Source: Pectobacterium polaris (GTDB lineage: Bacteria > Pseudomonadota > Gammaproteobacteria > Enterobacterales > Enterobacteriaceae). Taken from it: a stretch of 64,000 nucleotides of DNA. The stretch spans positions 992,001 to 1,056,000 of the forward strand of contig NZ_CP017481.1 in assembly GCF_002307355.1 (NCBI RefSeq). Reading direction: 5' to 3'. Positions 1-64,000 of the stretch are shown piece after piece (positions within the stretch are counted from its first letter, which is position 1; every line of letters starts with the position of its first letter). The notes under the pieces were generated by a model that saw only the letters and a program-made list of their open reading frames with translations, was not told the DNA's origin and ran no database searches. A program made the translations under genes and the position numbers.

Positions 1-15
1 TGCCACACGTTCGAG

Positions 16-51
16 AATAATCATTTTCAATATCATTTAATTAACTATAAT
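16..51 (+). promoter_or_regulatory. sodA promoter with Fur-like operator
   Basis: Four consecutive hexamers resembling the Fur unit NAT(A/T)AT are seen at 16-39 (AATAAT, CATTTT, CAATAT, CATTTA). They are followed by a consensus -10 TATAAT at 46-51, with a weak -35 TTTTCA at 24-29 (16-bp spacer). The operator overlaps the -35, as expected for a repressor. In E. coli sodA is repressed by Fur and ArcA and activated by SoxS. No clear SoxS box was identified here. The assignment to Fur is inference from the hexamer pattern. Confidence 0.55.
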
Positions 52-120
52 GAAGGTATTGCTTACGCGGTACTAACAACACAGTGCCGTAACATTTTTT
101 TTACCATGGAGATGCTAAAC

Positions 121-747
121 ATGAGTTATTCACTGCCATCGCTGCCTTATGCTTATGACGCACTGGAACCGCATTTCGACAAAGAAACGATGGAAATTCA
201 CCATTCCAAACACCATCAGGCTTACGTCAATAATGCTAACGCCGCGCTGGAATCTCTGCCTGAACTGGCTGCATTGTCTGCTGAAGAGCTGATCGCTCAA
301 CTGGATAAAGTTCCTGCGGAGAAAAGAACTGCACTGCGTAACAACGCAGGTGGCCACGTTAACCACAGCCTGTTCTGGAAAGGCCTGAAAGTAGGCACGA
401 CGCTGACTGGCGATCTAAAAGCCGCCATCGAACGTGATTTCGGCAGCGTTGATGCATTTAAAGAGAAATTTGAGCAAGCAGCAGCAACCCGCTTCGGTTC
501 TGGCTGGGCGTGGCTGGTACTGAAAGACGACGGCAAACTGGCCGTCGTGTCTACTGCAAACCAAGACAGCCCGCTGATGGGTGAAGCCGTTTCTGGTGCG
601 TCTGGCTACCCAATCGTCGGTCTGGACGTATGGGAGCACGCTTACTACCTGAAATATCAGAACCTTCGTCCAGCTTATGCTAAAGCATTCTGGAACGTGT
701 TGAACTGGGACGAAGCCGCTGCACGTTTCGCTAGCGCGAAAAAATAA
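121..747 (+). CDS. sodA: Superoxide dismutase [Mn]
   Basis: Cytoplasmic manganese superoxide dismutase converting superoxide to hydrogen peroxide and oxygen. The 208-residue product is nearly collinear with E. coli SodA. The four metal ligands are visible as His27, His82, Asp169 and His173 (the last two in DVWEHAYY). The start at 121 gives the family N-terminus [10 protein letters not shown] and is preceded by GGAG at 108-111. An in-frame ATG at 106 would add five residues (MEMLN) not found in the family, so I rejected it. The gene is monocistronic, with a Fur-like operator upstream and a strong hairpin downstream. Confidence 0.97.
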
Positions 748-758
748 AACCGTTGAGT

Positions 759-828
759 GCCTGATACCATCAGGCCTCTTCTGCGTTTGAATATAAACTG
801 GAATAACAGTCTGTTATTCCAGTTTTTT
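759..828 (+). terminator. sodA terminator hairpins
   Basis: A small hairpin GCCTGAT/ATCAGGC (759-775) is followed by a perfect 15-bp inverted repeat with arms at 795-809 and 811-825, ending in a run of six T. The second element is a textbook intrinsic terminator for sodA. Confidence 0.85.
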
Positions 829-887
829 ATTATCCCTCTCTAGACCTCGAGCCGCATGTACGCTGGCATTCCTCTCTCACTAACGCA

Positions 888-914
888 TAAAGTTTCGGAG
901 TAGCGTGCCGATAT
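888..914 (+). promoter_or_regulatory. Sigma-28 (FliA) promoter of the chemoreceptor gene
   Basis: TAAAGTTT (888-895), an 11-base spacer and GCCGATAT (907-914) match the enterobacterial FliA consensus TAAAGTTT-N11-GCCGATAA at every position but the last. It lies about 130 bp upstream of the chemoreceptor start, so the receptor should be expressed with the late flagellar/chemotaxis regulon. Confidence 0.85.
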
Positions 915-1046
915 CTACTGCGGGTTTTTATCATGTTGTTGTGCAGGGATAAGCTTGGTAAGCGGTAATCCGAGATGCTAACACCGCTAAGCAAGTGTGC
1001 ATCAGGATAGTGAATTCGACTCAATACGATATAGTGGTGGGATGTG

Positions 1047-2939
1047 ATGGCTATGAATTTTGACAATCTAAAAGTCGGTAAAAAATTAGGATTAGGCTTT
1101 TTCCTGATTCTGCTGATGACCATGGTGATTGCTGGTGCGGGCATTATGCATATTGGCTCGCTGAAAGACAGTATTGATAAAGTTAATTTAAGCAACGATA
1201 TCAATGATGAAATTAATCAGGCTAAATATTACCGCGCATTATATGGCACCACCTATAATCCTGATGATATAAAAAAGAACGTTGAACACATTGCCAATGT
1301 TAGTAAACTCGCTGAAAAAGCAAAAGAATTTCACTGGCCGGAAAGCGACGCCAAGAAAATAGCCAGTATCCCAACATTAATTACCAGCTATCAGGAAAAA
1401 CAAAGTAATTATATTAATGCAGTGGGAAAAAAGGATGCCGTCAGAAAAAGCTGGAATATCTCAACAACAGAAAAACCCCTAGAACAGCTCAACGATCAAT
1501 TAAAGACGGACAATAACAGCGCTAACCTTCAATTATTACTTTCTGATCTGAACCAAAAACTAATTGCCGTCCGCTACCACGTTCGTGGGTTATTACTGTC
1601 TACCAATAAAGAATCTGAAGAAAAGCTGACGGATGCCATCAACGCAGCACAAACGTCATTGACCTTCCTGTATCAAAGCCTGTCTGCCGAACAGCGTGAA
1701 ACACTGACACCCGTTCTGGCAATAATGAACAATTATGAAGAGCAGGTTCTGGCCTATATGCCGGCCTATGAGGAGGAAATGGCGCAGGCGGGGCAAATGC
1801 AGGTTGTCGCCGGACAGTTAAACGACGTAGTTAAATCCCTGCTCAGCGATCAGTTGGCGGCATCGCAGGAAGACATTCGCAATGCCACGCTGCAAATGAG
1901 CATCGCCGCGCTGATTACGCTACTGCTTGGTCTGCTGATTTCCTGGTTTATTTCACGTCAGATCACGACACCGCTTGGCAACACATTGAGCATGGCTGAG
2001 AAAATCGCAACAGGCGATCTCACCATGTCCATCAACACAACTCGTAAGGATGAGCTGGGTCAGTTGATGAGTGCGATGTCGAAAATGAATGACAACCTGC
2101 ACAATATGATCGATGACATTCGCGTCGGCGTCAGCCAGATTTCTAACGCGTCCAGCGAGATCGTCGCGGGTAACACGGACCTGTCATCACGTACCGAGCA
2201 GCAGGCCGCTGCCGTTGAGCAAACCGCCGCCAGCATGGAGCAGCTCACCGCGACGGTTAAGCAAAACGCAGATAACGCACACCACGCCAACAAGCTGGCA
2301 ATCAGCGCATCTCAAACCGCAAAACAAGGCGGTGAGCAGGTGAATAACGTGGTGCAAACCATGACGGCGATTGAGAGCAGTTCTAAGCGTATCGCGGAAA
2401 TCACGTCCGTCATCAACAGCATCGCCTTCCAGACCAACATTCTGGCATTGAACGCCGCGGTGGAAGCCGCCCGCGCCGGTGAGCAAGGCCGTGGATTTGC
2501 CGTTGTTGCCAGCGAAGTCCGTAGCCTTGCCCAGCGCAGTTCTCAGGCCGCGAAGGAAATCGAAGGCCTGATCTCTGAATCGGTTACTCAGGTATCACGC
2601 GGAGCGACGCTGGTTGGCAATGCCGGTAAAACGATGAATGATATCGTCACCTCTATCACGCAGGTGCATGACATCATGGGTGAAATTGCTACCGCATCGG
2701 ATGAGCAAAGCCGGGGAATTAGCCAGGTTAGCCAGGCGATTGTTGAGATGGACAGCACCACGCAGCAGAACGCCGCGCTGGTTGAACAATCCTCTGCCGC
2801 TGCCGACTCGCTGGAAGAGCAGGCAAGACTGCTGAAGCAAGCGGTTTCCGTCTTCCGTCTGGCAAACTCGCAGCATGATGACACCCCAGCGGGTATCGCG
2901 TTTGCCGACCAAACGCATCGTCTGCACGCGCCGCGCTAA
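1047..2939 (+). CDS. Methyl-accepting chemotaxis protein
   Basis: Inner-membrane chemoreceptor of about 630 residues. A first transmembrane segment follows NLKVGKKLG near residues 12-35. A periplasmic helical sensing domain of the four-helix-bundle type runs to about 285. The second membrane segment is [12 protein letters not shown], followed by a HAMP domain ([19 protein letters not shown]). The cytoplasmic signalling domain has the conserved hairpin tip ([20 protein letters not shown]). The C-terminus ends in HAPR and lacks the NWETF-type pentapeptide that tethers CheR/CheB, so adaptation probably needs help from other receptors. The ligand cannot be read from the sequence. Possible starts are GTG 1044, ATG 1047 and ATG 1053; GGTGGG at 1036-1041 fits ATG 1047 or 1053. 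The gene has a sigma-28 promoter. Confidence 0.93.
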
Positions 2940-2963
2940 TATCAACAAACGTACCAAAAACGA

Positions 2964-2990
2964 CAAAGCCCCTGTTAAACAGGGGCTTCA
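2964..2990. terminator. Bidirectional terminator between the chemoreceptor gene and yibL
   Basis: The inverted repeat AAGCCCCTGTT / AACAGGGGCTT (2966-2988) lies between two convergent genes and can serve both. A-rich sequence on its left gives a U-tract for the minus-strand transcript. Confidence 0.75.
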
Positions 2991-3034
2991 TCAACGAATC
3001 TATCACCAGCATCGGTCTGCGCAGAGAAGAAACC

Positions 3035-3397
3035 TTAGAACGGTTTCGGCGCGAAGCCTGTCATCTCTTTTAAATCCATCTCGCGCCCCAGAGCCGTCAT
3101 CGGGTGCACTACCACCAAACCGCGAACGCTTTTCTTCAACGTTCCCATATCAGCTTGCTCTTTTTTAGTAATCGCACGTTTGAAAGGCAGGTTCGCCAGT
3201 TTCTGTGCTTCTTTGCTGAGCTTCTGTTCTCTCACGTTACGCAGGCGCTCGATTTCAGCCGTTAGCTTCTCGCAGGCCTCCAGATTGAGGGCGATGGCTT
3301 CAGCATCACCTTGTTCCAGCAGCGTGGTCTGCTTATGCGTCAGCTTATCCAATTGGTCGCTAAGGCGTTTGATCTCTGCTTTTTCCTGCTCTTTCAT
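3035..3397 (-). CDS. yibL: YibL family ribosome-associated protein (DUF2810)
   Basis: Small highly charged protein of 120 residues matching E. coli YibL in length and in its conserved second half ([32 protein letters not shown]). The first 60 residues are heptad-like and probably form a helical hairpin or coiled coil. YibL has been reported to co-purify with ribosomes, but its exact role is not established. The ATG at 3397 ([10 protein letters not shown]) is the family start. The longer open frame to 3445 reads through untranslated leader. It sits downstream of mtlR as in E. coli, separated by a palindromic repeat. Confidence 0.88.
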
Positions 3398-3456
3398 AAA
3401 AGATAACCTATATAACGGGAGAATAATGCGGGGCACAGCATACACTATACGCTAAA

Positions 3457-3567
3457 TAATTCGAGTTGCGTGAAGGCGGGAACCGCACGCCCCCCGGAGC
3501 TTACTCGGGTAAGTGACTGAGTTGGGTAAGACCAGCCACACCTATGCCGCGTGAAGGATAGCTACTA
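3457..3567. repeat. Degenerate copy of the ~120-bp imperfect palindromic repeat
   Basis: This stretch shares a common scheme with the better-preserved element at 42428-42555: TTCGAGTTGC, then GGAGCTTACTC, AGTAAGTGACTG, GTAAG and finally a CTTGAA-like end. It has accumulated many substitutions. It occupies most of the gap between yibL and mtlR. The element probably forms a long RNA hairpin and may act as a transcript-end or stability element. Confidence 0.6.
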
Positions 3568-3612
3568 TAAACGCCTGACATGACGCAGTGACGTAATAAA
3601 ACAGAGTGGGGA

Positions 3613-4143
3613 TTAAAACGCCTTTTTCAGACTGATTTGCGCAATTAAGGTGGTCAGGGATAGCACCAGCGTGGAACGCACCATCTGCTGATAACGCTGC
3701 CGCTGCATACTCACCAAAAGCGGATCGGCGGCGTCGGCCACCGGCGGCAAGGCAGGCTCTGTAGGCAACGCCGCCACACAGTGCAGCTCGCCGATAGGCC
3801 CCAGAATTTCATCATCGGTAAAACGGTAATGCCGATCGTCATGTGCCAGCTCTTCGCCCAGCGCCATTAACAGCTCCGCATCTTCGTACTCTTTACGGCT
3901 GATCATTCCCAGGCCATAAATCAGTTTCAGGCGCACGGAAAGGTCGCCCAGCGGGCCCGTTCCCGTCATCAGGGGTTCAACGGCATATTTCACCGCATAA
4001 TCATCTTTACGGAACACCTGCAACATCAGGATACTGACCGCTTCAGCCAGCAGCTCAACGGCGCAGAGCATAAAGTCGCGCACGGTCTTCCCTGAGTTCA
4101 GCGCTTCCAGAACCCGGTTTTCAAACGCCTGTGTTTCTTCCAT
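3613..4143 (-). CDS. mtlR: Mannitol operon repressor MtlR
   Basis: All-helical MtlR family protein of 176 residues that represses the mtl operon and has no classical helix-turn-helix. Conserved family blocks are evident: FENRVLEALNSGKTVRDF, VFRKDDYAVKYAVEPLM, GPLGDLSVRLKLIYGLG, EYEDAELLMALGEEL, FTDDEILGPIGELHCVAALP and the ISLKKAF end. The ATG at 4143 (MEETQAFENRV) is preceded by GAGAAG at good spacing and matches the core of E. coli MtlR, which has a longer N-terminus. An in-frame extension to 4272 runs through a likely structured leader. It is the last gene of mtlA-mtlD-mtlR. Confidence 0.92.
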   Translation of the reverse strand: MEETQAFENRVLEALNSGKTVRDFMLCAVELLAEAVSILMLQVFRKDDYAVKYAVEPLMTGTGPLGDLSVRLKLIYGLGMISRKEYEDAELLMALGEELAHDDRHYRFTDDEILGPIGELHCVAALPTEPALPPVADAADPLLVSMQRQRYQQMVRSTLVLSLTTLIAQISLKKAF

Positions 4144-4206
4144 CGTCACTTCTCGACCTTTTAACCCCGCCCACAGCATCCCCCATCTCGGCAGCATGCT
4201 TACCGG

Positions 4207-4275
4207 CAGGTGTGGCGACATCCTATCCCCGACGTCGCCCGTATACCTTACACCGTGTCGAAAAGACCACACCTG
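4207..4275 (-). promoter_or_regulatory. Potential RNA stem between mtlD and mtlR
   Basis: CAGGTGTGG (4207-4215) pairs perfectly with CCACACCTG (4267-4275). CGACA (4216-4220) can pair with TGTCG (4256-4260) across a bulge. The element lies directly upstream of mtlR in the operon transcript. It could tune mtlR translation or processing. This is a visual call, and no fold was computed. Confidence 0.35.
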
Positions 4276-4296
4276 CCTGATGACGAGACACGCCGA

Positions 4297-5445
4297 TTAC
4301 TGCATGGCGTTATACACATTCACTGCTTGCGCGACAACCTCGCTGTCAGCATCCAGACCAGAAATCTGCACCAGCGCCGCCTGCGGCCCCTGAGTACGGA
4401 TTAACTCAGCCAGTTCCAGCGCCTGCGGATCCTGTTCACTGCGATAATGCATCGCGGCGGCAATGCCGGTAATCAGGTTGTCATGCGGCAAATGATATTC
4501 CAGCGTGCCGAGCAACGGCTTGATCAAACGGTCGCCTGCACTCAGCTTGCGCAGCGGCTGACGGCCAACGCGCTCTACATCATCGTGTAGATGCGGGTTT
4601 TCAAAGCGGCTGAGAATCTTGTTGATATAGGCAGCGTGCTTCTCTGCATCAAAACCGTAGCGTTTGATGAGTACCGCACCGCTCTCTTCCATTGCGCCTT
4701 TGACCACGGCTCTGACTTTCGGGTCGAGAATCGCATCGCGAATCGTTTGATGACGCGCCTGCTGGCCGAGGTAGGCCGTAATCGCATGGCCCGTGTTCAG
4801 CGTGAAGAGCTTACGCTCGACAAACGCCATCAGGTTGTCGGTCAGTTCCATACCAGGAATCGCTGGCGGCTCACCACAGAACTGAGTTTTATCAACAATC
4901 CATTCGCTGAAGGTTTCTACCGTCACCGCCAGCACATCGTCGCTACCGGCTTCGGAAGGAGGAACGATGCGATCCACGGCGGAATCCACGAATCCCACAT
5001 GCTCAACCACCCATTCCTGATGGCCTTCTGGCAGCAGTTTCAACACATGCTGTTTTAACTGGCTGGTGCCACGCACCATATTTTCACAGGCAATAATGTT
5101 CAACGGCCGGGTATTACCGTCGTTATGACGCTTAACCAGCCCCTGAGCGATAGTTCCGGCGATTTTTTCCAGAATCTGCGGCCCCACAGCGGTCGTCACC
5201 AGATCGGCCACGGCAATCAGCGCGACGGCATCCTGGCTGCCGCTGTGAACGGCGCTAACGTTGCTAACGGTATCAACCTGCGTGTTATCGCCGACAATCC
5301 GCACCGTATAGCTTGTACGGCTGTTCAGGGCATCCAACAGTGGCTGATTGACGTCAGCGAATGTCAGTTCGACGTTGGCATCGGCCAACAATTTCCCAAT
5401 AAACCCACGGCCAATATTACCCGCGCCAAAATGTAATGCTTTCAT
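4297..5445 (-). CDS. mtlD: Mannitol-1-phosphate 5-dehydrogenase
   Basis: Cytoplasmic NAD-dependent dehydrogenase that oxidises mannitol 1-phosphate, produced by the MtlA PTS, to fructose 6-phosphate. The 382-residue length equals that of E. coli MtlD. The N-terminus [20 protein letters not shown] carries the dinucleotide-binding GxGxxG-like motif. The substrate region includes [24 protein letters not shown] and [12 protein letters not shown] of the long-chain polyol dehydrogenase family. It is the second gene of the operon, 61 bp after mtlA, with a hairpin in the gap. Confidence 0.97.
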
Positions 5446-5465
5446 GAGACATAACCTTAAAAAAA

Positions 5466-5493
5466 CATAAAAAGAGGCCGCCCGCAGGCGGCC
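5466..5493 (-). terminator. Intercistronic terminator between mtlA and mtlD
   Basis: On the minus strand GGCCGCC-TGCG-GGCGGCC (5476-5493) is followed by TCTTTTTATGTTTTT. This is a strong GC stem plus U-tract in the mtlA-mtlD gap. It may cause partial termination, lowering mtlD and mtlR relative to mtlA, or stabilise the mtlA mRNA end. Confidence 0.7.
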
Positions 5494-5506
5494 CTAGCCA
5501 CATCAA

Positions 5507-7417
5507 TTAAGCACTCTTTTTACCGGAGAGTAAGTCGAGTACTTCCTGAACATCCAGGGTCTGTGCCAGACGTTCAATGACGGCATCATCATCCAGTGCG
5601 TTGGTCAGACTGGTGATGACCTGAATATGTTCGTTGTTGCGAGCGGCAATACCGATAACCAGACGCGCAACCTCATCTTCTTCATCGCCAAAGCGAACGC
5701 CTTCAGGATATTGGCAGAAAACAACGCCCGTTTTCAGCACGCGGTCTTTCGCTTCAATCGTACCGTGCGGCATGGCGATCGATTCGCCCAGATAGGTAGA
5801 GGTCAGCTTTTCACGTTCCAGCATCGCTTCAACATACGCAGGCTCGACATAACCGCCTTTCACCAGTTGCTCACCGGCGAAACGGATTGCCTGCTCTTTG
5901 TCTGTCGCATGCTGATTCAGGAACACATTGCCTGCACCCAGTTGGAACAGGTTAGTCTGTGCGTCGGCTACAGCAGCAGGTGCTGGCGTCGCGACGGCTT
6001 CAGACTTCACGGCACCCTGTGCTGCGGTAAGACGTGCCACCAGATCGCTATACAGACCGCTATCAAGGAAGTTAGTCAGAGAAATGTGCTGTGCCTGCGG
6101 CGCATGACGCATCGCACGCTCGGTCAGATCGCGGTGCGTAATCACCAGATCGACATCGTCCGGCAGACTATTGATCGCGCTGTTAGTCACCGAAATGTTG
6201 GTCAGCCCGGCATCCTGAACTTTCTTGCGCAGCACACCCGCACCCATCGCGCTGGAACCCATACCGGCGTCACACGCTACGATGATTTTACGCACGGTGC
6301 TCATATCACCGCTGACACCAGCGTTAGTCGCCGTGCCTTTAGAAGACGCTTTCATTTCCTGCATGCGGCGCGTTGCATCGCCCAGGTCTTCTTCTTTTTG
6401 CTTGGTGCTTTTCAGCAGAATCGCCGACACAAGGAAGGACACCGCGAAAGCCGCTGCGATGGCCGCGAGGTTAGCGAAGTAAGCGCCTTTTGGCGTCATC
6501 GCCAGCACCGCCAGAATGGAACCTGGAGACGCAGGAGAAACCAAACCGCCACCCAGCACGCTCAGCGTAAACACGCCGGTCATCCCACCCAGAATCACCG
6601 CAATAATCAGACGCGGATTCATCAGCACATAAGGGAAGTAGATTTCGTGAATCCCGCCCAGGAAGTGGATAATCGCCGCACCTGGCGCTGACTCTTTCGC
6701 GTTACCACGACCGAAGAACATGTAAGCCATCAGCACGCCCATACCCGGGCCTGGGTTCGCTTCGATCAGGAAGAAAATAGACTTGCCGGTTTCCGTCGCC
6801 TGCTGAATACCCAGCGGTGAGAAGATACCGTGGTTAATGGCATTGTTCAGGAACAGAATTTTCGCCGGTTCAACGAAGATGGACGTAAGCGGCAGCAGGT
6901 TGTTCTGTACCATCAGGTTAACGCCGGAGGCCAGCACCTGAGAGAAGACTTCAACCAGCGGACCAATTGCCAAAAACGACAGGATTGCCAACAACATACC
7001 GATGATACCGGCAGAGAAGTTGTTGACCAGCATTTCAAAGCCGCTCTTGATTTTACCGTCGACCATGCGGTCAAAACGTTTGATCGTCCAGCCGCCCAAC
7101 GGGCCCACAATCATGGCACCGAGGAACATCGGGATATCCGTCCCGACGATCACACCCATCGTCGTAATGGCACCCACCACACCGCCACGCTCACCGAATA
7201 CCAGACGTCCGCCGGTATAACCAATCAGCAATGGCAGCAAATAGGTAATCATCGGACCGACGAGTTTCGCCAATGTTTCATTGGGGAACCAGCCAGTAGG
7301 GATAAACAGCGCGGTAATAATACCCCAGGCGATAAATGCGCCAATGTTGGGCATCACCATATTACTGAGGAAGCGACCAAAGTTTTGCACCTTGATCTTA
7401 ATATCTGGTGAAAGCAT
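5507..7417 (-). CDS. mtlA: PTS mannitol transporter subunit IICBA
   Basis: Mannitol-specific enzyme II that imports and phosphorylates mannitol. The 636-residue protein has domain order IIC-IIB-IIA. The membrane IIC part spans about residues 1-340 and includes the substrate-loop region GGIHEIYFPYVLM. The IIB phosphorylation site is Cys382 in IIVACDAGMGSSAMGAG. The C-terminal IIA domain has its active-site histidine at His551 in SIAMPHGTIEAKDRV. A linker rich in Ala/Pro (about 465-490) separates IIB and IIA. It is the first gene of the mtl operon, with AGGGG about 11 bases before ATG 7417. The upstream region carries four CRP-type palindromes. Confidence 0.97.
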   Translation of the reverse strand: MLSPDIKIKVQNFGRFLSNMVMPNIGAFIAWGIITALFIPTGWFPNETLAKLVGPMITYLLPLLIGYTGGRLVFGERGGVVGAITTMGVIVGTDIPMFLGAMIVGPLGGWTIKRFDRMVDGKIKSGFEMLVNNFSAGIIGMLLAILSFLAIGPLVEVFSQVLASGVNLMVQNNLLPLTSIFVEPAKILFLNNAINHGIFSPLGIQQATETGKSIFFLIEANPGPGMGVLMAYMFFGRGNAKESAPGAAIIHFLGGIHEIYFPYVLMNPRLIIAVILGGMTGVFTLSVLGGGLVSPASPGSILAVLAMTPKGAYFANLAAIAAAFAVSFLVSAILLKSTKQKEEDLGDATRRMQEMKASSKGTATNAGVSGDMSTVRKIIVACDAGMGSSAMGAGVLRKKVQDAGLTNISVTNSAINSLPDDVDLVITHRDLTERAMRHAPQAQHISLTNFLDSGLYSDLVARLTAAQGAVKSEAVATPAPAAVADAQTNLFQLGAGNVFLNQHATDKEQAIRFAGEQLVKGGYVEPAYVEAMLEREKLTSTYLGESIAMPHGTIEAKDRVLKTGVVFCQYPEGVRFGDEEDEVARLVIGIAARNNEHIQVITSLTNALDDDAVIERLAQTLDVQEVLDLLSGKKSA

Positions 7418-7585
7418 AAAAACACACCCCTATTGAAACGCGCTGACAATAAGAGCGCGTGGTAATTATCGTGAGACGGCGTGGCAATAAAAACACCGAT
7501 TACCACAAGAAGACTTCCGTCATTATTACTGTATGCAGCGCGGACTCTAACACGCTGTTTTCATACCGCAACTCCATGGCGGTAA

Positions 7586-7762
7586 CGTGACAAAAATCAC
7601 ACAACCACCCTACATCAACGATACAAATAGGTGATTTACTTCACAAAAAACCGTTAAAAATGAAAAACTAAACAGATTTTTAGACAAACACTGCGCCCTA
7701 TATGTGATTCAAGTCACATTTCTCAGGCATGTATTTGTTCTATTTATGTGATGTTAATCACA
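7586..7762 (-). promoter_or_regulatory. Array of four CRP-type sites upstream of mtlA
   Basis: The mtlA-yiaF gap (7418-7853) contains no gene. It has four palindromes of form GTGA-N6-TCAC: CGTGA-CAAAAA-TCACA at 7586-7601, GGTGA-TTTACT-TCACA at 7630-7645, TGTGA-TTCAAG-TCACA at 7703-7718 and TGTGA-TGTTAA-TCACA at 7747-7762. Centre spacings are 44, 73 and 44 bp. The two outer sites are perfect matches to the core. The E. coli mtl promoter also has several CRP sites. The exact -35/-10 of mtlA, expected around 7515-7560, was not resolved. Confidence 0.85.
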
Positions 7763-7853
7763 ATTTATTTTTACCCTCTCACCAGCCACACGCATCTTAC
7801 CCAGAATGCCTCTCTGCCCTATCGCATCGCTAAAGCGTCGGGGCACGACACGA

Positions 7854-8570
7854 CTAGGGATAATTCACACCAGTTATTCCTCTGAGCGCATTCATTAAAT
7901 TCTGCTGCTGTAGAGGTAACGCTGCCACCATGCTGTTATATTGCGCCACCTGTTGCGGCGTACGGAATTGCACAGACGAGCCATTAAACACGGCCTGATC
8001 GCCCTGAGCCTGAAGGAAATCGCCGATCTGAATCAGGCTTTGTGCGAAGGCAATCGCATTCGGAATGGCGGGTAACAGCGCGTTGGTGGGCTGTATTACC
8101 GTGCGTGCATACAACCGCTCATAGGGTATCTGCACCTCTTCGGGCTGTTTTAGCAGCCGATGGGCGTTGTCCGCCTGCACTTTCGCCGCCTGCACATGCT
8201 GGCTCAACAGGTTCATTGCCCCGATGGATTGGCGAAGGTCGTCACGCTGCGTCAGATAGTCTTTAGGGACGCGAATACGGGAAATTTGCCCCAGCATCGG
8301 CGTCAAACTGCCGGACACCGCCTGATTAAACTGCTGAGAAAAGGTAGTTAAAATCGCGTAATCGTTGGTGAAATTGCCAAAATTCTTCTTCTGCTCTTCC
8401 GTCAGTGTCGGCAATTTTCCATCCTGCTGCGACTGCACGCTTTGCAGGAATGCAACGAATGCCTTCCGCTGATCGGCTTCGCTGTCACCACAGGCAGCCA
8501 ACTGCAATGCCGCCAGAATAACCAGAACTGGCAACAGCCAGCGTGAACGGTACGTCATCAGCCTTCTCAT
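7854..8570 (-). CDS. yiaF: YiaF-like lipoprotein (DUF3053)
   Basis: Lipoprotein of 238 residues with a signal sequence and lipobox LQLAAC, lipidated at Cys27. The mature part is mostly helical and resembles the DUF3053 family whose E. coli member is YiaF. Function is unknown. Two starts are plausible: ATG 8570 with GGAG six bases upstream, and ATG 8558 (MTYRSRW) with AGAAGG. In E. coli yiaF lies beside ghrB; here it lies between the mtl operon and glyS, 7.9 kb from ghrB. Confidence 0.8.
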   Translation of the reverse strand: MRRLMTYRSRWLLPVLVILAALQLAACGDSEADQRKAFVAFLQSVQSQQDGKLPTLTEEQKKNFGNFTNDYAILTTFSQQFNQAVSGSLTPMLGQISRIRVPKDYLTQRDDLRQSIGAMNLLSQHVQAAKVQADNAHRLLKQPEEVQIPYERLYARTVIQPTNALLPAIPNAIAFAQSLIQIGDFLQAQGDQAVFNGSSVQFRTPQQVAQYNSMVAALPLQQQNLMNALRGITGVNYP

Positions 8571-8830
8571 TCCCTACTCCTGTTATGCTTACTGCCCCGC
8601 CAGCCGTGCTTTACTCAGACAAAAACACGCTGACGACGGATTTTCCATGACAAGATTTTCTACGACATAAGCATAGTCGAATCAGGCTGGCTGTGCAGGA
8701 AAAGGCCAGGTCTGACAACGAATACCGATTGTTTAAGCATCGAGAGACGCGGGACGACCATCGGATTTTGCCAACGGAGTCGTTGGTCGATACGGATCGA
8801 AACCACGGGGTGGGGACATCTGTAATGCGG
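8571..8830. other. Gap between yiaF and the glyS terminator
   Basis: I find no convincing gene in this gap. A 114-codon plus-strand open frame (8693-9037) runs through the glyS terminator and into antisense of glyS, and is not credible. A yiaF promoter should lie here but no consensus elements stand out. Confidence 0.5.
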
Positions 8831-8870
8831 AAAAAAATAACCCCCGAACGGGCGAACCGACTCGGGGGTT
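8831..8870 (-). terminator. glyQS terminator
   Basis: The minus-strand hairpin AACCCCCGA/TCGGGGGTT (arms 8862-8870 and 8839-8847) has a 14-base loop and is followed by a U-rich run (complement of 8831-8838). It starts 24 bp after the glyS stop. Confidence 0.85.
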
Positions 8871-8893
8871 GGGATTACGTAACGCTATTGTCG

Positions 8894-10963
8894 TTATTGC
8901 AGGACGGAAATATCTGCAACCTGCAAGAACAGCTCACGCAGTTGGCTCAGCAGCGTCAGGCGGTTCACTCGAACCTGCTCATCTTCCGCCATGACCATCA
9001 CCTGATCGAAGAACGCATCGACAGGCTCACGCAGTGAGGCCAGCTCAACCAGCGCTTCCTGATAGCGACCTTCAGCGAACAGCGGCGTCAGTTTGTCGCG
9101 CAGCACAACAAGGTGCGTGGCCAGAGTAATTTCCGCCGCGTCTTTCAATACGGCAGCATTAACGCTTTCATTTAGCGTATCGGTAGACTTCGCCAGAATG
9201 TTGGAAACGCGTTTGTTAGCCGCTGCCAGCGCCGCGGCGGCATCCAGCGAACGGAAGTGGCTGACGGCTTTCACGCGAGCATCGAAATCAGCCGGACGGG
9301 TAGGACGACGTGCCAATACCGCCTGAATGGTATCCACGCTGTGGCCTTCTTCCTGATACCAGGCACGGAAGCGACCGAGCATAAACTCAATCACGTCATC
9401 CACAACCTTGGCATTAGACAGCTTATCGCCATACAAACGCACCGCTTCTTCGGCCAGCGTCTGCAAATCCAGCGGCAGACGTTTTTCGACGATGATGCGC
9501 AGCACACCGAGGGCGGCACGACGCAGCGCAAACGGGTCTTTGTCACCTTTCGGGTGTTGGCCGATGCCAAAAATCCCTGCCAGCGAATCCATTTTGTCAG
9601 CAATCGCCAGCGCACAGGCCACCGCAGAAGACGGCAGCTCGTCACCCGCAAAGCGCGGCTGGTACTGCTCATTCAACGCAACGGCAACATCTTCCGCTTC
9701 GCCATCATGACGCGCATAGTGCATCCCCATCACGCCCTGCGTGTCGGTGAATTCGAACACCATGTTGGTCATCAGGTCACACTTGGACAGCAGACCCGCA
9801 CGCGTCGCGTGATTCACATCAGCACCAATCTGATCAGCAACCCAGCCAGCAAGCGCCTGAATACGGTCAGTTTTGTCGCGCAATGAACCTAACTGCTGCT
9901 GGAACAAGACAGTTTCCAGACGCGGCAGGTGATCTTCCAAACGCTTCTTACGGTCGGTATTGAAGAAGAATTCAGCATCAGCCAGACGCGGGCGCACCAC
10001 TTTTTCGTTACCGGAAATAATCTGCTGTGGATCTTTGGATTCGATATTGGCAACAAAGATGAAGTTTGGCAGCAGATTGCCGCTGTTGTCGTAAACCGGG
10101 AAATACTTCTGGTCACCTTTCATGGTGTAAACCAGCGCTTCGGACGGCACAGCGAGGAATTTTTCTTCAAATTTCGCAGTCAGCACCACTGGCCATTCCA
10201 CCAGCGAAGTGACTTCTTCCAGCAGGCTCTCGCTCAGATCGGCATTGCCGCCAATCTTGCGTGCGGCTTCTTCTGCATCGGCTTTGATTTTGGCTTTACG
10301 CGTATCGTAGTCGGCGACGACTTTACCGCGTTCCAGCAGAATCTGCGGATACTGCTCGGCGTTATCGATCGTAAATTCAGCTTCGCCCATAAAGCGGTGG
10401 CCGCGAAGAGTACGAGCGGAATTGATACCCAACACCTGACCGGGGATCAGTTCTTCACCCAGCAGCATGGTTACCGTGTGCACCGGACGCACAAACTGCG
10501 TTTCTTTGTCGCTCCAGCGCATCAATTTTGGAATCGGCAGCTTCGATAATGCGGTGCTTACCATGCCAGCCAGCAGCGCCTGTGCCTGTTCGCCTTTCGC
10601 GTGGGCACGATACAGCAGCCACTCGCCTTTATCGGTCGTCAAACGTTCAGCTTGCTCAACGGTGATACCACAGCCACGCGCCCAGCCTTCTGCCGCTTTG
10701 GTCGGCTTGCCTTCAGCATCAAACGCTTGTGAAATCGCCGGACCACGTTTTTCTACTTCACGATCGGGCTGAGAGGCGCTTAAGCGTGCCACTTTCAGCG
10801 CCAGACGGCGCGGTGCGGCAAACCAGCTTACGTCACCGTGTGCCAGATTGGCGGCATCCAGCTCCGCCGTGAAATTAGCGGCAAAGGATTCTGCCAGATT
10901 ACGGAGAGCCTTCGGCGGCAGCTCTTCCGTGCCAATTTCCACCAGAAAAGTCTTGTCAGTCAT
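8894..10963 (-). CDS. glyS: Glycine--tRNA ligase beta subunit
   Basis: Beta subunit (689 residues) of the bacterial alpha2beta2 glycyl-tRNA synthetase, responsible largely for tRNA binding. It begins [20 protein letters not shown], the invariant N-terminal signature of GlyS, and contains the HD-like region ([23 protein letters not shown]). The C-terminal anticodon-binding-like domain ends in [18 protein letters not shown]. It is translated nine bases after glyQ, and the two form one operon. Confidence 0.98.
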
Positions 10964-10972
10964 GGCTGCCTC

Positions 10973-11887
10973 TTAGCTCTCTTTCTTATTACACATCGGG
11001 AAACCCAGCGCCTCACGCGAGGCATAGTAGGCTTCCGCGACCGCTTTGGTCAGGGTACGAATACGCAGAATGTAGCGCTGGCGCTCGGTAACTGAGATCG
11101 CTTTACGCGCATCCAGCAGGTTAAAGCTGTGCGCCGCTTTCAGAATGCGTTCGTAAGCCGGTAAAGGCAGCGGTTTTTCCAGCGCCAGCAGGTGCTGCGC
11201 TTCTTTCTCATATTGCTCGAAGCAGCTGAACAGGAAATCGACATCAGCGTGTTCAAAGTTGTAGGTCGATTGCTCAACTTCGTTTTGATGGAACACGTCG
11301 CCGTAGGTGGTTTTCCCTAACGGGCCATCGCTCCAGACCAGATCGTAAACGCTATCAACGCCCTGAATGTACATCGCCAGGCGTTCCAGGCCGTAGGTGA
11401 TCTCACCGGTCACTGGTTTACATTCCAAACCGCCAACCTGCTGGAAGTAGGTAAACTGCGTGACTTCCATACCGTTCAACCAGACTTCCCAGCCCAGGCC
11501 CCATGCGCCCAGCGTTGGGTTTTCCCAGTTGTCTTCCACGAAGCGGATATCGTGAATGGTCGGATCCATGCCCAGTTCTTTCAGAGAACCGAGATACAGC
11601 TCCTGAATATTTTCCGGTGATGGCTTAATGACGACCTGAAACTGGTAATAGTGCTGTAAGCGGTTCGGGTTTTCGCCGTAGCGCCCATCGGTCGGACGAC
11701 GAGAAGGCTGCACGTAGGCGGCAGCCATCGGCTCCGGTCCCAGTGCCCGCAGGCAGGTCATAGGGTGTGAAGTGCCTGCGCCGACTTCCATGTCCAATGG
11801 TTGAACAATGGTGCAGCCCTGGCGAGCCCAATAATCCTGTAACGTCAGGATCAGGCCCTGGAAGGTCTTGGTATCAAACTTTTGCAT
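10973..11887 (-). CDS. glyQ: Glycine--tRNA ligase alpha subunit
   Basis: Catalytic alpha subunit (304 residues) of glycyl-tRNA synthetase, class II core. Near-identity with E. coli GlyQ is apparent across [58 protein letters not shown] and [21 protein letters not shown] 11887 is the family start. The longer open frame to 12004 reads leader sequence. Its C-terminus is FPMCNKKES. It forms an operon with glyS. Confidence 0.98.
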
Positions 11888-12013
11888 GTTGGATTCGCGC
11901 GCGATACAAGTGGATTTATAAGGAATTCGCCAGTATACCCTCTGACCGCAAGATATACAGCCAGAATGCGGCAACAAGTGCAAATCCCCGCCATCATCTT
12001 TCAAATTTCAGGA

Positions 12014-12820
12014 TCAGCCTGAAAAAACGGTCTGCAACATCTTCAGGCTCAGCAGCAACAGCAGCGCGGCAAAGGCCTTCTTCAGCGTCGCCACAGGCAG
12101 ACGGTGCGCCAAACGAGCCCCAACGGGCGCGGTGAAGAAGCTGACGGCAGAAATCAAGAGAACAGCGGGCAAAGAGACATAGCCGACGCTGTAGTCAGGC
12201 AACCCAGTCGACGACCAGCCGTTAATCATGTAGCCCAGCGCACCGGAAAGGGCAATGGGTAACCCCACCGCCGCCGATGTGCCAATCGCCTGCTGAATAC
12301 GGACGTTACACCACGTCAGGAACGGCACGGTGAGTGACCCGCCGCCGATAGCCACCAGCGCCGAAATACCGCCAATCACCAATCCCGCCAGCGAAACGCC
12401 TGCCGTACCGGGCAACTGGCGCTGCGGTTTTGGTTTGATATTCAGCACCATTTGCAGCGCAACGTAGGCCATAAAGCAGGAGAAAAAGATCGCCAGCGTC
12501 CGCGTCGGTAGCAGCGTCGCCAGCCAGGTGGCTGCGAATGTCCCTATCAGGATGGCAGGCGTAATCCTCACCACCACAGGCCAAAGCACCGCCTGATGTT
12601 GATGATGGGTACGTAGGCTGGAAATTGCCGTGACGACGATGGCCGCCATTGACGTTCCCAACGCCAGATGCACCAAATGCGTATTATCCACACCCTGCGC
12701 GGCAAACAGCGCCGTTAGCACTGGCACCATAATGCCGCCACCGCCAATGCCCAACAATCCCGCCATAAAACCGACTATCGCACCTAATGCCAGATAGGCT
12801 GCTACCCACTCTACTGCCAT
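12014..12820 (-). CDS. TauE/SafE family sulfite/organosulfonate exporter-like protein
   Basis: Integral membrane protein of 268 residues with about eight hydrophobic segments in two repeats. Each repeat has the glycine-rich signature of the family (GLLGIGGGGIMVPVL near residue 22 and VAIGGGSLTVPFLTW in the second half). TauE/SafE proteins export sulfite or sulfur-containing organic acids, but the substrate here cannot be inferred. It is co-directional with glyQS but 126 bp upstream and probably separately expressed. Confidence 0.85.
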   Translation of the reverse strand: MAVEWVAAYLALGAIVGFMAGLLGIGGGGIMVPVLTALFAAQGVDNTHLVHLALGTSMAAIVVTAISSLRTHHQHQAVLWPVVVRITPAILIGTFAATWLATLLPTRTLAIFFSCFMAYVALQMVLNIKPKPQRQLPGTAGVSLAGLVIGGISALVAIGGGSLTVPFLTWCNVRIQQAIGTSAAVGLPIALSGALGYMINGWSSTGLPDYSVGYVSLPAVLLISAVSFFTAPVGARLAHRLPVATLKKAFAALLLLLSLKMLQTVFSG

Positions 12821-13081
12821 TCCCTGTACCCCTGTCTCTTGTCTATGTTTTTCTTATGATCGATTGAACAGCCTTGAGCGAATAAATAGCCCTGAGCTGT
12901 TGGCAAAACATTATTCATGATTCCGCGACGACTTTCTGCCCCATCCGCAAACGACCTTTCATATCTGCGAGCACGCCCGCAAAACACTGGTTGCATATAC
13001 AGCAGCATAAGTGCCATGATCGAATCCTACTTGCGACAGACCGCCTTACAATGAACGGTTCACCCTAATCAGGAGAAAGGT

Positions 13082-13645
13082 ATGCAACGCTGCGGCTGGG
13101 TTACACAAGACACCTTATATCAGGATTACCACGATAACGAGTGGGGGAAGCCCTGCACCGACAGCCAGAAGCTGTTTGAGTTACTGTGTCTGGAGGGTCA
13201 GCAGGCAGGTCTTTCCTGGATCACCGTCCTGAAAAAACGCGAACACTATCGTCGTTGCTTCCACCAGTTCGATCCTGAGCAAGTGGCACAGATGACGCAG
13301 GATGACGTGGATCGGCTGGTGCAGGACAGCAGCATTATCCGCCATCGCGGAAAAATCGAGGCGATTATCACCAATGCAAAAGTGTGGGTGGCGATGGAAA
13401 GTCAGGGTGAAAGCTTCTCGCACTTCATTTGGTCTTTCGTCGAACACCAACCGCGTCTCAATCACCCCACTTCGCTCGCAGAAGTACCAGCCAAAACCGA
13501 CATTTCGGATGCCATGTCCAAAGCCCTGAAGAAACGCGGCTTCAAATTTATCGGTTCAACCATCTGTTATGCCTTCATGCAGGCGGGTGGATTGGTCAAC
13601 GACCATGTCACCGACTGCTTTTGTCATCAGGAAAGCACCTCATGA
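13082..13645 (+). CDS. tag: DNA-3-methyladenine glycosylase I
   Basis: Base-excision repair enzyme removing 3-methyladenine from alkylated DNA. The 187-residue length equals that of E. coli Tag. The structural zinc ligands Cys4, His17, His175 and Cys179 are all in the expected places, and the active-site glutamate is Glu38 in LEGQQAGLSW. AGGAG lies just before the start (AGGAGAAAGGTATG). The stop overlaps the yiaC start in ATGA, so the two are translationally coupled. Confidence 0.97.
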   Translation: MQRCGWVTQDTLYQDYHDNEWGKPCTDSQKLFELLCLEGQQAGLSWITVLKKREHYRRCFHQFDPEQVAQMTQDDVDRLVQDSSIIRHRGKIEAIITNAKVWVAMESQGESFSHFIWSFVEHQPRLNHPTSLAEVPAKTDISDAMSKALKKRGFKFIGSTICYAFMQAGGLVNDHVTDCFCHQESTS

Positions 13646-14103
13646 TTCGACCTTACCGCGACCCCGATCTTGCCCCGCTGATGCAGCTTTGGCTAAAGAG
13701 CACCACGCTGGCACATCCGTTTATTCGTGAAGATTACTGGCAAGAAAGTGCCAGCGCGGTACGTGAGATCTATATTCCCCAGTCGCAAACCTGGGTTTAT
13801 GAGCAGCAGGGAAGCCTCATCGGCTTTATCAGCGTGCTGGAGGAACGGTTCATTGGCGCGCTGTTTGTGGAACAAGCCTATTATGGAAAGCAGATTGGCA
13901 CGGCGCTGATCCAACATGTTCAGGCACAGTACCCCTTACTCAGTCTGGAAGTGTATCAGCAGAATACGCGCGCCTGTCGGTTCTACCATAAGCAGGGATT
14001 TATCATCGTGGAGGAAAACATCAATCAGGATACACAGGCCACGGCGCTGATCATGCAGTGGGCGAACGAGGGAGCAGCGACGCCACTCCCTCCGGTTCAA
14101 TAG
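13642..14103 (+). CDS. yiaC: GNAT N-acetyltransferase YiaC
   Basis: GNAT-fold acetyltransferase of 153 residues. The acetyl-CoA binding segment is the variant of the Q/RxxGxG/A loop in YYGKQIGTALIQHVQ. It is followed by LEVYQQNTRACRFYHKQGF, typical of motif B. It aligns with E. coli YiaC, reported to be a protein lysine acetyltransferase. The ATG at 13642 overlaps the tag stop; a longer frame from 13429 is antisense-free read-through inside tag and was rejected. The tag-yiaC pair is conserved in E. coli. Confidence 0.9.
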   Translation: MIRPYRDPDLAPLMQLWLKSTTLAHPFIREDYWQESASAVREIYIPQSQTWVYEQQGSLIGFISVLEERFIGALFVEQAYYGKQIGTALIQHVQAQYPLLSLEVYQQNTRACRFYHKQGFIIVEENINQDTQATALIMQWANEGAATPLPPVQ

Positions 14104-14134
14104 ATCATCTCTGAGCCATCGACTCAACGGGATA

Positions 14135-16096
14135 TCAGAACGTTGTCCAGTTATCGTTCCCGTTATCCCGCGACGCGAGCGTCGGCAGACGAGGCGCAGC
14201 CTTGTTGCCCGCATTCCCGTTGCCGGTGTTCGAACCTTGCAACCTTGGCAGACCGGCAACATCCGAATCAGATATGCGGAAAACCGACATCAGTTTTGCC
14301 AGCTTCGAGGCCTGTTCCTGCAACGAATTCGCCGCGGCAGAGGATTCGCTCACCATAGAGGCATTCTGCTGGATAGTGGTATCCATTTCAGCCACCGCAC
14401 TACCGATTTGCGCAATACCACGGCTCTGTTCATCCGATGCGGAGGAAATTTCGCCCATGATGTCATTCACGCGGCTCACGGAAGCCACAATGTCATCCAT
14501 CGTCGTTCCCGCCCGAGAAACCAGCTCGGTTCCGGTATCGACGCGCGAAACCGATTCTGAGATCAGGCTTTCAATCTCTTTTGCCGCCTGTGAACTGCGC
14601 TGAGCAAGGCTACGAACTTCACTGGCGACCACCGCGAAGCCTCGTCCTTGTTCACCGGCTCGGGCCGCTTCCACCGCCGCGTTCAATGCCAGAATGTTGG
14701 TCTGGAACGCGATGCTATTAATGACCGTCGTGATATCAGCGATCTTCTTCGAACTCCCTGAAATATCGCTCATAGTATTAATCACGCGGTTAATAATATC
14801 CCCGCCACGATTGGCATTGGTTGAGGCTTCTCCGGCAATCTGGCTGGCATGTCGGGCATTATCGGCGTTGTTCTTCACGGTAGCCGTTAACTCTTCCATG
14901 CTGGCTGCCGTTTCTACAATCGCCGCTGATTGCTGCTCGGTACGCGATGACAAATCATTATTGCCCGATGCGATGTCAGAAGAAGCGCTCTCAACGCTGT
15001 ACACGCTCTGACGAATATCAGTCATTAAATGACGTAATTTCTCCGTCATGACCATCATGGCCGTCGTTAATTGTCCCAACTCATCATGACGTTCCACCGT
15101 GACATTCGCTGAAAGATCGCCACCCGCAATCCGTTCCGCCAGTTTCAGGTTGGTGATAATGGGTCGGGTAATTTGTCGGGTGACAGACCATGCGATCAAT
15201 AAACCGAATACGATGGCAATCGCCCCTAAAATCAGCGTTTGCAGTACGGAGCTATTGATAATGTCATCATTCTTCGCACCGAGCTTTTGCAGAATACTGC
15301 CGATATCGCTCGTCATTCTGTCTCCGGTTGCCCGGAATTTAACATCTGTGGCTTTTAACTGCCCCAACTGCGCGTAATACTGCTCTGCCGTTTGATGATA
15401 ATTTTCAAATGCTTGCCAAAATGAATCCACTACGCGACGGCGATCGTCGCTGACCGACGAGGCTAATGCATCGTAGGATGTCTTAGATTCAGCATAGACC
15501 TGCTTCTGCGCGTTAAACGCCGCTTCACTATTCTCTCTTTGTAAGGTGTAGGTGCTGTTGACTAGTTTCAGGAACAGCAGTGAGAGGGCTTCCTTCTGCA
15601 TAGACAACGCATTTTCATCCGCGCCGACAGAGAGATGGGTCATAAATGCCGTTAACGCATCGGAGGCATTCATCTGGCTGATTTTCTTTGCCGTCTCGAC
15701 CACCGCATTTGCGGCAGCTTTCATGGTATTCAGATCGGTATCATAATCTGCAAAATCTTGATCAAGTTTATTAAAATCAGAGAGATATTCTGCTTCCCAC
15801 GTGAGTGCTTTCGCTTTTTCTTTTTGCTGGCTTGCCTGATTAATGTAGGTATTGAGATTCTTGATATTGTCATCCGCAAAGGTGAATGAATATTTTACCC
15901 TCGCCATTTTTGACTGATCGAGATAGTGATTCATTTCATTCAAAATTGTCGTTTTAACATACAGATCGTGGATGATAAAAAATCGTACAGCGCCAACGCC
16001 AGACGCGATCATGACCAACAACAGGACAATCCCGAAACCGCCGTACAGCTTATGAGAAACTTTGAGGTTACTCATAATCCTGGTAAAAAAATGCAT
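14135..16096 (-). CDS. Methyl-accepting chemotaxis protein with CheR-tether pentapeptide
   Basis: Chemoreceptor of about 653 residues. The first transmembrane segment follows [16 protein letters not shown] helical periplasmic sensor runs to about residue 275. The second membrane segment is [17 protein letters not shown]. Then come HAMP ([19 protein letters not shown]) and a signalling domain with the conserved tip ([20 protein letters not shown]). The last five residues are NWTTF, matching the xWxxF pentapeptide that recruits CheR and CheB to high-abundance receptors. Starts at 16108, 16096 and 16075 are possible; GGGGG before 16096 fits best. A sigma-28 promoter lies upstream. It sits between yiaC and ghrB, where E. 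coli has bisC and yiaD. Confidence 0.93.
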
Positions 16097-16144
16097 TTCC
16101 GCCCCCATTAAAAAACCATGCCTAAAACATCCCCGTAGATAGGG

Positions 16145-16171
16145 TTATCGGTTTTTTACGGTAATGCTTTA
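16145..16171 (-). promoter_or_regulatory. Sigma-28 (FliA) promoter of the second chemoreceptor
   Basis: On the minus strand TAAA (16171-16168), 15 bases, then ACCGATAA (16152-16145) matches the FliA consensus TAAA-N15-GCCGATAA with one mismatch. It is about 50 bp upstream of the proposed start. Confidence 0.8.
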
Positions 16172-16436
16172 CCTGAAAACGAGTGATAATAATCACAAAG
16201 GAAATATATTAATCAATTAGCCATAAAGAAGCCTCGCGCCGCTCGCGGGGCATCCCACATGCGGCGGTGGTGCGTCTGTATGCGATCGTTCATCATCCCA
16301 ATCGTGCAAATCCCCCATTAATCGCGGTTAACCTTGGGCAGATGCGGGGGCGGTATCGCTTGCAGTCTCTCGCCAGCTACGCGATTATTCGATGAGCTAT
16401 TTCTACGTTAACTTCCTTAATCTGCTGGAGTTTGTG
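16172..16436. promoter_or_regulatory. Chemoreceptor/ghrB divergent gap with CRP-like site
   Basis: The palindrome GTGATAATAATCAC (16183-16196) has the GTGA-N6-TCAC form of a CRP site. It could serve either the chemoreceptor (about 50 bp upstream of its expected start point) or ghrB. No further gene was found in this gap. The ghrB ribosome-binding site CTGGAG is at 16425-16430. Confidence 0.45.
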
Positions 16437-17399
16437 ATGAAACCTAGCGTTATCCTGTATAAAAAAATTGCTGACGACCTACGCGCTCGTTTAGACCAAC
16501 ACTTCACCGTCACTGAACTTGACGCCTTTCCCTCACTCGACCACCCTGCTCTGGCAACGGCCGAAGGCATCATTGGTTCCGGCGGTAAAGTCGATAAAGA
16601 CTTCCTGCAACACGCCCCGCGTTTACGCGCAGCCTCCACCATTTCTGTCGGTTACGACACCTTTAACGTCGACGCGTTGAATGAAAAAGGGGTGATTCTC
16701 ATGCACACCCCGACTGTGCTGACGGAAACGGTGGCGGATACCGTTCTGGCACTGATGCTCGCCAGCGCCCGCCGGGTCGTAGAAGTGGCCGAGCGGGTCA
16801 AGGCGGGCGAATGGAAAGAGGGGGTCGGCAGCGACTGGTTTGGTACCGACGTTCACCATAAAACCATCGGTATTCTGGGGATGGGCCGCATTGGTCTGGC
16901 CGTCGCACAGCGCGCCCACTTTGGCTTCAGCATGCCGGTTCTGTACAACGCACGCCGCCATCACGCCGAAGCGGAGCAGCGCTTTAATGCCCGTCACTGC
17001 GATCTCGATACGCTCTTGGCCGAATCTGATTTCCTCTGTATCACGCTGCCGCTCACGGCAGAAACTCACCATCTCATCGGCCGCGAACAGCTGGCGAAAA
17101 TGAAACCCAGCGCCATTTTGATTAATATCGGTCGTGGTGCCGTTGTGGATGAAGAAGCACTGACGGAAGCTTTGGTGAAAGGAACAATTCAGGCCGCAGG
17201 GCTAGATGTTTTTGTCAAAGAACCGCTGCCCGTCGATTCTCCACTGCTGGATTTACCTAACGTGGTGGCACTGCCGCACATCGGTTCTGCCACGCACGAA
17301 ACCCGTTACGGCATGGCCGCCTGCGCCGTTGACAACCTGATTGCCGCCCTGAGCGGTCAGGTAAAAGAAAACTGCGTAAATCCGCAGGTGTTGAAATAG
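16437..17399 (+). CDS. ghrB: Glyoxylate/hydroxypyruvate reductase B
   Basis: NAD(P)H-dependent 2-hydroxyacid dehydrogenase reducing glyoxylate, hydroxypyruvate and 2-keto-gluconate-type substrates. The 320-residue protein matches E. coli GhrB closely. The nucleotide motif GMGRIG is at residues 148-153. The catalytic set is Arg233 ([10 protein letters not shown]), Glu262 ([11 protein letters not shown]) and His281 ([16 protein letters not shown]). ATG 16437 gives the family N-terminus MKPSVILYK with CTGGAG six bases upstream. The upstream in-frame ATG at 16392 is unsupported. Confidence 0.95.
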
Positions 17400-17516
17400 C
17401 CTTAAATCGTATATGACATAAGCGTTTGCTTGCAAAACGCCCTTCACGCTCCAGTCACGATGTTTGCTGCGTTTCTGGAGACGTGCGGGTCGGAACTTAT
17501 GTAGAAAACCGATTTT

Positions 17517-18719
17517 TTAAATCTTACACACGCCCTGATAATGCATTGCCTGACCCATACGCGAGATAAGAGTATGGCCGAGGTTATTATCCCAATTGAA
17601 GCTGTTTTGCAGAACAACCACGGCAATACGATTCTGGCGATCTAACCCGATATAACTTGAATAACCGCCAATATATCCCACCTGATAGGTAATATGCTGC
17701 GTGCCGACTTCATCAGTAATCCAGGCAATATTGGCAGCCTGTTTGGTGCGGTTGTAATAGGTTTTCATTGAATCGTTTATAGCTTCGTCCAGCGCGTAAT
17801 AGCCCGTCGGATAAATATGTGCACGGGCAAATTTCAACAGGTCATTGGCACTGGTGTACAAACTGGCAGCGCCTACCATATTGGAAGAAAAGTGCCAGTC
17901 AGGTATCGGCTTACCGCGCATAATAAATTTGGGCTGATCGCCAGCATGACCAATCGCTCGGTAGGGAAAGCGCGTTAATTTTTGTGGGGTAAAACTGGTG
18001 TTTTCCAGTCTGAGGGGGTCGATGATATTTTCATTAACCAACCGATCAATGGATTCCCCAGTTTTCAGCTGTAGGACATACCCCAGAATGGCATAGCCAA
18101 GATTTGAATACGTCGGCGTTGGATTCGTCGGTACCGTAAAGTCAGCCAAATAATCCAATACCCGATCGTCATCCAATAGCGTATAGAAGTTATTCCCAGT
18201 AAAGAGATACTCGGCAAAAAGCCCCAGCATCTGCATATCCATCATCTGGCGAGGTAAGCCCGAAGTGTGGGTAACCAATTGTAGTAACGTGATCTTTTTT
18301 GCGCTGTCGCTTAAGAGAATATGACCAGGCAGGAGCTCTTCAAGCGTATTCTCCCAGCGTAATACGCCTCGCTTTACCAGAATGCCCGTGGTTTCCGCCA
18401 TAAACCCTTTACTCACCGACCCCACGGCAAACAGGGTATCGCCCGTAATGGGATAACGGTGATCGCTATCCGTAAAGCCATATCCCCAACTACGCATCGT
18501 TCCATCCGCAGTTAGCACCCCAACAACCAAGCCCGGTATCGCTTTTTGTTTAAGGAAAGGAACGGCCAGACGATCAACCTCGGCAGTTAAATCCTGATAG
18601 CAGGCAAGCCGCAGAACATCGGCATCCGATTCATCAATAGACATATTTGATAATGCACCACACCCTGAAAGCATCAATAGTGCTGCCATGCACAGCGTAA
18701 ATCGAAAGCGTAAACGCAT
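17517..18719 (-). CDS. Serine hydrolase lipoprotein, class C beta-lactamase/EstB family
   Basis: Penicillin-binding-protein-like serine hydrolase of 400 residues. A signal peptide ends in lipobox LSGC (Cys20), so it is membrane-anchored and faces the periplasm. The nucleophile motif SxxK is S101-V-S-K104, and the tyrosine motif YxN is Y204-S-N206. The third motif (KTG in AmpC, HxG in many esterases) appears as GYIGGYSS, lacking Lys or His. Activity could be esterase, D-aminopeptidase or muropeptide hydrolysis; beta-lactam resistance should not be assumed. It stands alone, convergent with ghrB. Confidence 0.82.
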   Translation of the reverse strand: MRLRFRFTLCMAALLMLSGCGALSNMSIDESDADVLRLACYQDLTAEVDRLAVPFLKQKAIPGLVVGVLTADGTMRSWGYGFTDSDHRYPITGDTLFAVGSVSKGFMAETTGILVKRGVLRWENTLEELLPGHILLSDSAKKITLLQLVTHTSGLPRQMMDMQMLGLFAEYLFTGNNFYTLLDDDRVLDYLADFTVPTNPTPTYSNLGYAILGYVLQLKTGESIDRLVNENIIDPLRLENTSFTPQKLTRFPYRAIGHAGDQPKFIMRGKPIPDWHFSSNMVGAASLYTSANDLLKFARAHIYPTGYYALDEAINDSMKTYYNRTKQAANIAWITDEVGTQHITYQVGYIGGYSSYIGLDRQNRIAVVVLQNSFNWDNNLGHTLISRMGQAMHYQGVCKI

Positions 18720-19038
18720 AATAAAAATATCTTAAATTGACTATACGGGCGTTGAATTTTTTCGATCTTAAAAGGTTCATTCAAAAAGCACTATTAATAT
18801 ATTTCCCCCACTTCACTCTGTCCCAATTTATTCGCGTTATTCCCTTTCTTTCTACCTAAAACTGGATAACCAATACCGGTATTGTTCTTTGCTGTTTCCT
18901 ACCTCCTATGGAAGTATCGGCTGTAACGAACGGTTAACGTCTTCTGCTGTATTCCCCGTTTCAGGACGTAATCGATACGCATATTCACCTGATAAAAAAC
19001 AAATTTAATAAAAACCATCACATGTAGGGAAAACCATC
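18720..19038 (+). promoter_or_regulatory. Leader of the ABC/monooxygenase operon with 14-bp palindrome
   Basis: The divergent gap between the serine hydrolase and the ABC operon contains no gene. The perfect palindrome CAATACC-GGTATTG at 18871-18884 is a candidate operator, 155 bp before the first start codon. The regulator is unknown and none is encoded next to the operon. Confidence 0.45.
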
Positions 19039-20676
19039 GTGGCGACTTTTTTGCATCCTCATCAGAAACTCACTCTTTTTGCCTCATTGCTCCTTCTGGG
19101 TGGTGCGTTGGGCGCACAGGCTGCGAACGACGCACCGAAAATCGGCGGCACGCTGATTTATCTGGAGCAGCAGGCGCACACCAATCTCTATACGCCTGCG
19201 GGCGGGTTTTACCCGAACGGCGGCATCCTCAATCAGATTACCGATAAACTGACGTACCAGAATCCCGAAACGCTGGAGGTCGAGCCGTGGATTGCAGAAT
19301 CCTGGACCATTAACGCGGATAACACCGAATACACGTTCAAGATTCGTCCCGGCGTCAGCTTCTCTGACGGCACGCCGCTGGATGCCAACGCAGTAGCGAA
19401 AAACTTCGATACCTATGGCTTGGGGAACACGGCGCTTAACCAGCCGGTTTCCGAGGTCATCAATAACTACCTGCGCAGTGAAGTTATCGATCCGCTCACG
19501 GTGAAGTTTTACTTTAAGAAGCCGTCTCCGGGCTTCCTGCAAGGTACTGCGACCATCGGTTCCGGTCTGGTATCTCTCAGTACGCTGGAGCGCAATTTCA
19601 ATCAGTTAGGCAATGCTAAAAACATTATTGGCTCCGGCCCGTTCGTGGTGAGCAGCGAGAAACTGGGACGCGAACTGAAACTGACCGCCCGTAAGGATTA
19701 CAACTGGGCTCCGGTTAAATCGAAGCACCAGGGGCGCGCCTATCTGGACGGCATTACCTATCTGGTCACCCCAGAAGACAGCGTGCGCATTGGCGCATTG
19801 GTCTCGGGTCAGGCTGACTTCATTCGTCAGATTCAGGCCTATGATGAGAAGCGGGTACAGAGTCAGGGCTTCAATCTTTATGCCCCACCGACGCGCGGCG
19901 TCAATAACAGCGTGGTTTTCCGCCCAGATAACCCACTGGTCGCCGATATCCGCGTGCGCCAAGCGCTACTGCACGCCACCAACACTAAAGAGATCATCGA
20001 TACGTTGTTCTCTGGCAACTACCCGCAGGCTACGTCACCACTGGCTAAAACCGCCGCTGGCTATGTCGATCTCTCCAGCAAGCTCACGTTCGATCCCGCG
20101 CAGGCCAACAAACTGTTAGATGACGCAGGTTGGAAAACTGGTTCACAAGGATTGCGGCAAAAAGACGGCAAAACGCTGGAACTGACCGCTTATGAATCCC
20201 TGCCGCAGCCACAGAATAAAGAAACCTTACAGCTGGTTTCTCAACAGTGGGCAAAAGTCGGCGTGAAGCTGAACGTGCTGGCGGGCGATGCAGGCAGCAA
20301 GACCGTCGATAGCCTCGATCCGCTGAAAACCGGTGTGGCTCCTGCGATGGTAGGCCGTGCCGACCCGGATGTGCTGAAAAGCCAGTATTACCCGACGGTA
20401 CGTAACGTCCTGCTGCAAAAAGGCGGTTCCAGCGACAAAGTGAACACCTTTGTAGATTCACATCTGAATACGCTGCTGGATGGCATCGCGGCGGAAACCG
20501 CCCGCAACAAGCGGCTGGCGCTGGTTGGAGAGGTGCAGAGCTACCTGATCGATCAGGCCTACGTCATTCCTATTTTTGAAGAACCACAGGTGTTTGCGGG
20601 CGCACCCACCACAAAAGGCATCGCGTTTGAAGCCGTTGGTCGCCCCAGCTTCTACAACACCTGGCTGGATAAGTAA
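19039..20676 (+). CDS. ABC transporter substrate-binding protein, family 5 (SBP_bac_5)
   Basis: Periplasmic solute-binding protein of 545 residues with a cleavable signal peptide ending near GAQA/ANDA (residues 28-29). The body shows the cluster C (DppA/OppA-type) features ITDKLTYQNPETLEVEPWIA, EYTFKIRPGVSFSDGTPLDA and IRVRQALLHATN. The start is GTG 19039 with AGGG nine bases upstream. In context with a flavin monooxygenase it resembles, from memory, the KPN_01854-type family of binding proteins. The ligand is unknown; peptides, opines or small organosulfur/heterocyclic compounds are possible. It heads a six-gene operon. Confidence 0.88.
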   Translation: MATFLHPHQKLTLFASLLLLGGALGAQAANDAPKIGGTLIYLEQQAHTNLYTPAGGFYPNGGILNQITDKLTYQNPETLEVEPWIAESWTINADNTEYTFKIRPGVSFSDGTPLDANAVAKNFDTYGLGNTALNQPVSEVINNYLRSEVIDPLTVKFYFKKPSPGFLQGTATIGSGLVSLSTLERNFNQLGNAKNIIGSGPFVVSSEKLGRELKLTARKDYNWAPVKSKHQGRAYLDGITYLVTPEDSVRIGALVSGQADFIRQIQAYDEKRVQSQGFNLYAPPTRGVNNSVVFRPDNPLVADIRVRQALLHATNTKEIIDTLFSGNYPQATSPLAKTAAGYVDLSSKLTFDPAQANKLLDDAGWKTGSQGLRQKDGKTLELTAYESLPQPQNKETLQLVSQQWAKVGVKLNVLAGDAGSKTVDSLDPLKTGVAPAMVGRADPDVLKSQYYPTVRNVLLQKGGSSDKVNTFVDSHLNTLLDGIAAETARNKRLALVGEVQSYLIDQAYVIPIFEEPQVFAGAPTTKGIAFEAVGRPSFYNTWLDK

Positions 20677-20703
20677 CACAGAAGAAAGAAGGAGGAGGTC
20701 ATC

Positions 20704-21648
20704 ATGAACCGATATCTGGCATTGCGCATCGGTCAGGCACTGCTCGTCCTGTGGGCGGCATTTACCCTGTCTTTCATCCTGCTTCAGGCGATGCCGGGTG
20801 ATGCGGTACTGATCAAATTCCAAAACCCAGAGCTCGGCCTGAGCGCCGAGCAGATCGCGCAGCTACGGTTGTCCTACGGTGCCGATACACCGGTGCTCAC
20901 GCAATATTTTCATGCGATAGCCCAGATACTGCGTGGCGATCTCGGCCTCTCTCTTCAGGCTGGCGTGCCAGTCACCGAGCTGATTGCTGCAAATCTGCCG
21001 CCTACGCTGCTGCTCGCAGTGCTGGGTTTTATTGCTGCCGGCCTGCTGGCGTTTGCCCTCGCGTTCTTATCGACGCTAACGCCGTTCCAGTGGCTGCGAA
21101 CCGCGCTGCAATCATTGCCGTCGCTGTTTATTTCCGTGCCGACCTTCTGGCTGGGCATCGTGCTGATTCAGATTTTCTCTTTCCGTCTGGGGCTGATTCC
21201 GGTGATTAACCCCGGCGAGTGGGAAGGACTGATTTTGCCGGTTCTCACGCTGGCGCTGCCGATTTCTGCCCCGCTTGCTCAGGTGCTGATGCGCAGCATC
21301 GATCAGGTGCAAACCCAGCCGTTTGTTGCCGTCGCTCGAGCCAAAGGAGCTAGCCGCAGCGGCGTGCTCTGGCGACATATCGCCCGTAACGCGATGCTGC
21401 CCACGCTGACCATTGCCGGTTTGCTATTGGGTGAACTGATTGCAGGGGCACTGATTACCGAAACCGTGTTTGGCCGTAACGGGCTCGGCCAATTGACGCA
21501 GGAAGCCGTGAACTATCAGGACAGCAGCGTATTGCAGGCCATCGTGCTGATTTCTGCCGCCGCCTTTGTTGTCGTCAATCTGGCCGTCGATCTGCTCTAT
21601 CCCCTTCTCGATCCGCGCCTGAAAAGAACGCCAGGAGCCACGCTATGA
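20704..21648 (+). CDS. ABC transporter permease, DppB type
   Basis: Inner-membrane permease of 314 residues. It has the N-terminal MNRYLALRIGQALLVLWAAF segment and family hallmark LQAMPGDAV. The EAA-loop ARAKGASRSGVLWRHIARNAMLP couples to the ATPase. About six membrane segments are expected. A very strong Shine-Dalgarno (GGAGGAGG, 20691-20698) precedes ATG 20704. Its stop overlaps the next start (ATGA). Confidence 0.93.
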   Translation: MNRYLALRIGQALLVLWAAFTLSFILLQAMPGDAVLIKFQNPELGLSAEQIAQLRLSYGADTPVLTQYFHAIAQILRGDLGLSLQAGVPVTELIAANLPPTLLLAVLGFIAAGLLAFALAFLSTLTPFQWLRTALQSLPSLFISVPTFWLGIVLIQIFSFRLGLIPVINPGEWEGLILPVLTLALPISAPLAQVLMRSIDQVQTQPFVAVARAKGASRSGVLWRHIARNAMLPTLTIAGLLLGELIAGALITETVFGRNGLGQLTQEAVNYQDSSVLQAIVLISAAAFVVVNLAVDLLYPLLDPRLKRTPGATL

Positions 21649-22505
21649 CTACTGTATCGCTGGAAAAAATCACGTTTCCTCTTCTGCGCAAGCGACCGCT
21701 TCTGCGTCGCTACGCCTTTCAGCCGGGGCTGGCGCTGGCCTGGCTGGTCATGCTGACCGTCGCACTCTGGGCGCTGTTTCCCGGCTGGTTTACCGGCTAT
21801 AGCCCGACGGAAGGCATCGCAGGCGCACAGCGGCTGGCACCTGACGCCGACTACTGGCTCGGCACCGACCAACTGGGGCGCGATCTCTATGCACGCATCG
21901 TTTATGGCGCAGTACATTCACTTTCCGGTGCCGTTATTGCCGTCGGGCTGGGTCTGGTGCTCGGCAGCCTGTTCGGCCTATTGGCAGGCGCAGTCGGCGG
22001 CTGGCTGGATAGCGTCGTGATGCGCAGCATTGATGTGTTGCTAGCCATTCCCAGCCTGCTGCTGGCGCTAAGCGTCATCATTCTGTTGGGTTTCGGCACG
22101 GTTAACGCCGCTATTGCCGTGGGCGTCACCTCCGTCGCCAGTTTCACCCGACTGGTACGTTCAGAAGTATTGCGCGTGCGCCACAGCGACTATGTCGAAG
22201 CGGCCTATGGCAGCGGCGGCACCTTTTTCAGCGTGCTGTGGCGACACATTCTGCCGAACTCACTGACCACCGTTTTCGCCTTTGCCGCCCTGCAATTCGG
22301 CAGCGCGATTCTGGCTATTTCCACACTAAGTTTCCTCGGTTACGGCGCACCACCGCCCACGCCGGAATGGGGGCTGCTGATCGCCGAAGGCCGCAACTAC
22401 ATCGCAACCGCCTGGTGGCTAACCACCTTCCCCGGCCTGATTGTCGTACTCGTTGTGCTATCCGCTAACCGTATCAGCCAGTCGATCAGGAGGACGGAAC
22501 GATGA
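21645..22505 (+). CDS. ABC transporter permease, DppC type
   Basis: Second inner-membrane permease, 286 residues. The family pattern includes APDADYWLGTDQLGRDLYAR near residue 65, a periplasmic-entry hallmark of DppC/OppC proteins. The EAA loop is EAAYGSGGTFFSVLWRHILP, followed by FLGYGAPPPTPEWGLLIAEG. Overlaps of four bases with both neighbours (ATGA at each end) indicate translational coupling. Confidence 0.93.
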   Translation: MTTVSLEKITFPLLRKRPLLRRYAFQPGLALAWLVMLTVALWALFPGWFTGYSPTEGIAGAQRLAPDADYWLGTDQLGRDLYARIVYGAVHSLSGAVIAVGLGLVLGSLFGLLAGAVGGWLDSVVMRSIDVLLAIPSLLLALSVIILLGFGTVNAAIAVGVTSVASFTRLVRSEVLRVRHSDYVEAAYGSGGTFFSVLWRHILPNSLTTVFAFAALQFGSAILAISTLSFLGYGAPPPTPEWGLLIAEGRNYIATAWWLTTFPGLIVVLVVLSANRISQSIRRTER

Positions 22506-24190
22506 GCCTGTCAGCCAGCTTACAAACCAGCGCGGCCGTGCCCGTACTGGCTCTGGAGAATGTCACGATTGCCTATCGCAGCGATGACCGCGAGCAGACC
22601 GTGGTCGAAGGCGTCTCTTTCCATATTCAGCCCGGTGAAGTGGTAGCGCTGGTGGGGGAATCGGGTTCAGGGAAGACGACCACTGCGCAGGCCGTCATCG
22701 GTTTACTCGCCGAGAACGGTCGGTTAACGCGCGGTGCCATTCGGCTAAACGGTGTGGATATCAGCGGCTGGTCGCAAAAGCGATTGGATAGCGTGCGCGG
22801 TGCACAGATCAGCCTGATCCCGCAAGATCCCACTAGCTCCCTGAATCCGGTGCAAACCATCGGCGAGCAGGTGGACGAGATTCTGCGTATTCATCAGCGG
22901 GAAGATCGCCAGACAACCCGCCAGAAAACGCTGGCTCTGCTGGAACGCGTGGGACTAAACCAGCCGGATCTGCGGGCGAAGCAGTATCCGCACGAGCTGT
23001 CCGGCGGTATGAAACAGCGCGTCCTGATCGCGATTGCGATTGCGCTAAAACCCGCGCTGATTATTGCCGATGAGCCCACCAGTGCGCTGGACGTCACGGT
23101 GCAGAAACGTATTCTCGATCTGCTTGATGAACTGCGGCGCGAAAATGGCACGGCGGTGCTGTTCGTCACTCACGATCTGGGGGTAGCGGCCGAACGCGCC
23201 GATCGGCTGCTGGTTTTTCAGAACGGCTACATTCAGGAACAGGGCCCAACGCTTGAAGTGCTCAGCGCGCCCTCAAGCCACTATGCCCGCACGCTGCTGG
23301 CGAATGTTCCGTCGCTCAACTCCAACCCGCGACCACAGCGTGCCAATGCATCGGTTCCTGACATTATTGTCTCGGTTGAAAATCTGGTGCAGACCTTCCC
23401 TCTGTCGGGTCGTAAAGGGGAACATTTTCGGGCAGTGGATGACGTCTCTTTCAGTGTGGCGCGCGGCACAACACACGCCATTGTTGGCGAGTCCGGTTCC
23501 GGTAAAACCACCACGGCGCGTAGCCTGCTCGGGTTCCATCATCCTAGTGCGGGGCGCATTCTGATCGACGGCACCGACATCACGCATCTGAAAGGTGAAG
23601 CGCTGCGTCAGTTCCGGCAAAAAATCCAGTTGGTCTATCAAAACCCTTTTAGCTCGCTCGATCCGTCACAGCGTCTATACGACATCGTCGAAGAACCGCT
23701 GCGCAATTTTAATCGCCATACCGCCGCGCAGCGGGAACGAAAAATTCATGAGATGTTCGAGCGCGTTGCCCTGCCAGTCGCGCTGCTGTCACGCAAGCCG
23801 CGTGAACTGTCTGGCGGCCAACGCCAGCGTGTCGCCATCGCCCGCGCGCTGGTGCTGGAACCCCAGGTTCTGGTGCTGGACGAAGCCGTCTCGGCGCTGG
23901 ATGTCACCGTGCAGGCGCAGATTCTGCGTTTGCTGGCCGAGCTACAGGAATCACTCGGGCTAACGTACCTGTTCATCTCGCACGATTTAGCGGTGGTACG
24001 CCAAATCGCCGACACCGTTTCCGTGCTGTACCACGGCAAGCAGCTTGAATCCGGCCCGGTGGAGCAGATCTTCGCCCAGCCCGAACATCGCTACACCCGT
24101 GAACTCATCGAGGCTATCCCCGGGCAGCAACACCCGGCTTTTGCCCGCTCGCACCACGCTCACATTCACACTGAAACACATTCACTTTGA
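22502..24190 (+). CDS. ABC transporter dual ATPase (DppD-DppF type fusion)
   Basis: Cytoplasmic ATPase of 562 residues with two complete nucleotide-binding domains in one chain. The first Walker A is GESGSGKTTT at residues 52-61, with signature LSGGMKQRV and Walker B LIIADEPTSALD. The second Walker A is GESGSGKTTT near residue 328, with signature LSGGQRQRVAIARAL and LVLDEAVSALD. Two-domain fusions of this kind (as in GsiA or YejF) power family-5 importers. The start overlaps the permease stop by four bases. Confidence 0.94.
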   Translation: MSLSASLQTSAAVPVLALENVTIAYRSDDREQTVVEGVSFHIQPGEVVALVGESGSGKTTTAQAVIGLLAENGRLTRGAIRLNGVDISGWSQKRLDSVRGAQISLIPQDPTSSLNPVQTIGEQVDEILRIHQREDRQTTRQKTLALLERVGLNQPDLRAKQYPHELSGGMKQRVLIAIAIALKPALIIADEPTSALDVTVQKRILDLLDELRRENGTAVLFVTHDLGVAAERADRLLVFQNGYIQEQGPTLEVLSAPSSHYARTLLANVPSLNSNPRPQRANASVPDIIVSVENLVQTFPLSGRKGEHFRAVDDVSFSVARGTTHAIVGESGSGKTTTARSLLGFHHPSAGRILIDGTDITHLKGEALRQFRQKIQLVYQNPFSSLDPSQRLYDIVEEPLRNFNRHTAAQRERKIHEMFERVALPVALLSRKPRELSGGQRQRVAIARALVLEPQVLVLDEAVSALDVTVQAQILRLLAELQESLGLTYLFISHDLAVVRQIADTVSVLYHGKQLESGPVEQIFAQPEHRYTRELIEAIPGQQHPAFARSHHAHIHTETHSL

Positions 24191-24221
24191 AAAAAAGTCG
24201 CACGAAACCAAGGACTGTAGA

Positions 24222-25256
24222 ATGACAACGAAACGGCTGGGATTTTTCACGCGATTGCTGGATGACGTATCCGCCCAGCAGCGCTATCGGCTGGCGACGG
24301 AACAGATCGTCAAAGCCGAGCAATTAGGATTCGACAGCGCCTGGGTCGCGCAGCACCACTTTCATGCCGATGAAGGCGGATTGCCTTCACCGCTGGTGTT
24401 TCTGGCGCTGGTCGCCGCCCGTACTCAGCGCATCCAACTCGGTACCGGCGTGATTACGCTGCCGATGGAAGAACCGCTGCGCGTGGCGGAAGATACCGCC
24501 GTGCTCGACTTACTCAGCAACGGCAGGCTGGAAGTCGGTGTAGGTTCCGGCGGCACGCCGTCCTCATTTGCCGCCTTCGGTCACGACAGCGCACAGCGCG
24601 GGCAGATCCTCGGGCGCTATCTGGAAAAACTGCGCGCCGCGTGGCGGGGGGAAGCCTTGAGCGAGGACGGTAATCAGCTCTACCCTGCCGCGCCGCATTT
24701 GGATAAGCGCGTCTGGCAGGCCACGTTTTCTCTTGAAGGCGCAGAGCGAGCCGGTAAAGCAGGCGATGGCCTGATGCTCTCTCGCACCCAGCCACGCCCG
24801 GAACACTTCCCAGATGCCACGCTCGCCGATCTGCAAAATCCGATGATCGACGCCTATCTGGCTGCGCTGCCCGCTGGCGTCGCACCGCGCATCCTCAGCT
24901 CACGCAGCGTTTTCGTGGCTGACGATCGTCAAGTAGCGCTGAATCTGGCAGAGAAAGGGCTTAATCGTTCCGCCGCCCGTTCCGGCACGTTCCGCCCGAT
25001 CCCTCACGACTCGGTAGAGGCACTGATCGCCTCCTTCGATAGCCATGTTGGCACCGCGCAGGATGTCATCGCGTCACTGCGGGCAGACAGTTCGCTGGAG
25101 CGTGCGACCGATGTGACATTCCAGGTGCATTCCATCGATCCGCCGCATGAGTTGATTCTGCGTTCACTTGAACTGATAGCCACTCAGGTTGCCCCCGCTT
25201 TGGGCTGGAAGCCCGCCGTCAAACAGAAAAGCCCTATCGGGCAGGAGATTGCATGA
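24222..25256 (+). CDS. Luciferase-like FMN-dependent monooxygenase
   Basis: LLM-class flavin-dependent oxidoreductase of 344 residues with a TIM-barrel fold. Typical elements are AEQLGFDSAWVAQHHF, RIQLGTGVITLPMEEPLRVAEDTAVLD and GRLEVGVGSGG. The start at 24222 has AAGGA at 24210-24214. The open frame reaching back to 24045 overlaps the ATPase and was rejected. Family members oxidise small molecules with reduced FMN from a partner reductase; no reductase is encoded in this operon. The transporter linkage suggests its substrate is imported by the preceding ABC system. The stop overlaps the next start. Confidence 0.88.
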   Translation: MTTKRLGFFTRLLDDVSAQQRYRLATEQIVKAEQLGFDSAWVAQHHFHADEGGLPSPLVFLALVAARTQRIQLGTGVITLPMEEPLRVAEDTAVLDLLSNGRLEVGVGSGGTPSSFAAFGHDSAQRGQILGRYLEKLRAAWRGEALSEDGNQLYPAAPHLDKRVWQATFSLEGAERAGKAGDGLMLSRTQPRPEHFPDATLADLQNPMIDAYLAALPAGVAPRILSSRSVFVADDRQVALNLAEKGLNRSAARSGTFRPIPHDSVEALIASFDSHVGTAQDVIASLRADSSLERATDVTFQVHSIDPPHELILRSLELIATQVAPALGWKPAVKQKSPIGQEIA

Positions 25257-26386
25257 CGCACGCTAACACGTTACACACCCATGACGTACTGGATGCGCTG
25301 GCCGAAATCAGCCCGGATTCCGCCCTCGCCGCCGCCAGAAAAACCCGTGATGCGGCAACCCGCCACACCCAAGGCAGCTACGACGCGCTGTTTAACGCCG
25401 ACGCCGCAGACAGCGCGACATTACCGTTATCGCTGCGCTTCTGGTTTGCGACCAAAATCAGCGGCTGGCAGCAGGACGAGCAGCTACAGCATTTTTATGC
25501 CGAGCGACTGACGGACTTCCCGGAGCCCGCGCTGACACCCGCGCTACAGCTGGCGCTGGATCATGCCGAACGCCTGACGAAAACGCCCGTGCAAGCCTCG
25601 GCGTCCCACGTCAACGCGCTGGAGAAGGCGGGCTGGTCGGTAGACGACATCGTGACGCTGTCGCAGCTCATTGCATTTGTGAATTTTCAAAGCCGATTGC
25701 TACGCGGCTATCGCCTGATTGCCGGTCATCGCGTCAGCCAACCGCATTCGCAGGCTGCTGTCGCAGGTCAGTGGCATACCCAACCGCAGACGCACAGCGG
25801 CAAGTCTGCACCGCAGGCGTTTACTCAGGCAGAACTGGGATGGGAACCGTGGATCGCGCCCAAACCGCTGGCCGCCTTCAATGCGGATGAGCAGGCGGTT
25901 CTGGCACGCTTCGGCCACACGGATTCGGACTATTTCCGTCTGTTAGGGCGCAATCTCCCGGTGCTGGAACAGCGTACGCTGACGGATAAAGGGATTTTCT
26001 ATACCGCTGGCGGCCTGCCACGCAAAGAGCGCGAACTGATTGCCGCCGTCACCAGTAAGGTCAACGGCTGCATCTATTGCGCCTCGGTGCACGCGCGTAA
26101 AGCCAGCCAGCTCTCCAAACAGGACAGCGACGTACAACGGCTACTGGACGTCGTCCCCGGCGGGGATTTGAGCATCGGCCAAAGCCCGCGCTGGCAGGCG
26201 ATTATCGATTTTTCGGCACGCCTTTCCGCCACGCCCGCGCAGGTCAACGCAAACGACCTGAAGCTGCTGCAAGAACAGGGATTGGATACGCTAGAGATTG
26301 TCGATGTGGTGCAGTCCGCCGCCTTCTTCTCATGGGCCAACCGACTGATGCTCACGCTAGGTGAACCGTTCTGGCCGGAGCATTAA
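25253..26386 (+). CDS. Fused CMD-domain / AhpD-like alkylhydroperoxidase protein
   Basis: A 377-residue protein that appears to be a two-part fusion. Residues 1-180 form a helical domain of the CMD (carboxymuconolactone decarboxylase) type (FWFATKISGWQQDE, WSVDDIVTLSQLIAF). Residues 190-377 form an AhpD-like domain with the redox motif C273-I-Y-C276 followed by ASVH280. From memory the halves correspond to the Avi_7170 and Avi_7169 families, which travel with luciferase-like monooxygenases. Likely role: peroxide or hydroperoxide handling or catalysis alongside the flavin enzyme (inference). It is the last gene of the operon, ATGA-coupled to the monooxygenase. Confidence 0.8.
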   Translation: MTHANTLHTHDVLDALAEISPDSALAAARKTRDAATRHTQGSYDALFNADAADSATLPLSLRFWFATKISGWQQDEQLQHFYAERLTDFPEPALTPALQLALDHAERLTKTPVQASASHVNALEKAGWSVDDIVTLSQLIAFVNFQSRLLRGYRLIAGHRVSQPHSQAAVAGQWHTQPQTHSGKSAPQAFTQAELGWEPWIAPKPLAAFNADEQAVLARFGHTDSDYFRLLGRNLPVLEQRTLTDKGIFYTAGGLPRKERELIAAVTSKVNGCIYCASVHARKASQLSKQDSDVQRLLDVVPGGDLSIGQSPRWQAIIDFSARLSATPAQVNANDLKLLQEQGLDTLEIVDVVQSAAFFSWANRLMLTLGEPFWPEH

Positions 26387-26407
26387 ATCGATCTTGTGCG
26401 ATAGCAA

Positions 26408-26438
26408 ATCAGGCGACACCACATCTGCGTCGCCTGAT
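26408..26438 (+). terminator. Terminator of the ABC/monooxygenase operon
   Basis: The perfect inverted repeat ATCAGGCGAC/GTCGCCTGAT (26408-26417 and 26429-26438) is followed by a T-rich stretch. Confidence 0.75.
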
Positions 26439-26503
26439 GTGATTTATTTTCAGTGTCATAAATGAGCCAAATTAAGTAAAAATCAACAAATAAGTATTAC
26501 AGA

Positions 26504-26552
26504 TGGACATTAAGAAAATTCACGGACTATACTTAACCCATTAACGGGTTAA
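26504..26552 (+). promoter_or_regulatory. hipBST promoter and candidate HipB operator
   Basis: A -35 TGGACA (26504-26509) and -10 TATACT (26528-26533) are separated by 18 bp. The perfect palindrome TTAACCC-N6-GGGTTAA (26533-26552) starts at the last base of the -10 and covers the expected start point. Such placement is typical of toxin-antitoxin autorepression by the antitoxin. Confidence 0.65.
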
Positions 26553-26573
26553 ATTCAAAAGTAGAGTCCATTT

Positions 26574-26900
26574 ATGAACGCACCCACTACTGCACCAACA
26601 TTACTAAAGCTCGACGCCATTAGCGAAGCTATCGACGAGCTCCGGCACGAACTCGCGCGTAGCGATGCCTCCAGCAAAGAGGTTATGCTGGAAGATCACA
26701 TTCATTCGCTGGATGTATTTGGCATTCAGCTAAATACGCGACGTAAAGCGTTGGGCATCGAACTCACTACGCTAGAGCTACAGACAGGTGTATCCATCTC
26801 CACGTTAAAACGTTTATTCAACGATCCCTCTCAGGTGAAGTTTTCCACGGTTTATAGCGTTTGTTCCGCGTTAGGGATAAAGCTATGCGCCGTCAAGTAA
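26574..26900 (+). CDS. hipB: HipB-like antitoxin/repressor (XRE family)
   Basis: DNA-binding protein of 108 residues. An N-terminal helical stretch (1-45) precedes an XRE-type helix-turn-helix at about 50-100 (FGIQLNTRRKALGIELTTLE, then TGVSISTLKRLFNDPSQVKF). In hipBST operons HipB binds the operator and augments antitoxin function of HipS. It is the first gene of a three-gene operon, its 3' end overlapping the next start. The Shine-Dalgarno is weak. Confidence 0.85.
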   Translation: MNAPTTAPTLLKLDAISEAIDELRHELARSDASSKEVMLEDHIHSLDVFGIQLNTRRKALGIELTTLELQTGVSISTLKRLFNDPSQVKFSTVYSVCSALGIKLCAVK

Positions 26901-27199
26901 AGGTCTATCTTTACGGTGTCCACATCGGCCAGTTAAGTCAGGACGATGAAGGTTATCTGTTTGAATATAAAAAGTCCTACATCGGCCCGCCATTATCATT
27001 GAGCCTACCGATACAGACCGGCACATTTCACAGCAAAACATTACCGCCCTACTTTGCCTCGTTAGCTCCCGAAGGCTGGCTGCGGCGACAGTACAGCCAG
27101 CTTCAGCATCTGGATGAGAAGGATTTATTTGGCATCCTCATTCAAAATGGTAAGAACCTGATCGGTGCCGTGCAACTGATCGCGGAGGATAAGTCATGA
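26885..27199 (+). CDS. hipS: HipS-like antitoxin (free-standing HipA N-terminal subdomain)
   Basis: A 104-residue protein equivalent to the N-terminal subdomain 1 of HipA (VKVYLYGVHIGQLSQDDEGY, FEYKKSYIGPPLSLSLPIQ, LPPYFASLAPEGWLRRQYS). In two-gene hipBA systems this domain is fused to the kinase. As a separate small protein it defines the three-component hipBST class, where HipS is the neutralising antitoxin of HipT. ATG 26885 has AGGG eight bases upstream and overlaps the hipB stop by 16 bases. An in-frame alternative at 26861 would overlap more and looks like coding read-through. The stop overlaps hipT (ATGA). Confidence 0.87.
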   Translation: MRRQVKVYLYGVHIGQLSQDDEGYLFEYKKSYIGPPLSLSLPIQTGTFHSKTLPPYFASLAPEGWLRRQYSQLQHLDEKDLFGILIQNGKNLIGAVQLIAEDKS

Positions 27200-28236
27200 C
27201 AAGATGTCGAATTTTGCTGACACCGCTGACACACGAAGAAGAAATCGCCACAGGCTATAGCCGTAAAGGGTTAAAGCATCTGACGGGATCAACGCATGCC
27301 TCCTCGACCTTACGTTTCACCCGCCAGCAATTTATGCACGACCTGCCACAAGCACAGAAAGGCATGAGCATCTCTGGCTATCAGCCCAAAATTCAGATGG
27401 TATTAGAAGAACGGGCGTTTACCGTCGTTGATCATCAAGGGCTGTGCATCCTCAAGCCTTCTCCGATTGAATTTCCCCATTTGGCAGAAAACGAACACGC
27501 CACGATGACATTAATGGCACGCCTGGGATTTGCCGTTCCACCACACGGGTTACTCCGTTTTAAACCGGAGCAGGCTGATGACGAACCTGAGTTTGCTTTC
27601 GTTATTAAGCGCTTCGACCGCGACGAAAAAACGGGTCACCCTATCCATCAGGAACAGTTGGACGGTGCGATGGGGGTCGGTGAAAAATTCGGTAAAATAC
27701 ACACGGATGGCAGACAATACGTCAGTTATGAGCGGTTGGCTTCATTCCTTAGCAAACACGTTAATGACAATATCGTCTTCAAAATAGATCTGTTTCGCCG
27801 TATCGCTTACGCCTACATGCTGGGTAACAACGACATGCACCTGCGTAATTTTGGTTTGATACATTCGCGCTCAGGTTCGTTAATGCTGGCTCCCATTTAT
27901 GATTTTGTTTCCGTCGCCCCCTATCCCACCTATTTTTCTTCCTGCTTCATGGCATTGCCGCTGCTGATTCAAGAAGAGGGGGATGAAGCACTCGCGCCAG
28001 GATTTGAAACCGCATACGGAGAATACCTTGGTATGGATTTCATTCTATTCGGGCAACGTATCGGGCTGAGTGAAAACCTGACCAAAAAACTACTGGCAGA
28101 CTTTCTCAAAGAAGCTGAATGTGTTGAATCAACCTATCGGGATTCCTTTATGCCTGCGGATGCTATTGAGACAACGCTGCGGTGCTATCGACACCGCCTG
28201 AAGCTTATGAGCATTCTCGATGCAGAACGGATTTAG
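27196..28236 (+). CDS. hipT: HipT-like serine/threonine kinase toxin
   Basis: HipA-fold kinase of 346 residues lacking the N-terminal subdomain, which is encoded separately by the preceding gene. The Gly-rich-loop region carries S58-I-S60 in KGMSISGYQPKI, the autophosphorylation motif type of HipT. Lys87 (CILKPSP) is the ATP lysine. The catalytic loop is N211-N-D213-x-H-x-x-N218, and the metal-binding Asp236 lies in APIYDFVS. All residues needed for activity are present. Known HipT phosphorylates tryptophanyl-tRNA synthetase and halts translation; whether the target is the same here is inference. Confidence 0.9.
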   Translation: MTRCRILLTPLTHEEEIATGYSRKGLKHLTGSTHASSTLRFTRQQFMHDLPQAQKGMSISGYQPKIQMVLEERAFTVVDHQGLCILKPSPIEFPHLAENEHATMTLMARLGFAVPPHGLLRFKPEQADDEPEFAFVIKRFDRDEKTGHPIHQEQLDGAMGVGEKFGKIHTDGRQYVSYERLASFLSKHVNDNIVFKIDLFRRIAYAYMLGNNDMHLRNFGLIHSRSGSLMLAPIYDFVSVAPYPTYFSSCFMALPLLIQEEGDEALAPGFETAYGEYLGMDFILFGQRIGLSENLTKKLLADFLKEAECVESTYRDSFMPADAIETTLRCYRHRLKLMSILDAERI

Positions 28237-28260
28237 TGCTTCAGAATCAAACGTCTTGCT

Positions 28261-28290
28261 GCGTCACTGCAGGTATCGGTGCAGTGGCGC
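28261..28290. terminator. Hairpin between hipT and the LysE-type gene
   Basis: GCGTCACTGCA and TGCAGTGGCGC form an imperfect stem (one mismatch) between convergent genes, with AAAAC to its right. It is a probable bidirectional terminator. Confidence 0.55.
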
Positions 28291-28295
28291 AAAAC

Positions 28296-28919
28296 TTACC
28301 GCCGGGACAAAACCAGACGTGCGGCGAATGCTAGAAAGATAACGCCTGTCGTTCGGTCCATCCACTTCACTACGGAACCACGACGCAAAAAACGCGACAG
28401 CGGACGCGTGGCGGCAATCAGCGTGGACGACCACAGCGTGCCGATAAAGACATGAATAAGAACAAGCAGGTAAGTCCACAGCACAACCGAATGGCCGGCA
28501 GGGATAAACTGCGGCAGGAATGAAACGTAAAACACGCCGATTTTTGGATTTAACACGTTGCCCAGCATGCCACGGAGAAACCAGTTCTGCTGCTTCGGTG
28601 CATCTTGTGGGGCCGCCATCACCACTTCAGTTCTGGGTTTCAGGATCATTTGCAGACCCAACCAGCAGAGATACGCCGCACCGCACCATTTCAGAATGTT
28701 ATAGGCCAGCTCCGACGCGGCAATCAACGTCCCTAGACCAAACGCCACCATCGCGCCCCAAATCAGGCAGCCCACTTGAATACCAAACGCGGCATGAAAG
28801 GCTTTCTTACTGCCTTCAACGGTAGCGGTACGTAAAATCAACGCCGTGTCCAAACCCGGCGTCAGGGTCAGCAGCGTTGCGGCAAACGTAAAAGCAATCA
28901 GCGATTCGGTCAACGTCAC
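28296..28919 (-). CDS. LysE/RhtB family amino-acid exporter
   Basis: Inner-membrane exporter of 207 residues with about six hydrophobic segments. The family signature near the N-terminus is LLTLTPGLDTALILRTA, followed by GSKKAFHAAFGIQVGCLIWG. The conserved NVLNPKIGVFYVSFLPQF (residues about 124-141) is diagnostic of the RhtB group. The start is GTG 28919; GGAG lies 12 bases upstream, so spacing is loose. The exported amino acid cannot be predicted. Confidence 0.88.
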   Translation of the reverse strand: MTLTESLIAFTFAATLLTLTPGLDTALILRTATVEGSKKAFHAAFGIQVGCLIWGAMVAFGLGTLIAASELAYNILKWCGAAYLCWLGLQMILKPRTEVVMAAPQDAPKQQNWFLRGMLGNVLNPKIGVFYVSFLPQFIPAGHSVVLWTYLLVLIHVFIGTLWSSTLIAATRPLSRFLRRGSVVKWMDRTTGVIFLAFAARLVLSRR

Positions 28920-29181
28920 GGTAATTCATCACTCCAGTAGGGAAAATCACAAAAAGCATCCTTCTCTGCGAGAAGAATGGTGCAAGACAACCGACAAGTA
29001 ATCCTAATTACGCGCCACGTAATATATGAGCCTGACCCTACCCAACACCTCTCTTCAACCAGATCGCATAGCGACAGCTCACATCAGGCCCAGATTCAAA
29101 AAGCGTAAATAAACTCCCCCGATTGGTTACCTTCCGCTACGCTATCCGGCAGGCAATGACTCACGATACAGGCGCAATACC

Positions 29182-29937
29182 ATGATAAAACGCTTCTTCC
29201 TCACGCTCGCTTTATTGACGCTTTCCGCGTCTTCACTGGCGCAAGATGCTCTGCCAGATGCAGTGAAGAGCATCGAAAAACAAGGTATTACGATCATCAA
29301 GCCGTTCACTGCACCCGGTGGCGTGCAAGGCTGGCTGGGTAGCTATCAGGGTGTAGGGGTGACCATCTACTTAACGCCAGACGGTAAGCATGCCATTTCG
29401 GGCTATATGTATGACGAACACGGCAACAACCTGAGTGAAGCGCTGATTCAGCAGGAAGTGTATGTGCCTGCCGGTCGGGAGATGTGGCAGAAATTACAGC
29501 AGGCGCCGTTTATCACCGAAGGGGCGAAGGATGCGCCGCGTAAAATCATCGTCTTTGCCGACCCATTCTGCCCGTACTGCAAACAGTTCTGGCAGCAGGC
29601 ACAGCCGTGGGTAAAAGCAGGGAAAGTCCAACTGCAAACGCTGCTGGTCGGCGTCATTAAACCAGAAAGCGGGCGTTATGCCGCCGCGATTCTTGCCGCC
29701 AGCGATCCGGCCAAAGCCTGGCATGAATATGAACTGTCGAACGGCAAAACGGTGCCCCCGTTCCCCAAAGACTCATCACGCGATATCTGGAATAATATTC
29801 AGCATAATCAGCGGCTAATGGATGAACTAGGTGCAAACGTCACGCCTGCCATCTATTACCTGAATGATAAGAATGAGCTACAGCAAGTGGTCGGGCTACC
29901 GGACGAACAGCAGCTAGCGGAGATGATGGGGAAATAA
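29182..29937 (+). CDS. dsbG: Thiol:disulfide interchange protein DsbG
   Basis: Periplasmic thioredoxin-fold protein of 251 residues with a signal peptide cleaved after SLA (residue 20). It has an N-terminal dimerisation domain and the active site C130-P-Y-C133 in [13 protein letters not shown]. The cis-proline loop is [11 protein letters not shown]. DsbG protects single cysteines from sulfenylation and is kept reduced by DsbD. Length and motif match E. coli DsbG; DsbC also has a CGYC-like site but differs in the surrounding sequence. Confidence 0.9.
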
Positions 29938-29940
29938 ACA

Positions 29941-29968
29941 CAGGAGGGAATTTCCCTCCTGACGTTTC
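29941..29968. terminator. dsbG terminator
   Basis: CAGGAGGGAA/TTCCCTCCTG (29941-29961), four bases after the dsbG stop, is followed by GTTTCTCTT. The palindrome also lies just past the end of the convergent siderophore-interacting gene. Confidence 0.7.
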
Positions 29969-29970
29969 TC

Positions 29971-30876
29971 TTAGCGATGCGACCAGTACGCCATAAAGTT
30001 GATCGTCTCTTTATCGAGGTGCCGCTCGTCGAGCAGATAGCGGCGCAGCCGTTTGATGGCGGAAGACTCTCCCGCCGCCCACGCGTAAAACGGCCGATGC
30101 GCCGTTGCCCGTTCCCACAGTAGCTCGTCTTCTGGCGTTTCCTGTGCGATCTCATTCCGGTTGGTACAAGCACTGGCGGGAATCTTCACGTCCTGTTGCA
30201 CCGCAGTCAGCAGGCGTTCGCCCCATACTGTGCTGCCCGTTTCCTCACGCGGCAGCCAGTGAATCTGCGCAAACGGGAAGTCGCTTGATGTCACGCAGTC
30301 AGCCACTTTTGGTACTTCAAAAAAAGCCTGCACCGACGGCGGAGAAGGCTGGGTAGCCAGTTGCTCAAGAATTCCCATTGCCGCTGGCAGCGCCGTTTCA
30401 TCCGCAATCAGCAGAACCTGCTCAACGCCCTCGTGCGGTGCCCATTCATAGCCGCCGCTGTCGCCATCGGCCTCTGCATTGGGCGCGACAATCTGTAGCG
30501 CATCACCCGGCTTAGCATGGCCCGCCCAGCTTGAAGCAGGTCCGCTATCACCGTGCAGCACAAAATCGATTGTTGCCTGCTGTGACTCGCGTGAGACGGA
30601 ACGCAGCGTATAGGTGCGCAAAATTGGACGACGCTCACGCGGCAGCGCCAGATAGTCCTGATACCAGGTATCGCTCACGGCCATTGGGGTCAGTTCCCCG
30701 CTTTCACTAGCGAGCAGCAGCTTGATGCGCTGATCCGGCGCGTCCAGTTTCATCTGGCGCACTTCCGGGCCGATGAACACACAGCGAACCAATGAAGGCG
30801 AGAGTAACGTCTTACTCTCTAAGCGTAAGTTGAACAGCCGATAGGCGGAAGACGTTGTACGGGTAGCTAAAGACAT
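29971..30876 (-). CDS. Siderophore-interacting protein (ferric-siderophore reductase, ViuB/YqjH type)
   Basis: Cytoplasmic FAD/NADPH-type reductase of 301 residues. The FAD-binding domain contains RPILRTYTLRSV (RxYS/T-like motif) and IDFVLHGDSGPASSWA. The SIP C-terminal domain has LIADETALPAAMGILE and ends in INFMAYWSHR. It would release iron from imported ferric siderophores. ATG 30876 (MSLATRTT) was chosen; the open frame to 31074 crosses the Fur box and is leader. A strong Fur box about 80 bp upstream supports iron repression. About 40 extra residues (TNRNEIAQETPEDE) sit between the nucleotide domain and the C-terminus. Confidence 0.88.
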   Translation of the reverse strand: MSLATRTTSSAYRLFNLRLESKTLLSPSLVRCVFIGPEVRQMKLDAPDQRIKLLLASESGELTPMAVSDTWYQDYLALPRERRPILRTYTLRSVSRESQQATIDFVLHGDSGPASSWAGHAKPGDALQIVAPNAEADGDSGGYEWAPHEGVEQVLLIADETALPAAMGILEQLATQPSPPSVQAFFEVPKVADCVTSSDFPFAQIHWLPREETGSTVWGERLLTAVQQDVKIPASACTNRNEIAQETPEDELLWERATAHRPFYAWAAGESSAIKRLRRYLLDERHLDKETINFMAYWSHR

Positions 30877-30957
30877 AGTGAGAAAACCGCATGTTTTGTA
30901 AGGAAAAATCAGTCCACGGGATAAAACCCATTCACCGCAACTTACCATAAACAAAAC

Positions 30958-30976
30958 ACTAACGATAATCATTATC
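30958..30976 (-). promoter_or_regulatory. Fur box of the siderophore-interacting gene
   Basis: The 19-bp stretch contains the perfect palindrome GATAATCATTATC and matches the Fur consensus at 16 of 19 positions by eye. Confidence 0.85.
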
Positions 30977-31155
30977 ACCATTCGGATGAATGCCGTGATA
31001 TACGCGGTATTGAGTGTCGCGACACGCTGTATCACCGAGTGATTTCGATGGCACCATTCCCCGTCCAGTATCACAGCTGTTCTCTTATAGCCCTGTAATT
31101 TTTAGGTTAGAATATTCAGGACTGTATTGTTTTACCAAAAAAGGATAAGTGATTC

Positions 31156-33927
31156 ATGGATGAGCGGAAGTTCTTGGTTCTGACTAGAAGCAAGCAAAGT
31201 GAATTCAAAAATACGACAAAAGAAGTCATTGATGTCACGCCAGCAGGCGACAAAATGCGTGTCACTTTCCGGAATGGTAATCCTTTCCCCTATAACAGAA
31301 AAAATGTTCGTTTTTTTACAAACCCAGAAGCTATTAGCACTGAAGATTACATTATTACATGCAAAAAAAGATCAATAAAAAAATGGGATGAAGCATTTAT
31401 TTTTGATGAACAATATTTCGTTTTATTCGACAATGGACATAGCGAAGTTCTCCCCCTCGCTGATGTTGAAATAATCCCCAATATCGCGCACAAAAAAGAC
31501 ACAAAGCACCTGATCAACTATTACCGGCATATCGCCAAATTTTTAAAAGACTCGGATATTTCTGAATCAGCACACTACTATTATGAAAAAAAACTCAATC
31601 ATATAAGAGACGACTCCGTACTGAGCCACTATATTAACCCATCTAAGTTATCAACAGAACATTGCTCATTACCCCTCTTTCCTTTTGGGATAAACCCATC
31701 ACAGCGTGAAGCCGTCATTAAGGGGCTAACATCAAAAATAAGCATTATTCAAGGCCCGCCCGGCACAGGAAAAACACAGACCATACTCAATATAATTGCC
31801 AATCTGGTCTACCAAAATAAGACCATTGCTGTAGTTTCAGGAAACAATGAAGCAACAAAAAATATCTATGATAAATTAGAAGAAAAAGGCTTCCCATTTA
31901 TTTCAGCCAGTCTTGGTAGCAAAGAATTACAGAATGAATTTTTTGCTAAAGAAAATAATATCCCTGACCTTTCTCATTGGGTGCTTTCTGAAAATGACTT
32001 GATAAAAAACAGAGAGACTATTGCCAACACTGACACATTGATTTCCGAGTTACTTGATCTGCAAAATGAGCAGGCCAGAGTCAGAGAATTAATCAGCAGG
32101 CTTGATATCGAAAGAAAATATTTTGATAAGTATTTCTCTGCCGACCCGATAAACCCGTCTAAGTGGTCTTTTGGCAACCGTTGGTCAACACCCAATCTGA
32201 TGAAATTTATGGCTGAGGTGGAGCACTTCTCAGAAAAAGAAACGCTGTCGTGGTCACGCAAGTTTACCTGGCTATTAAAATATGGAATTTACAAATTCAA
32301 GGATCTCAACGTCCTTTCTGGTGAATTGTTCAAAGGACTCATTTCTGAGTATTATCGAAGAAGAAGACAAGAGCTTGCAGAAAAAAAACGGACAATAGAT
32401 AAAAAATTAGGGCAGCATAATTTCGATGAACAGCTAAAGCAGTATACTAATTGTTCGATGGCGCTATTCAGGCACCACATTTTCTCAACCCATCACCACA
32501 TGCATCACGTTGAATTCACTTACAGATCGTATAAAAATCTTTTCGCCGACTTTGTTAAGCGTTTTCCTGTTGTCCTGAGCACAACCGATTCCATCATTAA
32601 CAATAAGGGTGATAATGAACTCTTTGACTATCTCATTGTTGATGAAGCGTCGCAAGTCAACCTGCTCACTGGCGTGCTAGCTATGGCCAGCGCCAAAAAT
32701 ATGATTGTCGTCGGTGACTTGCAACAAATCCCCCACATTCCAAACAAGTCGCTCATCGCTGCTCAGCCCGATATTGACACGCAATTTGATATCCCTACTA
32801 ATTATAGTTATCGAACAGAAAGCCTCTTGTCATCTGTAAACAAAGTGTTCGATAAAAACGCGCCCTCCACGCTGCTCAAAGAGCATTATCGTTGCCACCC
32901 TCGGATCATCGACTTCTGTAATCAAAAATATTACAACGGCCAGCTTGTCATCATGACGCATTCAGACACTGAGCCATTTAAGATTTTCAAAACAACGCCA
33001 GGCAATCACACCCGCAAAGCACCTGGCGGCAAAAGCCAAATCAACTCTCGCGAGTTGGACGTGATTAAACAAGAAGTACTTGAAGCCGATTTAGCCAATG
33101 TAGGTCCGGAAAAAATCGGTATCGTTACGCCTTATCGTGCACAGGTTGAGCAAGCTAACGGTCTTATTGATGGAAAAAAGATAAAAATAGATACCGCACA
33201 CAAGTTTCAAGGACGTGAAAAAGACATCATCATATATAGCCCCACCGCGAACTGGGCAGATACATTTAATGACAGTCCGAATTTAATTAATGTCGCCGTA
33301 TCGCGAGCAAAAGAACAATTCATTATGGTAATGTCAGCTAATTTATTCAAACAGCAAGGTACGAATATCGGTGATTTAATACGGCACATAGAATACCAAT
33401 CTATGTCACCTAACATCTTTGAAAGTAAAATAGTCTCAATATTCGACTGTTTGTATAACGAGTTTTCACCTATTTTACAAGAATTTAAAATCAGGATGAA
33501 AATTATATCTCAGTTTGATTCTGAAAATCTAATGGCTACGCTATTGGAAAAAATCCTTGCTGATAAGATGTTTACCTCATTCATGTACAAAAATAATTAT
33601 ACGCTAGGTTTGCTGATAAAGGATTTCAGCATACTCACTGAGGCTGAGCAGCAGTTTGCCCAGAATCCGAATAGCCACATAGATTTCCTGATTTGCAACA
33701 AACTGGATAAACTCCCTGTGCTTGCAATAGAAGTCGATGGCCACCAGACCCACGCCCTCGATCCTAAGCAATTAGCGCGGGACGCGAAGAAAAACAGTAT
33801 TCTATTTAAGTTAGGAATCCCATTATTGCGCTTTCCAACAACAGGAAGCGAGGAAGAGAAAAAAATTCGTAAAGCACTAGAAGAGATTATCGCGTTCATA
33901 CCGGAATCTGATACGGAAAAACATTAG
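31156..33927 (+). CDS. Superfamily 1 helicase fused to a DUF2726-like nuclease domain
   Basis: Protein of 923 residues. Residues 1-115 form a beta-rich N-terminal region without recognised homology. The Upf1/COG1112-type helicase core has Walker A GPPGTGKT (200-207), Walker B VDEAS (D496, E497), motif III VVGDLQQIP, and the late motifs TPYRAQVEQ, AHKFQGREKD and NVAVSRAKEQF. The C-terminus carries a PD-(D/E)xK-like nuclease: D843 (HIDFLI), E859-V-D861 (LAIEVDGHQTH), then RDAKKNSILFKLGIPLLRF, resembling DUF2726. A helical insert (about 290-470) interrupts the core. Composition is visibly more AT-rich than the neighbours, suggesting transfer. It is monocistronic with AAGGAT before the start. Function is inferred as nucleic-acid processing, probably phage defence. 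Confidence 0.85.
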   Translation: MDERKFLVLTRSKQSEFKNTTKEVIDVTPAGDKMRVTFRNGNPFPYNRKNVRFFTNPEAISTEDYIITCKKRSIKKWDEAFIFDEQYFVLFDNGHSEVLPLADVEIIPNIAHKKDTKHLINYYRHIAKFLKDSDISESAHYYYEKKLNHIRDDSVLSHYINPSKLSTEHCSLPLFPFGINPSQREAVIKGLTSKISIIQGPPGTGKTQTILNIIANLVYQNKTIAVVSGNNEATKNIYDKLEEKGFPFISASLGSKELQNEFFAKENNIPDLSHWVLSENDLIKNRETIANTDTLISELLDLQNEQARVRELISRLDIERKYFDKYFSADPINPSKWSFGNRWSTPNLMKFMAEVEHFSEKETLSWSRKFTWLLKYGIYKFKDLNVLSGELFKGLISEYYRRRRQELAEKKRTIDKKLGQHNFDEQLKQYTNCSMALFRHHIFSTHHHMHHVEFTYRSYKNLFADFVKRFPVVLSTTDSIINNKGDNELFDYLIVDEASQVNLLTGVLAMASAKNMIVVGDLQQIPHIPNKSLIAAQPDIDTQFDIPTNYSYRTESLLSSVNKVFDKNAPSTLLKEHYRCHPRIIDFCNQKYYNGQLVIMTHSDTEPFKIFKTTPGNHTRKAPGGKSQINSRELDVIKQEVLEADLANVGPEKIGIVTPYRAQVEQANGLIDGKKIKIDTAHKFQGREKDIIIYSPTANWADTFNDSPNLINVAVSRAKEQFIMVMSANLFKQQGTNIGDLIRHIEYQSMSPNIFESKIVSIFDCLYNEFSPILQEFKIRMKIISQFDSENLMATLLEKILADKMFTSFMYKNNYTLGLLIKDFSILTEAEQQFAQNPNSHIDFLICNKLDKLPVLAIEVDGHQTHALDPKQLARDAKKNSILFKLGIPLLRFPTTGSEEEKKIRKALEEIIAFIPESDTEKH

Positions 33928-34001
33928 CCGGTGTTCTAATACCTTATTAGTAATTGGTTTGAGCTGGCGGCTCGAAATAAGAAAAATATTGATTTAGAAG
34001 C

Positions 34002-34011
34002 GGGGGGGGGG
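34002..34011. repeat. Homopolymer of ten G
   Basis: A run of ten guanines lies in the gap between the helicase-nuclease gene and gor. It is outside any open frame I accept. Such runs are prone to slippage and to sequencing error. Confidence 0.9.
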
Positions 34012-34026
34012 CGAGTTTCTTTCCCT

Positions 34027-34054
34027 ATCAGGCCAGAGTGATTTCTGGCCTGAT
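34027..34054. terminator. gor / helicase bidirectional terminator
   Basis: Perfect 11-bp inverted repeat ATCAGGCCAGA/TCTGGCCTGAT with a six-base loop between convergent genes. Confidence 0.75.
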
Positions 34055-34078
34055 TAAGGCTTTTCAAGAAGCGAGGAA

Positions 34079-35431
34079 TTAACGCATCGTCACAAACTCT
34101 TCTGACGCAGTCGGGTGAATGGCGACGGTGTTGTCGAAGTCTTTCTTGGTTGCGCCCATTTTGACGGCGACCGCGAAGCCTTGCAGCATCTCGTCCATAC
34201 CAAAACCGATGCCGTGGATGCCGACGATTTTTTCTTCTTTACCCACGCAGACCAGCTTCATGCGGCACGGCTGGCGGTGCTGCGTGACGGCGGTGTACAT
34301 CGCGGTGAAGGCAGATTTATACACTTTCACCTGATCGTCGCCATACTGTTCACGCGCCTGCGGTTCGGTCAACCCGACAGTGCCAATCGGCGGATGGCTG
34401 AAGACGACGGTCGGGATGTTGCTGTAATCCAGATGCTCGTCCGGCTTGTTATTAAACAAACGTTCGGACAAACGACGCCCTGCCGCAACAGCAACTGGCG
34501 TTAGCTCGACGGCACCGGTGTTATCGCCTACCGCGTAAATGCCAGGAACGTTGGTGTTCTGGAATTTATCGACGTTGATGTAGCCTTTATCGTTCAGCTC
34601 TACGCCCGTGATGCTCAGGTTCAGGTTATCCGTCGCGGGTTCACGACCAATCGCCCAAATCAGGCAGTCAACAGTCTGTGACTGACCGTTTTCCAGTTCC
34701 AGCGTCAGGCTGCCATCGGCATTCTTCACAATCGCTTTCGGGATCGACTCGGTATGCAGCGTCGGCCCTTCGGTGTTCATCACTTCCACCAGCGTATCGA
34801 CAATCAGCGGATCGAAGCTGCGCAGCGGCGCGTGTTTACGCACAAACAGGTGAGTTTCAGAGCCCAGCCCGTTTAGCACGCCGGCAATCTCTACCGCGAT
34901 ATAGCCTGCACCGACAATCGCGGTACGCTTCGGCAACGCATCCAGCTCAAAGAAGCCGTCGGAATCGATACCGTATTCCGCACCGGGAATAGCAGGATGA
35001 ACCGGACGACCACCCGTCGCGATCAGGATATGGTCAGCCGTAATTTTTTCGCCGTTCACTTCCACCGTGTGCGCATCGACAAAGCGGGCAAAACCGTGGA
35101 TAACATCGACCTTATTCTTACCCAGCACGTTGTCGTACGACTGGTGAATGCGATCGATATAGGCGCTACGGTTCTTAACCAGCGTGCCCCAGTTAAACTG
35201 GTTTACCGTGGTATCAAATCCGTAATCCGGCCCGTACTGATGGATCGCTTCGGCAATCTGCGCCGCATGCCACATCACTTTCTTCGGCACACAGCCGACG
35301 TTGACGCAGGTGCCGCCCAGATATTTTGCTTCGATCAACGCACATTTTTGTCCATACATCGCCGCGCGGTTGATAGACGCGATACCGCCGCTGCCGCCGC
35401 CAATAGCAAGGTAGTCATAGTGTTTGGTCAT
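34079..35431 (-). CDS. gor: Glutathione reductase
   Basis: Cytoplasmic FAD/NADPH enzyme regenerating reduced glutathione. The 450-residue sequence is nearly identical in pattern to E. coli Gor. The FAD motif is [19 protein letters not shown], and the redox-active disulfide lies in [13 protein letters not shown]. The NADPH motif is [14 protein letters not shown]. The C-terminal dimer-interface catalytic His-Glu pair is in [17 protein letters not shown] 35431 (MTKHYDYL) is the family start; the upstream in-frame ATG at 35443 adds MDTL and is unlikely. Confidence 0.97.
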
Positions 35432-35558
35432 CAGTGTATCCATGCTTAAGTGAATAAAATTTGCCTAGAGTGTAACGCCAGAGCCATACGCCGAATAAAG
35501 GTTATGCCTATGGTTGCGATAGGAAAAACCGACCGCGTCGCCCACCGCACCATGCGTA

Positions 35559-36401
35559 TTACTCCGGTACAATCTGCTCCACCAGCGTATGCCCGGTGCC
35601 TTCCGGTACCAGCACGCTATGCAACCACGGCAGCACACTCTTCATCTGAGATGCCAGCTTCCACGGCGGGTTAATCACAATCATGCCAGACGCCGTCATG
35701 CCGTAGCGATCGCTGTCCGGCCGCACCGCCAGCTCAATTTGCAGAATGTTGCGAATGCCCGTGGCTTCCAGCTCTTTCAGCATGCGCTTGATGTGCTGAC
35801 GCAGCACCACCGGATACCACAGCGCAAATACGCCAGTGCCAAAACGTTTATGCCCTTCCTGAATGCCTTTCACCACGGCCTGATAGTCCGTTTTCAGCTC
35901 ATAAGGAGGGTCGATCAGCACAAATCCCCGACGGGAAAGCGGCGGCAGCTGTGATTTCAACTGCTGGTAGCCATCGTCACGCAGCACTTTGGTACGCGAA
36001 TCTTTCTGGAATTCATTACGCAGCAGCGGGAAATCGCTGGGGTGCAGCTCGGTCAAGTGGAGCTTGTCGTGTTCGCGCAGCAGCTGGCGGGCAATCAGCG
36101 GGGAGCCGGGGTAATAGCGCAGCCGCCCATTGTGGTTATAGGTGTGCACGGCCTGCATGTAAGGTTCGAGTTCAGCCGGAATGTCGTCACGCTGCCAGAT
36201 TTTCGCGATGCCATCCAGATACTCGCCCGTGCGCTCGGCGTGTTCGCCGCTGAGCTGATAGCGACCCGCACCCGCGTGGGTATCCAGATACAGGAAAGGT
36301 TTCTCTTTCTCTTTCAGGGCAGTGATGATCAGGCTCTGAACGGTGTGTTTCAGCACGTCGGCGTGATTGCCGGCATGGAAACTGTGGCGGTAACTTAGCA
36401 T
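35559..36401 (-). CDS. rlmJ: 23S rRNA (adenine(2030)-N(6))-methyltransferase
   Basis: RlmJ methylates A2030 of 23S rRNA. The 280-residue protein starts MLSYRHSFHAGNHADVLKH, the family signature, and has the SAM-binding/catalytic DPPY motif at residues 164-167 (FVLIDPPYELK). TELHPSDF near residue 118 is part of the SAM pocket. It lies 128 bp upstream of gor in the same orientation, as in E. coli. Confidence 0.95.
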   Translation of the reverse strand: MLSYRHSFHAGNHADVLKHTVQSLIITALKEKEKPFLYLDTHAGAGRYQLSGEHAERTGEYLDGIAKIWQRDDIPAELEPYMQAVHTYNHNGRLRYYPGSPLIARQLLREHDKLHLTELHPSDFPLLRNEFQKDSRTKVLRDDGYQQLKSQLPPLSRRGFVLIDPPYELKTDYQAVVKGIQEGHKRFGTGVFALWYPVVLRQHIKRMLKELEATGIRNILQIELAVRPDSDRYGMTASGMIVINPPWKLASQMKSVLPWLHSVLVPEGTGHTLVEQIVPE

Positions 36402-36690
36402 GCTTGCTTTCCGGTGAAGTTTTTATAAATAACGTCGATTAACCGACAGTATAACCGTCTGCGACGGAAAATATCCCCTCAATACCGAAACAACACCTCA
36501 CCCTGCGAGCCACCCCGCAAACCAGCCATTTTTATCGTCTTAAATCAGTAAATTGAGAAACATGGCCGTTTTTCATTCGATTGAAAGCTACCGATACTCA
36601 GGCAGATAAAGGGGCACCGTAGCACTTGGAAAATCAACCACGCCAGGGCTGCGTTTTGCTCGGTAACCTCTTACGGACAGCTAAAAACAT

Positions 36691-37074
36691 TCACGGAGTT
36701 GGCGCGTGGGTAGATTTACCTTTCGGGAGCGCAGTGCGTCGTGCGGCCTCAATGCCAGATGCCACCCAACGGACAAACGTTTCCTGCTCTTCCATCGCGT
36801 CATCCGGCAGCTGTGAGAAAGACAGGCAAATGGTTTTGAGCTTGCCATCCTCTCCACGGCGGGTGTAGGTGAACGGCTGGCACCCTGCCTTATCAAAAAG
36901 ACTGCGATTCTGGTCGTCTGTTTTAACGAAAATATCACCCTGATTGTTGATAAGTAAAACCATTAAGCCATCGTGAAAAATCGCCAGACAGCCAAACATC
37001 TTACGCGGAACAAAACGACCGAGTGGTGAGAGCTGATCCATAATGAACGCGGTCAACTCTCCGGAAATATTCAT
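36691..37074 (-). CDS. TfoX/Sxy N-terminal domain protein
   Basis: A 127-residue protein with the TfoX-N fold pattern: PRKMFGCLAIFHDGLMVLLI, GDIFVKTDDQNRSLF, PFTYTR and a terminal helix WVASGIEAARR. It has no C-terminal helix-hairpin-helix domain, so it is not full-length Sxy. Stand-alone TfoX-N proteins are common and uncharacterised. A good Shine-Dalgarno AAGGAGA precedes ATG 37074. The 289-bp gap to rlmJ holds nothing I recognise. Confidence 0.8.
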   Translation of the reverse strand: MNISGELTAFIMDQLSPLGRFVPRKMFGCLAIFHDGLMVLLINNQGDIFVKTDDQNRSLFDKAGCQPFTYTRRGEDGKLKTICLSFSQLPDDAMEEQETFVRWVASGIEAARRTALPKGKSTHAPTP

Positions 37075-37142
37075 ATCAGTCTCCTTTTACGCGGTACGCT
37101 GGCCGAGTTTTACAGGCACCTAAACAGGCGTTAATGAAAGCA

Positions 37143-37166
37143 GAATGCCGGATAAATCCGGCATTC
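37143..37166. terminator. Hairpin after the sulfatase-like gene
   Basis: GAATGCCGGAT/ATCCGGCATTC is a perfect 11-bp stem with a two-base centre, 30 bp past the minus-strand gene end. The U-tract is weak. Confidence 0.5.
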
Positions 37167-37195
37167 GATAAACGTATTAAAGCAAGGGTAGCAGG

Positions 37196-38551
37196 TTAGG
37201 GATTTTTCTTCAGATACTGCGCCGCGGTCAGATAATAATTACGCGCAGTCGCATTATCCTGACGTTCGCCCAACTCGGTCAGCGCATCCGCTTTAATCTT
37301 TCTGGCTTCTGAATGATGGGGTTCAACGGCCAGCACGTAATCCGCCTGTTCGGCAGCCCACTGGAAATCGCCGGACGACAGGGCTTTCTCCGCGCTTTTA
37401 AGCATGTTCGCCTGACCTCCGGTCATAGCCAGTAACCGTGTGGCACGATCTTTCTCAGTCAGCGGATAGATGTGTGTGGCATTGCCGTCAAACCAGCCCG
37501 CCTGCTGCGCGTAAATACCGCGTACGGTAAACGCCACCGTGCCGTAATATTCCTGTAGATAAGGATTTTTTGCCAGTTCCGGCGGCAGTTTCACCGTCTG
37601 TACCAGTTCATCCGGCGTCATTCCTTTGGCGATACCAGCCATCGTCTGATCCCAGACGCTTTTGATACCGTCACGGTAAGCGGTCAGCGCAGCCTTGACG
37701 TCGGCGGCACCGCTGACTGGCTGCATGTGCCCAGGAATGAGGTGCTCTGCGTTCAGTGCAATTATTTTGTCCAGACTGGCAATCCACTCATCAATCTTGC
37801 GAGTTGGCAGACCACGCAGCGGGGCGATGTTCGGAAAGGTTTTCAGAAAATTATCACCCGCCAGCAAGACCTTCTGCTCAGGCAACCAGACCGCGGTGTT
37901 TTCGTCAGACTCACCCGGCGTATGGAGAAGTTCCATTTTTACGCCTGAAAGGGTCAGGTTCTTGCTGTCACCGTCAAATGTTTGGGTCGGTGGCAGAAAA
38001 CCTTCACGGGTGTGTGGCGTTTTACGACCGTATTCAAGCTGCGTGCCCGCATTGATAAATTGGTCATCAGGCAAGGAAGTCCCGAAAGCATCACCGCCCT
38101 CACGCTTTCCACGACCAGTATCCGGTTTTGCTGTAACCAAAAGGCGGTGGCTGATAATTTCTGGCTTGTCATTACCGGCAAAAACCGTCGCGCCGCCGGA
38201 GTGGTCGGGGTGGTTATGTGTATAAATGATCGCTTGCACAGGCCGAACCATACGGCTGCCAAATGCTTCAATGATCGCTTTTGCATCCACAGGGTTCGCC
38301 GACGTATCCACGATAATCGCACCCTCTTTTCCCTGAATCAGGGTCACGTTTGCAGCCGAATACCCAACGGCCACATAAACGCCTTTTGCAACTTCCACTA
38401 TCTGCTTCTGAAAATCTGCATTATGTGCGAGCAGCGTTTTTGCACCCGCCGTTTCTTCATGCGCGCCTGCGTAGCCTGCCGCCGTCAGTGCCATAACCGT
38501 TGTGAGCAACAATGTCGCTTTCCTCAGTTTTCCGTCGAAATACTGTGTCAT
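37196..38551 (-). CDS. Exported metallo-beta-lactamase-fold alkylsulfatase-like protein
   Basis: A 451-residue protein with a signal peptide (residues about 1-30, ending AGA/HEE). The metallo-beta-lactamase metal motif is T111-HNHPDHSGG. Further ligands lie in HTPGESDENTAVW, LLAGDNF and LIPGH. The region from about 310 (YLQEYYGTVAFTVRGIYAQQAGWFDGN) matches the alkylsulfatase dimerisation domain of SdsA1/BDS1-type enzymes, followed by TPR-like helices. The family's C-terminal sterol-carrier-like domain is absent; full enzymes are about 650 residues. Sulfatase activity is therefore uncertain. GGAG precedes the ATG. Confidence 0.8.
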   Translation of the reverse strand: MTQYFDGKLRKATLLLTTVMALTAAGYAGAHEETAGAKTLLAHNADFQKQIVEVAKGVYVAVGYSAANVTLIQGKEGAIIVDTSANPVDAKAIIEAFGSRMVRPVQAIIYTHNHPDHSGGATVFAGNDKPEIISHRLLVTAKPDTGRGKREGGDAFGTSLPDDQFINAGTQLEYGRKTPHTREGFLPPTQTFDGDSKNLTLSGVKMELLHTPGESDENTAVWLPEQKVLLAGDNFLKTFPNIAPLRGLPTRKIDEWIASLDKIIALNAEHLIPGHMQPVSGAADVKAALTAYRDGIKSVWDQTMAGIAKGMTPDELVQTVKLPPELAKNPYLQEYYGTVAFTVRGIYAQQAGWFDGNATHIYPLTEKDRATRLLAMTGGQANMLKSAEKALSSGDFQWAAEQADYVLAVEPHHSEARKIKADALTELGERQDNATARNYYLTAAQYLKKNP

Positions 38552-38933
38552 CTTTTCTCCGTCAATTCACGACTCTGAGTCCCATTTCTGATTCATGTAT
38601 CAAAAACGGGAGGGACAGGAACAAAACCCGCGCAAAACCTAGCGAATTGGCAGGGTTCCGTAATCCCCGCAGCATAAAAGCAGCAGAGCCAAAAGGGTAT
38701 AGTCATAAATGACAGTCCACTTCTCATAAGTGAGAGGGGGTAGTGAGAGGAGCGTTCCGTTTCGAGCTTTCACCTGACAGGCGTAATCACCTTACTCTGG
38801 AGTCTGGAAAACGTGCCCATTGCGCGGCTGATTTCAACTTGTATAAAAATCCAATCTGTATAAAAAACCGCTTTAGCGTGGGATATTTTTCGTTTCCCAG
38901 ACGGGTCACATACAGTACGATCGCACGCTAACC
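38552..38933. other. Gap between sulfatase-like gene and DUF1266 gene
   Basis: The divergent promoter region contains no gene. A small inverted repeat TCTCA-TAAG-TGAGA (38722-38735) and A/T-rich runs near 38840-38870 are the only structure I see. Nothing identifiable as an operator. Confidence 0.5.
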
Positions 38934-39662
38934 ATGATGGAATTGGACGTTATTCTGATGGAACCTGAATATCAGCGCTGGCTGATGGCGCTTTCCGCCC
39001 CGATGGTCGCACTCAATATCAAGTACGGCGCCCGCTTCTGCGAGCCGACCTTTTATGAGCCCGGTGAACCCATCAGTCTGAGCAACAGCTGGGGCATCAC
39101 TTCCCGCGAAGGCCTGATCGCAATGATTAACGATATGACGGACGGCGGTCACGCCGAGCGTCTGGCATATTACTATCACCTTTGGCACCACCTGACGGCA
39201 TCCGAATGGCAGCAGCACTGCGCCAATCAATCTGAAGACGTACAGGGTGCACTCGTGCTAGTGACCGAAACGGCCGCGCTGTGCGGTGAAGGCGGGATCC
39301 GCGCCTGGGATCTGGGACGTATGAGTTTCCTGAGCCGCATCGGATTACTCAACGGCTGGATTAGCGAAAAAGAGAACCTGTGGATTCACACCCGGCTGGC
39401 CGACAGGGCGCGTTACTATTACCGCAGTTGGGAAAATTATTACGCCGCATTCCTGATCGGCCGCACCTACTGGCTCGGCTCGGATGAGGAAGATCCAGAA
39501 TGCCAGCGCTACATTTTCAGCAACTGTAGCCAGATTCCTGACTACATTGACCAGATCGGCACGCTCTATACCCACCCAGACTGCCCGATTCATGACCTCG
39601 ACTGGGATGTTGATCCGATAGAAATGGATAAGCCCGAGTCCTTACCAGAAGCGGAAATATAA
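38934..39662 (+). CDS. DUF1266 family protein (YbeU/YbeR type)
   Basis: A 242-residue cytoplasmic protein with the DUF1266 pattern LSNSWGITSREGLIAMINDM followed by AWDLGRMSFLSRIGLLNGWI and SWENYYAAFLIGRTYW. In E. coli DUF1266 proteins YbeU and YbeR flank hscC and its J-domain partners djlB and djlC, and the same association is seen here. Function is unknown; a substrate or adaptor role with the HscC chaperone is inference. Its stop overlaps the J-protein start by one base (TAATG). Confidence 0.82.
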   Translation: MMELDVILMEPEYQRWLMALSAPMVALNIKYGARFCEPTFYEPGEPISLSNSWGITSREGLIAMINDMTDGGHAERLAYYYHLWHHLTASEWQQHCANQSEDVQGALVLVTETAALCGEGGIRAWDLGRMSFLSRIGLLNGWISEKENLWIHTRLADRARYYYRSWENYYAAFLIGRTYWLGSDEEDPECQRYIFSNCSQIPDYIDQIGTLYTHPDCPIHDLDWDVDPIEMDKPESLPEAEI

Positions 39663-42388
39663 TGGACACACTGTGCTGGCAGCGGCTAGGCATTGAGCCG
39701 ACTCAGGATCTGGATGTTATCCGTCAGGCTTATCGTCAGAAAGTGCCGCAGTTTCACCCGGAAACCGACCCCGAGGGCTTTAAACAGCTGCGCGACGCGT
39801 ACGATACCGCCTGTAAGCTGGCGAAAAATCCCGTGCCGTCGGATGATGAAGCACATACTGCCACCGAATCACACGCCCCCTCGGCAACTGAAAATGCCTC
39901 CGCCGAACAGGCCGATCCCCAGTCAGAAGCGCTGGTTAACGCGTTTGAGCTGCTGTTAAGCAACCCGGCCGAACGGTTCGTTCCACTGCACTGGGAGCGC
40001 TACATTCAGTTGTTGAATCAGCAGGATTTCGAAGTGATCGATCGCCTTCGCTGGCCGCTGCTTAAGCGCCTGATGCGCGAATCTTGTATCTCAATCCTCT
40101 GTGTCCGCATACTGGCCGAACGCCTGCGCTGGCAGCAGCGACAAGGGGAACTGTCCGGCGACGGGGTGGAAGATGTCCGCCACTTCCTCGACTCGCTCGG
40201 CTATGAAGATCTGTTCGATTTTTCCCTGCTATCGCACCTGAATCTGCCCGCACAGCTGGAAACCATCTTCTATTTCCAGCAGGCCAATGGGATGTACTGG
40301 AATCGACCCGCATTTATGTTGGGCACGCTGCTGCGCACCCCGGCCGCGATTTATTGGCCCGATAGCCCGACGCTGATGCAAAAGCTCGCGCGCTGGCACA
40401 GCCACGCCGGTGTGCCCAACGCCATCCTGCGCGATTACTGTCTACAACAGTTGGATGCGGCTCCGAAAGACACAGAATGGCTCGAACTCAGCGCCAACCT
40501 TTGTTCGCTTACCGGAGAAAACGAGCAAGCCTTCACGCTGTGGCTGACGCTTTATCAGCAAACCCGCCATGCACAAGCGGAACACTGGCTGATTAACTGG
40601 TGTAAACAGCATCAGCCAGATGCGCTTCCCTTACTGATTCAGTCGTTCAACAATACGCCAGCGCCAGACCTGACAGGGTTAGCGCTGGACGATCCGCGCC
40701 AGCGTTTCTTCATTTCTCAGCACAACACCCAAATGTTGATACGCTGGGGAGAAGCGCTGAAGCTGTCGCTTTCGCCGATGGCAGAAAGCTATGCCCGTTG
40801 GAAGCTGGGCAAACAGGATTTGCAGGGCATCTACCGACACCTGCTGCTACACAGCGGAGACACGATTCAGGATCGCCTGTATTGGCACGCCAGCATGCTA
40901 ACCGTGGGTAATGAACGTCTGTTGCAGGACATTCTGGCGCAGCCGTTGCCCGAGGAACCGCTGTATGCGTTGATCTTACAGGGATTACAGTTTCAGGCGA
41001 CACAGCGCCTATCCTGGCTGGACACCTCCGACGCGATTCACGCCTTCACGGAATGGCTGTATTCGCCGTCAGAAGAGGCGTTGCCCAACGTGTTCACTAA
41101 CCAGAAGTCATCCGCCTGGCTACAAGCGCAAACCTGGCTGCGACAATGGCGCCCGCTATCGCTGAATCAGCTTAACAAGCTCTATAGCAGCGGCATACAT
41201 ACGGAGGAAATCGACCCGATCAACGATTGTCTGGTCGAGCTGTCCGCACGCTACCGGTGCGATGTGTCTCTGGTGCCGCAAGGGGTGGAGAAACCGCAGG
41301 ATCTCAGCGCTAAAGAGGAACTGAGACAGGCTATGCTGATCGCATTAATGATGACCGATCCAGCGTCTTGTCTGGGTTTACCGCGTCAGTCGGTGCTGCC
41401 TGAACTGGCCTTAAGCCACCCTGCACATTCGCTCTCTCGATTCTTCCGCAAGGCAGAATGCCACGATGGGGATGCGGTGACGCCGTTGAAAAAACAGTTG
41501 GAACTCACCGATCCGCTGCACTATCACTGCTGGATGAACTTCCCCGTTTCTATTGAGGAGTATCTCGGCAGCAGAGAGACTTACAGCGAGTCTGCTGCAA
41601 GCCATTTTTATCTTACCGATGAGCATTGGCAGGCGGAACTGGCGAAATCGCCCATCATCTACCAGATCTTTTTCCACGCGTTTTATGCCCTTGTGGGAGA
41701 GGAAGGACAGGCAGAGCAACACCTTGAGCGGCTTGCCGCTATTCCCGTAGAAACGGAGCAGGAAGATGCGATCCGTACCGCCTTTACCGAAGGGTCGGAT
41801 GAACTGGATAAACAGCTAAAACAGCTCTCCGACGACAAACGGGTCACGCTCATCGGCAAGCTTATTCAGAACTGTGCGAAGGATGATACGTCCTTATTCG
41901 ATAACAGCGATCAGGAATTTCTAACCGAGCATCTGTCCTATCCGCACGGAGACGCTACGCTAAGATTGGTGTCGAAAGTGCTGCTGCAATGTGCCGATCG
42001 GCGCGAACGTCAGTTCCAGGCATCACAGGCTAAAAAGAGCTACTGGTGGCAACTCTGGCGCACGGACGCTCGCATCGGGCGTCTCGGTTTTCTGATGCAG
42101 GCTGGGTTGGGAAGCTATTTTCTCTATCGCGCGAGTGACTGGATCGGGTCGCCACCGGCGTCTATTCAAGGGCTGCTGATGGTGCTCATCGTGCTCAATC
42201 TGCTGAGTGCGACGCGTCGACGCTATAACGATATCGGTTCCAATATGCCGTGGGTGATGAGTTTCTTCACCCTACTCATACCGCTGTTTCTGCTGCTCCC
42301 TTTGCTGACACCGAGTCTTAACCGCTGGAACCAATTCGGGCCACCACCATCTGGCAAGAAAGCCGAAACGGACACCATGCCTAGCTGA
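39662..42388 (+). CDS. Membrane J-domain protein of the HscC system (DjlB/DjlC type) with DUF805 tail
   Basis: Protein of 908 residues. Residues 3-55 form a J-domain (CWQRLGIEPTQDLDVIRQAY) in which the invariant His-Pro-Asp tripeptide reads H32-P-E34. A long helical, TPR-like middle (about 95-790) follows. The last 110 residues form a membrane domain of DUF805 type (DARIGRLGFLMQAG, SATRRRYNDIGS, LNRWNQFGPPP) with two or three hydrophobic segments. It resembles DjlB/DjlC, J-proteins of the Hsp70 HscC in E. coli, but is longer. It is co-transcribed with the DUF1266 gene and converges on hscC. The HPE motif may weaken or alter Hsp70 stimulation. Confidence 0.8.
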   Translation: MDTLCWQRLGIEPTQDLDVIRQAYRQKVPQFHPETDPEGFKQLRDAYDTACKLAKNPVPSDDEAHTATESHAPSATENASAEQADPQSEALVNAFELLLSNPAERFVPLHWERYIQLLNQQDFEVIDRLRWPLLKRLMRESCISILCVRILAERLRWQQRQGELSGDGVEDVRHFLDSLGYEDLFDFSLLSHLNLPAQLETIFYFQQANGMYWNRPAFMLGTLLRTPAAIYWPDSPTLMQKLARWHSHAGVPNAILRDYCLQQLDAAPKDTEWLELSANLCSLTGENEQAFTLWLTLYQQTRHAQAEHWLINWCKQHQPDALPLLIQSFNNTPAPDLTGLALDDPRQRFFISQHNTQMLIRWGEALKLSLSPMAESYARWKLGKQDLQGIYRHLLLHSGDTIQDRLYWHASMLTVGNERLLQDILAQPLPEEPLYALILQGLQFQATQRLSWLDTSDAIHAFTEWLYSPSEEALPNVFTNQKSSAWLQAQTWLRQWRPLSLNQLNKLYSSGIHTEEIDPINDCLVELSARYRCDVSLVPQGVEKPQDLSAKEELRQAMLIALMMTDPASCLGLPRQSVLPELALSHPAHSLSRFFRKAECHDGDAVTPLKKQLELTDPLHYHCWMNFPVSIEEYLGSRETYSESAASHFYLTDEHWQAELAKSPIIYQIFFHAFYALVGEEGQAEQHLERLAAIPVETEQEDAIRTAFTEGSDELDKQLKQLSDDKRVTLIGKLIQNCAKDDTSLFDNSDQEFLTEHLSYPHGDATLRLVSKVLLQCADRRERQFQASQAKKSYWWQLWRTDARIGRLGFLMQAGLGSYFLYRASDWIGSPPASIQGLLMVLIVLNLLSATRRRYNDIGSNMPWVMSFFTLLIPLFLLLPLLTPSLNRWNQFGPPPSGKKAETDTMPS

Positions 42389-42427
42389 CGAAAATAACTC
42401 GGGCGGCGTAGCAATTATACGCATGCA

Positions 42428-42555
42428 TATACCCAATAGATTTCGAGTTGCAGGACGGCGGCAAGCGCAGGAATCCCCAGGAGCTTACTCAAGTAAGTGA
42501 CTGGGGTGAGTAAGCGAAGCCAACACACCTGCAGCTTGAAAGATGACGGGTATAT
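42428..42555. repeat. ~120-bp imperfect palindromic intergenic repeat
   Basis: Starts ATACCCAATAGATTTCGAG and ends with the near-complement of that sequence (CTTGAAAGATGACGGGTAT), with GGAGCTTACTC-AAGTAAGTGACT in the middle. It lies between convergent genes and likely forms a long hairpin at both mRNA ends. A decayed relative is at 3457-3567. I recall this element as widespread in Pectobacterium, Serratia and Yersinia. Confidence 0.85.
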
Positions 42556-44247
42556 TTAACGAGATACCTCATCCAGATACTGCTCAATACGCTGCCGCGT
42601 TTCGTCAATCGCCGGGGCGTATTGCCCCGCCAGTACCTGTTCAAAATCCCGCAGCCAGAATCCGATCTGCTCCCGCTCTTCCAGACGCGTCTGCGCCCAG
42701 GCTTTTTCCAGCCGCGCCAGCAGGTTGCGGTTCATCAGATTGTCTCTAGGGTGAATCTTCAGTGCTTGCAGCTTTTGGTGGCTTTTCTGCTGCTGTTCAG
42801 CACTTAGCCCCGTCGGGCTGCGATCGATCACTTTCGTGAAATTATCGCCGCTGTCCGGCAGGTTAACATCCACTTCCAGCAGCCCATTGATGTCATAGCT
42901 GAAACGTACCTCAATGGATTGCTTATACGTTTTCGCTTTTATCGGCATGGTGAATTCATCGATAAACACGTTGTTATCGACGTAAGGGCTTTCCCCCTGA
43001 TAGATCGCGATACAGATGTTGTCCTGTCCGGCGGAACCCGTGGAAAACGTCTCGACCCGCGAGGTCGGCACCACCGTATTGCGCTCGAGTATCGGGGAAA
43101 ACAGGCCATTTTGCTTATCGTTAGCGGTTTTAATCCCGAGGGTGTACGGGCAAACGTCCGTCAGGATCACCTCTTCGATATCCTGCTCACGCAGCCGACA
43201 AGCGGCCTGCACCGCCGCGCCTTTGGCGACAACGGTATCTGCATCCAGATGCTGATAAGGTAATTTGCCAAACAGCCTGACCACCAGCTTCTGGATAATC
43301 GACATCTTTGATGCCCCGCCGACCAGCACCACGTGGTCTAGCTGCTCCGGTTTCAGGCGGGCATCATGCAGCGCCTGTTCTATCGGTGCGCGAATGCGGT
43401 TCATCAACGGCAGCCAAGCCGCTTCGATTTCTTCATTATCCAGTACGATGCGCCATTCTTCCTCGCGCCAGTGCCATACCAGCTCATTCAATTGGGAAGG
43501 AAAGCCGGGCTGACATTTCAGCGCTTCTGCATGGCTGTAAAGACGTGCCAGATCCGTCGCAGGAATCGCCGCATCCTCAAGTTTCCACGCATTCAGACAG
43601 GTTTTCACCATCGCCTGCGTGAAATCTTCTCCACCCAGATAGTTGTCGCCCGCCGAGCTGTGCACTTCGATTAGCGGAAACGCGTATTCCAACACGCTGA
43701 CGTCAAAAGTGCCGCCGCCTAAATCAAAGACCAGCGTACGCCCCAGTTCCTGCGTGTGTAAGCCGTAAGCCATAGAAGCAGCGGTGGGTTCATTGATTAA
43801 ACGAACCGCATTCAGCTCTGCCAGTTCTGCCGCAAAACGCGTCTGCTTACGCTGCTCATCGCTGAAATAGGCTGGCACGGAGATCACCACGTCCTTGATG
43901 GGATGCCCTAGGTAACTTTCTGCATCGGCTTTGAGCGATTTCAACACCATGGCCGACAGTTCGGCGGGAGAGAACGTTTTATCCCCGAGCCGGAAGGCTT
44001 TCTTGCTCCCCATGTAGCGCTTAAACAGCGACGCCGACACCTGCGGGTGCGTGGTCAAACGGGAAATCGCGGGTTTGCCGACCAGAATACTGCCGTCTTC
44101 ATCAATACTGACGGCCGAGGGAGTGAAGTTATCATTCAGCGCATTCGGTATCAGGCGGGCCTCGCCATTCTGCCAAACGCTAATCAGGCTGTTCGTCGTG
44201 CCCAGATCGATACCAATCGCCAGAGAAGCGTCTTGCGGGTGCGTCAT
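42556..44247 (-). CDS. hscC: Hsp70 family chaperone HscC
   Basis: Specialised DnaK-like ATPase (Hsc62) of 563 residues, shorter than DnaK by about 75 residues, mainly in the lid. The Hsp70 nucleotide-binding motifs are GIDLGTTNSLISVWQNGE (phosphate 1), VFDLGGGTFDVSVLE (phosphate 2) and VVLVGGASKM (adenosine). The segment VILTDVCPYTLGIKT is typical of HscC. A reduced substrate-binding domain follows. The clients are unknown. It is convergent with the J-protein gene, with the palindromic repeat between them. Confidence 0.93.
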   Translation of the reverse strand: MTHPQDASLAIGIDLGTTNSLISVWQNGEARLIPNALNDNFTPSAVSIDEDGSILVGKPAISRLTTHPQVSASLFKRYMGSKKAFRLGDKTFSPAELSAMVLKSLKADAESYLGHPIKDVVISVPAYFSDEQRKQTRFAAELAELNAVRLINEPTAASMAYGLHTQELGRTLVFDLGGGTFDVSVLEYAFPLIEVHSSAGDNYLGGEDFTQAMVKTCLNAWKLEDAAIPATDLARLYSHAEALKCQPGFPSQLNELVWHWREEEWRIVLDNEEIEAAWLPLMNRIRAPIEQALHDARLKPEQLDHVVLVGGASKMSIIQKLVVRLFGKLPYQHLDADTVVAKGAAVQAACRLREQDIEEVILTDVCPYTLGIKTANDKQNGLFSPILERNTVVPTSRVETFSTGSAGQDNICIAIYQGESPYVDNNVFIDEFTMPIKAKTYKQSIEVRFSYDINGLLEVDVNLPDSGDNFTKVIDRSPTGLSAEQQQKSHQKLQALKIHPRDNLMNRNLLARLEKAWAQTRLEEREQIGFWLRDFEQVLAGQYAPAIDETRQRIEQYLDEVSR

Positions 44248-44466
44248 GCTGTTATTCCTTATTTAACCATTCCGTACACTAACTATTCCCAGAGTGCCCA
44301 TCAGGCGCAGATCGCTAGCCCGTTCGGCGAGCAGGCAACAGTATATACATCTTGATTGGGAAAAGACCGCGCACGACGGATTCAGGAATATTTTTCAACA
44401 GATCTGGTGAGTGATAAATAAGCGTTATATTATTTACTATATAACGATCATTCACGGAGCATTATC

Positions 44467-44760
44467 ATGGGAAACCATTTTGAGCGGGGCGTCCTCGCAG
44501 GGCTGAGATCGGCCAATCCAAAATCCACCAACGACATTAATCCCTACTGCTACGACTATCGGCGCGGCTATATCTGTGGCTATGCCCACAATCTGGCGGA
44601 AACCAAAGGCGACCGCCAGCAGGCCGCCTTCGAGGCAGGATTGTTGTCACGCCGCTATGGGCTGGAGCGAGAGAGAGTCGCAGAGTTCTTTACCGAACAA
44701 GGCAACCCTTATGCGATTCGGTTTTTTTATGCGGGCTATGATGCGCACACGCCGCGCTAG
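44467..44760 (+). CDS. yghW: YghW family protein (DUF2623)
   Basis: Small protein of 97 residues collinear with E. coli YghW: NHFERGVLAGLRS, YDYRRGYICGYAHNL, GDRQQAAFEAGLLSRRYGLE and IRFFYAGYDA. It has no signal peptide and no known function. CACGGAG precedes ATG 44467. The gene lies between hscC and the tonB-like gene and is transcribed alone. A hairpin around its stop (CTGAT-GCTA-ATCAG) overlaps the end region of the convergent tonB-like gene. Confidence 0.85.
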   Translation: MGNHFERGVLAGLRSANPKSTNDINPYCYDYRRGYICGYAHNLAETKGDRQQAAFEAGLLSRRYGLERERVAEFFTEQGNPYAIRFFYAGYDAHTPR

Positions 44761-44770
44761 CTGATGCTAA

Positions 44771-45592
44771 TCAGCGGCGCACATCCCGTAAATCAAAGCT
44801 AATGGGGATTGTGATCGTGAGCTGCGTGTTATCCCCTATCACCTCTGCTGGCGGAGCCGGAAGCGGCTGAGCACGCTGCGGCAAGGCGACAGATTCCTTA
44901 TCCAGCGGCATCACACCGCTGCTGCTGGCTAACGAGACGGCCAGCACATTCCCCGCCCGATCCAACGTCACACGAATCTGGGCGACGCCCTGCAATCGCT
45001 GCCGCACCGCCTGCGCCGGGTAACGTTTATAGCGGCTCAGGTGTGCCAGTAGCTGGCTGCTCCAGTCCGCCACCCCTTTACGCATCTGGGCGGCATCGCT
45101 GTTATACGGCGCAGCAACTTGCTGGCTGCTGCCCGGCAGTGGCGCGCTGGTAACAGGAGCGGGCGGTTTTTCCGATGGCGCAATCTCTTCCTGTGGTGTC
45201 GTCTCCTGCACCGGCTTTTCCATTTTTTTCTGCACTTTTTTCTGCGGCTGCGGCTTTTCCTTTTGCGCTGCCGTTATCACCGGTTTCGGTGCGGGTGCAA
45301 GCGGCGGCGCATCCTGCGTCATTTTTTCTGGTTGAGCCGTCGCTTCTTGCGGCGTGGACAGCGTCTGCTGCGGGCCGACAGGCGCATCCTGAGGGCTGGG
45401 AGTCGATTGCACGCTATCCGCCACCATTAACATCATGGCAGGCGGCGGTGCTTCAATGGAGGAATCAAGCGCATGGTAGCTAACCCAGACAATCAGCCCT
45501 GCGTGCAGCGCCAATGCCAGCAGCCAGCCGCTCCCCCAACGAACCGTCGTGGCGGGCTGAACCGTATTATATTTCAGCGTCTGTGCAGCCAT
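44771..45592 (-). CDS. Energy transducer TonB, dedicated (HasB-like)
   Basis: TonB family protein of 273 residues. The N-terminal anchor is WGSGWLLALALHAGLIVWVSY (residues about 19-39, with the conserved His). A Pro/Lys/Glu-rich spacer runs from about 50 to 165 with runs of KPQPQKK and PAPVT. The C-terminal TonB fold has SRYKRYPAQAVRQRLQGVAQ and VLAVSLASSSGV. No exbB or exbD lies nearby, so it must share the housekeeping pair. Clustering with a heme-type receptor and its regulators suggests a HasB-like dedicated transducer. Confidence 0.88.
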   Translation of the reverse strand: MAAQTLKYNTVQPATTVRWGSGWLLALALHAGLIVWVSYHALDSSIEAPPPAMMLMVADSVQSTPSPQDAPVGPQQTLSTPQEATAQPEKMTQDAPPLAPAPKPVITAAQKEKPQPQKKVQKKMEKPVQETTPQEEIAPSEKPPAPVTSAPLPGSSQQVAAPYNSDAAQMRKGVADWSSQLLAHLSRYKRYPAQAVRQRLQGVAQIRVTLDRAGNVLAVSLASSSGVMPLDKESVALPQRAQPLPAPPAEVIGDNTQLTITIPISFDLRDVRR

Positions 45593-45792
45593 TAGCCTAC
45601 CGCCCCTCGCCGTGGAGACAGGAGTAGCACTCTCAATGAATGGGGTTCCGAGGAGGTCATCATGCGTTCTTCATCACATCGTTAGGTATAAAACGGCAGC
45701 AGATAATAGTAGGTCGTTCAGCTACGAGGATCGGGCAGAAAAAAAGTGAAAACAGCATAAAAAGTAATGTTATTACGTTTTAGCAGGATATT

Positions 45793-46782
45793 TTATCGCG
45801 CAGCAATCTGAACCCAATAGCGAGAGAAATAACGCACCTGTACAGGCAGTGCCTCCATCAGCGCCGCTAAAATATTATCGGTATCATACAGTGGGAAGAC
45901 GCCGGAAAACCGCAGGCTCTCCACCTCGGGCTGGCAACGAATGACACCGCTGCGATAGCGGCTCAGTTCATCAACAAAATCCACCAGACGCTGATTATCC
46001 GCCAGCAGCTGTCCTTTCACCCACGCAGGCTCTGCCCTCGCCGTCTCGATCTGGCCGCAGCGCTGCGTAGAGAACGTCGCAGTCTGTCCGCTTTTCACCA
46101 CCTGTACATCCTGACCGTTACGCTGCGGATGAAGCCTCACTGCGCCGTCATACACCGCCACCTGCGTGTATTCATCCTGCACTCGCAGACTAAAGCGCGT
46201 CCCCAACGCCTGCACTTTTCCCTGTGCCGTCGTCACAATGAAAGGACGTGGATACAACGCGGCCTTCTCCGCCTGACCGGTTTCGATCATGACTTCACCA
46301 CGAATCAGCGTGAGCTGGCGTAGATCGTCACCGTAAGCCACATTCAGCGCCGTCTGCGTATTCAGCAACAGCGTCGTGCCATCGTCCAATAGCGCATGGC
46401 GCTGTTCGCCCACCTGCGTCTGGTAATCCGCCGTCAACGACTGCCAGAGGTCGGTACGCGATCCCGCCATGCCAGCGCCTCCGATCAGACAGAGAATCGC
46501 CAACGCTTTGAGTACGCTACGACGCTGCATACCGTTAAGTGTTGATAGGCTCTGGTGTGCCGCCCGTGCATTAAGCTGACCCAGATTGGCACACACGGAT
46601 TCGATATGCTGCCACGCCTGTTCGTTATCCGGCGAGGCGTCCCGCCAACGCTGCCACTCGCGGCGATCCTGTTCCGTAACGCTGTCGGACATCAGTTGCG
46701 TCAGCCACGCCACGGCTTCACGCGCGCTGTCTGGCTGAATCGGCTGGCCCTGTCGGTCACGATAAAAAGTGCGATCGTTCAT
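45793..46782 (-). CDS. FecR-family anti-sigma/signal transducer
   Basis: Inner-membrane regulator of 329 residues. An N-terminal cytoplasmic DUF4880-like domain (ARE AVAWLTQLMSDS, WQRWRDASPDNEQAWQHIE) is followed by one membrane segment near residues 88-103 (LKALAILCLIGGAGMAG). The periplasmic FecR domain includes HALLDDGTTLLLNTQTAL and ALGTRFSLR, and a C-terminal STN-like part contacts the receptor's signalling domain. ATG 46782 overlaps the sigma gene stop as ATGA. The open frame to 46803 lies inside the sigma gene. Confidence 0.9.
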   Translation of the reverse strand: MNDRTFYRDRQGQPIQPDSAREAVAWLTQLMSDSVTEQDRREWQRWRDASPDNEQAWQHIESVCANLGQLNARAAHQSLSTLNGMQRRSVLKALAILCLIGGAGMAGSRTDLWQSLTADYQTQVGEQRHALLDDGTTLLLNTQTALNVAYGDDLRQLTLIRGEVMIETGQAEKAALYPRPFIVTTAQGKVQALGTRFSLRVQDEYTQVAVYDGAVRLHPQRNGQDVQVVKSGQTATFSTQRCGQIETARAEPAWVKGQLLADNQRLVDFVDELSRYRSGVIRCQPEVESLRFSGVFPLYDTDNILAALMEALPVQVRYFSRYWVQIAAR

Positions 46783-47291
46783 AGCGGCAGCGCAAAGAAA
46801 CACTGGAGGTTGGCGCGTTGCAGATACTGTTTCACCGAACTGCTGGAAACCCGCAAGCGTTCGGCGATATCGCTGTAGCGCATGCCGTGGAGGTGCGCGA
46901 GCAGAAACGCTTCCCTGACCGGTGCTGGCAAGCCGTCCAACGCGGCATCAAGCTGTTCAAGAATTTCGAGGGTAAGCAGACGCGTTTCCGGGGATGGCAT
47001 ACAGGCATCCGGCTGCGTGCTCAGCACATCCAGATAGGCATCTTCAATCTTTTTACGACGATAATGATTGGCGACCAAACGACGAGCCACGGTAGCCAGA
47101 AACGGGCGCGGCTGGCGAATCGTGAGCAGTTCTGGGTTCATCAGCACGCTCAGGAAGGTGTCCTGTGCCAGATCTTCCGCATGCTGGGCGCAGTCCAGTT
47201 TATGGCGCAGCCAGTTACACAACCAGCGGTGGTGATCGAAATAGAGCTGTTGGGCAAAGTCATTAACGCTGGCCGTTGCTTTCCTCACCAT
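46779..47291 (-). CDS. FecI-type ECF RNA polymerase sigma factor
   Basis: Extracytoplasmic-function sigma factor of 170 residues. Sigma-2 shows the region LAQDTFLSVLMNPELLTIRQ, then RPFLATVARRLVANHYRRKK. Sigma-4 has LPAPVREAFLLAHLHGMRYS and DIAERLRVSSSSVKQYLQRA. It probably drives the adjacent TonB-dependent receptor gene in response to surface signalling through the FecR protein. A Fur-like box lies 30-50 bp upstream. Confidence 0.92.
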   Translation of the reverse strand: MVRKATASVNDFAQQLYFDHHRWLCNWLRHKLDCAQHAEDLAQDTFLSVLMNPELLTIRQPRPFLATVARRLVANHYRRKKIEDAYLDVLSTQPDACMPSPETRLLTLEILEQLDAALDGLPAPVREAFLLAHLHGMRYSDIAERLRVSSSSVKQYLQRANLQCFFALPL

Positions 47292-47322
47292 CGAACTTTA
47301 CCCCAGAGCACTATTTAAACAT

Positions 47323-47341
47323 AAGAATGATAATCGTTCTT
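47323..47341 (-). promoter_or_regulatory. Fur-like box upstream of the ECF sigma gene
   Basis: AAGAATGATAATCGTTCTT matches the 19-bp Fur consensus at about 14 positions by eye, including TGATAATC. It is consistent with iron repression of the sigma/FecR pair. Confidence 0.7.
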
Positions 47342-47470
47342 ATTTATGTTTTTTCCCTCTGACTGTCAAGTTCCGAAACGAAAATTATTCAAATTTGCTG
47401 AATTTACATTACGCCCATGCAACATCATCCGCTAACGGGGCGGCAAGGATATCCGCCCCGAGCACCACGA

Positions 47471-50020
47471 TTAGAAACGCTGTAACACGCTGATTTTTAC
47501 GTTACGTCCCACACCGGACACAGATTCGCCCAGGTACGGGTAGTAATCGGTATTCAGCAGGTTATCGACCGTCACACGTGCTTCAAATCCTTTTATTGCC
47601 TGCGGCTGCCAGCTGGCGAACAGGCCATGCAGCACGTATCCCTTACTCTTCGGCAACGCCCAAATATCGGCCTGTGGATCGCCATCGGCAGGTGAACGAT
47701 CCTGCTTACGCACAAAATCACCCGTCCAGCCTACCGCCATATCCAGACTTGGGATTTTGGTGCCCAGCGTGGCGTGTGCTGTCGTCGGTGGAATCTCGGC
47801 GATCCAGGTTTTATTGCCCCACGGATTACGCGGTGACGCATCGCGCTCGCCACGAATTGAGGAGAAGGACAGGCTGCCAAACAGCCAGCGGCTGTCGTAG
47901 AAGGATTCAATCTCTACCCCTTCAATCGTATAGCCCGGCAGATTACGGTAGTTAGAGAGCGGCTGCCCACAAGATGATGACGTACCGCTCTGCGTCTGCG
48001 CTTCACACAAGATACCGCGACGGTAGAAAATTTCGTTTTTACCGCGGTTACGGAACAGCGTGGTGCGGATTTGCAGACTGTCTTCTTCCAGCATCAGGTT
48101 GTTGAAGTCCAGAATCGCGCCCAGACGAAATGCTTTGATGCTTTCCACTTGCAGATTACGGCTGGTTCCCGGCACGCTGGACGCGGCAGACTGCACTTCA
48201 TACTGTTCATCGACGACAGGCGCGCGCCAGGTACGGCTGGCATCGGCAAACAGCGACAGATTGTCCGTCGCCTTCCACAGCGCACCAATGCGCGGCGACC
48301 AGCCGGTGTAGGTCACGCTGCTGTAGTCATGCCCTGCAGCCGGAATGCTGCTGTTATAACGTGGTGCCGCGTTGGGTTTCCCCGTGTTCGTCACGTGGTC
48401 ATAACGTACGCCCGGCGTGATCGTTACGCTGCCCAGCGTCACCGCATCCTGTACATACAGGCTGCGGGTTTCCTGTTCCCCTGCCGGCATATAGTAAGGC
48501 TGGAAATAGCCGTAGTTATACTCGGCGTTATTCTTACCGGATGGATAGTAGATCAGCGTGTCGCGCTTATGCTGATGCCAGCGCATACCCACCAGCAGCT
48601 TATGATCGAGCGGGCCGGTGCTGAAACGACTTTCATTACTGACCTCCGCGAGCTGATCCTTGTAGCTCACCCAGCTTTCGTTCCCCAGCGATCCCAGATA
48701 GCTACTCTGTGAAGCTGAATCAGGGCGTCGGTCATGCTGTTCAGTTTTTGAGGTAGCAAATGACGCCGTCAGATTCAGCCACGGCTGATCCTCCGGTGCA
48801 ATATTCCATTTCAGGGAGTAGTTCTTATCCACCTGATCGCGGTAAACCAGCTTACGCCGCCAGGCCTCTTCCCAGCCGTAGCGAGTAATTTCCGCCTGTG
48901 TGGGCGACGCCATGTCGTCACGCTTAGCGGCAAACGGCTGCCAGCCGTCAGATTCGGAGCGCATCGCAGAGAGCGTCAGCGTTTGAGCATCCGTCAGATA
49001 GATGTTGGTCTTCAGTAAATAGGACGCCATATCGCTGGTCGAGTAGGCAAAGCGCGTACCGTCAGGGCGTTCGATGTTGTCGCCATCACGCTTGCTCATA
49101 TAGAGCAGGCCATCAGCCATTCCCTCTTCCGTGCGGCCATACAGCGCGCCGCTGTAGATATTTTGCCGATCGTTGGTGTGATAGCTGTATTTGACCATCC
49201 CACCGAAATTTTCTCCCGGCATCAGCAGATCGCTGGCGTCTTTGGTATCAACGTGAATGGTGCCGCCGAAGCCGCCGTTGCCGCTGCGAATATCATGCGG
49301 CCCTTTATCGACATCGATCCGTTTAATCAGCTCAGGCTCAATAAATACCGAACCCTGGCGGTATTTCTCAAAGCCTTTTGGCGCACCGTCCAACACGACT
49401 TTGACGTCTTCCATATCGCCCATGCCCCAGATATTCAGGCTTTGGCCCCCCGGACGGGGAGAACCCGCCATCGACACGCCGGGGAGTTTATCGAGCAGGC
49501 CAGCAATATTATCGGCCTGCACGCGATCAACATCGGCCTGACGCAGCACGGAACGTCCGGCGGCGGCGCTGTCCGATGTGCCGCCAACAACCGAAAGCGT
49601 CGGGATGATCAGGCTGCCGTCGCTTCCCTCGGCGGCAAGCGCGGATTCCAGCCGATAGCCCGTGGCCGTCTGGACCGCACTCAGCCCCGTTCCGGCCAGT
49701 GCAGCCGCAAAAGCGGCCTGAACGGTGTAGGTTCCCTGCACGCTCCCGCTGGTTTTATTCTGTGTTTGATCGGGAGAAAACGTGAGAATGACATTGGCAC
49801 GGCTGGCAACGGCCTGTAGCGTGGTTCCGAGCGGCCCCGCCGGAATGGAAAACACCACTGTCGGTGCTGTGGCAGAAGCGGTCGTTTCCGCCGCCAGCGC
49901 CGAGCCAACCGTCCCGGCACCCAAGATCAACACGCCAGACAGTGCCAGATGCACTGCCCGCACCACCGTCAAGACGGGTTTGTGCGCGATGCGCCCGCCA
50001 TTATGATTATTTATCGCCAT
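47471..50020 (-). CDS. TonB-dependent heme/hemophore-type receptor with signalling domain (HasR-like)
   Basis: Outer-membrane receptor of about 849 residues. A long signal peptide ends near SALA/AE. An STN signalling domain follows (VVFSIPAGPLGTTLQAVASR, YTVQAAFAAAL), then the plug (VDRVQADNIAGLLDKLPGVS, VVLDGAPKGFEKY) and a beta-barrel ending in aromatic F (KISVLQRF). The barrel contains TWRAPVVDEQYE, a variant of the FRAP box of heme receptors, so heme or a hemophore is the likely ligand. The STN domain fits FecI/FecR-type signalling by the adjacent genes. ATG 50020 (MAINNHNGG) has AGGGG eight bases upstream; ATG 50026 is an alternative. The frame extending to 50185 is leader. Confidence 0.87.
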   Translation of the reverse strand: MAINNHNGGRIAHKPVLTVVRAVHLALSGVLILGAGTVGSALAAETTASATAPTVVFSIPAGPLGTTLQAVASRANVILTFSPDQTQNKTSGSVQGTYTVQAAFAAALAGTGLSAVQTATGYRLESALAAEGSDGSLIIPTLSVVGGTSDSAAAGRSVLRQADVDRVQADNIAGLLDKLPGVSMAGSPRPGGQSLNIWGMGDMEDVKVVLDGAPKGFEKYRQGSVFIEPELIKRIDVDKGPHDIRSGNGGFGGTIHVDTKDASDLLMPGENFGGMVKYSYHTNDRQNIYSGALYGRTEEGMADGLLYMSKRDGDNIERPDGTRFAYSTSDMASYLLKTNIYLTDAQTLTLSAMRSESDGWQPFAAKRDDMASPTQAEITRYGWEEAWRRKLVYRDQVDKNYSLKWNIAPEDQPWLNLTASFATSKTEQHDRRPDSASQSSYLGSLGNESWVSYKDQLAEVSNESRFSTGPLDHKLLVGMRWHQHKRDTLIYYPSGKNNAEYNYGYFQPYYMPAGEQETRSLYVQDAVTLGSVTITPGVRYDHVTNTGKPNAAPRYNSSIPAAGHDYSSVTYTGWSPRIGALWKATDNLSLFADASRTWRAPVVDEQYEVQSAASSVPGTSRNLQVESIKAFRLGAILDFNNLMLEEDSLQIRTTLFRNRGKNEIFYRRGILCEAQTQSGTSSSCGQPLSNYRNLPGYTIEGVEIESFYDSRWLFGSLSFSSIRGERDASPRNPWGNKTWIAEIPPTTAHATLGTKIPSLDMAVGWTGDFVRKQDRSPADGDPQADIWALPKSKGYVLHGLFASWQPQAIKGFEARVTVDNLLNTDYYPYLGESVSGVGRNVKISVLQRF

Positions 50021-50343
50021 TGTCATTCCCCTGAAGTATTGAAAAAAAAGACACATCAGGTAGGTCACGCGAAAAACCAAATCGGGCAGAAAAAGTGCAA
50101 AAATTTTCAGGAAAACCTCTTCAATGCGATGTAAGCAGCCGTGTTCAGGTGACAAACGGGGCTTCTCTTCGGCCGAAAAACGCACCTTCGGTCACGAACG
50201 GCATCCCCTCCGCCATTGATTTTCACGGCGCTTGACCTCATCTTAGTGATTAATCCGCAATAGATATCCGCCTTGCCGGTTTCTCTCTGCAACGGATTTC
50301 ACTTACCGGCAACGAGATCACCCACAATTATCAGGACGGCACC

Positions 50344-52386
50344 ATGACGAATCCATTACTGACCTCATTTACCCTGCCCCCGTTCTCCAGTATCAAAACG
50401 GAAGATATTGTCCCTGCGGTGAAGTCCGCACTGGATGAATGCCGCGAGACGGTAGAACGCGTGGTGGCGCAAGCGGGGCCGTTTACATGGGATAATCTGT
50501 GCCAACCGCTGGCAGACAGCGACGATCGTCTTGGCCGCATCTTCTCACCCATCAGCCACCTGAACGCGGTGAAAAACAGCCCAGAGCTGCGTGCGGTTTA
50601 TGAAGAATGTCTGCCGCTGCTGTCCGAGCACAGCACCTGGGTCGGCCAACATGCGGGACTCTATCAGGCTTACCGCAGCCTGCGCGACGGCGAGCACTAC
50701 ACCGCACTGAGCGTGGCACAGAAGAAATCCGTTGATAACGCGCTGCGTGATTTTGAGCTGTCCGGTATCGGCCTGTCGCCAGAAAAACAGAAACGCTACG
50801 GCGAAATTTCCGCTCGTCTGTCCGAACTCGGTTCGCAATACAGCAACAACGTGCTGGATGCCACCATGGGCTGGAGCAAGCTGATTACCGACGTCGCCGA
50901 GCTGGATGGCATGCCGGAAAGCGCACTGGCAGCAGCCAAAGCGCAGGCCGAAGCCAAAGAACAAGACGGCTGGCTGCTGACGCTGGATATCCCAAGCTAC
51001 CTGCCAGTGATGACCTACTGCACCAATCAGGCGCTGCGTGAAGAGATGTACCGCGCCTACGGCACGCGCGCCTCCGATCAGGGACCGAACGCAGGCAAAT
51101 GGGACAACAGTGAGGTGATGGCGGAAGAGCTGGCACTGCGTCACGAGCTGGCACAGCTGCTGGGCTTCGACAGCTATGCGCACAAGTCGCTGGCGACCAA
51201 AATGGCGGAAAACCCGCAGCAGGTACTCGATTTTCTGACCGATCTGGCTAAACGCGCCCGTCCACAGGCTGAAGAAGAACTCGCGCAGCTGCGTGCCTTC
51301 GCCAAAGAACACTACGGCGTGGATGAATTGCAGGCCTGGGATATCACCTACTACAGCGAACAGCAGAAGCAACATCTGTATTCCATCAGCGATGAGCAGC
51401 TTCGTCCGTACTTCCCGGAAGAACGCGCGGTGAACGGCCTGTTCGAAGTGGTTAAACGCATCTACGGCATCACGGCCAAAGAGCGTAAAGACGTCGATGT
51501 CTGGCACCCGGACGTTCGCTTCTTCGATCTGTTCGATGAAAGCGGTGAGTTGCGCGGCAGCTTCTACCTCGATTTGTACGCCCGCGAACACAAGCGCGGC
51601 GGAGCCTGGATGGACGACTGCGCGGGTAAACTGCGTAAAGGCAACGGCGAACTGCAAAAACCGGTCGCTTATCTGGTCTGTAACTTCAACCGTCCGGTCA
51701 ACGGCAAACCAGCCCTGTTCACTCACGACGAAGTCACCACGCTGTTCCACGAATTCGGTCACGGCCTGCACCACATGTTGACCCAGATCGATACCGCCGG
51801 TGTCGCGGGCATCAACGGCGTACCGTGGGATGCAGTCGAACTGCCGAGTCAGTTCATGGAAAACTGGTGCTGGGAACCGGAAGCGCTGGCCTTTATCTCC
51901 GGCCACCACGAAACCGGTGAACCGCTGCCACAGGAACTGCTGGATAAAATGCTGGCAGCGAAGAACTATCAGGCTGCGCTGTTCATTCTGCGCCAGCTGG
52001 AGTTCGGCCTGTTCGATTTCCGCCTGCATGCCGAGTTTGATCCTGCGAAAGGCGCACAGATTCTGCCGACGCTGGCTGAAATCAAAGCGCAGGTGGCCGT
52101 GGTGCCAAGCCCAAGCTGGGGCCGCTTCCCGCACGCGTTCAGCCACATCTTCGCTGGCGGTTATGCCGCAGGCTACTATAGCTATCTGTGGGCGGACGTG
52201 CTGGCGGCGGATGCTTACTCCCGCTTCGAGCAAGAAGGTATCTTCAACCGTGAGACCGGTCAGTCATTCCTGGATAACATCCTGACCCGCGGCGGTTCCG
52301 AAGAGCCGATGGAGCTGTTCAAACGCTTCCGTGGCCGTGAACCGCAGTTGGATGCCATGCTCGCGCATTACGGCATCAAAGGATGA
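50344..52386 (+). CDS. prlC: Oligopeptidase A
   Basis: Cytoplasmic M3-family zinc metallopeptidase (also opdA) degrading oligopeptides, including cleaved signal peptides. Length is 680 residues as in E. coli. The zinc motif HEFGH is at residues 469-473 ([15 protein letters not shown]), and the third ligand lies in [11 protein letters not shown]. The N-terminus is [14 protein letters not shown]. The stop overlaps rsmJ (ATGA), and the pair forms a conserved operon. Confidence 0.97.
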
Positions 52387-53129
52387 GCATCTGCTTAATC
52401 GCAGAAGAAGGCGCCGATAGTGGCGCCTTATCTTCTCTGGCCGCACGCTGGGGGCTGGTTTCCGATCCCGATGCGGTCATGGCGCTAGTGCTGACTGCGG
52501 AACGTCTGGAACTGCGCAAGCAGGACGAACCGAAGCTTGGTGCTATCTTCGTCGATTTCATTGGTGGGGCGATGGCGCATCGTCGTCGCTTTGGCGGCGG
52601 ACGCGGCGAGGCTGTTGCCAAAGCTGTCGGTATCAAAAAAGATTACCTGCCGGATGTCGTGGATGCGACGGCTGGACTAGGGCGCGATGCTTTTGTGCTG
52701 GCCGCATTAGGCTGTCACGTACGTATGGTGGAGCGCAATCCGGTGGTTGCGGCACTGCTGGATGACGGGTTGCAGCGTGGCTATCAGGACGCAGAAATTG
52801 GCCCGTGGCTACGGGAGCGGCTAACGCTGCTGCACGCGTCGAGTATGACCGCACTGCGTGATATCACGCCGCCACCGGATGTGGTTTATCTCGATCCAAT
52901 GTTTCCGCACAAACAAAAGAGCGCGCTGGTGAAGAAAGAAATGCGCGTGTTTCAGTCGCTGGTTGGTGCAGATGACGACGCCGATGCGCTGCTGGAACCC
53001 GCCCGCGCGCTGGCGAAAAAACGCGTCGTGGTGAAGCGACCAGACTATGCGCCGCCACTGGCTGGCGTACCGGCACAGTCTATGCTGGAAACCAAAAGCC
53101 ACCGCTTCGATTTCTACCTTCCCGCCTGA
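52383..53129 (+). CDS. rsmJ: 16S rRNA (guanine(1516)-N(2))-methyltransferase
   Basis: RsmJ methylates G1516 of 16S rRNA. The 248-residue protein contains the SAM motif [37 protein letters not shown] and the catalytic-site motif [24 protein letters not shown]-like [12 protein letters not shown] precedes the SAM fold. It is coupled to prlC by an ATGA overlap. Confidence 0.95.
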
Positions 53130-53287
53130 CCTCTCGCCGCTGTGCCGCTGTGCCACTAAGCGCATCGGCGGCTAAAAACTTACCCTGCTTCGCATTTTCT
53201 ATGCTGTTTTTGCAAAGTCTGTAGCACAAATGGGAAGCAAATCGCATAATTCCGCGCTATCACCATTTATGACACTAAGATGACATA

Positions 53288-55183
53288 ATGAAAAAAACGC
53301 TTCTGTCACTTCTGCTTTGTTTGAGTACTTCTGCTATGGCCGCTCAAGAACCCGTCAATATTACGATTCTGGGGACATCCGATCTGCATGGCACCTTTGT
53401 TCCCTGGGATTACGCCACCGACACCGCCAACATGGCTGGCAGCCTGAGTCAAATCGCCACGCAGGTGCATAAGGTTCGCGCACAGCAGCCGAATGTGATT
53501 CTGGTTGATGCGGGCGATACCATTCAGGGCAACTTTGTCGAAACCTTTAAGAATGACAACACCAGCCCGATGATCCTCGGTTTTAACGCCCTGAATTATG
53601 ATGTCTGGGTACTGGGCAACCACGAGTTCGATTTCGGCCTGAACGTGCTTTCCACCTCGCTTGACCAATTCAAAGGCACCGCGCTGGCAGGCAACATTTT
53701 TTGGGAGAGCGGTAAACCTTACTTACCCGCCTATAAAATTGTCGAACGGCAGGGCGTGAAGATTGGCATCATCGGTATGGATACGCCGATGACCGCGGAA
53801 TTCGCCAAAGGCACTGACCGCGTGAAAGGGCTGAACTTTACCGATCCTGTCGGGGCAGTAAAAACCGTTATCCAGCAACTCCACGGCAAAGTGGATGCCA
53901 TCGTGCTGGTCGCCCATATGGGCATCGATAACGAAAACCAGCGACCGGGCACTGGCGTCGGTGATATCGCTCGCGCTAACCCTGAATTAGCCGCCATCGT
54001 CGCGGGCCATATGCACGTAAAAGTGGATAAAGAGGTGATAAATGGCGTGATCGTCACCGAACCTGACAGATATGGTCGCGCACTGTCGCGCATCGATTTG
54101 CAGTTTGAGCAGCAGAACGGCAAGTACGTGCTGATTAACAAAGACAGCTATACCTATTCGATCAAGGACGTGGATTCTGACCGCAAGATGGAAGACATCT
54201 ACGAGCCTTATCACAATACCCTGCGCGCCAACGCTAACCGTCCGATTGCGCAGCTCCTCGGGCACGATCTGGTGCCGCAAGATGCCGTGAAAGGCATTCC
54301 TCAGGTACACGTTCAGGACACCGGTATCAGCGCCCTGTTCCAGGAAGCCAGCCGCTATTACGCTCCTAAAGCGCAGGTTATCGCACTGCAAATTGATAAC
54401 GATCGGCCCAAGCTGAACGTCGGCACCATCGCCGCGAAGGACATTGCCTTTAACTATCAATACGCTGGCGGCGAGATCACGGTTTATCAGCTCACCGGTA
54501 AAGAGCTGAAGAAATACATGGAATGGTCAGCGGGTTACTTCAACCAACTACAGGACGGCGATGTGACTTATAGCTTCAATCCGCAGCGCCGCGCGTCCAA
54601 GTATTCCACCAACGATTTCTTCGACGGCGTGACGTACACCATCGACCTGACGAAACCCGCCGGACAGCGCATCACCGACCTGAAAATGAATAACGGCATG
54701 CCCGTTACCGACGACATGCCGATTCGTCTGGGCATGAACAGTTACCGCATGGGCCACCTGACGCAGAAAGGCGGCGTGCTGGAAGGCATGCAGTTCCCGG
54801 TGCTGTCGGATACCAAAGCGAAATATGGCGAAGAGGCGGGCACGATTCGTAACCTGACCATCCGTTATCTGACCGAGGTGAAAAAAGGCCAATACGAGGG
54901 TACGGTGCCGCAGCGCTGGAAGCTGGCGGGATTGCAGGGCTATGAGCGCGAACGCCACATCGTCGAATCGCTGCTCAATAGCGGAAAGATTAGCGTACCG
55001 ACCTCAGATGATGGCCGCTACAGCAACGTGCAATCCATCAACGTGAAAGCATTATTGCTGCCGGATGCTGCGCAGAGGGAGAAACGCGTAGCGGAACTGA
55101 CGCAACAGCGCGACAGCGCCACCAACACGTTGACCAAACAGCGGCTGAACGATCAGCTGACGATTATCGCGGCCATTAACTAA
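53288..55183 (+). CDS. Periplasmic bifunctional metallophosphatase/5'-nucleotidase
   Basis: Exported nucleotidase of 631 residues with signal peptide MKKTLLSLLLCLSTSAMA. The calcineurin-like phosphoesterase metal motifs are TSDLHGTF, VDAGDTIQGN, LGNHEFDFG and VAGHMHVKVD. The C-terminal 5'-nucleotidase substrate domain contains DIAFNYQYAGGEITVYQLTG. The arrangement resembles CpdB/YfkN proteins that hydrolyse 2',3'-cyclic nucleotides and nucleoside monophosphates for scavenging; the exact substrate is uncertain. It is transcribed alone, 158 bp after rsmJ. Confidence 0.88.
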   Translation: MKKTLLSLLLCLSTSAMAAQEPVNITILGTSDLHGTFVPWDYATDTANMAGSLSQIATQVHKVRAQQPNVILVDAGDTIQGNFVETFKNDNTSPMILGFNALNYDVWVLGNHEFDFGLNVLSTSLDQFKGTALAGNIFWESGKPYLPAYKIVERQGVKIGIIGMDTPMTAEFAKGTDRVKGLNFTDPVGAVKTVIQQLHGKVDAIVLVAHMGIDNENQRPGTGVGDIARANPELAAIVAGHMHVKVDKEVINGVIVTEPDRYGRALSRIDLQFEQQNGKYVLINKDSYTYSIKDVDSDRKMEDIYEPYHNTLRANANRPIAQLLGHDLVPQDAVKGIPQVHVQDTGISALFQEASRYYAPKAQVIALQIDNDRPKLNVGTIAAKDIAFNYQYAGGEITVYQLTGKELKKYMEWSAGYFNQLQDGDVTYSFNPQRRASKYSTNDFFDGVTYTIDLTKPAGQRITDLKMNNGMPVTDDMPIRLGMNSYRMGHLTQKGGVLEGMQFPVLSDTKAKYGEEAGTIRNLTIRYLTEVKKGQYEGTVPQRWKLAGLQGYERERHIVESLLNSGKISVPTSDDGRYSNVQSINVKALLLPDAAQREKRVAELTQQRDSATNTLTKQRLNDQLTIIAAIN

Positions 55184-55285
55184 CCGACGCCTCAGCGGGA
55201 ATCCAAGACCGCTGACAACGTGCGTCGAGCGGTGATAATGGATAGATCGTAAAGACGCTGCACAGTCTGCCATTGGCAGGCTGTG

Positions 55286-56599
55286 TTATCTCTCGCTGCG
55301 GGCTTTCCAGCGTTCGCTCGTCAGGTAGCCGTTCACGCCGACATCCAGGAAAGGACGTGGCGGCAGGTAGTTCGCCTGTCCGAGCGATTGCATATCGCCA
55401 ATCAGCAGGTTGTCTTCACCGAGCGCCAAATCCGCCAGAATGTGCCCAGCCGCGGTTTGCTTCGACAGCCCCGCCCCGTTACAGCCAGCGGACGCGTACA
55501 CATTGTCGCTTAGCTGCCCCCAAATTGGCGCGCCGTTGCGCGTTACACTAATCAAACCTGACCAGGTATGCGCCATCTTCACATCGCTCAACTGCGGGAA
55601 CATCCGGGCAAAAATAGCGGCGTGACGACGCGCATGGCGTCCGGTTTCTACCGCGCTATTGACCAGCTCTGGGGTAAATTTCACATGCTCCCGAATCAGG
55701 AAGCGATGATCGCGCGTATAGCGCAACGTCGCACTGGCCAGCGCATTGACCGGCGTCAGCCCCCAGTCCGGCATGTCACCCATGCGTGCTATCTGCTCCG
55801 CATTCAGCGGCTCCGTCAGCGTCGCGAAGGTCGCCACGGCAAACACCCGACCATTGAACAGCGGCAGGCCGCGCGCCGCGCCGTTAATCGCCATCATCAG
55901 CTTATCTGCCTGAATCTCACCGTACGGCGTTTCCACGCGGATGCGCGATCCGGTTTCGATATTCAGCGCAGGTGAATGGGCGTAAACCGTCACGTTCTTC
56001 GGCAAATTCGCCACCAACCCGACCACCAGCGCCGCCGGGTTTAGCAGAATGCAATTGGGAGTGTACACAGCGCGATGATAGAAAGATGTGCCAAGGCGGC
56101 GTGCAAGCTCGTCTTTTTCCACCACCTGATAGGGTTCGCCAAGATCGTTCAATTCGCGGACATAGGTATCGATCAGGCCGTTAAACGTTGAACTGACGGC
56201 GCAGTGATATTTCCCCGCCACGCTCCAGTCGCACGCAATCGCATGGCGATCCACCTTCTCTTTCAGATGCGCGACGCCGGACTGCAACAGGCGACGATAC
56301 GCCGCCGCTTTTTCCAGCTCGGCCGTCGAGCTACCGATGTTGTGCGGCAAATCGATGACAAAACCGGAGTTACGCCCGGAGGCATTGTCGCCAATCTCAC
56401 CCGCATCCAGCAGGATAATGTGTTTATCTGGGCGCTGTTCAGCCAGACGCTGTGCAAAGGCAATCCCCGCATAGCCAGCGCCGATCACCAGCCAGTCCGC
56501 CTTTGTTTTTCCACGCTGCTGCGGGTAATTCGGTTTATCGATAAGATCTGCCGACCAGCCATTACGATTCTGATCGAAAGGAAGATGTTTGATTTTCAC
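55286..56599 (-). CDS. FAD-dependent oxidoreductase of the DAO family
   Basis: Flavin amine/amino-acid oxidase-like protein of about 437 residues. The FAD dinucleotide motif is WLVIGAGYAGIAFAQRLAEQ near residues 36-54, followed by the ASGRNSGF motif of OrdL/PuuB-type oxidases and SAGCNGAGLSKQTAAG near the C-terminus. The substrate is not predictable; amino acids, polyamine adducts or opines are candidates. The start is uncertain: GTG 56599 (reads KIKHLPFD) gives a normal N-terminus, while the maximal frame begins at TTG 56653. It is independent of gdhA, with a terminator between. Confidence 0.78.
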   Translation of the reverse strand: MKIKHLPFDQNRNGWSADLIDKPNYPQQRGKTKADWLVIGAGYAGIAFAQRLAEQRPDKHIILLDAGEIGDNASGRNSGFVIDLPHNIGSSTAELEKAAAYRRLLQSGVAHLKEKVDRHAIACDWSVAGKYHCAVSSTFNGLIDTYVRELNDLGEPYQVVEKDELARRLGTSFYHRAVYTPNCILLNPAALVVGLVANLPKNVTVYAHSPALNIETGSRIRVETPYGEIQADKLMMAINGAARGLPLFNGRVFAVATFATLTEPLNAEQIARMGDMPDWGLTPVNALASATLRYTRDHRFLIREHVKFTPELVNSAVETGRHARRHAAIFARMFPQLSDVKMAHTWSGLISVTRNGAPIWGQLSDNVYASAGCNGAGLSKQTAAGHILADLALGEDNLLIGDMQSLGQANYLPPRPFLDVGVNGYLTSERWKARSER

Positions 56600-56735
56600 A
56601 GTGGTGTAAGCCTTGAAGAGAACGGGTTGTACCAGAAGACTGACGATACACAATGCTGATTAAGATAAAGAAAGGCAGGAAGCGGTGTCCAGCAAGAAAT
56701 GTCGCTAAAATTTAGATAAATAAGTGAGAAATCAA

Positions 56736-56757
56736 AGCGCCTGCGAATACAGGCGCT
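56736..56757 (-). terminator. gdhA terminator
   Basis: AGCGCCTG-CGAATA-CAGGCGCT forms a perfect 8-bp GC-rich stem 17 bp after the gdhA stop on the minus strand, followed by TTGATTTCT. Confidence 0.75.
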
Positions 56758-56773
56758 CAGAAGAACTAAGGCG

Positions 56774-58117
56774 TTACACGACGCCCTGCGCCAGCATCGC
56801 GTCGGCCACTTTTACAAAGCCCGCCACGTTGGCACCGCGCACGTAGTTAGTCTGGCTGTTTTCACCGCCGTACTGCACACAGGCATTGTGAATATCCAGC
56901 ATGATGTGGTGCAGACGCGCATCCACCTTCTCTGCTTTCCAGCCCAAACGTGCTGCGTTCTGCGCCATTTCCAGACCGGATGTCGCCACGCCGCCCGCGT
57001 TAGCCGCTTTGCCCGGCGCAAACAGCACGCCAGCATCCAGGAACGCGTCGGTTGCTGGGATCGTGGTTGGCATATTGGCACCTTCTGCCACGGCTTTCAC
57101 ACCGTTAGCAATCAGCGTCTGCGCCGCAGGCAAATCCAGCTCATTCTGCGTCGCACACGGCAGCGCGATGTCTACCGGTACTTCCCACGGCGTTTTGCCT
57201 GCGAGGTAGGTCAGTTTCGCTTCGCGCGCGTAATCTTCCACGCGGCCATAGCGTTTGTTTTTAATCTCTTCCAGCAGCGCCAGCTTCTCTGGGGTAAACC
57301 CGCTCTCATCCACCACCGTGCCGTTAGAATCCGATGCCGTAACCACGCGCGCACCCAGTTCCATCGCTTTTTCAATCGCGTACTGCGCCACGTTACCGGA
57401 ACCGGATACCGCGACACGCATGCCTTCAAAGCCCAAACCGTGGCGTTTCAGCATCGCTTCCGTGAAGTAGATCAGGCCGTAGCCCGTCGCTTCAGGACGA
57501 ATCAGACTGCCGCCGAACGACAATCCTTTACCGGTGAAGACGCACGCCGTGTTGTTGGTCAGTTTCTTCATCATGCCAGTCATGAAACCGACTTCACGGC
57601 CGCCCACGCCGATGTCGCCTGCCGGAACGTCCGTATCCGCGCCCAGATGACGATACAGCTCCGTCATCAGCGCCTGACAGAAGCGCATGACTTCGCCCTG
57701 GCTTTTCCCTTTCGGGTTAAAGTCCGAACCGCCTTTGCCGCCGCCCATTGGCAGCGTCGTCAGCGCATTTTTGAAGGTCTGCTCGAATCCGAGGAATTTC
57801 AGAATCGACAGGTTAACGGACGGGTGGAAACGCATGCCGCCTTTGTATGGGCCGATCGCGGAGCTGAACTGGACACGCCAGGCGCGGTTCACCTGTACCT
57901 GGCCTTTGTCGTCCGTCCATGCGACGCGGAACTGAATCACGCGTTCCGGTTCTACCAATCGTTCCAGCAGGCTGTAATCCGCATAGTGAGGGTTCTGCTC
58001 CAGAAAAGGCCACAGAGTGGAAAGGACTTCATTAACGGCCTGTAGAAACTCAGGCTGATGCGGATCGCGTTGTTGAACAGAATCAAGAAAACTTGCCAGA
58101 GATACGATTTGTGCCAT
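56774..58117 (-). CDS. gdhA: NADP-specific glutamate dehydrogenase
   Basis: Hexameric enzyme fixing ammonia onto 2-oxoglutarate. The 447 residues equal E. coli GdhA in length. The substrate site is GGMRFHPSVNLSILKFLGFEQ and MGGGKGGSDFNPKGKS. GDIGVGGREVGFM follows, then the nucleotide motif VAVSGSGNVAQYAIE. The C-terminal signature NAGGVATSGLEMAQNA is present. It has its own terminator; the 291-bp upstream gap contains the uspA terminator. Confidence 0.97.
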   Translation of the reverse strand: MAQIVSLASFLDSVQQRDPHQPEFLQAVNEVLSTLWPFLEQNPHYADYSLLERLVEPERVIQFRVAWTDDKGQVQVNRAWRVQFSSAIGPYKGGMRFHPSVNLSILKFLGFEQTFKNALTTLPMGGGKGGSDFNPKGKSQGEVMRFCQALMTELYRHLGADTDVPAGDIGVGGREVGFMTGMMKKLTNNTACVFTGKGLSFGGSLIRPEATGYGLIYFTEAMLKRHGLGFEGMRVAVSGSGNVAQYAIEKAMELGARVVTASDSNGTVVDESGFTPEKLALLEEIKNKRYGRVEDYAREAKLTYLAGKTPWEVPVDIALPCATQNELDLPAAQTLIANGVKAVAEGANMPTTIPATDAFLDAGVLFAPGKAANAGGVATSGLEMAQNAARLGWKAEKVDARLHHIMLDIHNACVQYGGENSQTNYVRGANVAGFVKVADAMLAQGVV

Positions 58118-58331
58118 GAACAGCTCCTGATTGAACGAATAAGTTCCCGTCTGCTTCTTTATTTTTAGACACGCAGAAGCTTGTGGGATCGGTGAAAATG
58201 ATGTTGTGTCCTCTGGACTATAACACTGGCGATGGATATTTAAGCAAGCGTTTTCTTTTCAGATAAACGTTATAATCCAATGGGATAGGAAGGGTTTTTT
58301 GGCGATTTGAGCAGAGAAATTTGCTATAAGT

Positions 58332-58374
58332 TTTTGTTATATAACAAAAGGCACAGCTAAGAAGCCGTGCCTTT
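58332..58374 (-). terminator. uspA terminator and adjacent 18-bp palindrome
   Basis: On the minus strand AAAGGCACGGC-TTCTTA-GCTGTGCCTTTT forms a stem ending in U's. It runs directly into the perfect palindrome TTTTGTTATATAACAAAA (58332-58349), of which it shares the first T's. Confidence 0.7.
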
Positions 58375-58408
58375 CGTCACTGAAAAAAAATGCAAAAAAA
58401 GCTAATTT

Positions 58409-58846
58409 TTATTCGTCTTCCTCATCGCGCAACGGCACGATGAGCATGTCGACATGTACGGTATTAATCAGCTGGCGAGCAGAAGACATCAGTTTGCTCC
58501 AGAAGTCCTGATGGTGACCGCACAGCACGAGATCGACATCGTATTTCTTAATCGCATCAACCAACACCTGCCCTAAATCGCCGCTGCCGCTCAGCGTTTC
58601 GCTGATAGGGTAGCCCGCATTCTCGGACAGCTCAGCCAAGGCGTTCTGGGTTTCTTCGGAGATACGCTGTTGCATGTCACCCAGATTGACGTCAATCAGC
58701 CCGGTGTAGAGATCGGAGTAGTTCACATCGACGTGGATTAACGACACTTTCGCATTGTACGGTCTTGCCATTGAAACCGCTTTTTCCACTAACACTTTGC
58801 TTTCTGGAGAAAGGTCAACAGCAATAAGGATGTGTTTGTAAGCCAT
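58409..58846 (-). CDS. uspA: Universal stress protein A
   Basis: Cytoplasmic stress protein of 145 residues. It is nearly identical in pattern to E. coli Usp[61 protein letters not shown] and [17 protein letters not shown]. UspA-type members lack the G-2x-G-9x-G(S/T) ATP loop of UspFG. The AAGGAGTC Shine-Dalgarno lies before ATG 58846. It is divergent from uspB. Confidence 0.97.
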
Positions 58847-59403
58847 AATAAGACTCCTTCCGTAAAGACTAATTAAGGGTTAGCAGATATTTCTCCTGCC
58901 AATCTGATACTTAACAGCGGATTATAGGATAGCACTCGTCCGCGCTATCGGTATGTTCAGTCGATCACAACCTGTTTTCAAACCTGTTAATTCTATTGAT
59001 AAGTGTAGTAGAAACTGCTCCTTTTCACAGTTAAATCGCGCAGCTTCTCCTTTCAGAAAGGGCATTATCTCGTCGAAAATCGTCCTTCATGCCGATTGCG
59101 CCTGCCTCTCTGGCACAAACGAACATTCTTCTTCTACACTAGAAGTAGGGCGCGGTGAGCCTGTCCGCTGCACCCTGGGATGGAAAACGAGAATGGGGCT
59201 AGCCGTGATGCCGTTGGCTATCCAAAATGACAATAAAATCGTGCGCAAGCGCGTGGCATAACTATTCGTAGAAAAATGTCACAGACAAACGTCGTCGATA
59301 AGCGTCGCGGATAAATAAAGAGTAGCGCTTATCATCGGTGACAGGTGGGCAATCGGAAGACATGGCCATCGTATCTGACGAATAGAACGACCGGGAGGGA
59401 AGC
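58847..59403. promoter_or_regulatory. uspA-uspB divergent intergenic region
   Basis: This 557-bp gap should contain promoters for both stress genes; in E. coli uspB depends on RpoS. I see no confident operator. A 102-codon plus-strand open frame (58953-59261) has no Shine-Dalgarno and no recognisable domain and is not accepted as a gene. Confidence 0.5.
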
Positions 59404-59739
59404 ATGATTAGTACATTTGCGCTTTTCTGGGCTTTATGTATCGTCTGCATCATTAATATGGCGAGGTACTACTCTTCATTACGCGTGTTACTGCTGATTT
59501 TGCGTGACTGTGACCCGCTGCTTTACCAATACGTTGACGGGGGTGGCTTCTTTACATCGCACGGCCAGCCAAGTAAACAAATCCGGCTGGTACGCTATAT
59601 CTACGCGCAACGCTATCTTGATCATCACGACCCTGAGTTTATTCGCCGTTGCGAGCGAGTGCGGGGACAGTTTCTACTTACGACCGCTCTGTGTGGCCTT
59701 ATCGTCATCAGTCTGTTTGCGATGACAATATGGTATTAA
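59404..59739 (+). CDS. uspB: Universal stress protein B
   Basis: Small inner-membrane protein of 111 residues with two hydrophobic segments (about 2-20 and 89-108). Its conserved core is [20 protein letters not shown] and [20 protein letters not shown]. It is a stationary-phase ethanol-resistance protein in E. coli. GGGAGGG lies just upstream. It is divergent from uspA and convergent with pitA, as in E. coli. Confidence 0.96.
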
Positions 59740-59830
59740 ACGCGGGTACTGACACAATTCTCTGGTATTAACATAGCCATTGTTATTAACACCCTCATTG
59801 GTATGACAACCATGAACGTCGATAAAAAGT

Positions 59831-59862
59831 AAAAAGGCGATTCCCCACAGAATCGCCTTTTT
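59831..59862. terminator. Bidirectional uspB/pitA terminator
   Basis: AAAAAGGCGATTC-CCCACA-GAATCGCCTTTTT is a perfect 13-bp stem with A-run before and T-run after, so it can terminate both converging transcripts. Confidence 0.9.
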
Positions 59863-59925
59863 TATAACGTAAGCGACGTTGAAAAACGTTCCCTACGTTT
59901 TTTGATGCGTGATGAGTTACCGCCG

Positions 59926-61431
59926 TTAGATCAGCTTCAACGCCAGCCAGTACAGCGTACCGGACATCAGCATTGAGACAGGCAACGTAAGCACCCAGGC
60001 AAGCAGAATACTTCTGATCGTTTTGCCCTGTACGCCCCCACCGTCCGCAATCATCGTCCCGGCAACCGCCGAGGACAATACGTGCGTGGTGGAAACCGGC
60101 ATACCGGTATAGCTGGCAACGCCAATCGACAAGGCCGCCGTCACCTGCGCCGAAACGCCCTGTGCGTAGGTCATGCCTTTCTTACCAATCTTCTCACCGA
60201 TGGTCACTGCAACGCGTTTCCAGCCCACCATGGTGCCCAGAGACAGCGCCAATGCGACAGCGACGATAATCCAAAGAGGCGCATACTCAACCGTCTGCAG
60301 CATGTCTTTACGCAGGTTGCTCAGGTAGCGCTTATCTTCGCCTGACGTTTCTGGCAGCTTGATCACCCGATCCATCGTGTCAGAGATACACATCAGCAAA
60401 CGACGTACTCTGCTACGATCGTCAGGGTTCAACTGGTCGTAACTTTTCAGGTTATTCAGCAGGCCCTGTGTACGGTCAATCGCAATCATCACGCGTGAAC
60501 TGTCACAGTGAAACTCTTTCTGACCGTTGCCAGGAATCGTGCTTTCTGGCGTAGGAATCACTGGCGGAGACAGGTCGATAACGTGCGTCAGCGCGTCGCC
60601 GTGCTGCTTGTAGTATTCCTGCAAATTGACAACAGCATCACGGGTACGGCTGATGTCATAGCCAGACGCATTCATGTTGACAATAAAGCCAGCTGGCGCG
60701 ACGCCAATCAGCACCAGCATAATCAAGCCGATACCTTTCTGACCGTCGTTTGCACCGTGAGAGAAACTCACCCCAATCGCCGATAAAATCAGCGCGGTAC
60801 GCGTCCAGAACGGCGGCTTACGTTTGCCGTCCTGCTTTTCGCGATCGACAGGCGTCAGATGCACGCGTTTGCGTTTTTTACTGTCGTTCCAGAACCGACG
60901 CAGCACCAGCACCAGCAGGCCTGCAACCACCATCCCCACAATCGGCGAGAGCAACAGCGACAGGAAAATGCTGATCATTTTCGGCACGTTCAACGCATCC
61001 ACAACGGAGGTATCCGTCAACAGCGCGTTGGTCAAACCAATACCGATAATGGAGCCGATCAGCGTGTGAGAACTGGAGGCAGGAATACCGAAATACCAGG
61101 TACCCAGATTCCAGATAATGGCAGCCAGCAGCATGGAAAAGACCATCGCCAGACCGTGCGCCGAACTCACGTTCAGCAATAAATCCGTGGGGAGAAGGTG
61201 AACAATTGCATAGGCCACGCTCAGGCCGCCCAGCAATACACCGAAGAAATTAAAGACACCCGCCATAACAACGGCAAACTCGGCGCGCATAGCTCGGGTA
61301 TAAATAACAGTGGCAACGGCATTCGCAGTATCGTGAAAACCGTTGATGGCTTCATACATCAGTACAAACAACAAAGCCAATATCAACATCAGGCCAGTGT
61401 AGTAATCCAAACCGGCAAATAAATGTAGCAT
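59926..61431 (-). CDS. pitA: Low-affinity inorganic phosphate transporter PitA
   Basis: Inner-membrane metal-phosphate/H+ symporter of 501 residues. The duplicated Pit signature is visible as [20 protein letters not shown] and [19 protein letters not shown]. Other conserved blocks are [20 protein letters not shown] and [19 protein letters not shown]. About ten membrane segments flank a central soluble loop (about 255-375). It lies between uspB and yhiN, as in E. coli. Confidence 0.97.
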
Positions 61432-61709
61432 AAACGTTAGGCCATTTAGTGGTCATGAACGCGGCGCATTATCGGCGACAAGCAGGGGTCTGGAAAAGCG
61501 AAATATGACATTTTTTTGACTTAATATGTGACGACGATCGGTGAACAAAGCACTTAATCAATAAAAATCAAATAATTATATATTTTTACTAAAATATGCA
61601 AATTGTTACGCTGGTATCGAACAAAAACCAACACTACAATTTGCCGCCCTACGGCTTATCGGCCTGCGGCAATCCAAGAAGATAAAATCACTCATCGGAG
61701 AAATGCATT

Positions 61710-62912
61710 GTGGAACAGTTTGACGCTGTCATCATCGGTGCCGGTGCAGCAGGCATGTTTTGTGCAGCACAGGCAGGACAACGCGGACTGCGTGTTCTAC
61801 TGCTCGATAACGGCAAGAAGGCAGGCCGGAAAATCTTGATGTCCGGCGGCGGTCGCTGCAACTTTACCAATATGTATGCAGAGCCCGCGGCCTATCTGTC
61901 TCACAATCCTCACTTTTGTAAATCGGCACTGGCGCGTTATACCCAATGGGATTTCATCAGTCTGGTCAACAGCCACCGCATCGCTTATCACGAGAAAACG
62001 CTCGGTCAGCTATTCTGCGATGATTCCGCACAGCAAATCGTGGACATGCTGGTCACCGAGTGCGAACGGGCGAACGTCACCCTCCGTCTGCGCAGTGAAG
62101 TGACCTCGGTGGAGAAATCAGACGATTTGTTCACCGTCCAGCTAAGCAACGGCACATCATTCCAGAGCGCATCGTTAGTCGTTGCCTGCGGCGGCCTGTC
62201 GATGCCCGGCCTAGGCGCGACGCCGTTCGGTTACCAGCTGGCCGCACAGTTCGGTATCAACGTGCTCCCAACTCGCGCTGCACTGGTACCCTTTACGCTG
62301 CACAAACCGCTGCTCGAACAGCTGCAAACGCTCTCCGGCGTCTCGGTGCCGACTGTCGTCACCGCAGAAAACGGCGTAACGTTCCGTGAAAACATTCTGT
62401 TTACGCACCGTGGGCTGTCTGGCCCCGCTATTTTGCAGATTTCGAGCTACTGGCAGGCTAGTGAATTCGTCACCATCAATCTGCTGCCTGACCGCGATCT
62501 TACCCAGCTCATTAATGACGAGCGCGCCGCTCACCCGAACCAAAGCCTGAAAAACACGCTGGCACAGTGGCTACCTAAACGACTGGTTGAATGCCTACAG
62601 GAGTTAGGACAACTGCCGGACGTCACGTTGAAACAGCTCAACAGCGCACAGCAAACGCAGATTGAACAGAGCCTGCAACAGTGGCGCGTGCAGCCAAACG
62701 GTACGGAAGGTTATCGCACGGCCGAAGTCACCATCGGCGGCGTTGACACCCGCGCGCTGTCCTCCAAAACCATGGAAGCCAGCGCGGTGCCGGGGCTGTA
62801 TTTCATCGGTGAAGTGGTCGATGTAACCGGCTGGCTCGGCGGCTATAACTTCCAATGGGCGTGGAGCTCAGCATGGGCGTGCGCGCAGGCGCTGCCTTTT
62901 GTAAAAAGCTGA
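61710..62912 (+). CDS. yhiN: NAD(P)/FAD-dependent oxidoreductase YhiN (BaiN/HI0933 family)
   Basis: Flavoprotein of 400 residues. The FAD motif is FDAVIIGAGAAGMFCAAQAG, followed by GRKILMSGGGRCNFTN, LGQLFCDDSAQQIVDML and the C-terminal GEVVDVTGWLGGYNFQWAWS, all hallmarks of the family. The start is GTG 61710, with GGAG at 61696-61699. It is related to E. coli YhiN. Cellular function is not established; a bile-acid reductase member (BaiN) is known in clostridia. It is divergent from pitA. Confidence 0.94.
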   Translation: MEQFDAVIIGAGAAGMFCAAQAGQRGLRVLLLDNGKKAGRKILMSGGGRCNFTNMYAEPAAYLSHNPHFCKSALARYTQWDFISLVNSHRIAYHEKTLGQLFCDDSAQQIVDMLVTECERANVTLRLRSEVTSVEKSDDLFTVQLSNGTSFQSASLVVACGGLSMPGLGATPFGYQLAAQFGINVLPTRAALVPFTLHKPLLEQLQTLSGVSVPTVVTAENGVTFRENILFTHRGLSGPAILQISSYWQASEFVTINLLPDRDLTQLINDERAAHPNQSLKNTLAQWLPKRLVECLQELGQLPDVTLKQLNSAQQTQIEQSLQQWRVQPNGTEGYRTAEVTIGGVDTRALSSKTMEASAVPGLYFIGEVVDVTGWLGGYNFQWAWSSAWACAQALPFVKS

Positions 62913-62993
62913 TAGACATAGAATGGATGTAAGGCGAGCAAGGTAAACGGTTCAATGTACCTTGCGAGCCTCAACAGCAGTCATCCTTCCAAA

Positions 62994-63113
62994 GTGGGTT
63001 ATGAAAGCCCTTCGCCATTCAGCCGCGAATACCGCCGTTTATTCGGCGTTCCAGCCAAGAAAGAGATTACCGCCCTGCGCGAGCAGACTTCCCCATCGGG
63101 TATGCGGTCATAA
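62994..63113 (+). pseudogene. 3' remnant of an AraC-family transcriptional regulator
   Basis: An in-frame stretch of 39 codons ending at TAA 63111-63113 reads VGYESPSPFSREYRRLFGVP followed by AKKEITALREQ. This is the distinctive end of the second helix-turn-helix of AraC regulators with an AraC_N-type domain (normally xVGYESPSQFSREYRRLFG). No upstream sensor domain or first helix-turn-helix is present; the frame upstream loses similarity within about ten codons of Val. I interpret it as a deleted regulator. Confidence 0.7.
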
Positions 63114-63298
63114 CTTAAACCAATCCTCACCAAAACGTTCGCACAGACCCGCCTGATTGATGAGATAAACTCATAAAGGCTATCGATTTTCATTAATTAT
63201 CTTTCATACCAACTCTGCTAAATATCACTGGGGTAGTACAAAACTTAATTTCATAAATATCCGCCCCATTATTTCTTTTCCCTCTAACGGAGTTAGTG
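63114..63298 (+). other. Leader of the cupin/CMD lipoprotein operon
   Basis: No gene is seen between the AraC remnant and the cupin gene. The sequence is AT-rich (63180-63260). The ribosome-binding site ACGGAG (63287-63292) precedes ATG 63299. Confidence 0.5.
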
Positions 63299-63784
63299 AT
63301 GAATTTTAAAACCTCTTCGATCGCTGGTGCATTTCTGTTCTCAGCCTTTGCTGTACCAACGGCTCTGGCGGCAGACGCCCAAATGACGATTTCTGAAAGT
63401 GGAAGCCGAGAGTTTATCCGCGCCCCGGACGCCAATTTCACCGGCAGAGCCTGGATTGATCCGCTATTCATCAAAGCGCAGTCGCCTCAGCGCACGACAG
63501 GCGCTTACGTATCCTTTGAGCCCGGCGCACGCGCGGCCTGGCATACCCACCCTCTAGGCCAGACGCTGGTGGTCACTTCTGGAACCGGCTGGGTTCAACA
63601 GTGGGGCGGGGAGAAAAAAGTGATCAACGCAGGTGACGTGGTTTCCTGCCCACCGGGCGTGAAGCACTGGCACGGCGCGACCGCAACAACCGGAATGGTG
63701 CATCTTGCGATTCAGGAAAGCGACGCTGAAGGGAAAAACGTTCAGTGGATGGAGAAGGTTTCCGACGAGCAGTACGGACATTAA
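63299..63784 (+). CDS. Exported cupin-domain protein
   Basis: A 161-residue protein with a signal peptide ending PTALA/ADAQ (about residue 24). It has a single cupin barrel: metal-binding motif 1 is [21 protein letters not shown], shortened here to its His-x-His core with downstream Gln, and motif 2 is [11 protein letters not shown]. Cytoplasmic relatives of this kind often accompany carboxymuconolactone decarboxylase-like proteins, as here. The exported location is unusual. ATG 63299 is chosen over GTG 63296 because of spacing from ACGGAG. The next gene starts 11 bp after its stop. Confidence 0.85.
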
Positions 63785-63794
63785 GGAGAACGCG

Positions 63795-64000
63795 ATGAAA
63801 AAAACATCCCTTTCACTGATCGCCGCCGCGTTTTTCCTGTCTGGTTGCGCGACACAAGGGCAGCATACTTTCCCTGCTCAACCAGACGTTAATACTGCCG
63901 TTCGCACAGCGGCACCCGCCATGAGCGCTTATACACAAAAGCTGACCGATGGCGAGCTTTGGCAGCGACAGCAGCTCTCCGCCCGCGATCGTAGTCTGGT
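63795..64000 (+). CDS. Carboxymuconolactone-decarboxylase-like lipoprotein (incomplete)
   Basis: The gene runs off the window; 68 codons are visible. The N-terminus MKKTSLSLIAAAFFLSGCAT is a lipoprotein signal with Cys18. The mature part reaches LTDGELWQRQQLSARDRSLV, the conserved opening of the CMD/AhpD fold (W-x-R-x-x-L-S-x-RDRSL). AAGGAGAA precedes ATG 63795. Together with the cupin gene it forms an operon of exported proteins. The Cys-x-x-Cys region, if any, lies outside the window. Confidence 0.8.
   Translation, partial: MKKTSLSLIAAAFFLSGCATQGQHTFPAQPDVNTAVRTAAPAMSAYTQKLTDGELWQRQQLSARDRSL

Follow-up and report, generated by a model that had tools for sequence, protein, structure and literature searches.

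The window, a stretch of 64,000 nucleotides from the soft-rot plant bacterium Pectobacterium polaris, contains a 923-residue open reading frame with an ATG start, whose coordinates (Table 1) are exact by the ORF list and its translation. The first-pass annotation had described a monocistronic, clearly AT-rich gene placed between SIP and gor, with the motifs GPPGTGKT, DEAS, QGREKD and VAVSRAKEQ and the residues D843, E859 and D861, and this description is borne out throughout. The motifs and residues are all present, and the gene lies between SIP, identified by the Pfam families FAD_binding_9 and SIP, and gor, named by eye. Both flanks, one divergent and one convergent, are read from the opposite strand, hence the helicase gene stands, judged by position, alone in its transcription unit; a terminator scan made no call for the inverted repeat between it and gor (34030..34051). 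Its G+C of 0.39 is the lowest among the window ORFs of at least 90 aa listed, and its GC3 is 0.42, as against 0.60-0.70 in four core genes, SIP and gor among them, and 0.50-0.56 in three other measured genes. The locus itself is no defence island, and inspection of the window ORFs by eye revealed no McrBC-like protein.

Other features of the same genome were observed in passing. The SIP ORF (window 29971-31074) probably begins about 57-61 codons further in, since the matches of most relatives set in at that point and longer ones contain stops. Three overlapping small genes lie 3 kb from the helicase gene (window 26574-28236); they encode a 108-aa protein of HTH type by eye, a 112-aa protein matching Couple_hipA and a 346-aa protein matching HipA_C (both in Pfam), and we take them for a HipA that is split up, with the genes ordered as in HipB-HipS-HipT. 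Partial helicase matches also occur at a second locus of the genome, G000:C1:4580765-4585713 (L017, L021).

Table 1. Features of the helicase gene and its borders, in window coordinates.
Feature	Position	Strand	Basis
End of sequence common to 11 aligned gaps, ataatcattat block before SIP	30950..30979	+	left-edge alignment
CDS, SF1 helicase / DUF2726 protein, 923 aa	31156..33927	+	ORF, Pfam, 106-sequence alignment
First SH3-like small beta-barrel, about residues 5-60	31168..31335	+	predicted model
Second SH3-like small beta-barrel, about residues 62-109	31339..31482	+	predicted model
Helices 114-160 into motor, stalk-like	31495..31635	+	model; UPF1-family alignments start at about residue 112
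Walker A GPPGTGKT, residues 200-207	31753..31776	+	K206 invariant, 106/106 and 14/14
Long helical arm inserted in RecA1, residues 279-446	31990..32493	+	predicted model
Motif II DEAS, residues 496-499	32641..32652	+	D496, E497 invariant (106- and 14-sequence alignments)
RecA2 half with QGREKD and VAVSRAKEQ, about residues 561-748	32836..33399	+	AAA_12; fold match to about 760
DUF2726 nuclease-like domain, about residues 785-913	33508..33894	+	Pfam; helix/strand order in model
D843, predicted catalytic	33682..33684	+	invariant in both alignments
E859-V-D861, predicted catalytic	33730..33738	+	E859, D861 invariant in both alignments
8-bp inverted repeat AGGCCAGA/TCTGGCCT, possible terminator between convergent helicase gene and gor	34030..34051	.	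read by eye

The predicted model of the protein is confident (mean pLDDT 89.7) and can be divided into a tandem pair of SH3-like barrels (residues 1-109), a UPF1/IGHMBP2-type SF1 helicase (residues 112-760) and the DUF2726 nuclease-like domain. The N-terminal 115 residues had been said to match nothing known, which stands as far as sequence families are concerned, with no Pfam family over residues 1-170 at E<=1, but not for the structure, as the region is modelled as the two barrels. UPF1-like helicases have a 1B (OB-like) barrel between stalk helices; in the model the two barrels precede the first stalk-like helix, and fold alignments begin at about residue 112. In a whole-model fold search with the best 50 entries listed, the aligned residues lay mostly within 112-760, and the best matches among these entries were the RNA-working helicases IGHMBP2, UPF1 and Sen1; residues 112-760 are thus predicted to have the fold of a UPF1-family SF1 motor. 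Both AAA_11 and AAA_12 exceed their Pfam cut-offs, QGREKD occupies residues 685-690 and VAVSRAKEQ residues 713-721, and the helical arm is modelled as helices 279-327, 345-358, 366-376, 389-420 and 423-446.

DUF2726 was matched over residues 830-910 (E 6.6e-15; 55.4 bits against a gathering score of 24.7) and in 12/12 C-terminal sequences of the family at E<=0.01. D843, E859 and D861 are invariant in all 106 aligned sequences and in 14/14 of a second alignment. Among the 12 C-terminal sequences, the REase models MTES_1575 and DUF559 were matched at E<=0.01 by ten and four, respectively, the window protein itself scoring under the cut-offs of both. A match of the domain to 3hrl is weak (E 0.37), and the best 50 entries of the whole-model search, mostly aligned at 112-760, include no nuclease of known fold for the C-terminus. 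By sequence and model, the C-terminal region looks like a REase-type domain, putatively a Vsr-like nuclease. The fusion to a DUF2726 domain noticed in the first-pass annotation, and there called PD-(D/E)xK-like, holds, given the score above the gathering threshold and the three invariant residues, and a C-terminal fold other than a nuclease, which had been named as speaking against the proposal, is not what Pfam, the conserved residues and the predicted model indicate.

The locus was compared across 25 Pectobacterium genomes, G000 being the window genome. Matches to the helicase occur in ten of these, and are full-length in only two, G000 and G011, whose copies share 90 percent identity; the remainder are partial helicase matches. 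gor was found in 25/25 genomes and SIP in 23/25, a SIP match being absent in G002 and G014. The SIP-gor gap holds the helicase gene in G000 and G011, a pair of 83-aa and 95-aa genes, alike by eye, in 12 genomes, and a three-gene cassette in five. The pair scanned, that of G004, encodes a Phd/YefM-like antitoxin, below the Pfam cut-off, and a ParE toxin; the cassette scanned, that of G018, encodes a Mor-type activator and two proteins without Pfam match. One genome each carries an aerobactin-type operon and an MFS gene (G003), SDR, phosphoesterase and MFS genes (G019), a 13-kb stretch adjoining a gor found in pieces (G020) and a near-empty gap of 241 bp (G024). The 13 kb between the gor pieces and SIP in G020 (L044) are mostly haemagglutinin-like fragments by eye. 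When the edges of 11 gaps were aligned, the common sequence ended at about 30979 and then diverged, the content varying from there to the gor stop codon; the ataatcattat block before SIP resembles a Fur box. As the contents differ between genomes beyond the common edges, SIP-gor can be considered a variable-content site with the helicase gene as one cargo (gaps L023-L044, the cargo including the ParE-type toxin-antitoxin-like pair, the Mor-activator cassette, the aerobactin-type operon and the helicase). Presence at the locus in all strains had been put forward as an argument against a defence role; what is seen is variation in presence and absence, with the full-length gene in 2/25 genomes, and a housekeeping role is rejected on this patchy presence. 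Defence hotspots between conserved genes, a comparable arrangement, are described for Pseudomonas aeruginosa in PMC10250203. Unlike those hotspots, the SIP-gor cargo is not mainly defensive; the site also takes siderophore and transporter cargo.

Between G000 and G011, the helicase gene has a dN of 0.047 and a dS of 0.250, the latter similar to that of gor (0.290), and a recent acquisition is rejected for this reason; the gene has probably been resident since the lineages split, or has moved with its flanks, and by sequence the insertion looks old. A site that accepts many cargo types could also hold a passive or selfish passenger without benefit to the host, and in many of the E. coli O157:H7 rows listed the relative is split into two annotated features, which suggests that the gene is disrupted in that lineage; nevertheless, this explanation is very improbable, as the overall dN/dS is 0.19 and all predicted active residues are intact in both genus copies.

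The constraint is uneven along the protein. With the cut placed at residue 115, the boundary used in the first-pass annotation, dN/dS is 0.53 in residues 1-115 against 0.06-0.21 in five parts of 116-923, and 38/115 N-terminal residues differ between G000 and G011, as compared with 57/808 others (Fisher p 2.4e-13). The dS of residues 1-115 (0.301) resembles that of the rest of the gene, which disfavours the swap of a foreign N-terminus and makes change of the protein the simpler reading. This change is not merely poor conservation, because the helical insert, about as variable as the N-terminus across the family, is yet 90 percent identical between the two copies. The same tendency is seen against P0001 (0.76 in the N-terminal part, 0.87-0.97 in the others), while the comparison with P0002, P0003 and more distant relatives is mixed, other parts being equally variable. 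Diversifying selection on the N-terminus is suggested by these sequences, and residues 1-115 may sense the trigger, a reading based indirectly on how fast the protein changes there, at an unremarkable synonymous rate, in one pair of copies.

In a protein search, 7999 candidates were scored and 7760 were found at E<=1e-3, many of which must be general SF1 helicases; the best 120 of the 7760 are mostly full-length DUF2726 fusions, and the top hits with a species name come from Pectobacterium. At strict thresholds and with G000 counted, the family was found in 8/394 genomes of the order, 2/398 of the phylum and 1/369 of the class, and in the phylum of an Alicyclobacillus genome in 13/398 (query P0096, that genome counted). 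Members are found in Gammaproteobacteria, Bacillota and Bacteroidota. In a quick, midpoint-rooted tree of 37 rows, the window protein groups with proteins of Pectobacterium and Xenorhabdus, while those of E. coli and some other Enterobacterales form a distant clade, a pattern suggesting that the family entered the Enterobacterales more than once. A relative of the E. coli copy L047, itself on a plasmid record, is present in 643/5426 complete E. coli genomes (637 over 80 percent of its length), in all cases on the chromosome and with a median of one copy. Some match is found in 430/72,556 plasmid records, four of which cover 80 percent of the query. Phage carriage was considered and is not supported, as the matches in 11/50,697 phage records are partial and all span less than 80 percent of the query. 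The best is that of H41, with a cover of 59 percent (residues 370-912), while H43 contains residues 1-242 up to the record end, both being unannotated faecal 'Bacteriophage sp.' records; in IMG/VR, at least six partial helicase matches are among the matches listed.

Whether relatives cluster in defence islands, a check proposed with the first-pass annotation, was addressed with 20 distant relatives (L001-L005, L059-L073), whose ORFs within 6 kb gave 193 proteins of at least 100 aa, scanned with PADLOC at E<=1e-20 in sets of 136 and 57. These matched 146 and 89 PADLOC models, respectively, which are counts of models rather than proteins, with several models per protein possible and overlap between the two lists. 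The controls, 227 proteins from twenty 14-kb stretches placed at round rather than random coordinates, matched 10 and 8 models; 19 stretches came from the same contigs of the relatives' genomes at a distance of at least 17 kb, and L093 (G011) stood in for G1298. Among the 25 models listed per neighbour set are JetA2/B2/C2, HamA, RT_UG17, JetC1/D1, SngA/B/C, OloA, PsyrT and DpdF as well as type I specificity and type III restriction models; look-alikes also occur, such as a MutY-like protein matching REase_II. The control models include RtcR, IscS-like DndA/SspA, viperin-like and mads_3. Ten defensive-looking neighbours were scanned singly, with strong matches at L003 (RT_UG17, 7.5e-163; cytosine methylase, 7.9e-95), L004 (type I REase, 6.2e-38), L005 (JetC2), L070 (SngA, 3.9e-122) and L072 (mREase_IV, 9.6e-200), weaker or generic ones at L063, L065 and L071, and no match for the L061 neighbour; at L059, L060 and L064, inspection by eye revealed no evident defence neighbour. 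By this comparison of 20 relatives with 20 controls, the relatives lie among defence genes, PADLOC matches being far above those of the control stretches.

Further settings were seen by inspection. In four E. coli chromosomes viewed, two places are rich in transposase pieces, one is an island with an integrase adjoining tRNA-Phe, and one has genes of type VI secretion and one transposase gene as neighbours. At L056, genes for TerB, an ATP-binding protein and a DEAD helicase lie about 4 kb from the relative, a trio which from the names we take to be Shango. The relative is preceded by the same three genes in two Colwellia genomes (L001:6863-9985, L002:6870-9986), the last of which encodes an Mrr_cat endonuclease (L001 copy scanned), ends about 15 bp upstream and possibly forms an operon with it. 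At L066:7678-8193, the gene of a free-standing DUF2726 protein lies about 100 bp upstream of the fusion relative.

The candidate phage-defence role first proposed is supported by the patchy presence, the REase-type C-terminus and the defence-rich surroundings of relatives, and the protein is predicted from sequence and model to be a single-gene defence against phages or mobile elements, with a probability of about two in three. Dna2 likewise combines helicase and nuclease in one protein, hence an optional, accessory enzyme of DNA repair or recombination could be envisaged; this is improbable in view of the patchy presence in genus, order, phylum and class, the enrichment of relatives beside defence genes over controls, and the fast-changing N-terminus between the two genus copies.

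For the defence reading, the tandem SH3-like barrels would recognise, or dock on, a product or nucleic-acid complex of the invader, which would let the SF1B motor, a family that moves 5'-3', load and travel along single-stranded nucleic acid. Positioned next to the motor, the C-terminal Vsr-like nuclease would then cut the invader nucleic acid or, if less specific, the host's own, as an abortive response. Of DNA and RNA, the former is the slightly favoured substrate, since DUF2726 is classed as a REase-fold DNase in PMC3710099. RNA is the less likely substrate of such a defence protein: the UPF1-like motor would run on transcripts and the Vsr-like domain cut RNA, as proposed for CoCoNuT, in which the fusion of a UPF1-like helicase with a Vsr-like nuclease is predicted to target RNA (PMC11090510), and the RNA-working helicases among the best listed fold matches point the same way. 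A bolder and quite tentative proposal is a hitherto undescribed, phylum-crossing one-protein immunity, in which fast-diversifying SH3-like barrels would recognise an invader product and thereby activate a motor of UPF1 type, which would take a Vsr-like nuclease along single-stranded nucleic acid, possibly RNA, of the phage. A single gene joining sensor, motor and cutter would help to show how such proteins discriminate between phage and self.

Helicase-nuclease fusions are a recurring defence design, and the protein was compared with known systems. The 923-aa protein reaches no NCBIfam cut-off, including that of TIGR00376 for IGHMBP2-family helicases (145.2 bits against 348.9), and among PADLOC and NCBIfam no model reaching its cut-off spans the whole protein; PADLOC 2.0.0 models match the helicase part only, with no stretch reaching the nuclease. 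Surveys based on NCBIfam and PADLOC would consequently miss the family, and with it the relative in 643/5426 complete E. coli genomes. Hhe (NF042953), a DUF4011 domain anti-phage protein, is likewise large and encoded as one polypeptide around an SF1 helicase core (local match E 1.2e-22), and it carries a Vsr-like nuclease. However, membership is rejected, as the score is 79.3 bits against a cut-off of 2000, the window protein has about half of the model's 1797 positions, and it has N-terminal SH3-like barrels and no DUF4011 in Pfam at E<=1. ProA and PLuB give partial helicase-core matches, with 124 and 97.3 bits against NCBIfam cut-offs of 1500 and 999.

The best PADLOC match is MkoC of Mokosh type II (E 4.9e-63), by way of the helicase core (best stretch residues 487-744). 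Mokosh proteins carry a PLD-like domain according to PMC10952713, whereas the window protein has DUF2726 and no PLD family in Pfam at E<=1, hence membership is rejected. In CnuH of CoCoNuT type III-B, a UPF1-like SF1 helicase with a helical insertion after Walker A is fused to a Vsr-like PD-(D/E)xK nuclease, and CnuH works beside McrB/McrC homologues (PMC11090510). The window protein shares the fusion, its nuclease fold being predicted, and the helical insertion, but adjoins SIP and gor, and membership is rejected as no McrB/McrC homologues lie alongside (window ORFs by eye). Nhi, also a single-gene nuclease-helicase, is thought to respond to phage SSB, to which its activity is linked (PMC12904381), and may by analogy be a model for the working of the window protein; Nhi-like systems are listed with NERD in PMC10952713, and membership is rejected as the window protein has no NERD in Pfam at E<=1. 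YprA helicases such as ARMADA are defence helicases with a C-terminal Vsr-type nuclease, the helicase family differing from that of the window protein (PMC12458937). A report of this architecture as a single gene was not found in openly licensed papers, a weak negative. Among known designs, Hhe, Mokosh II, CoCoNuT III-B CnuH and Nhi come nearest, and since each of them fails at least one tested defining feature, the compact, stand-alone combination of a UPF1-like helicase, DUF2726 and SH3-like barrels is considered a variant of a known design.
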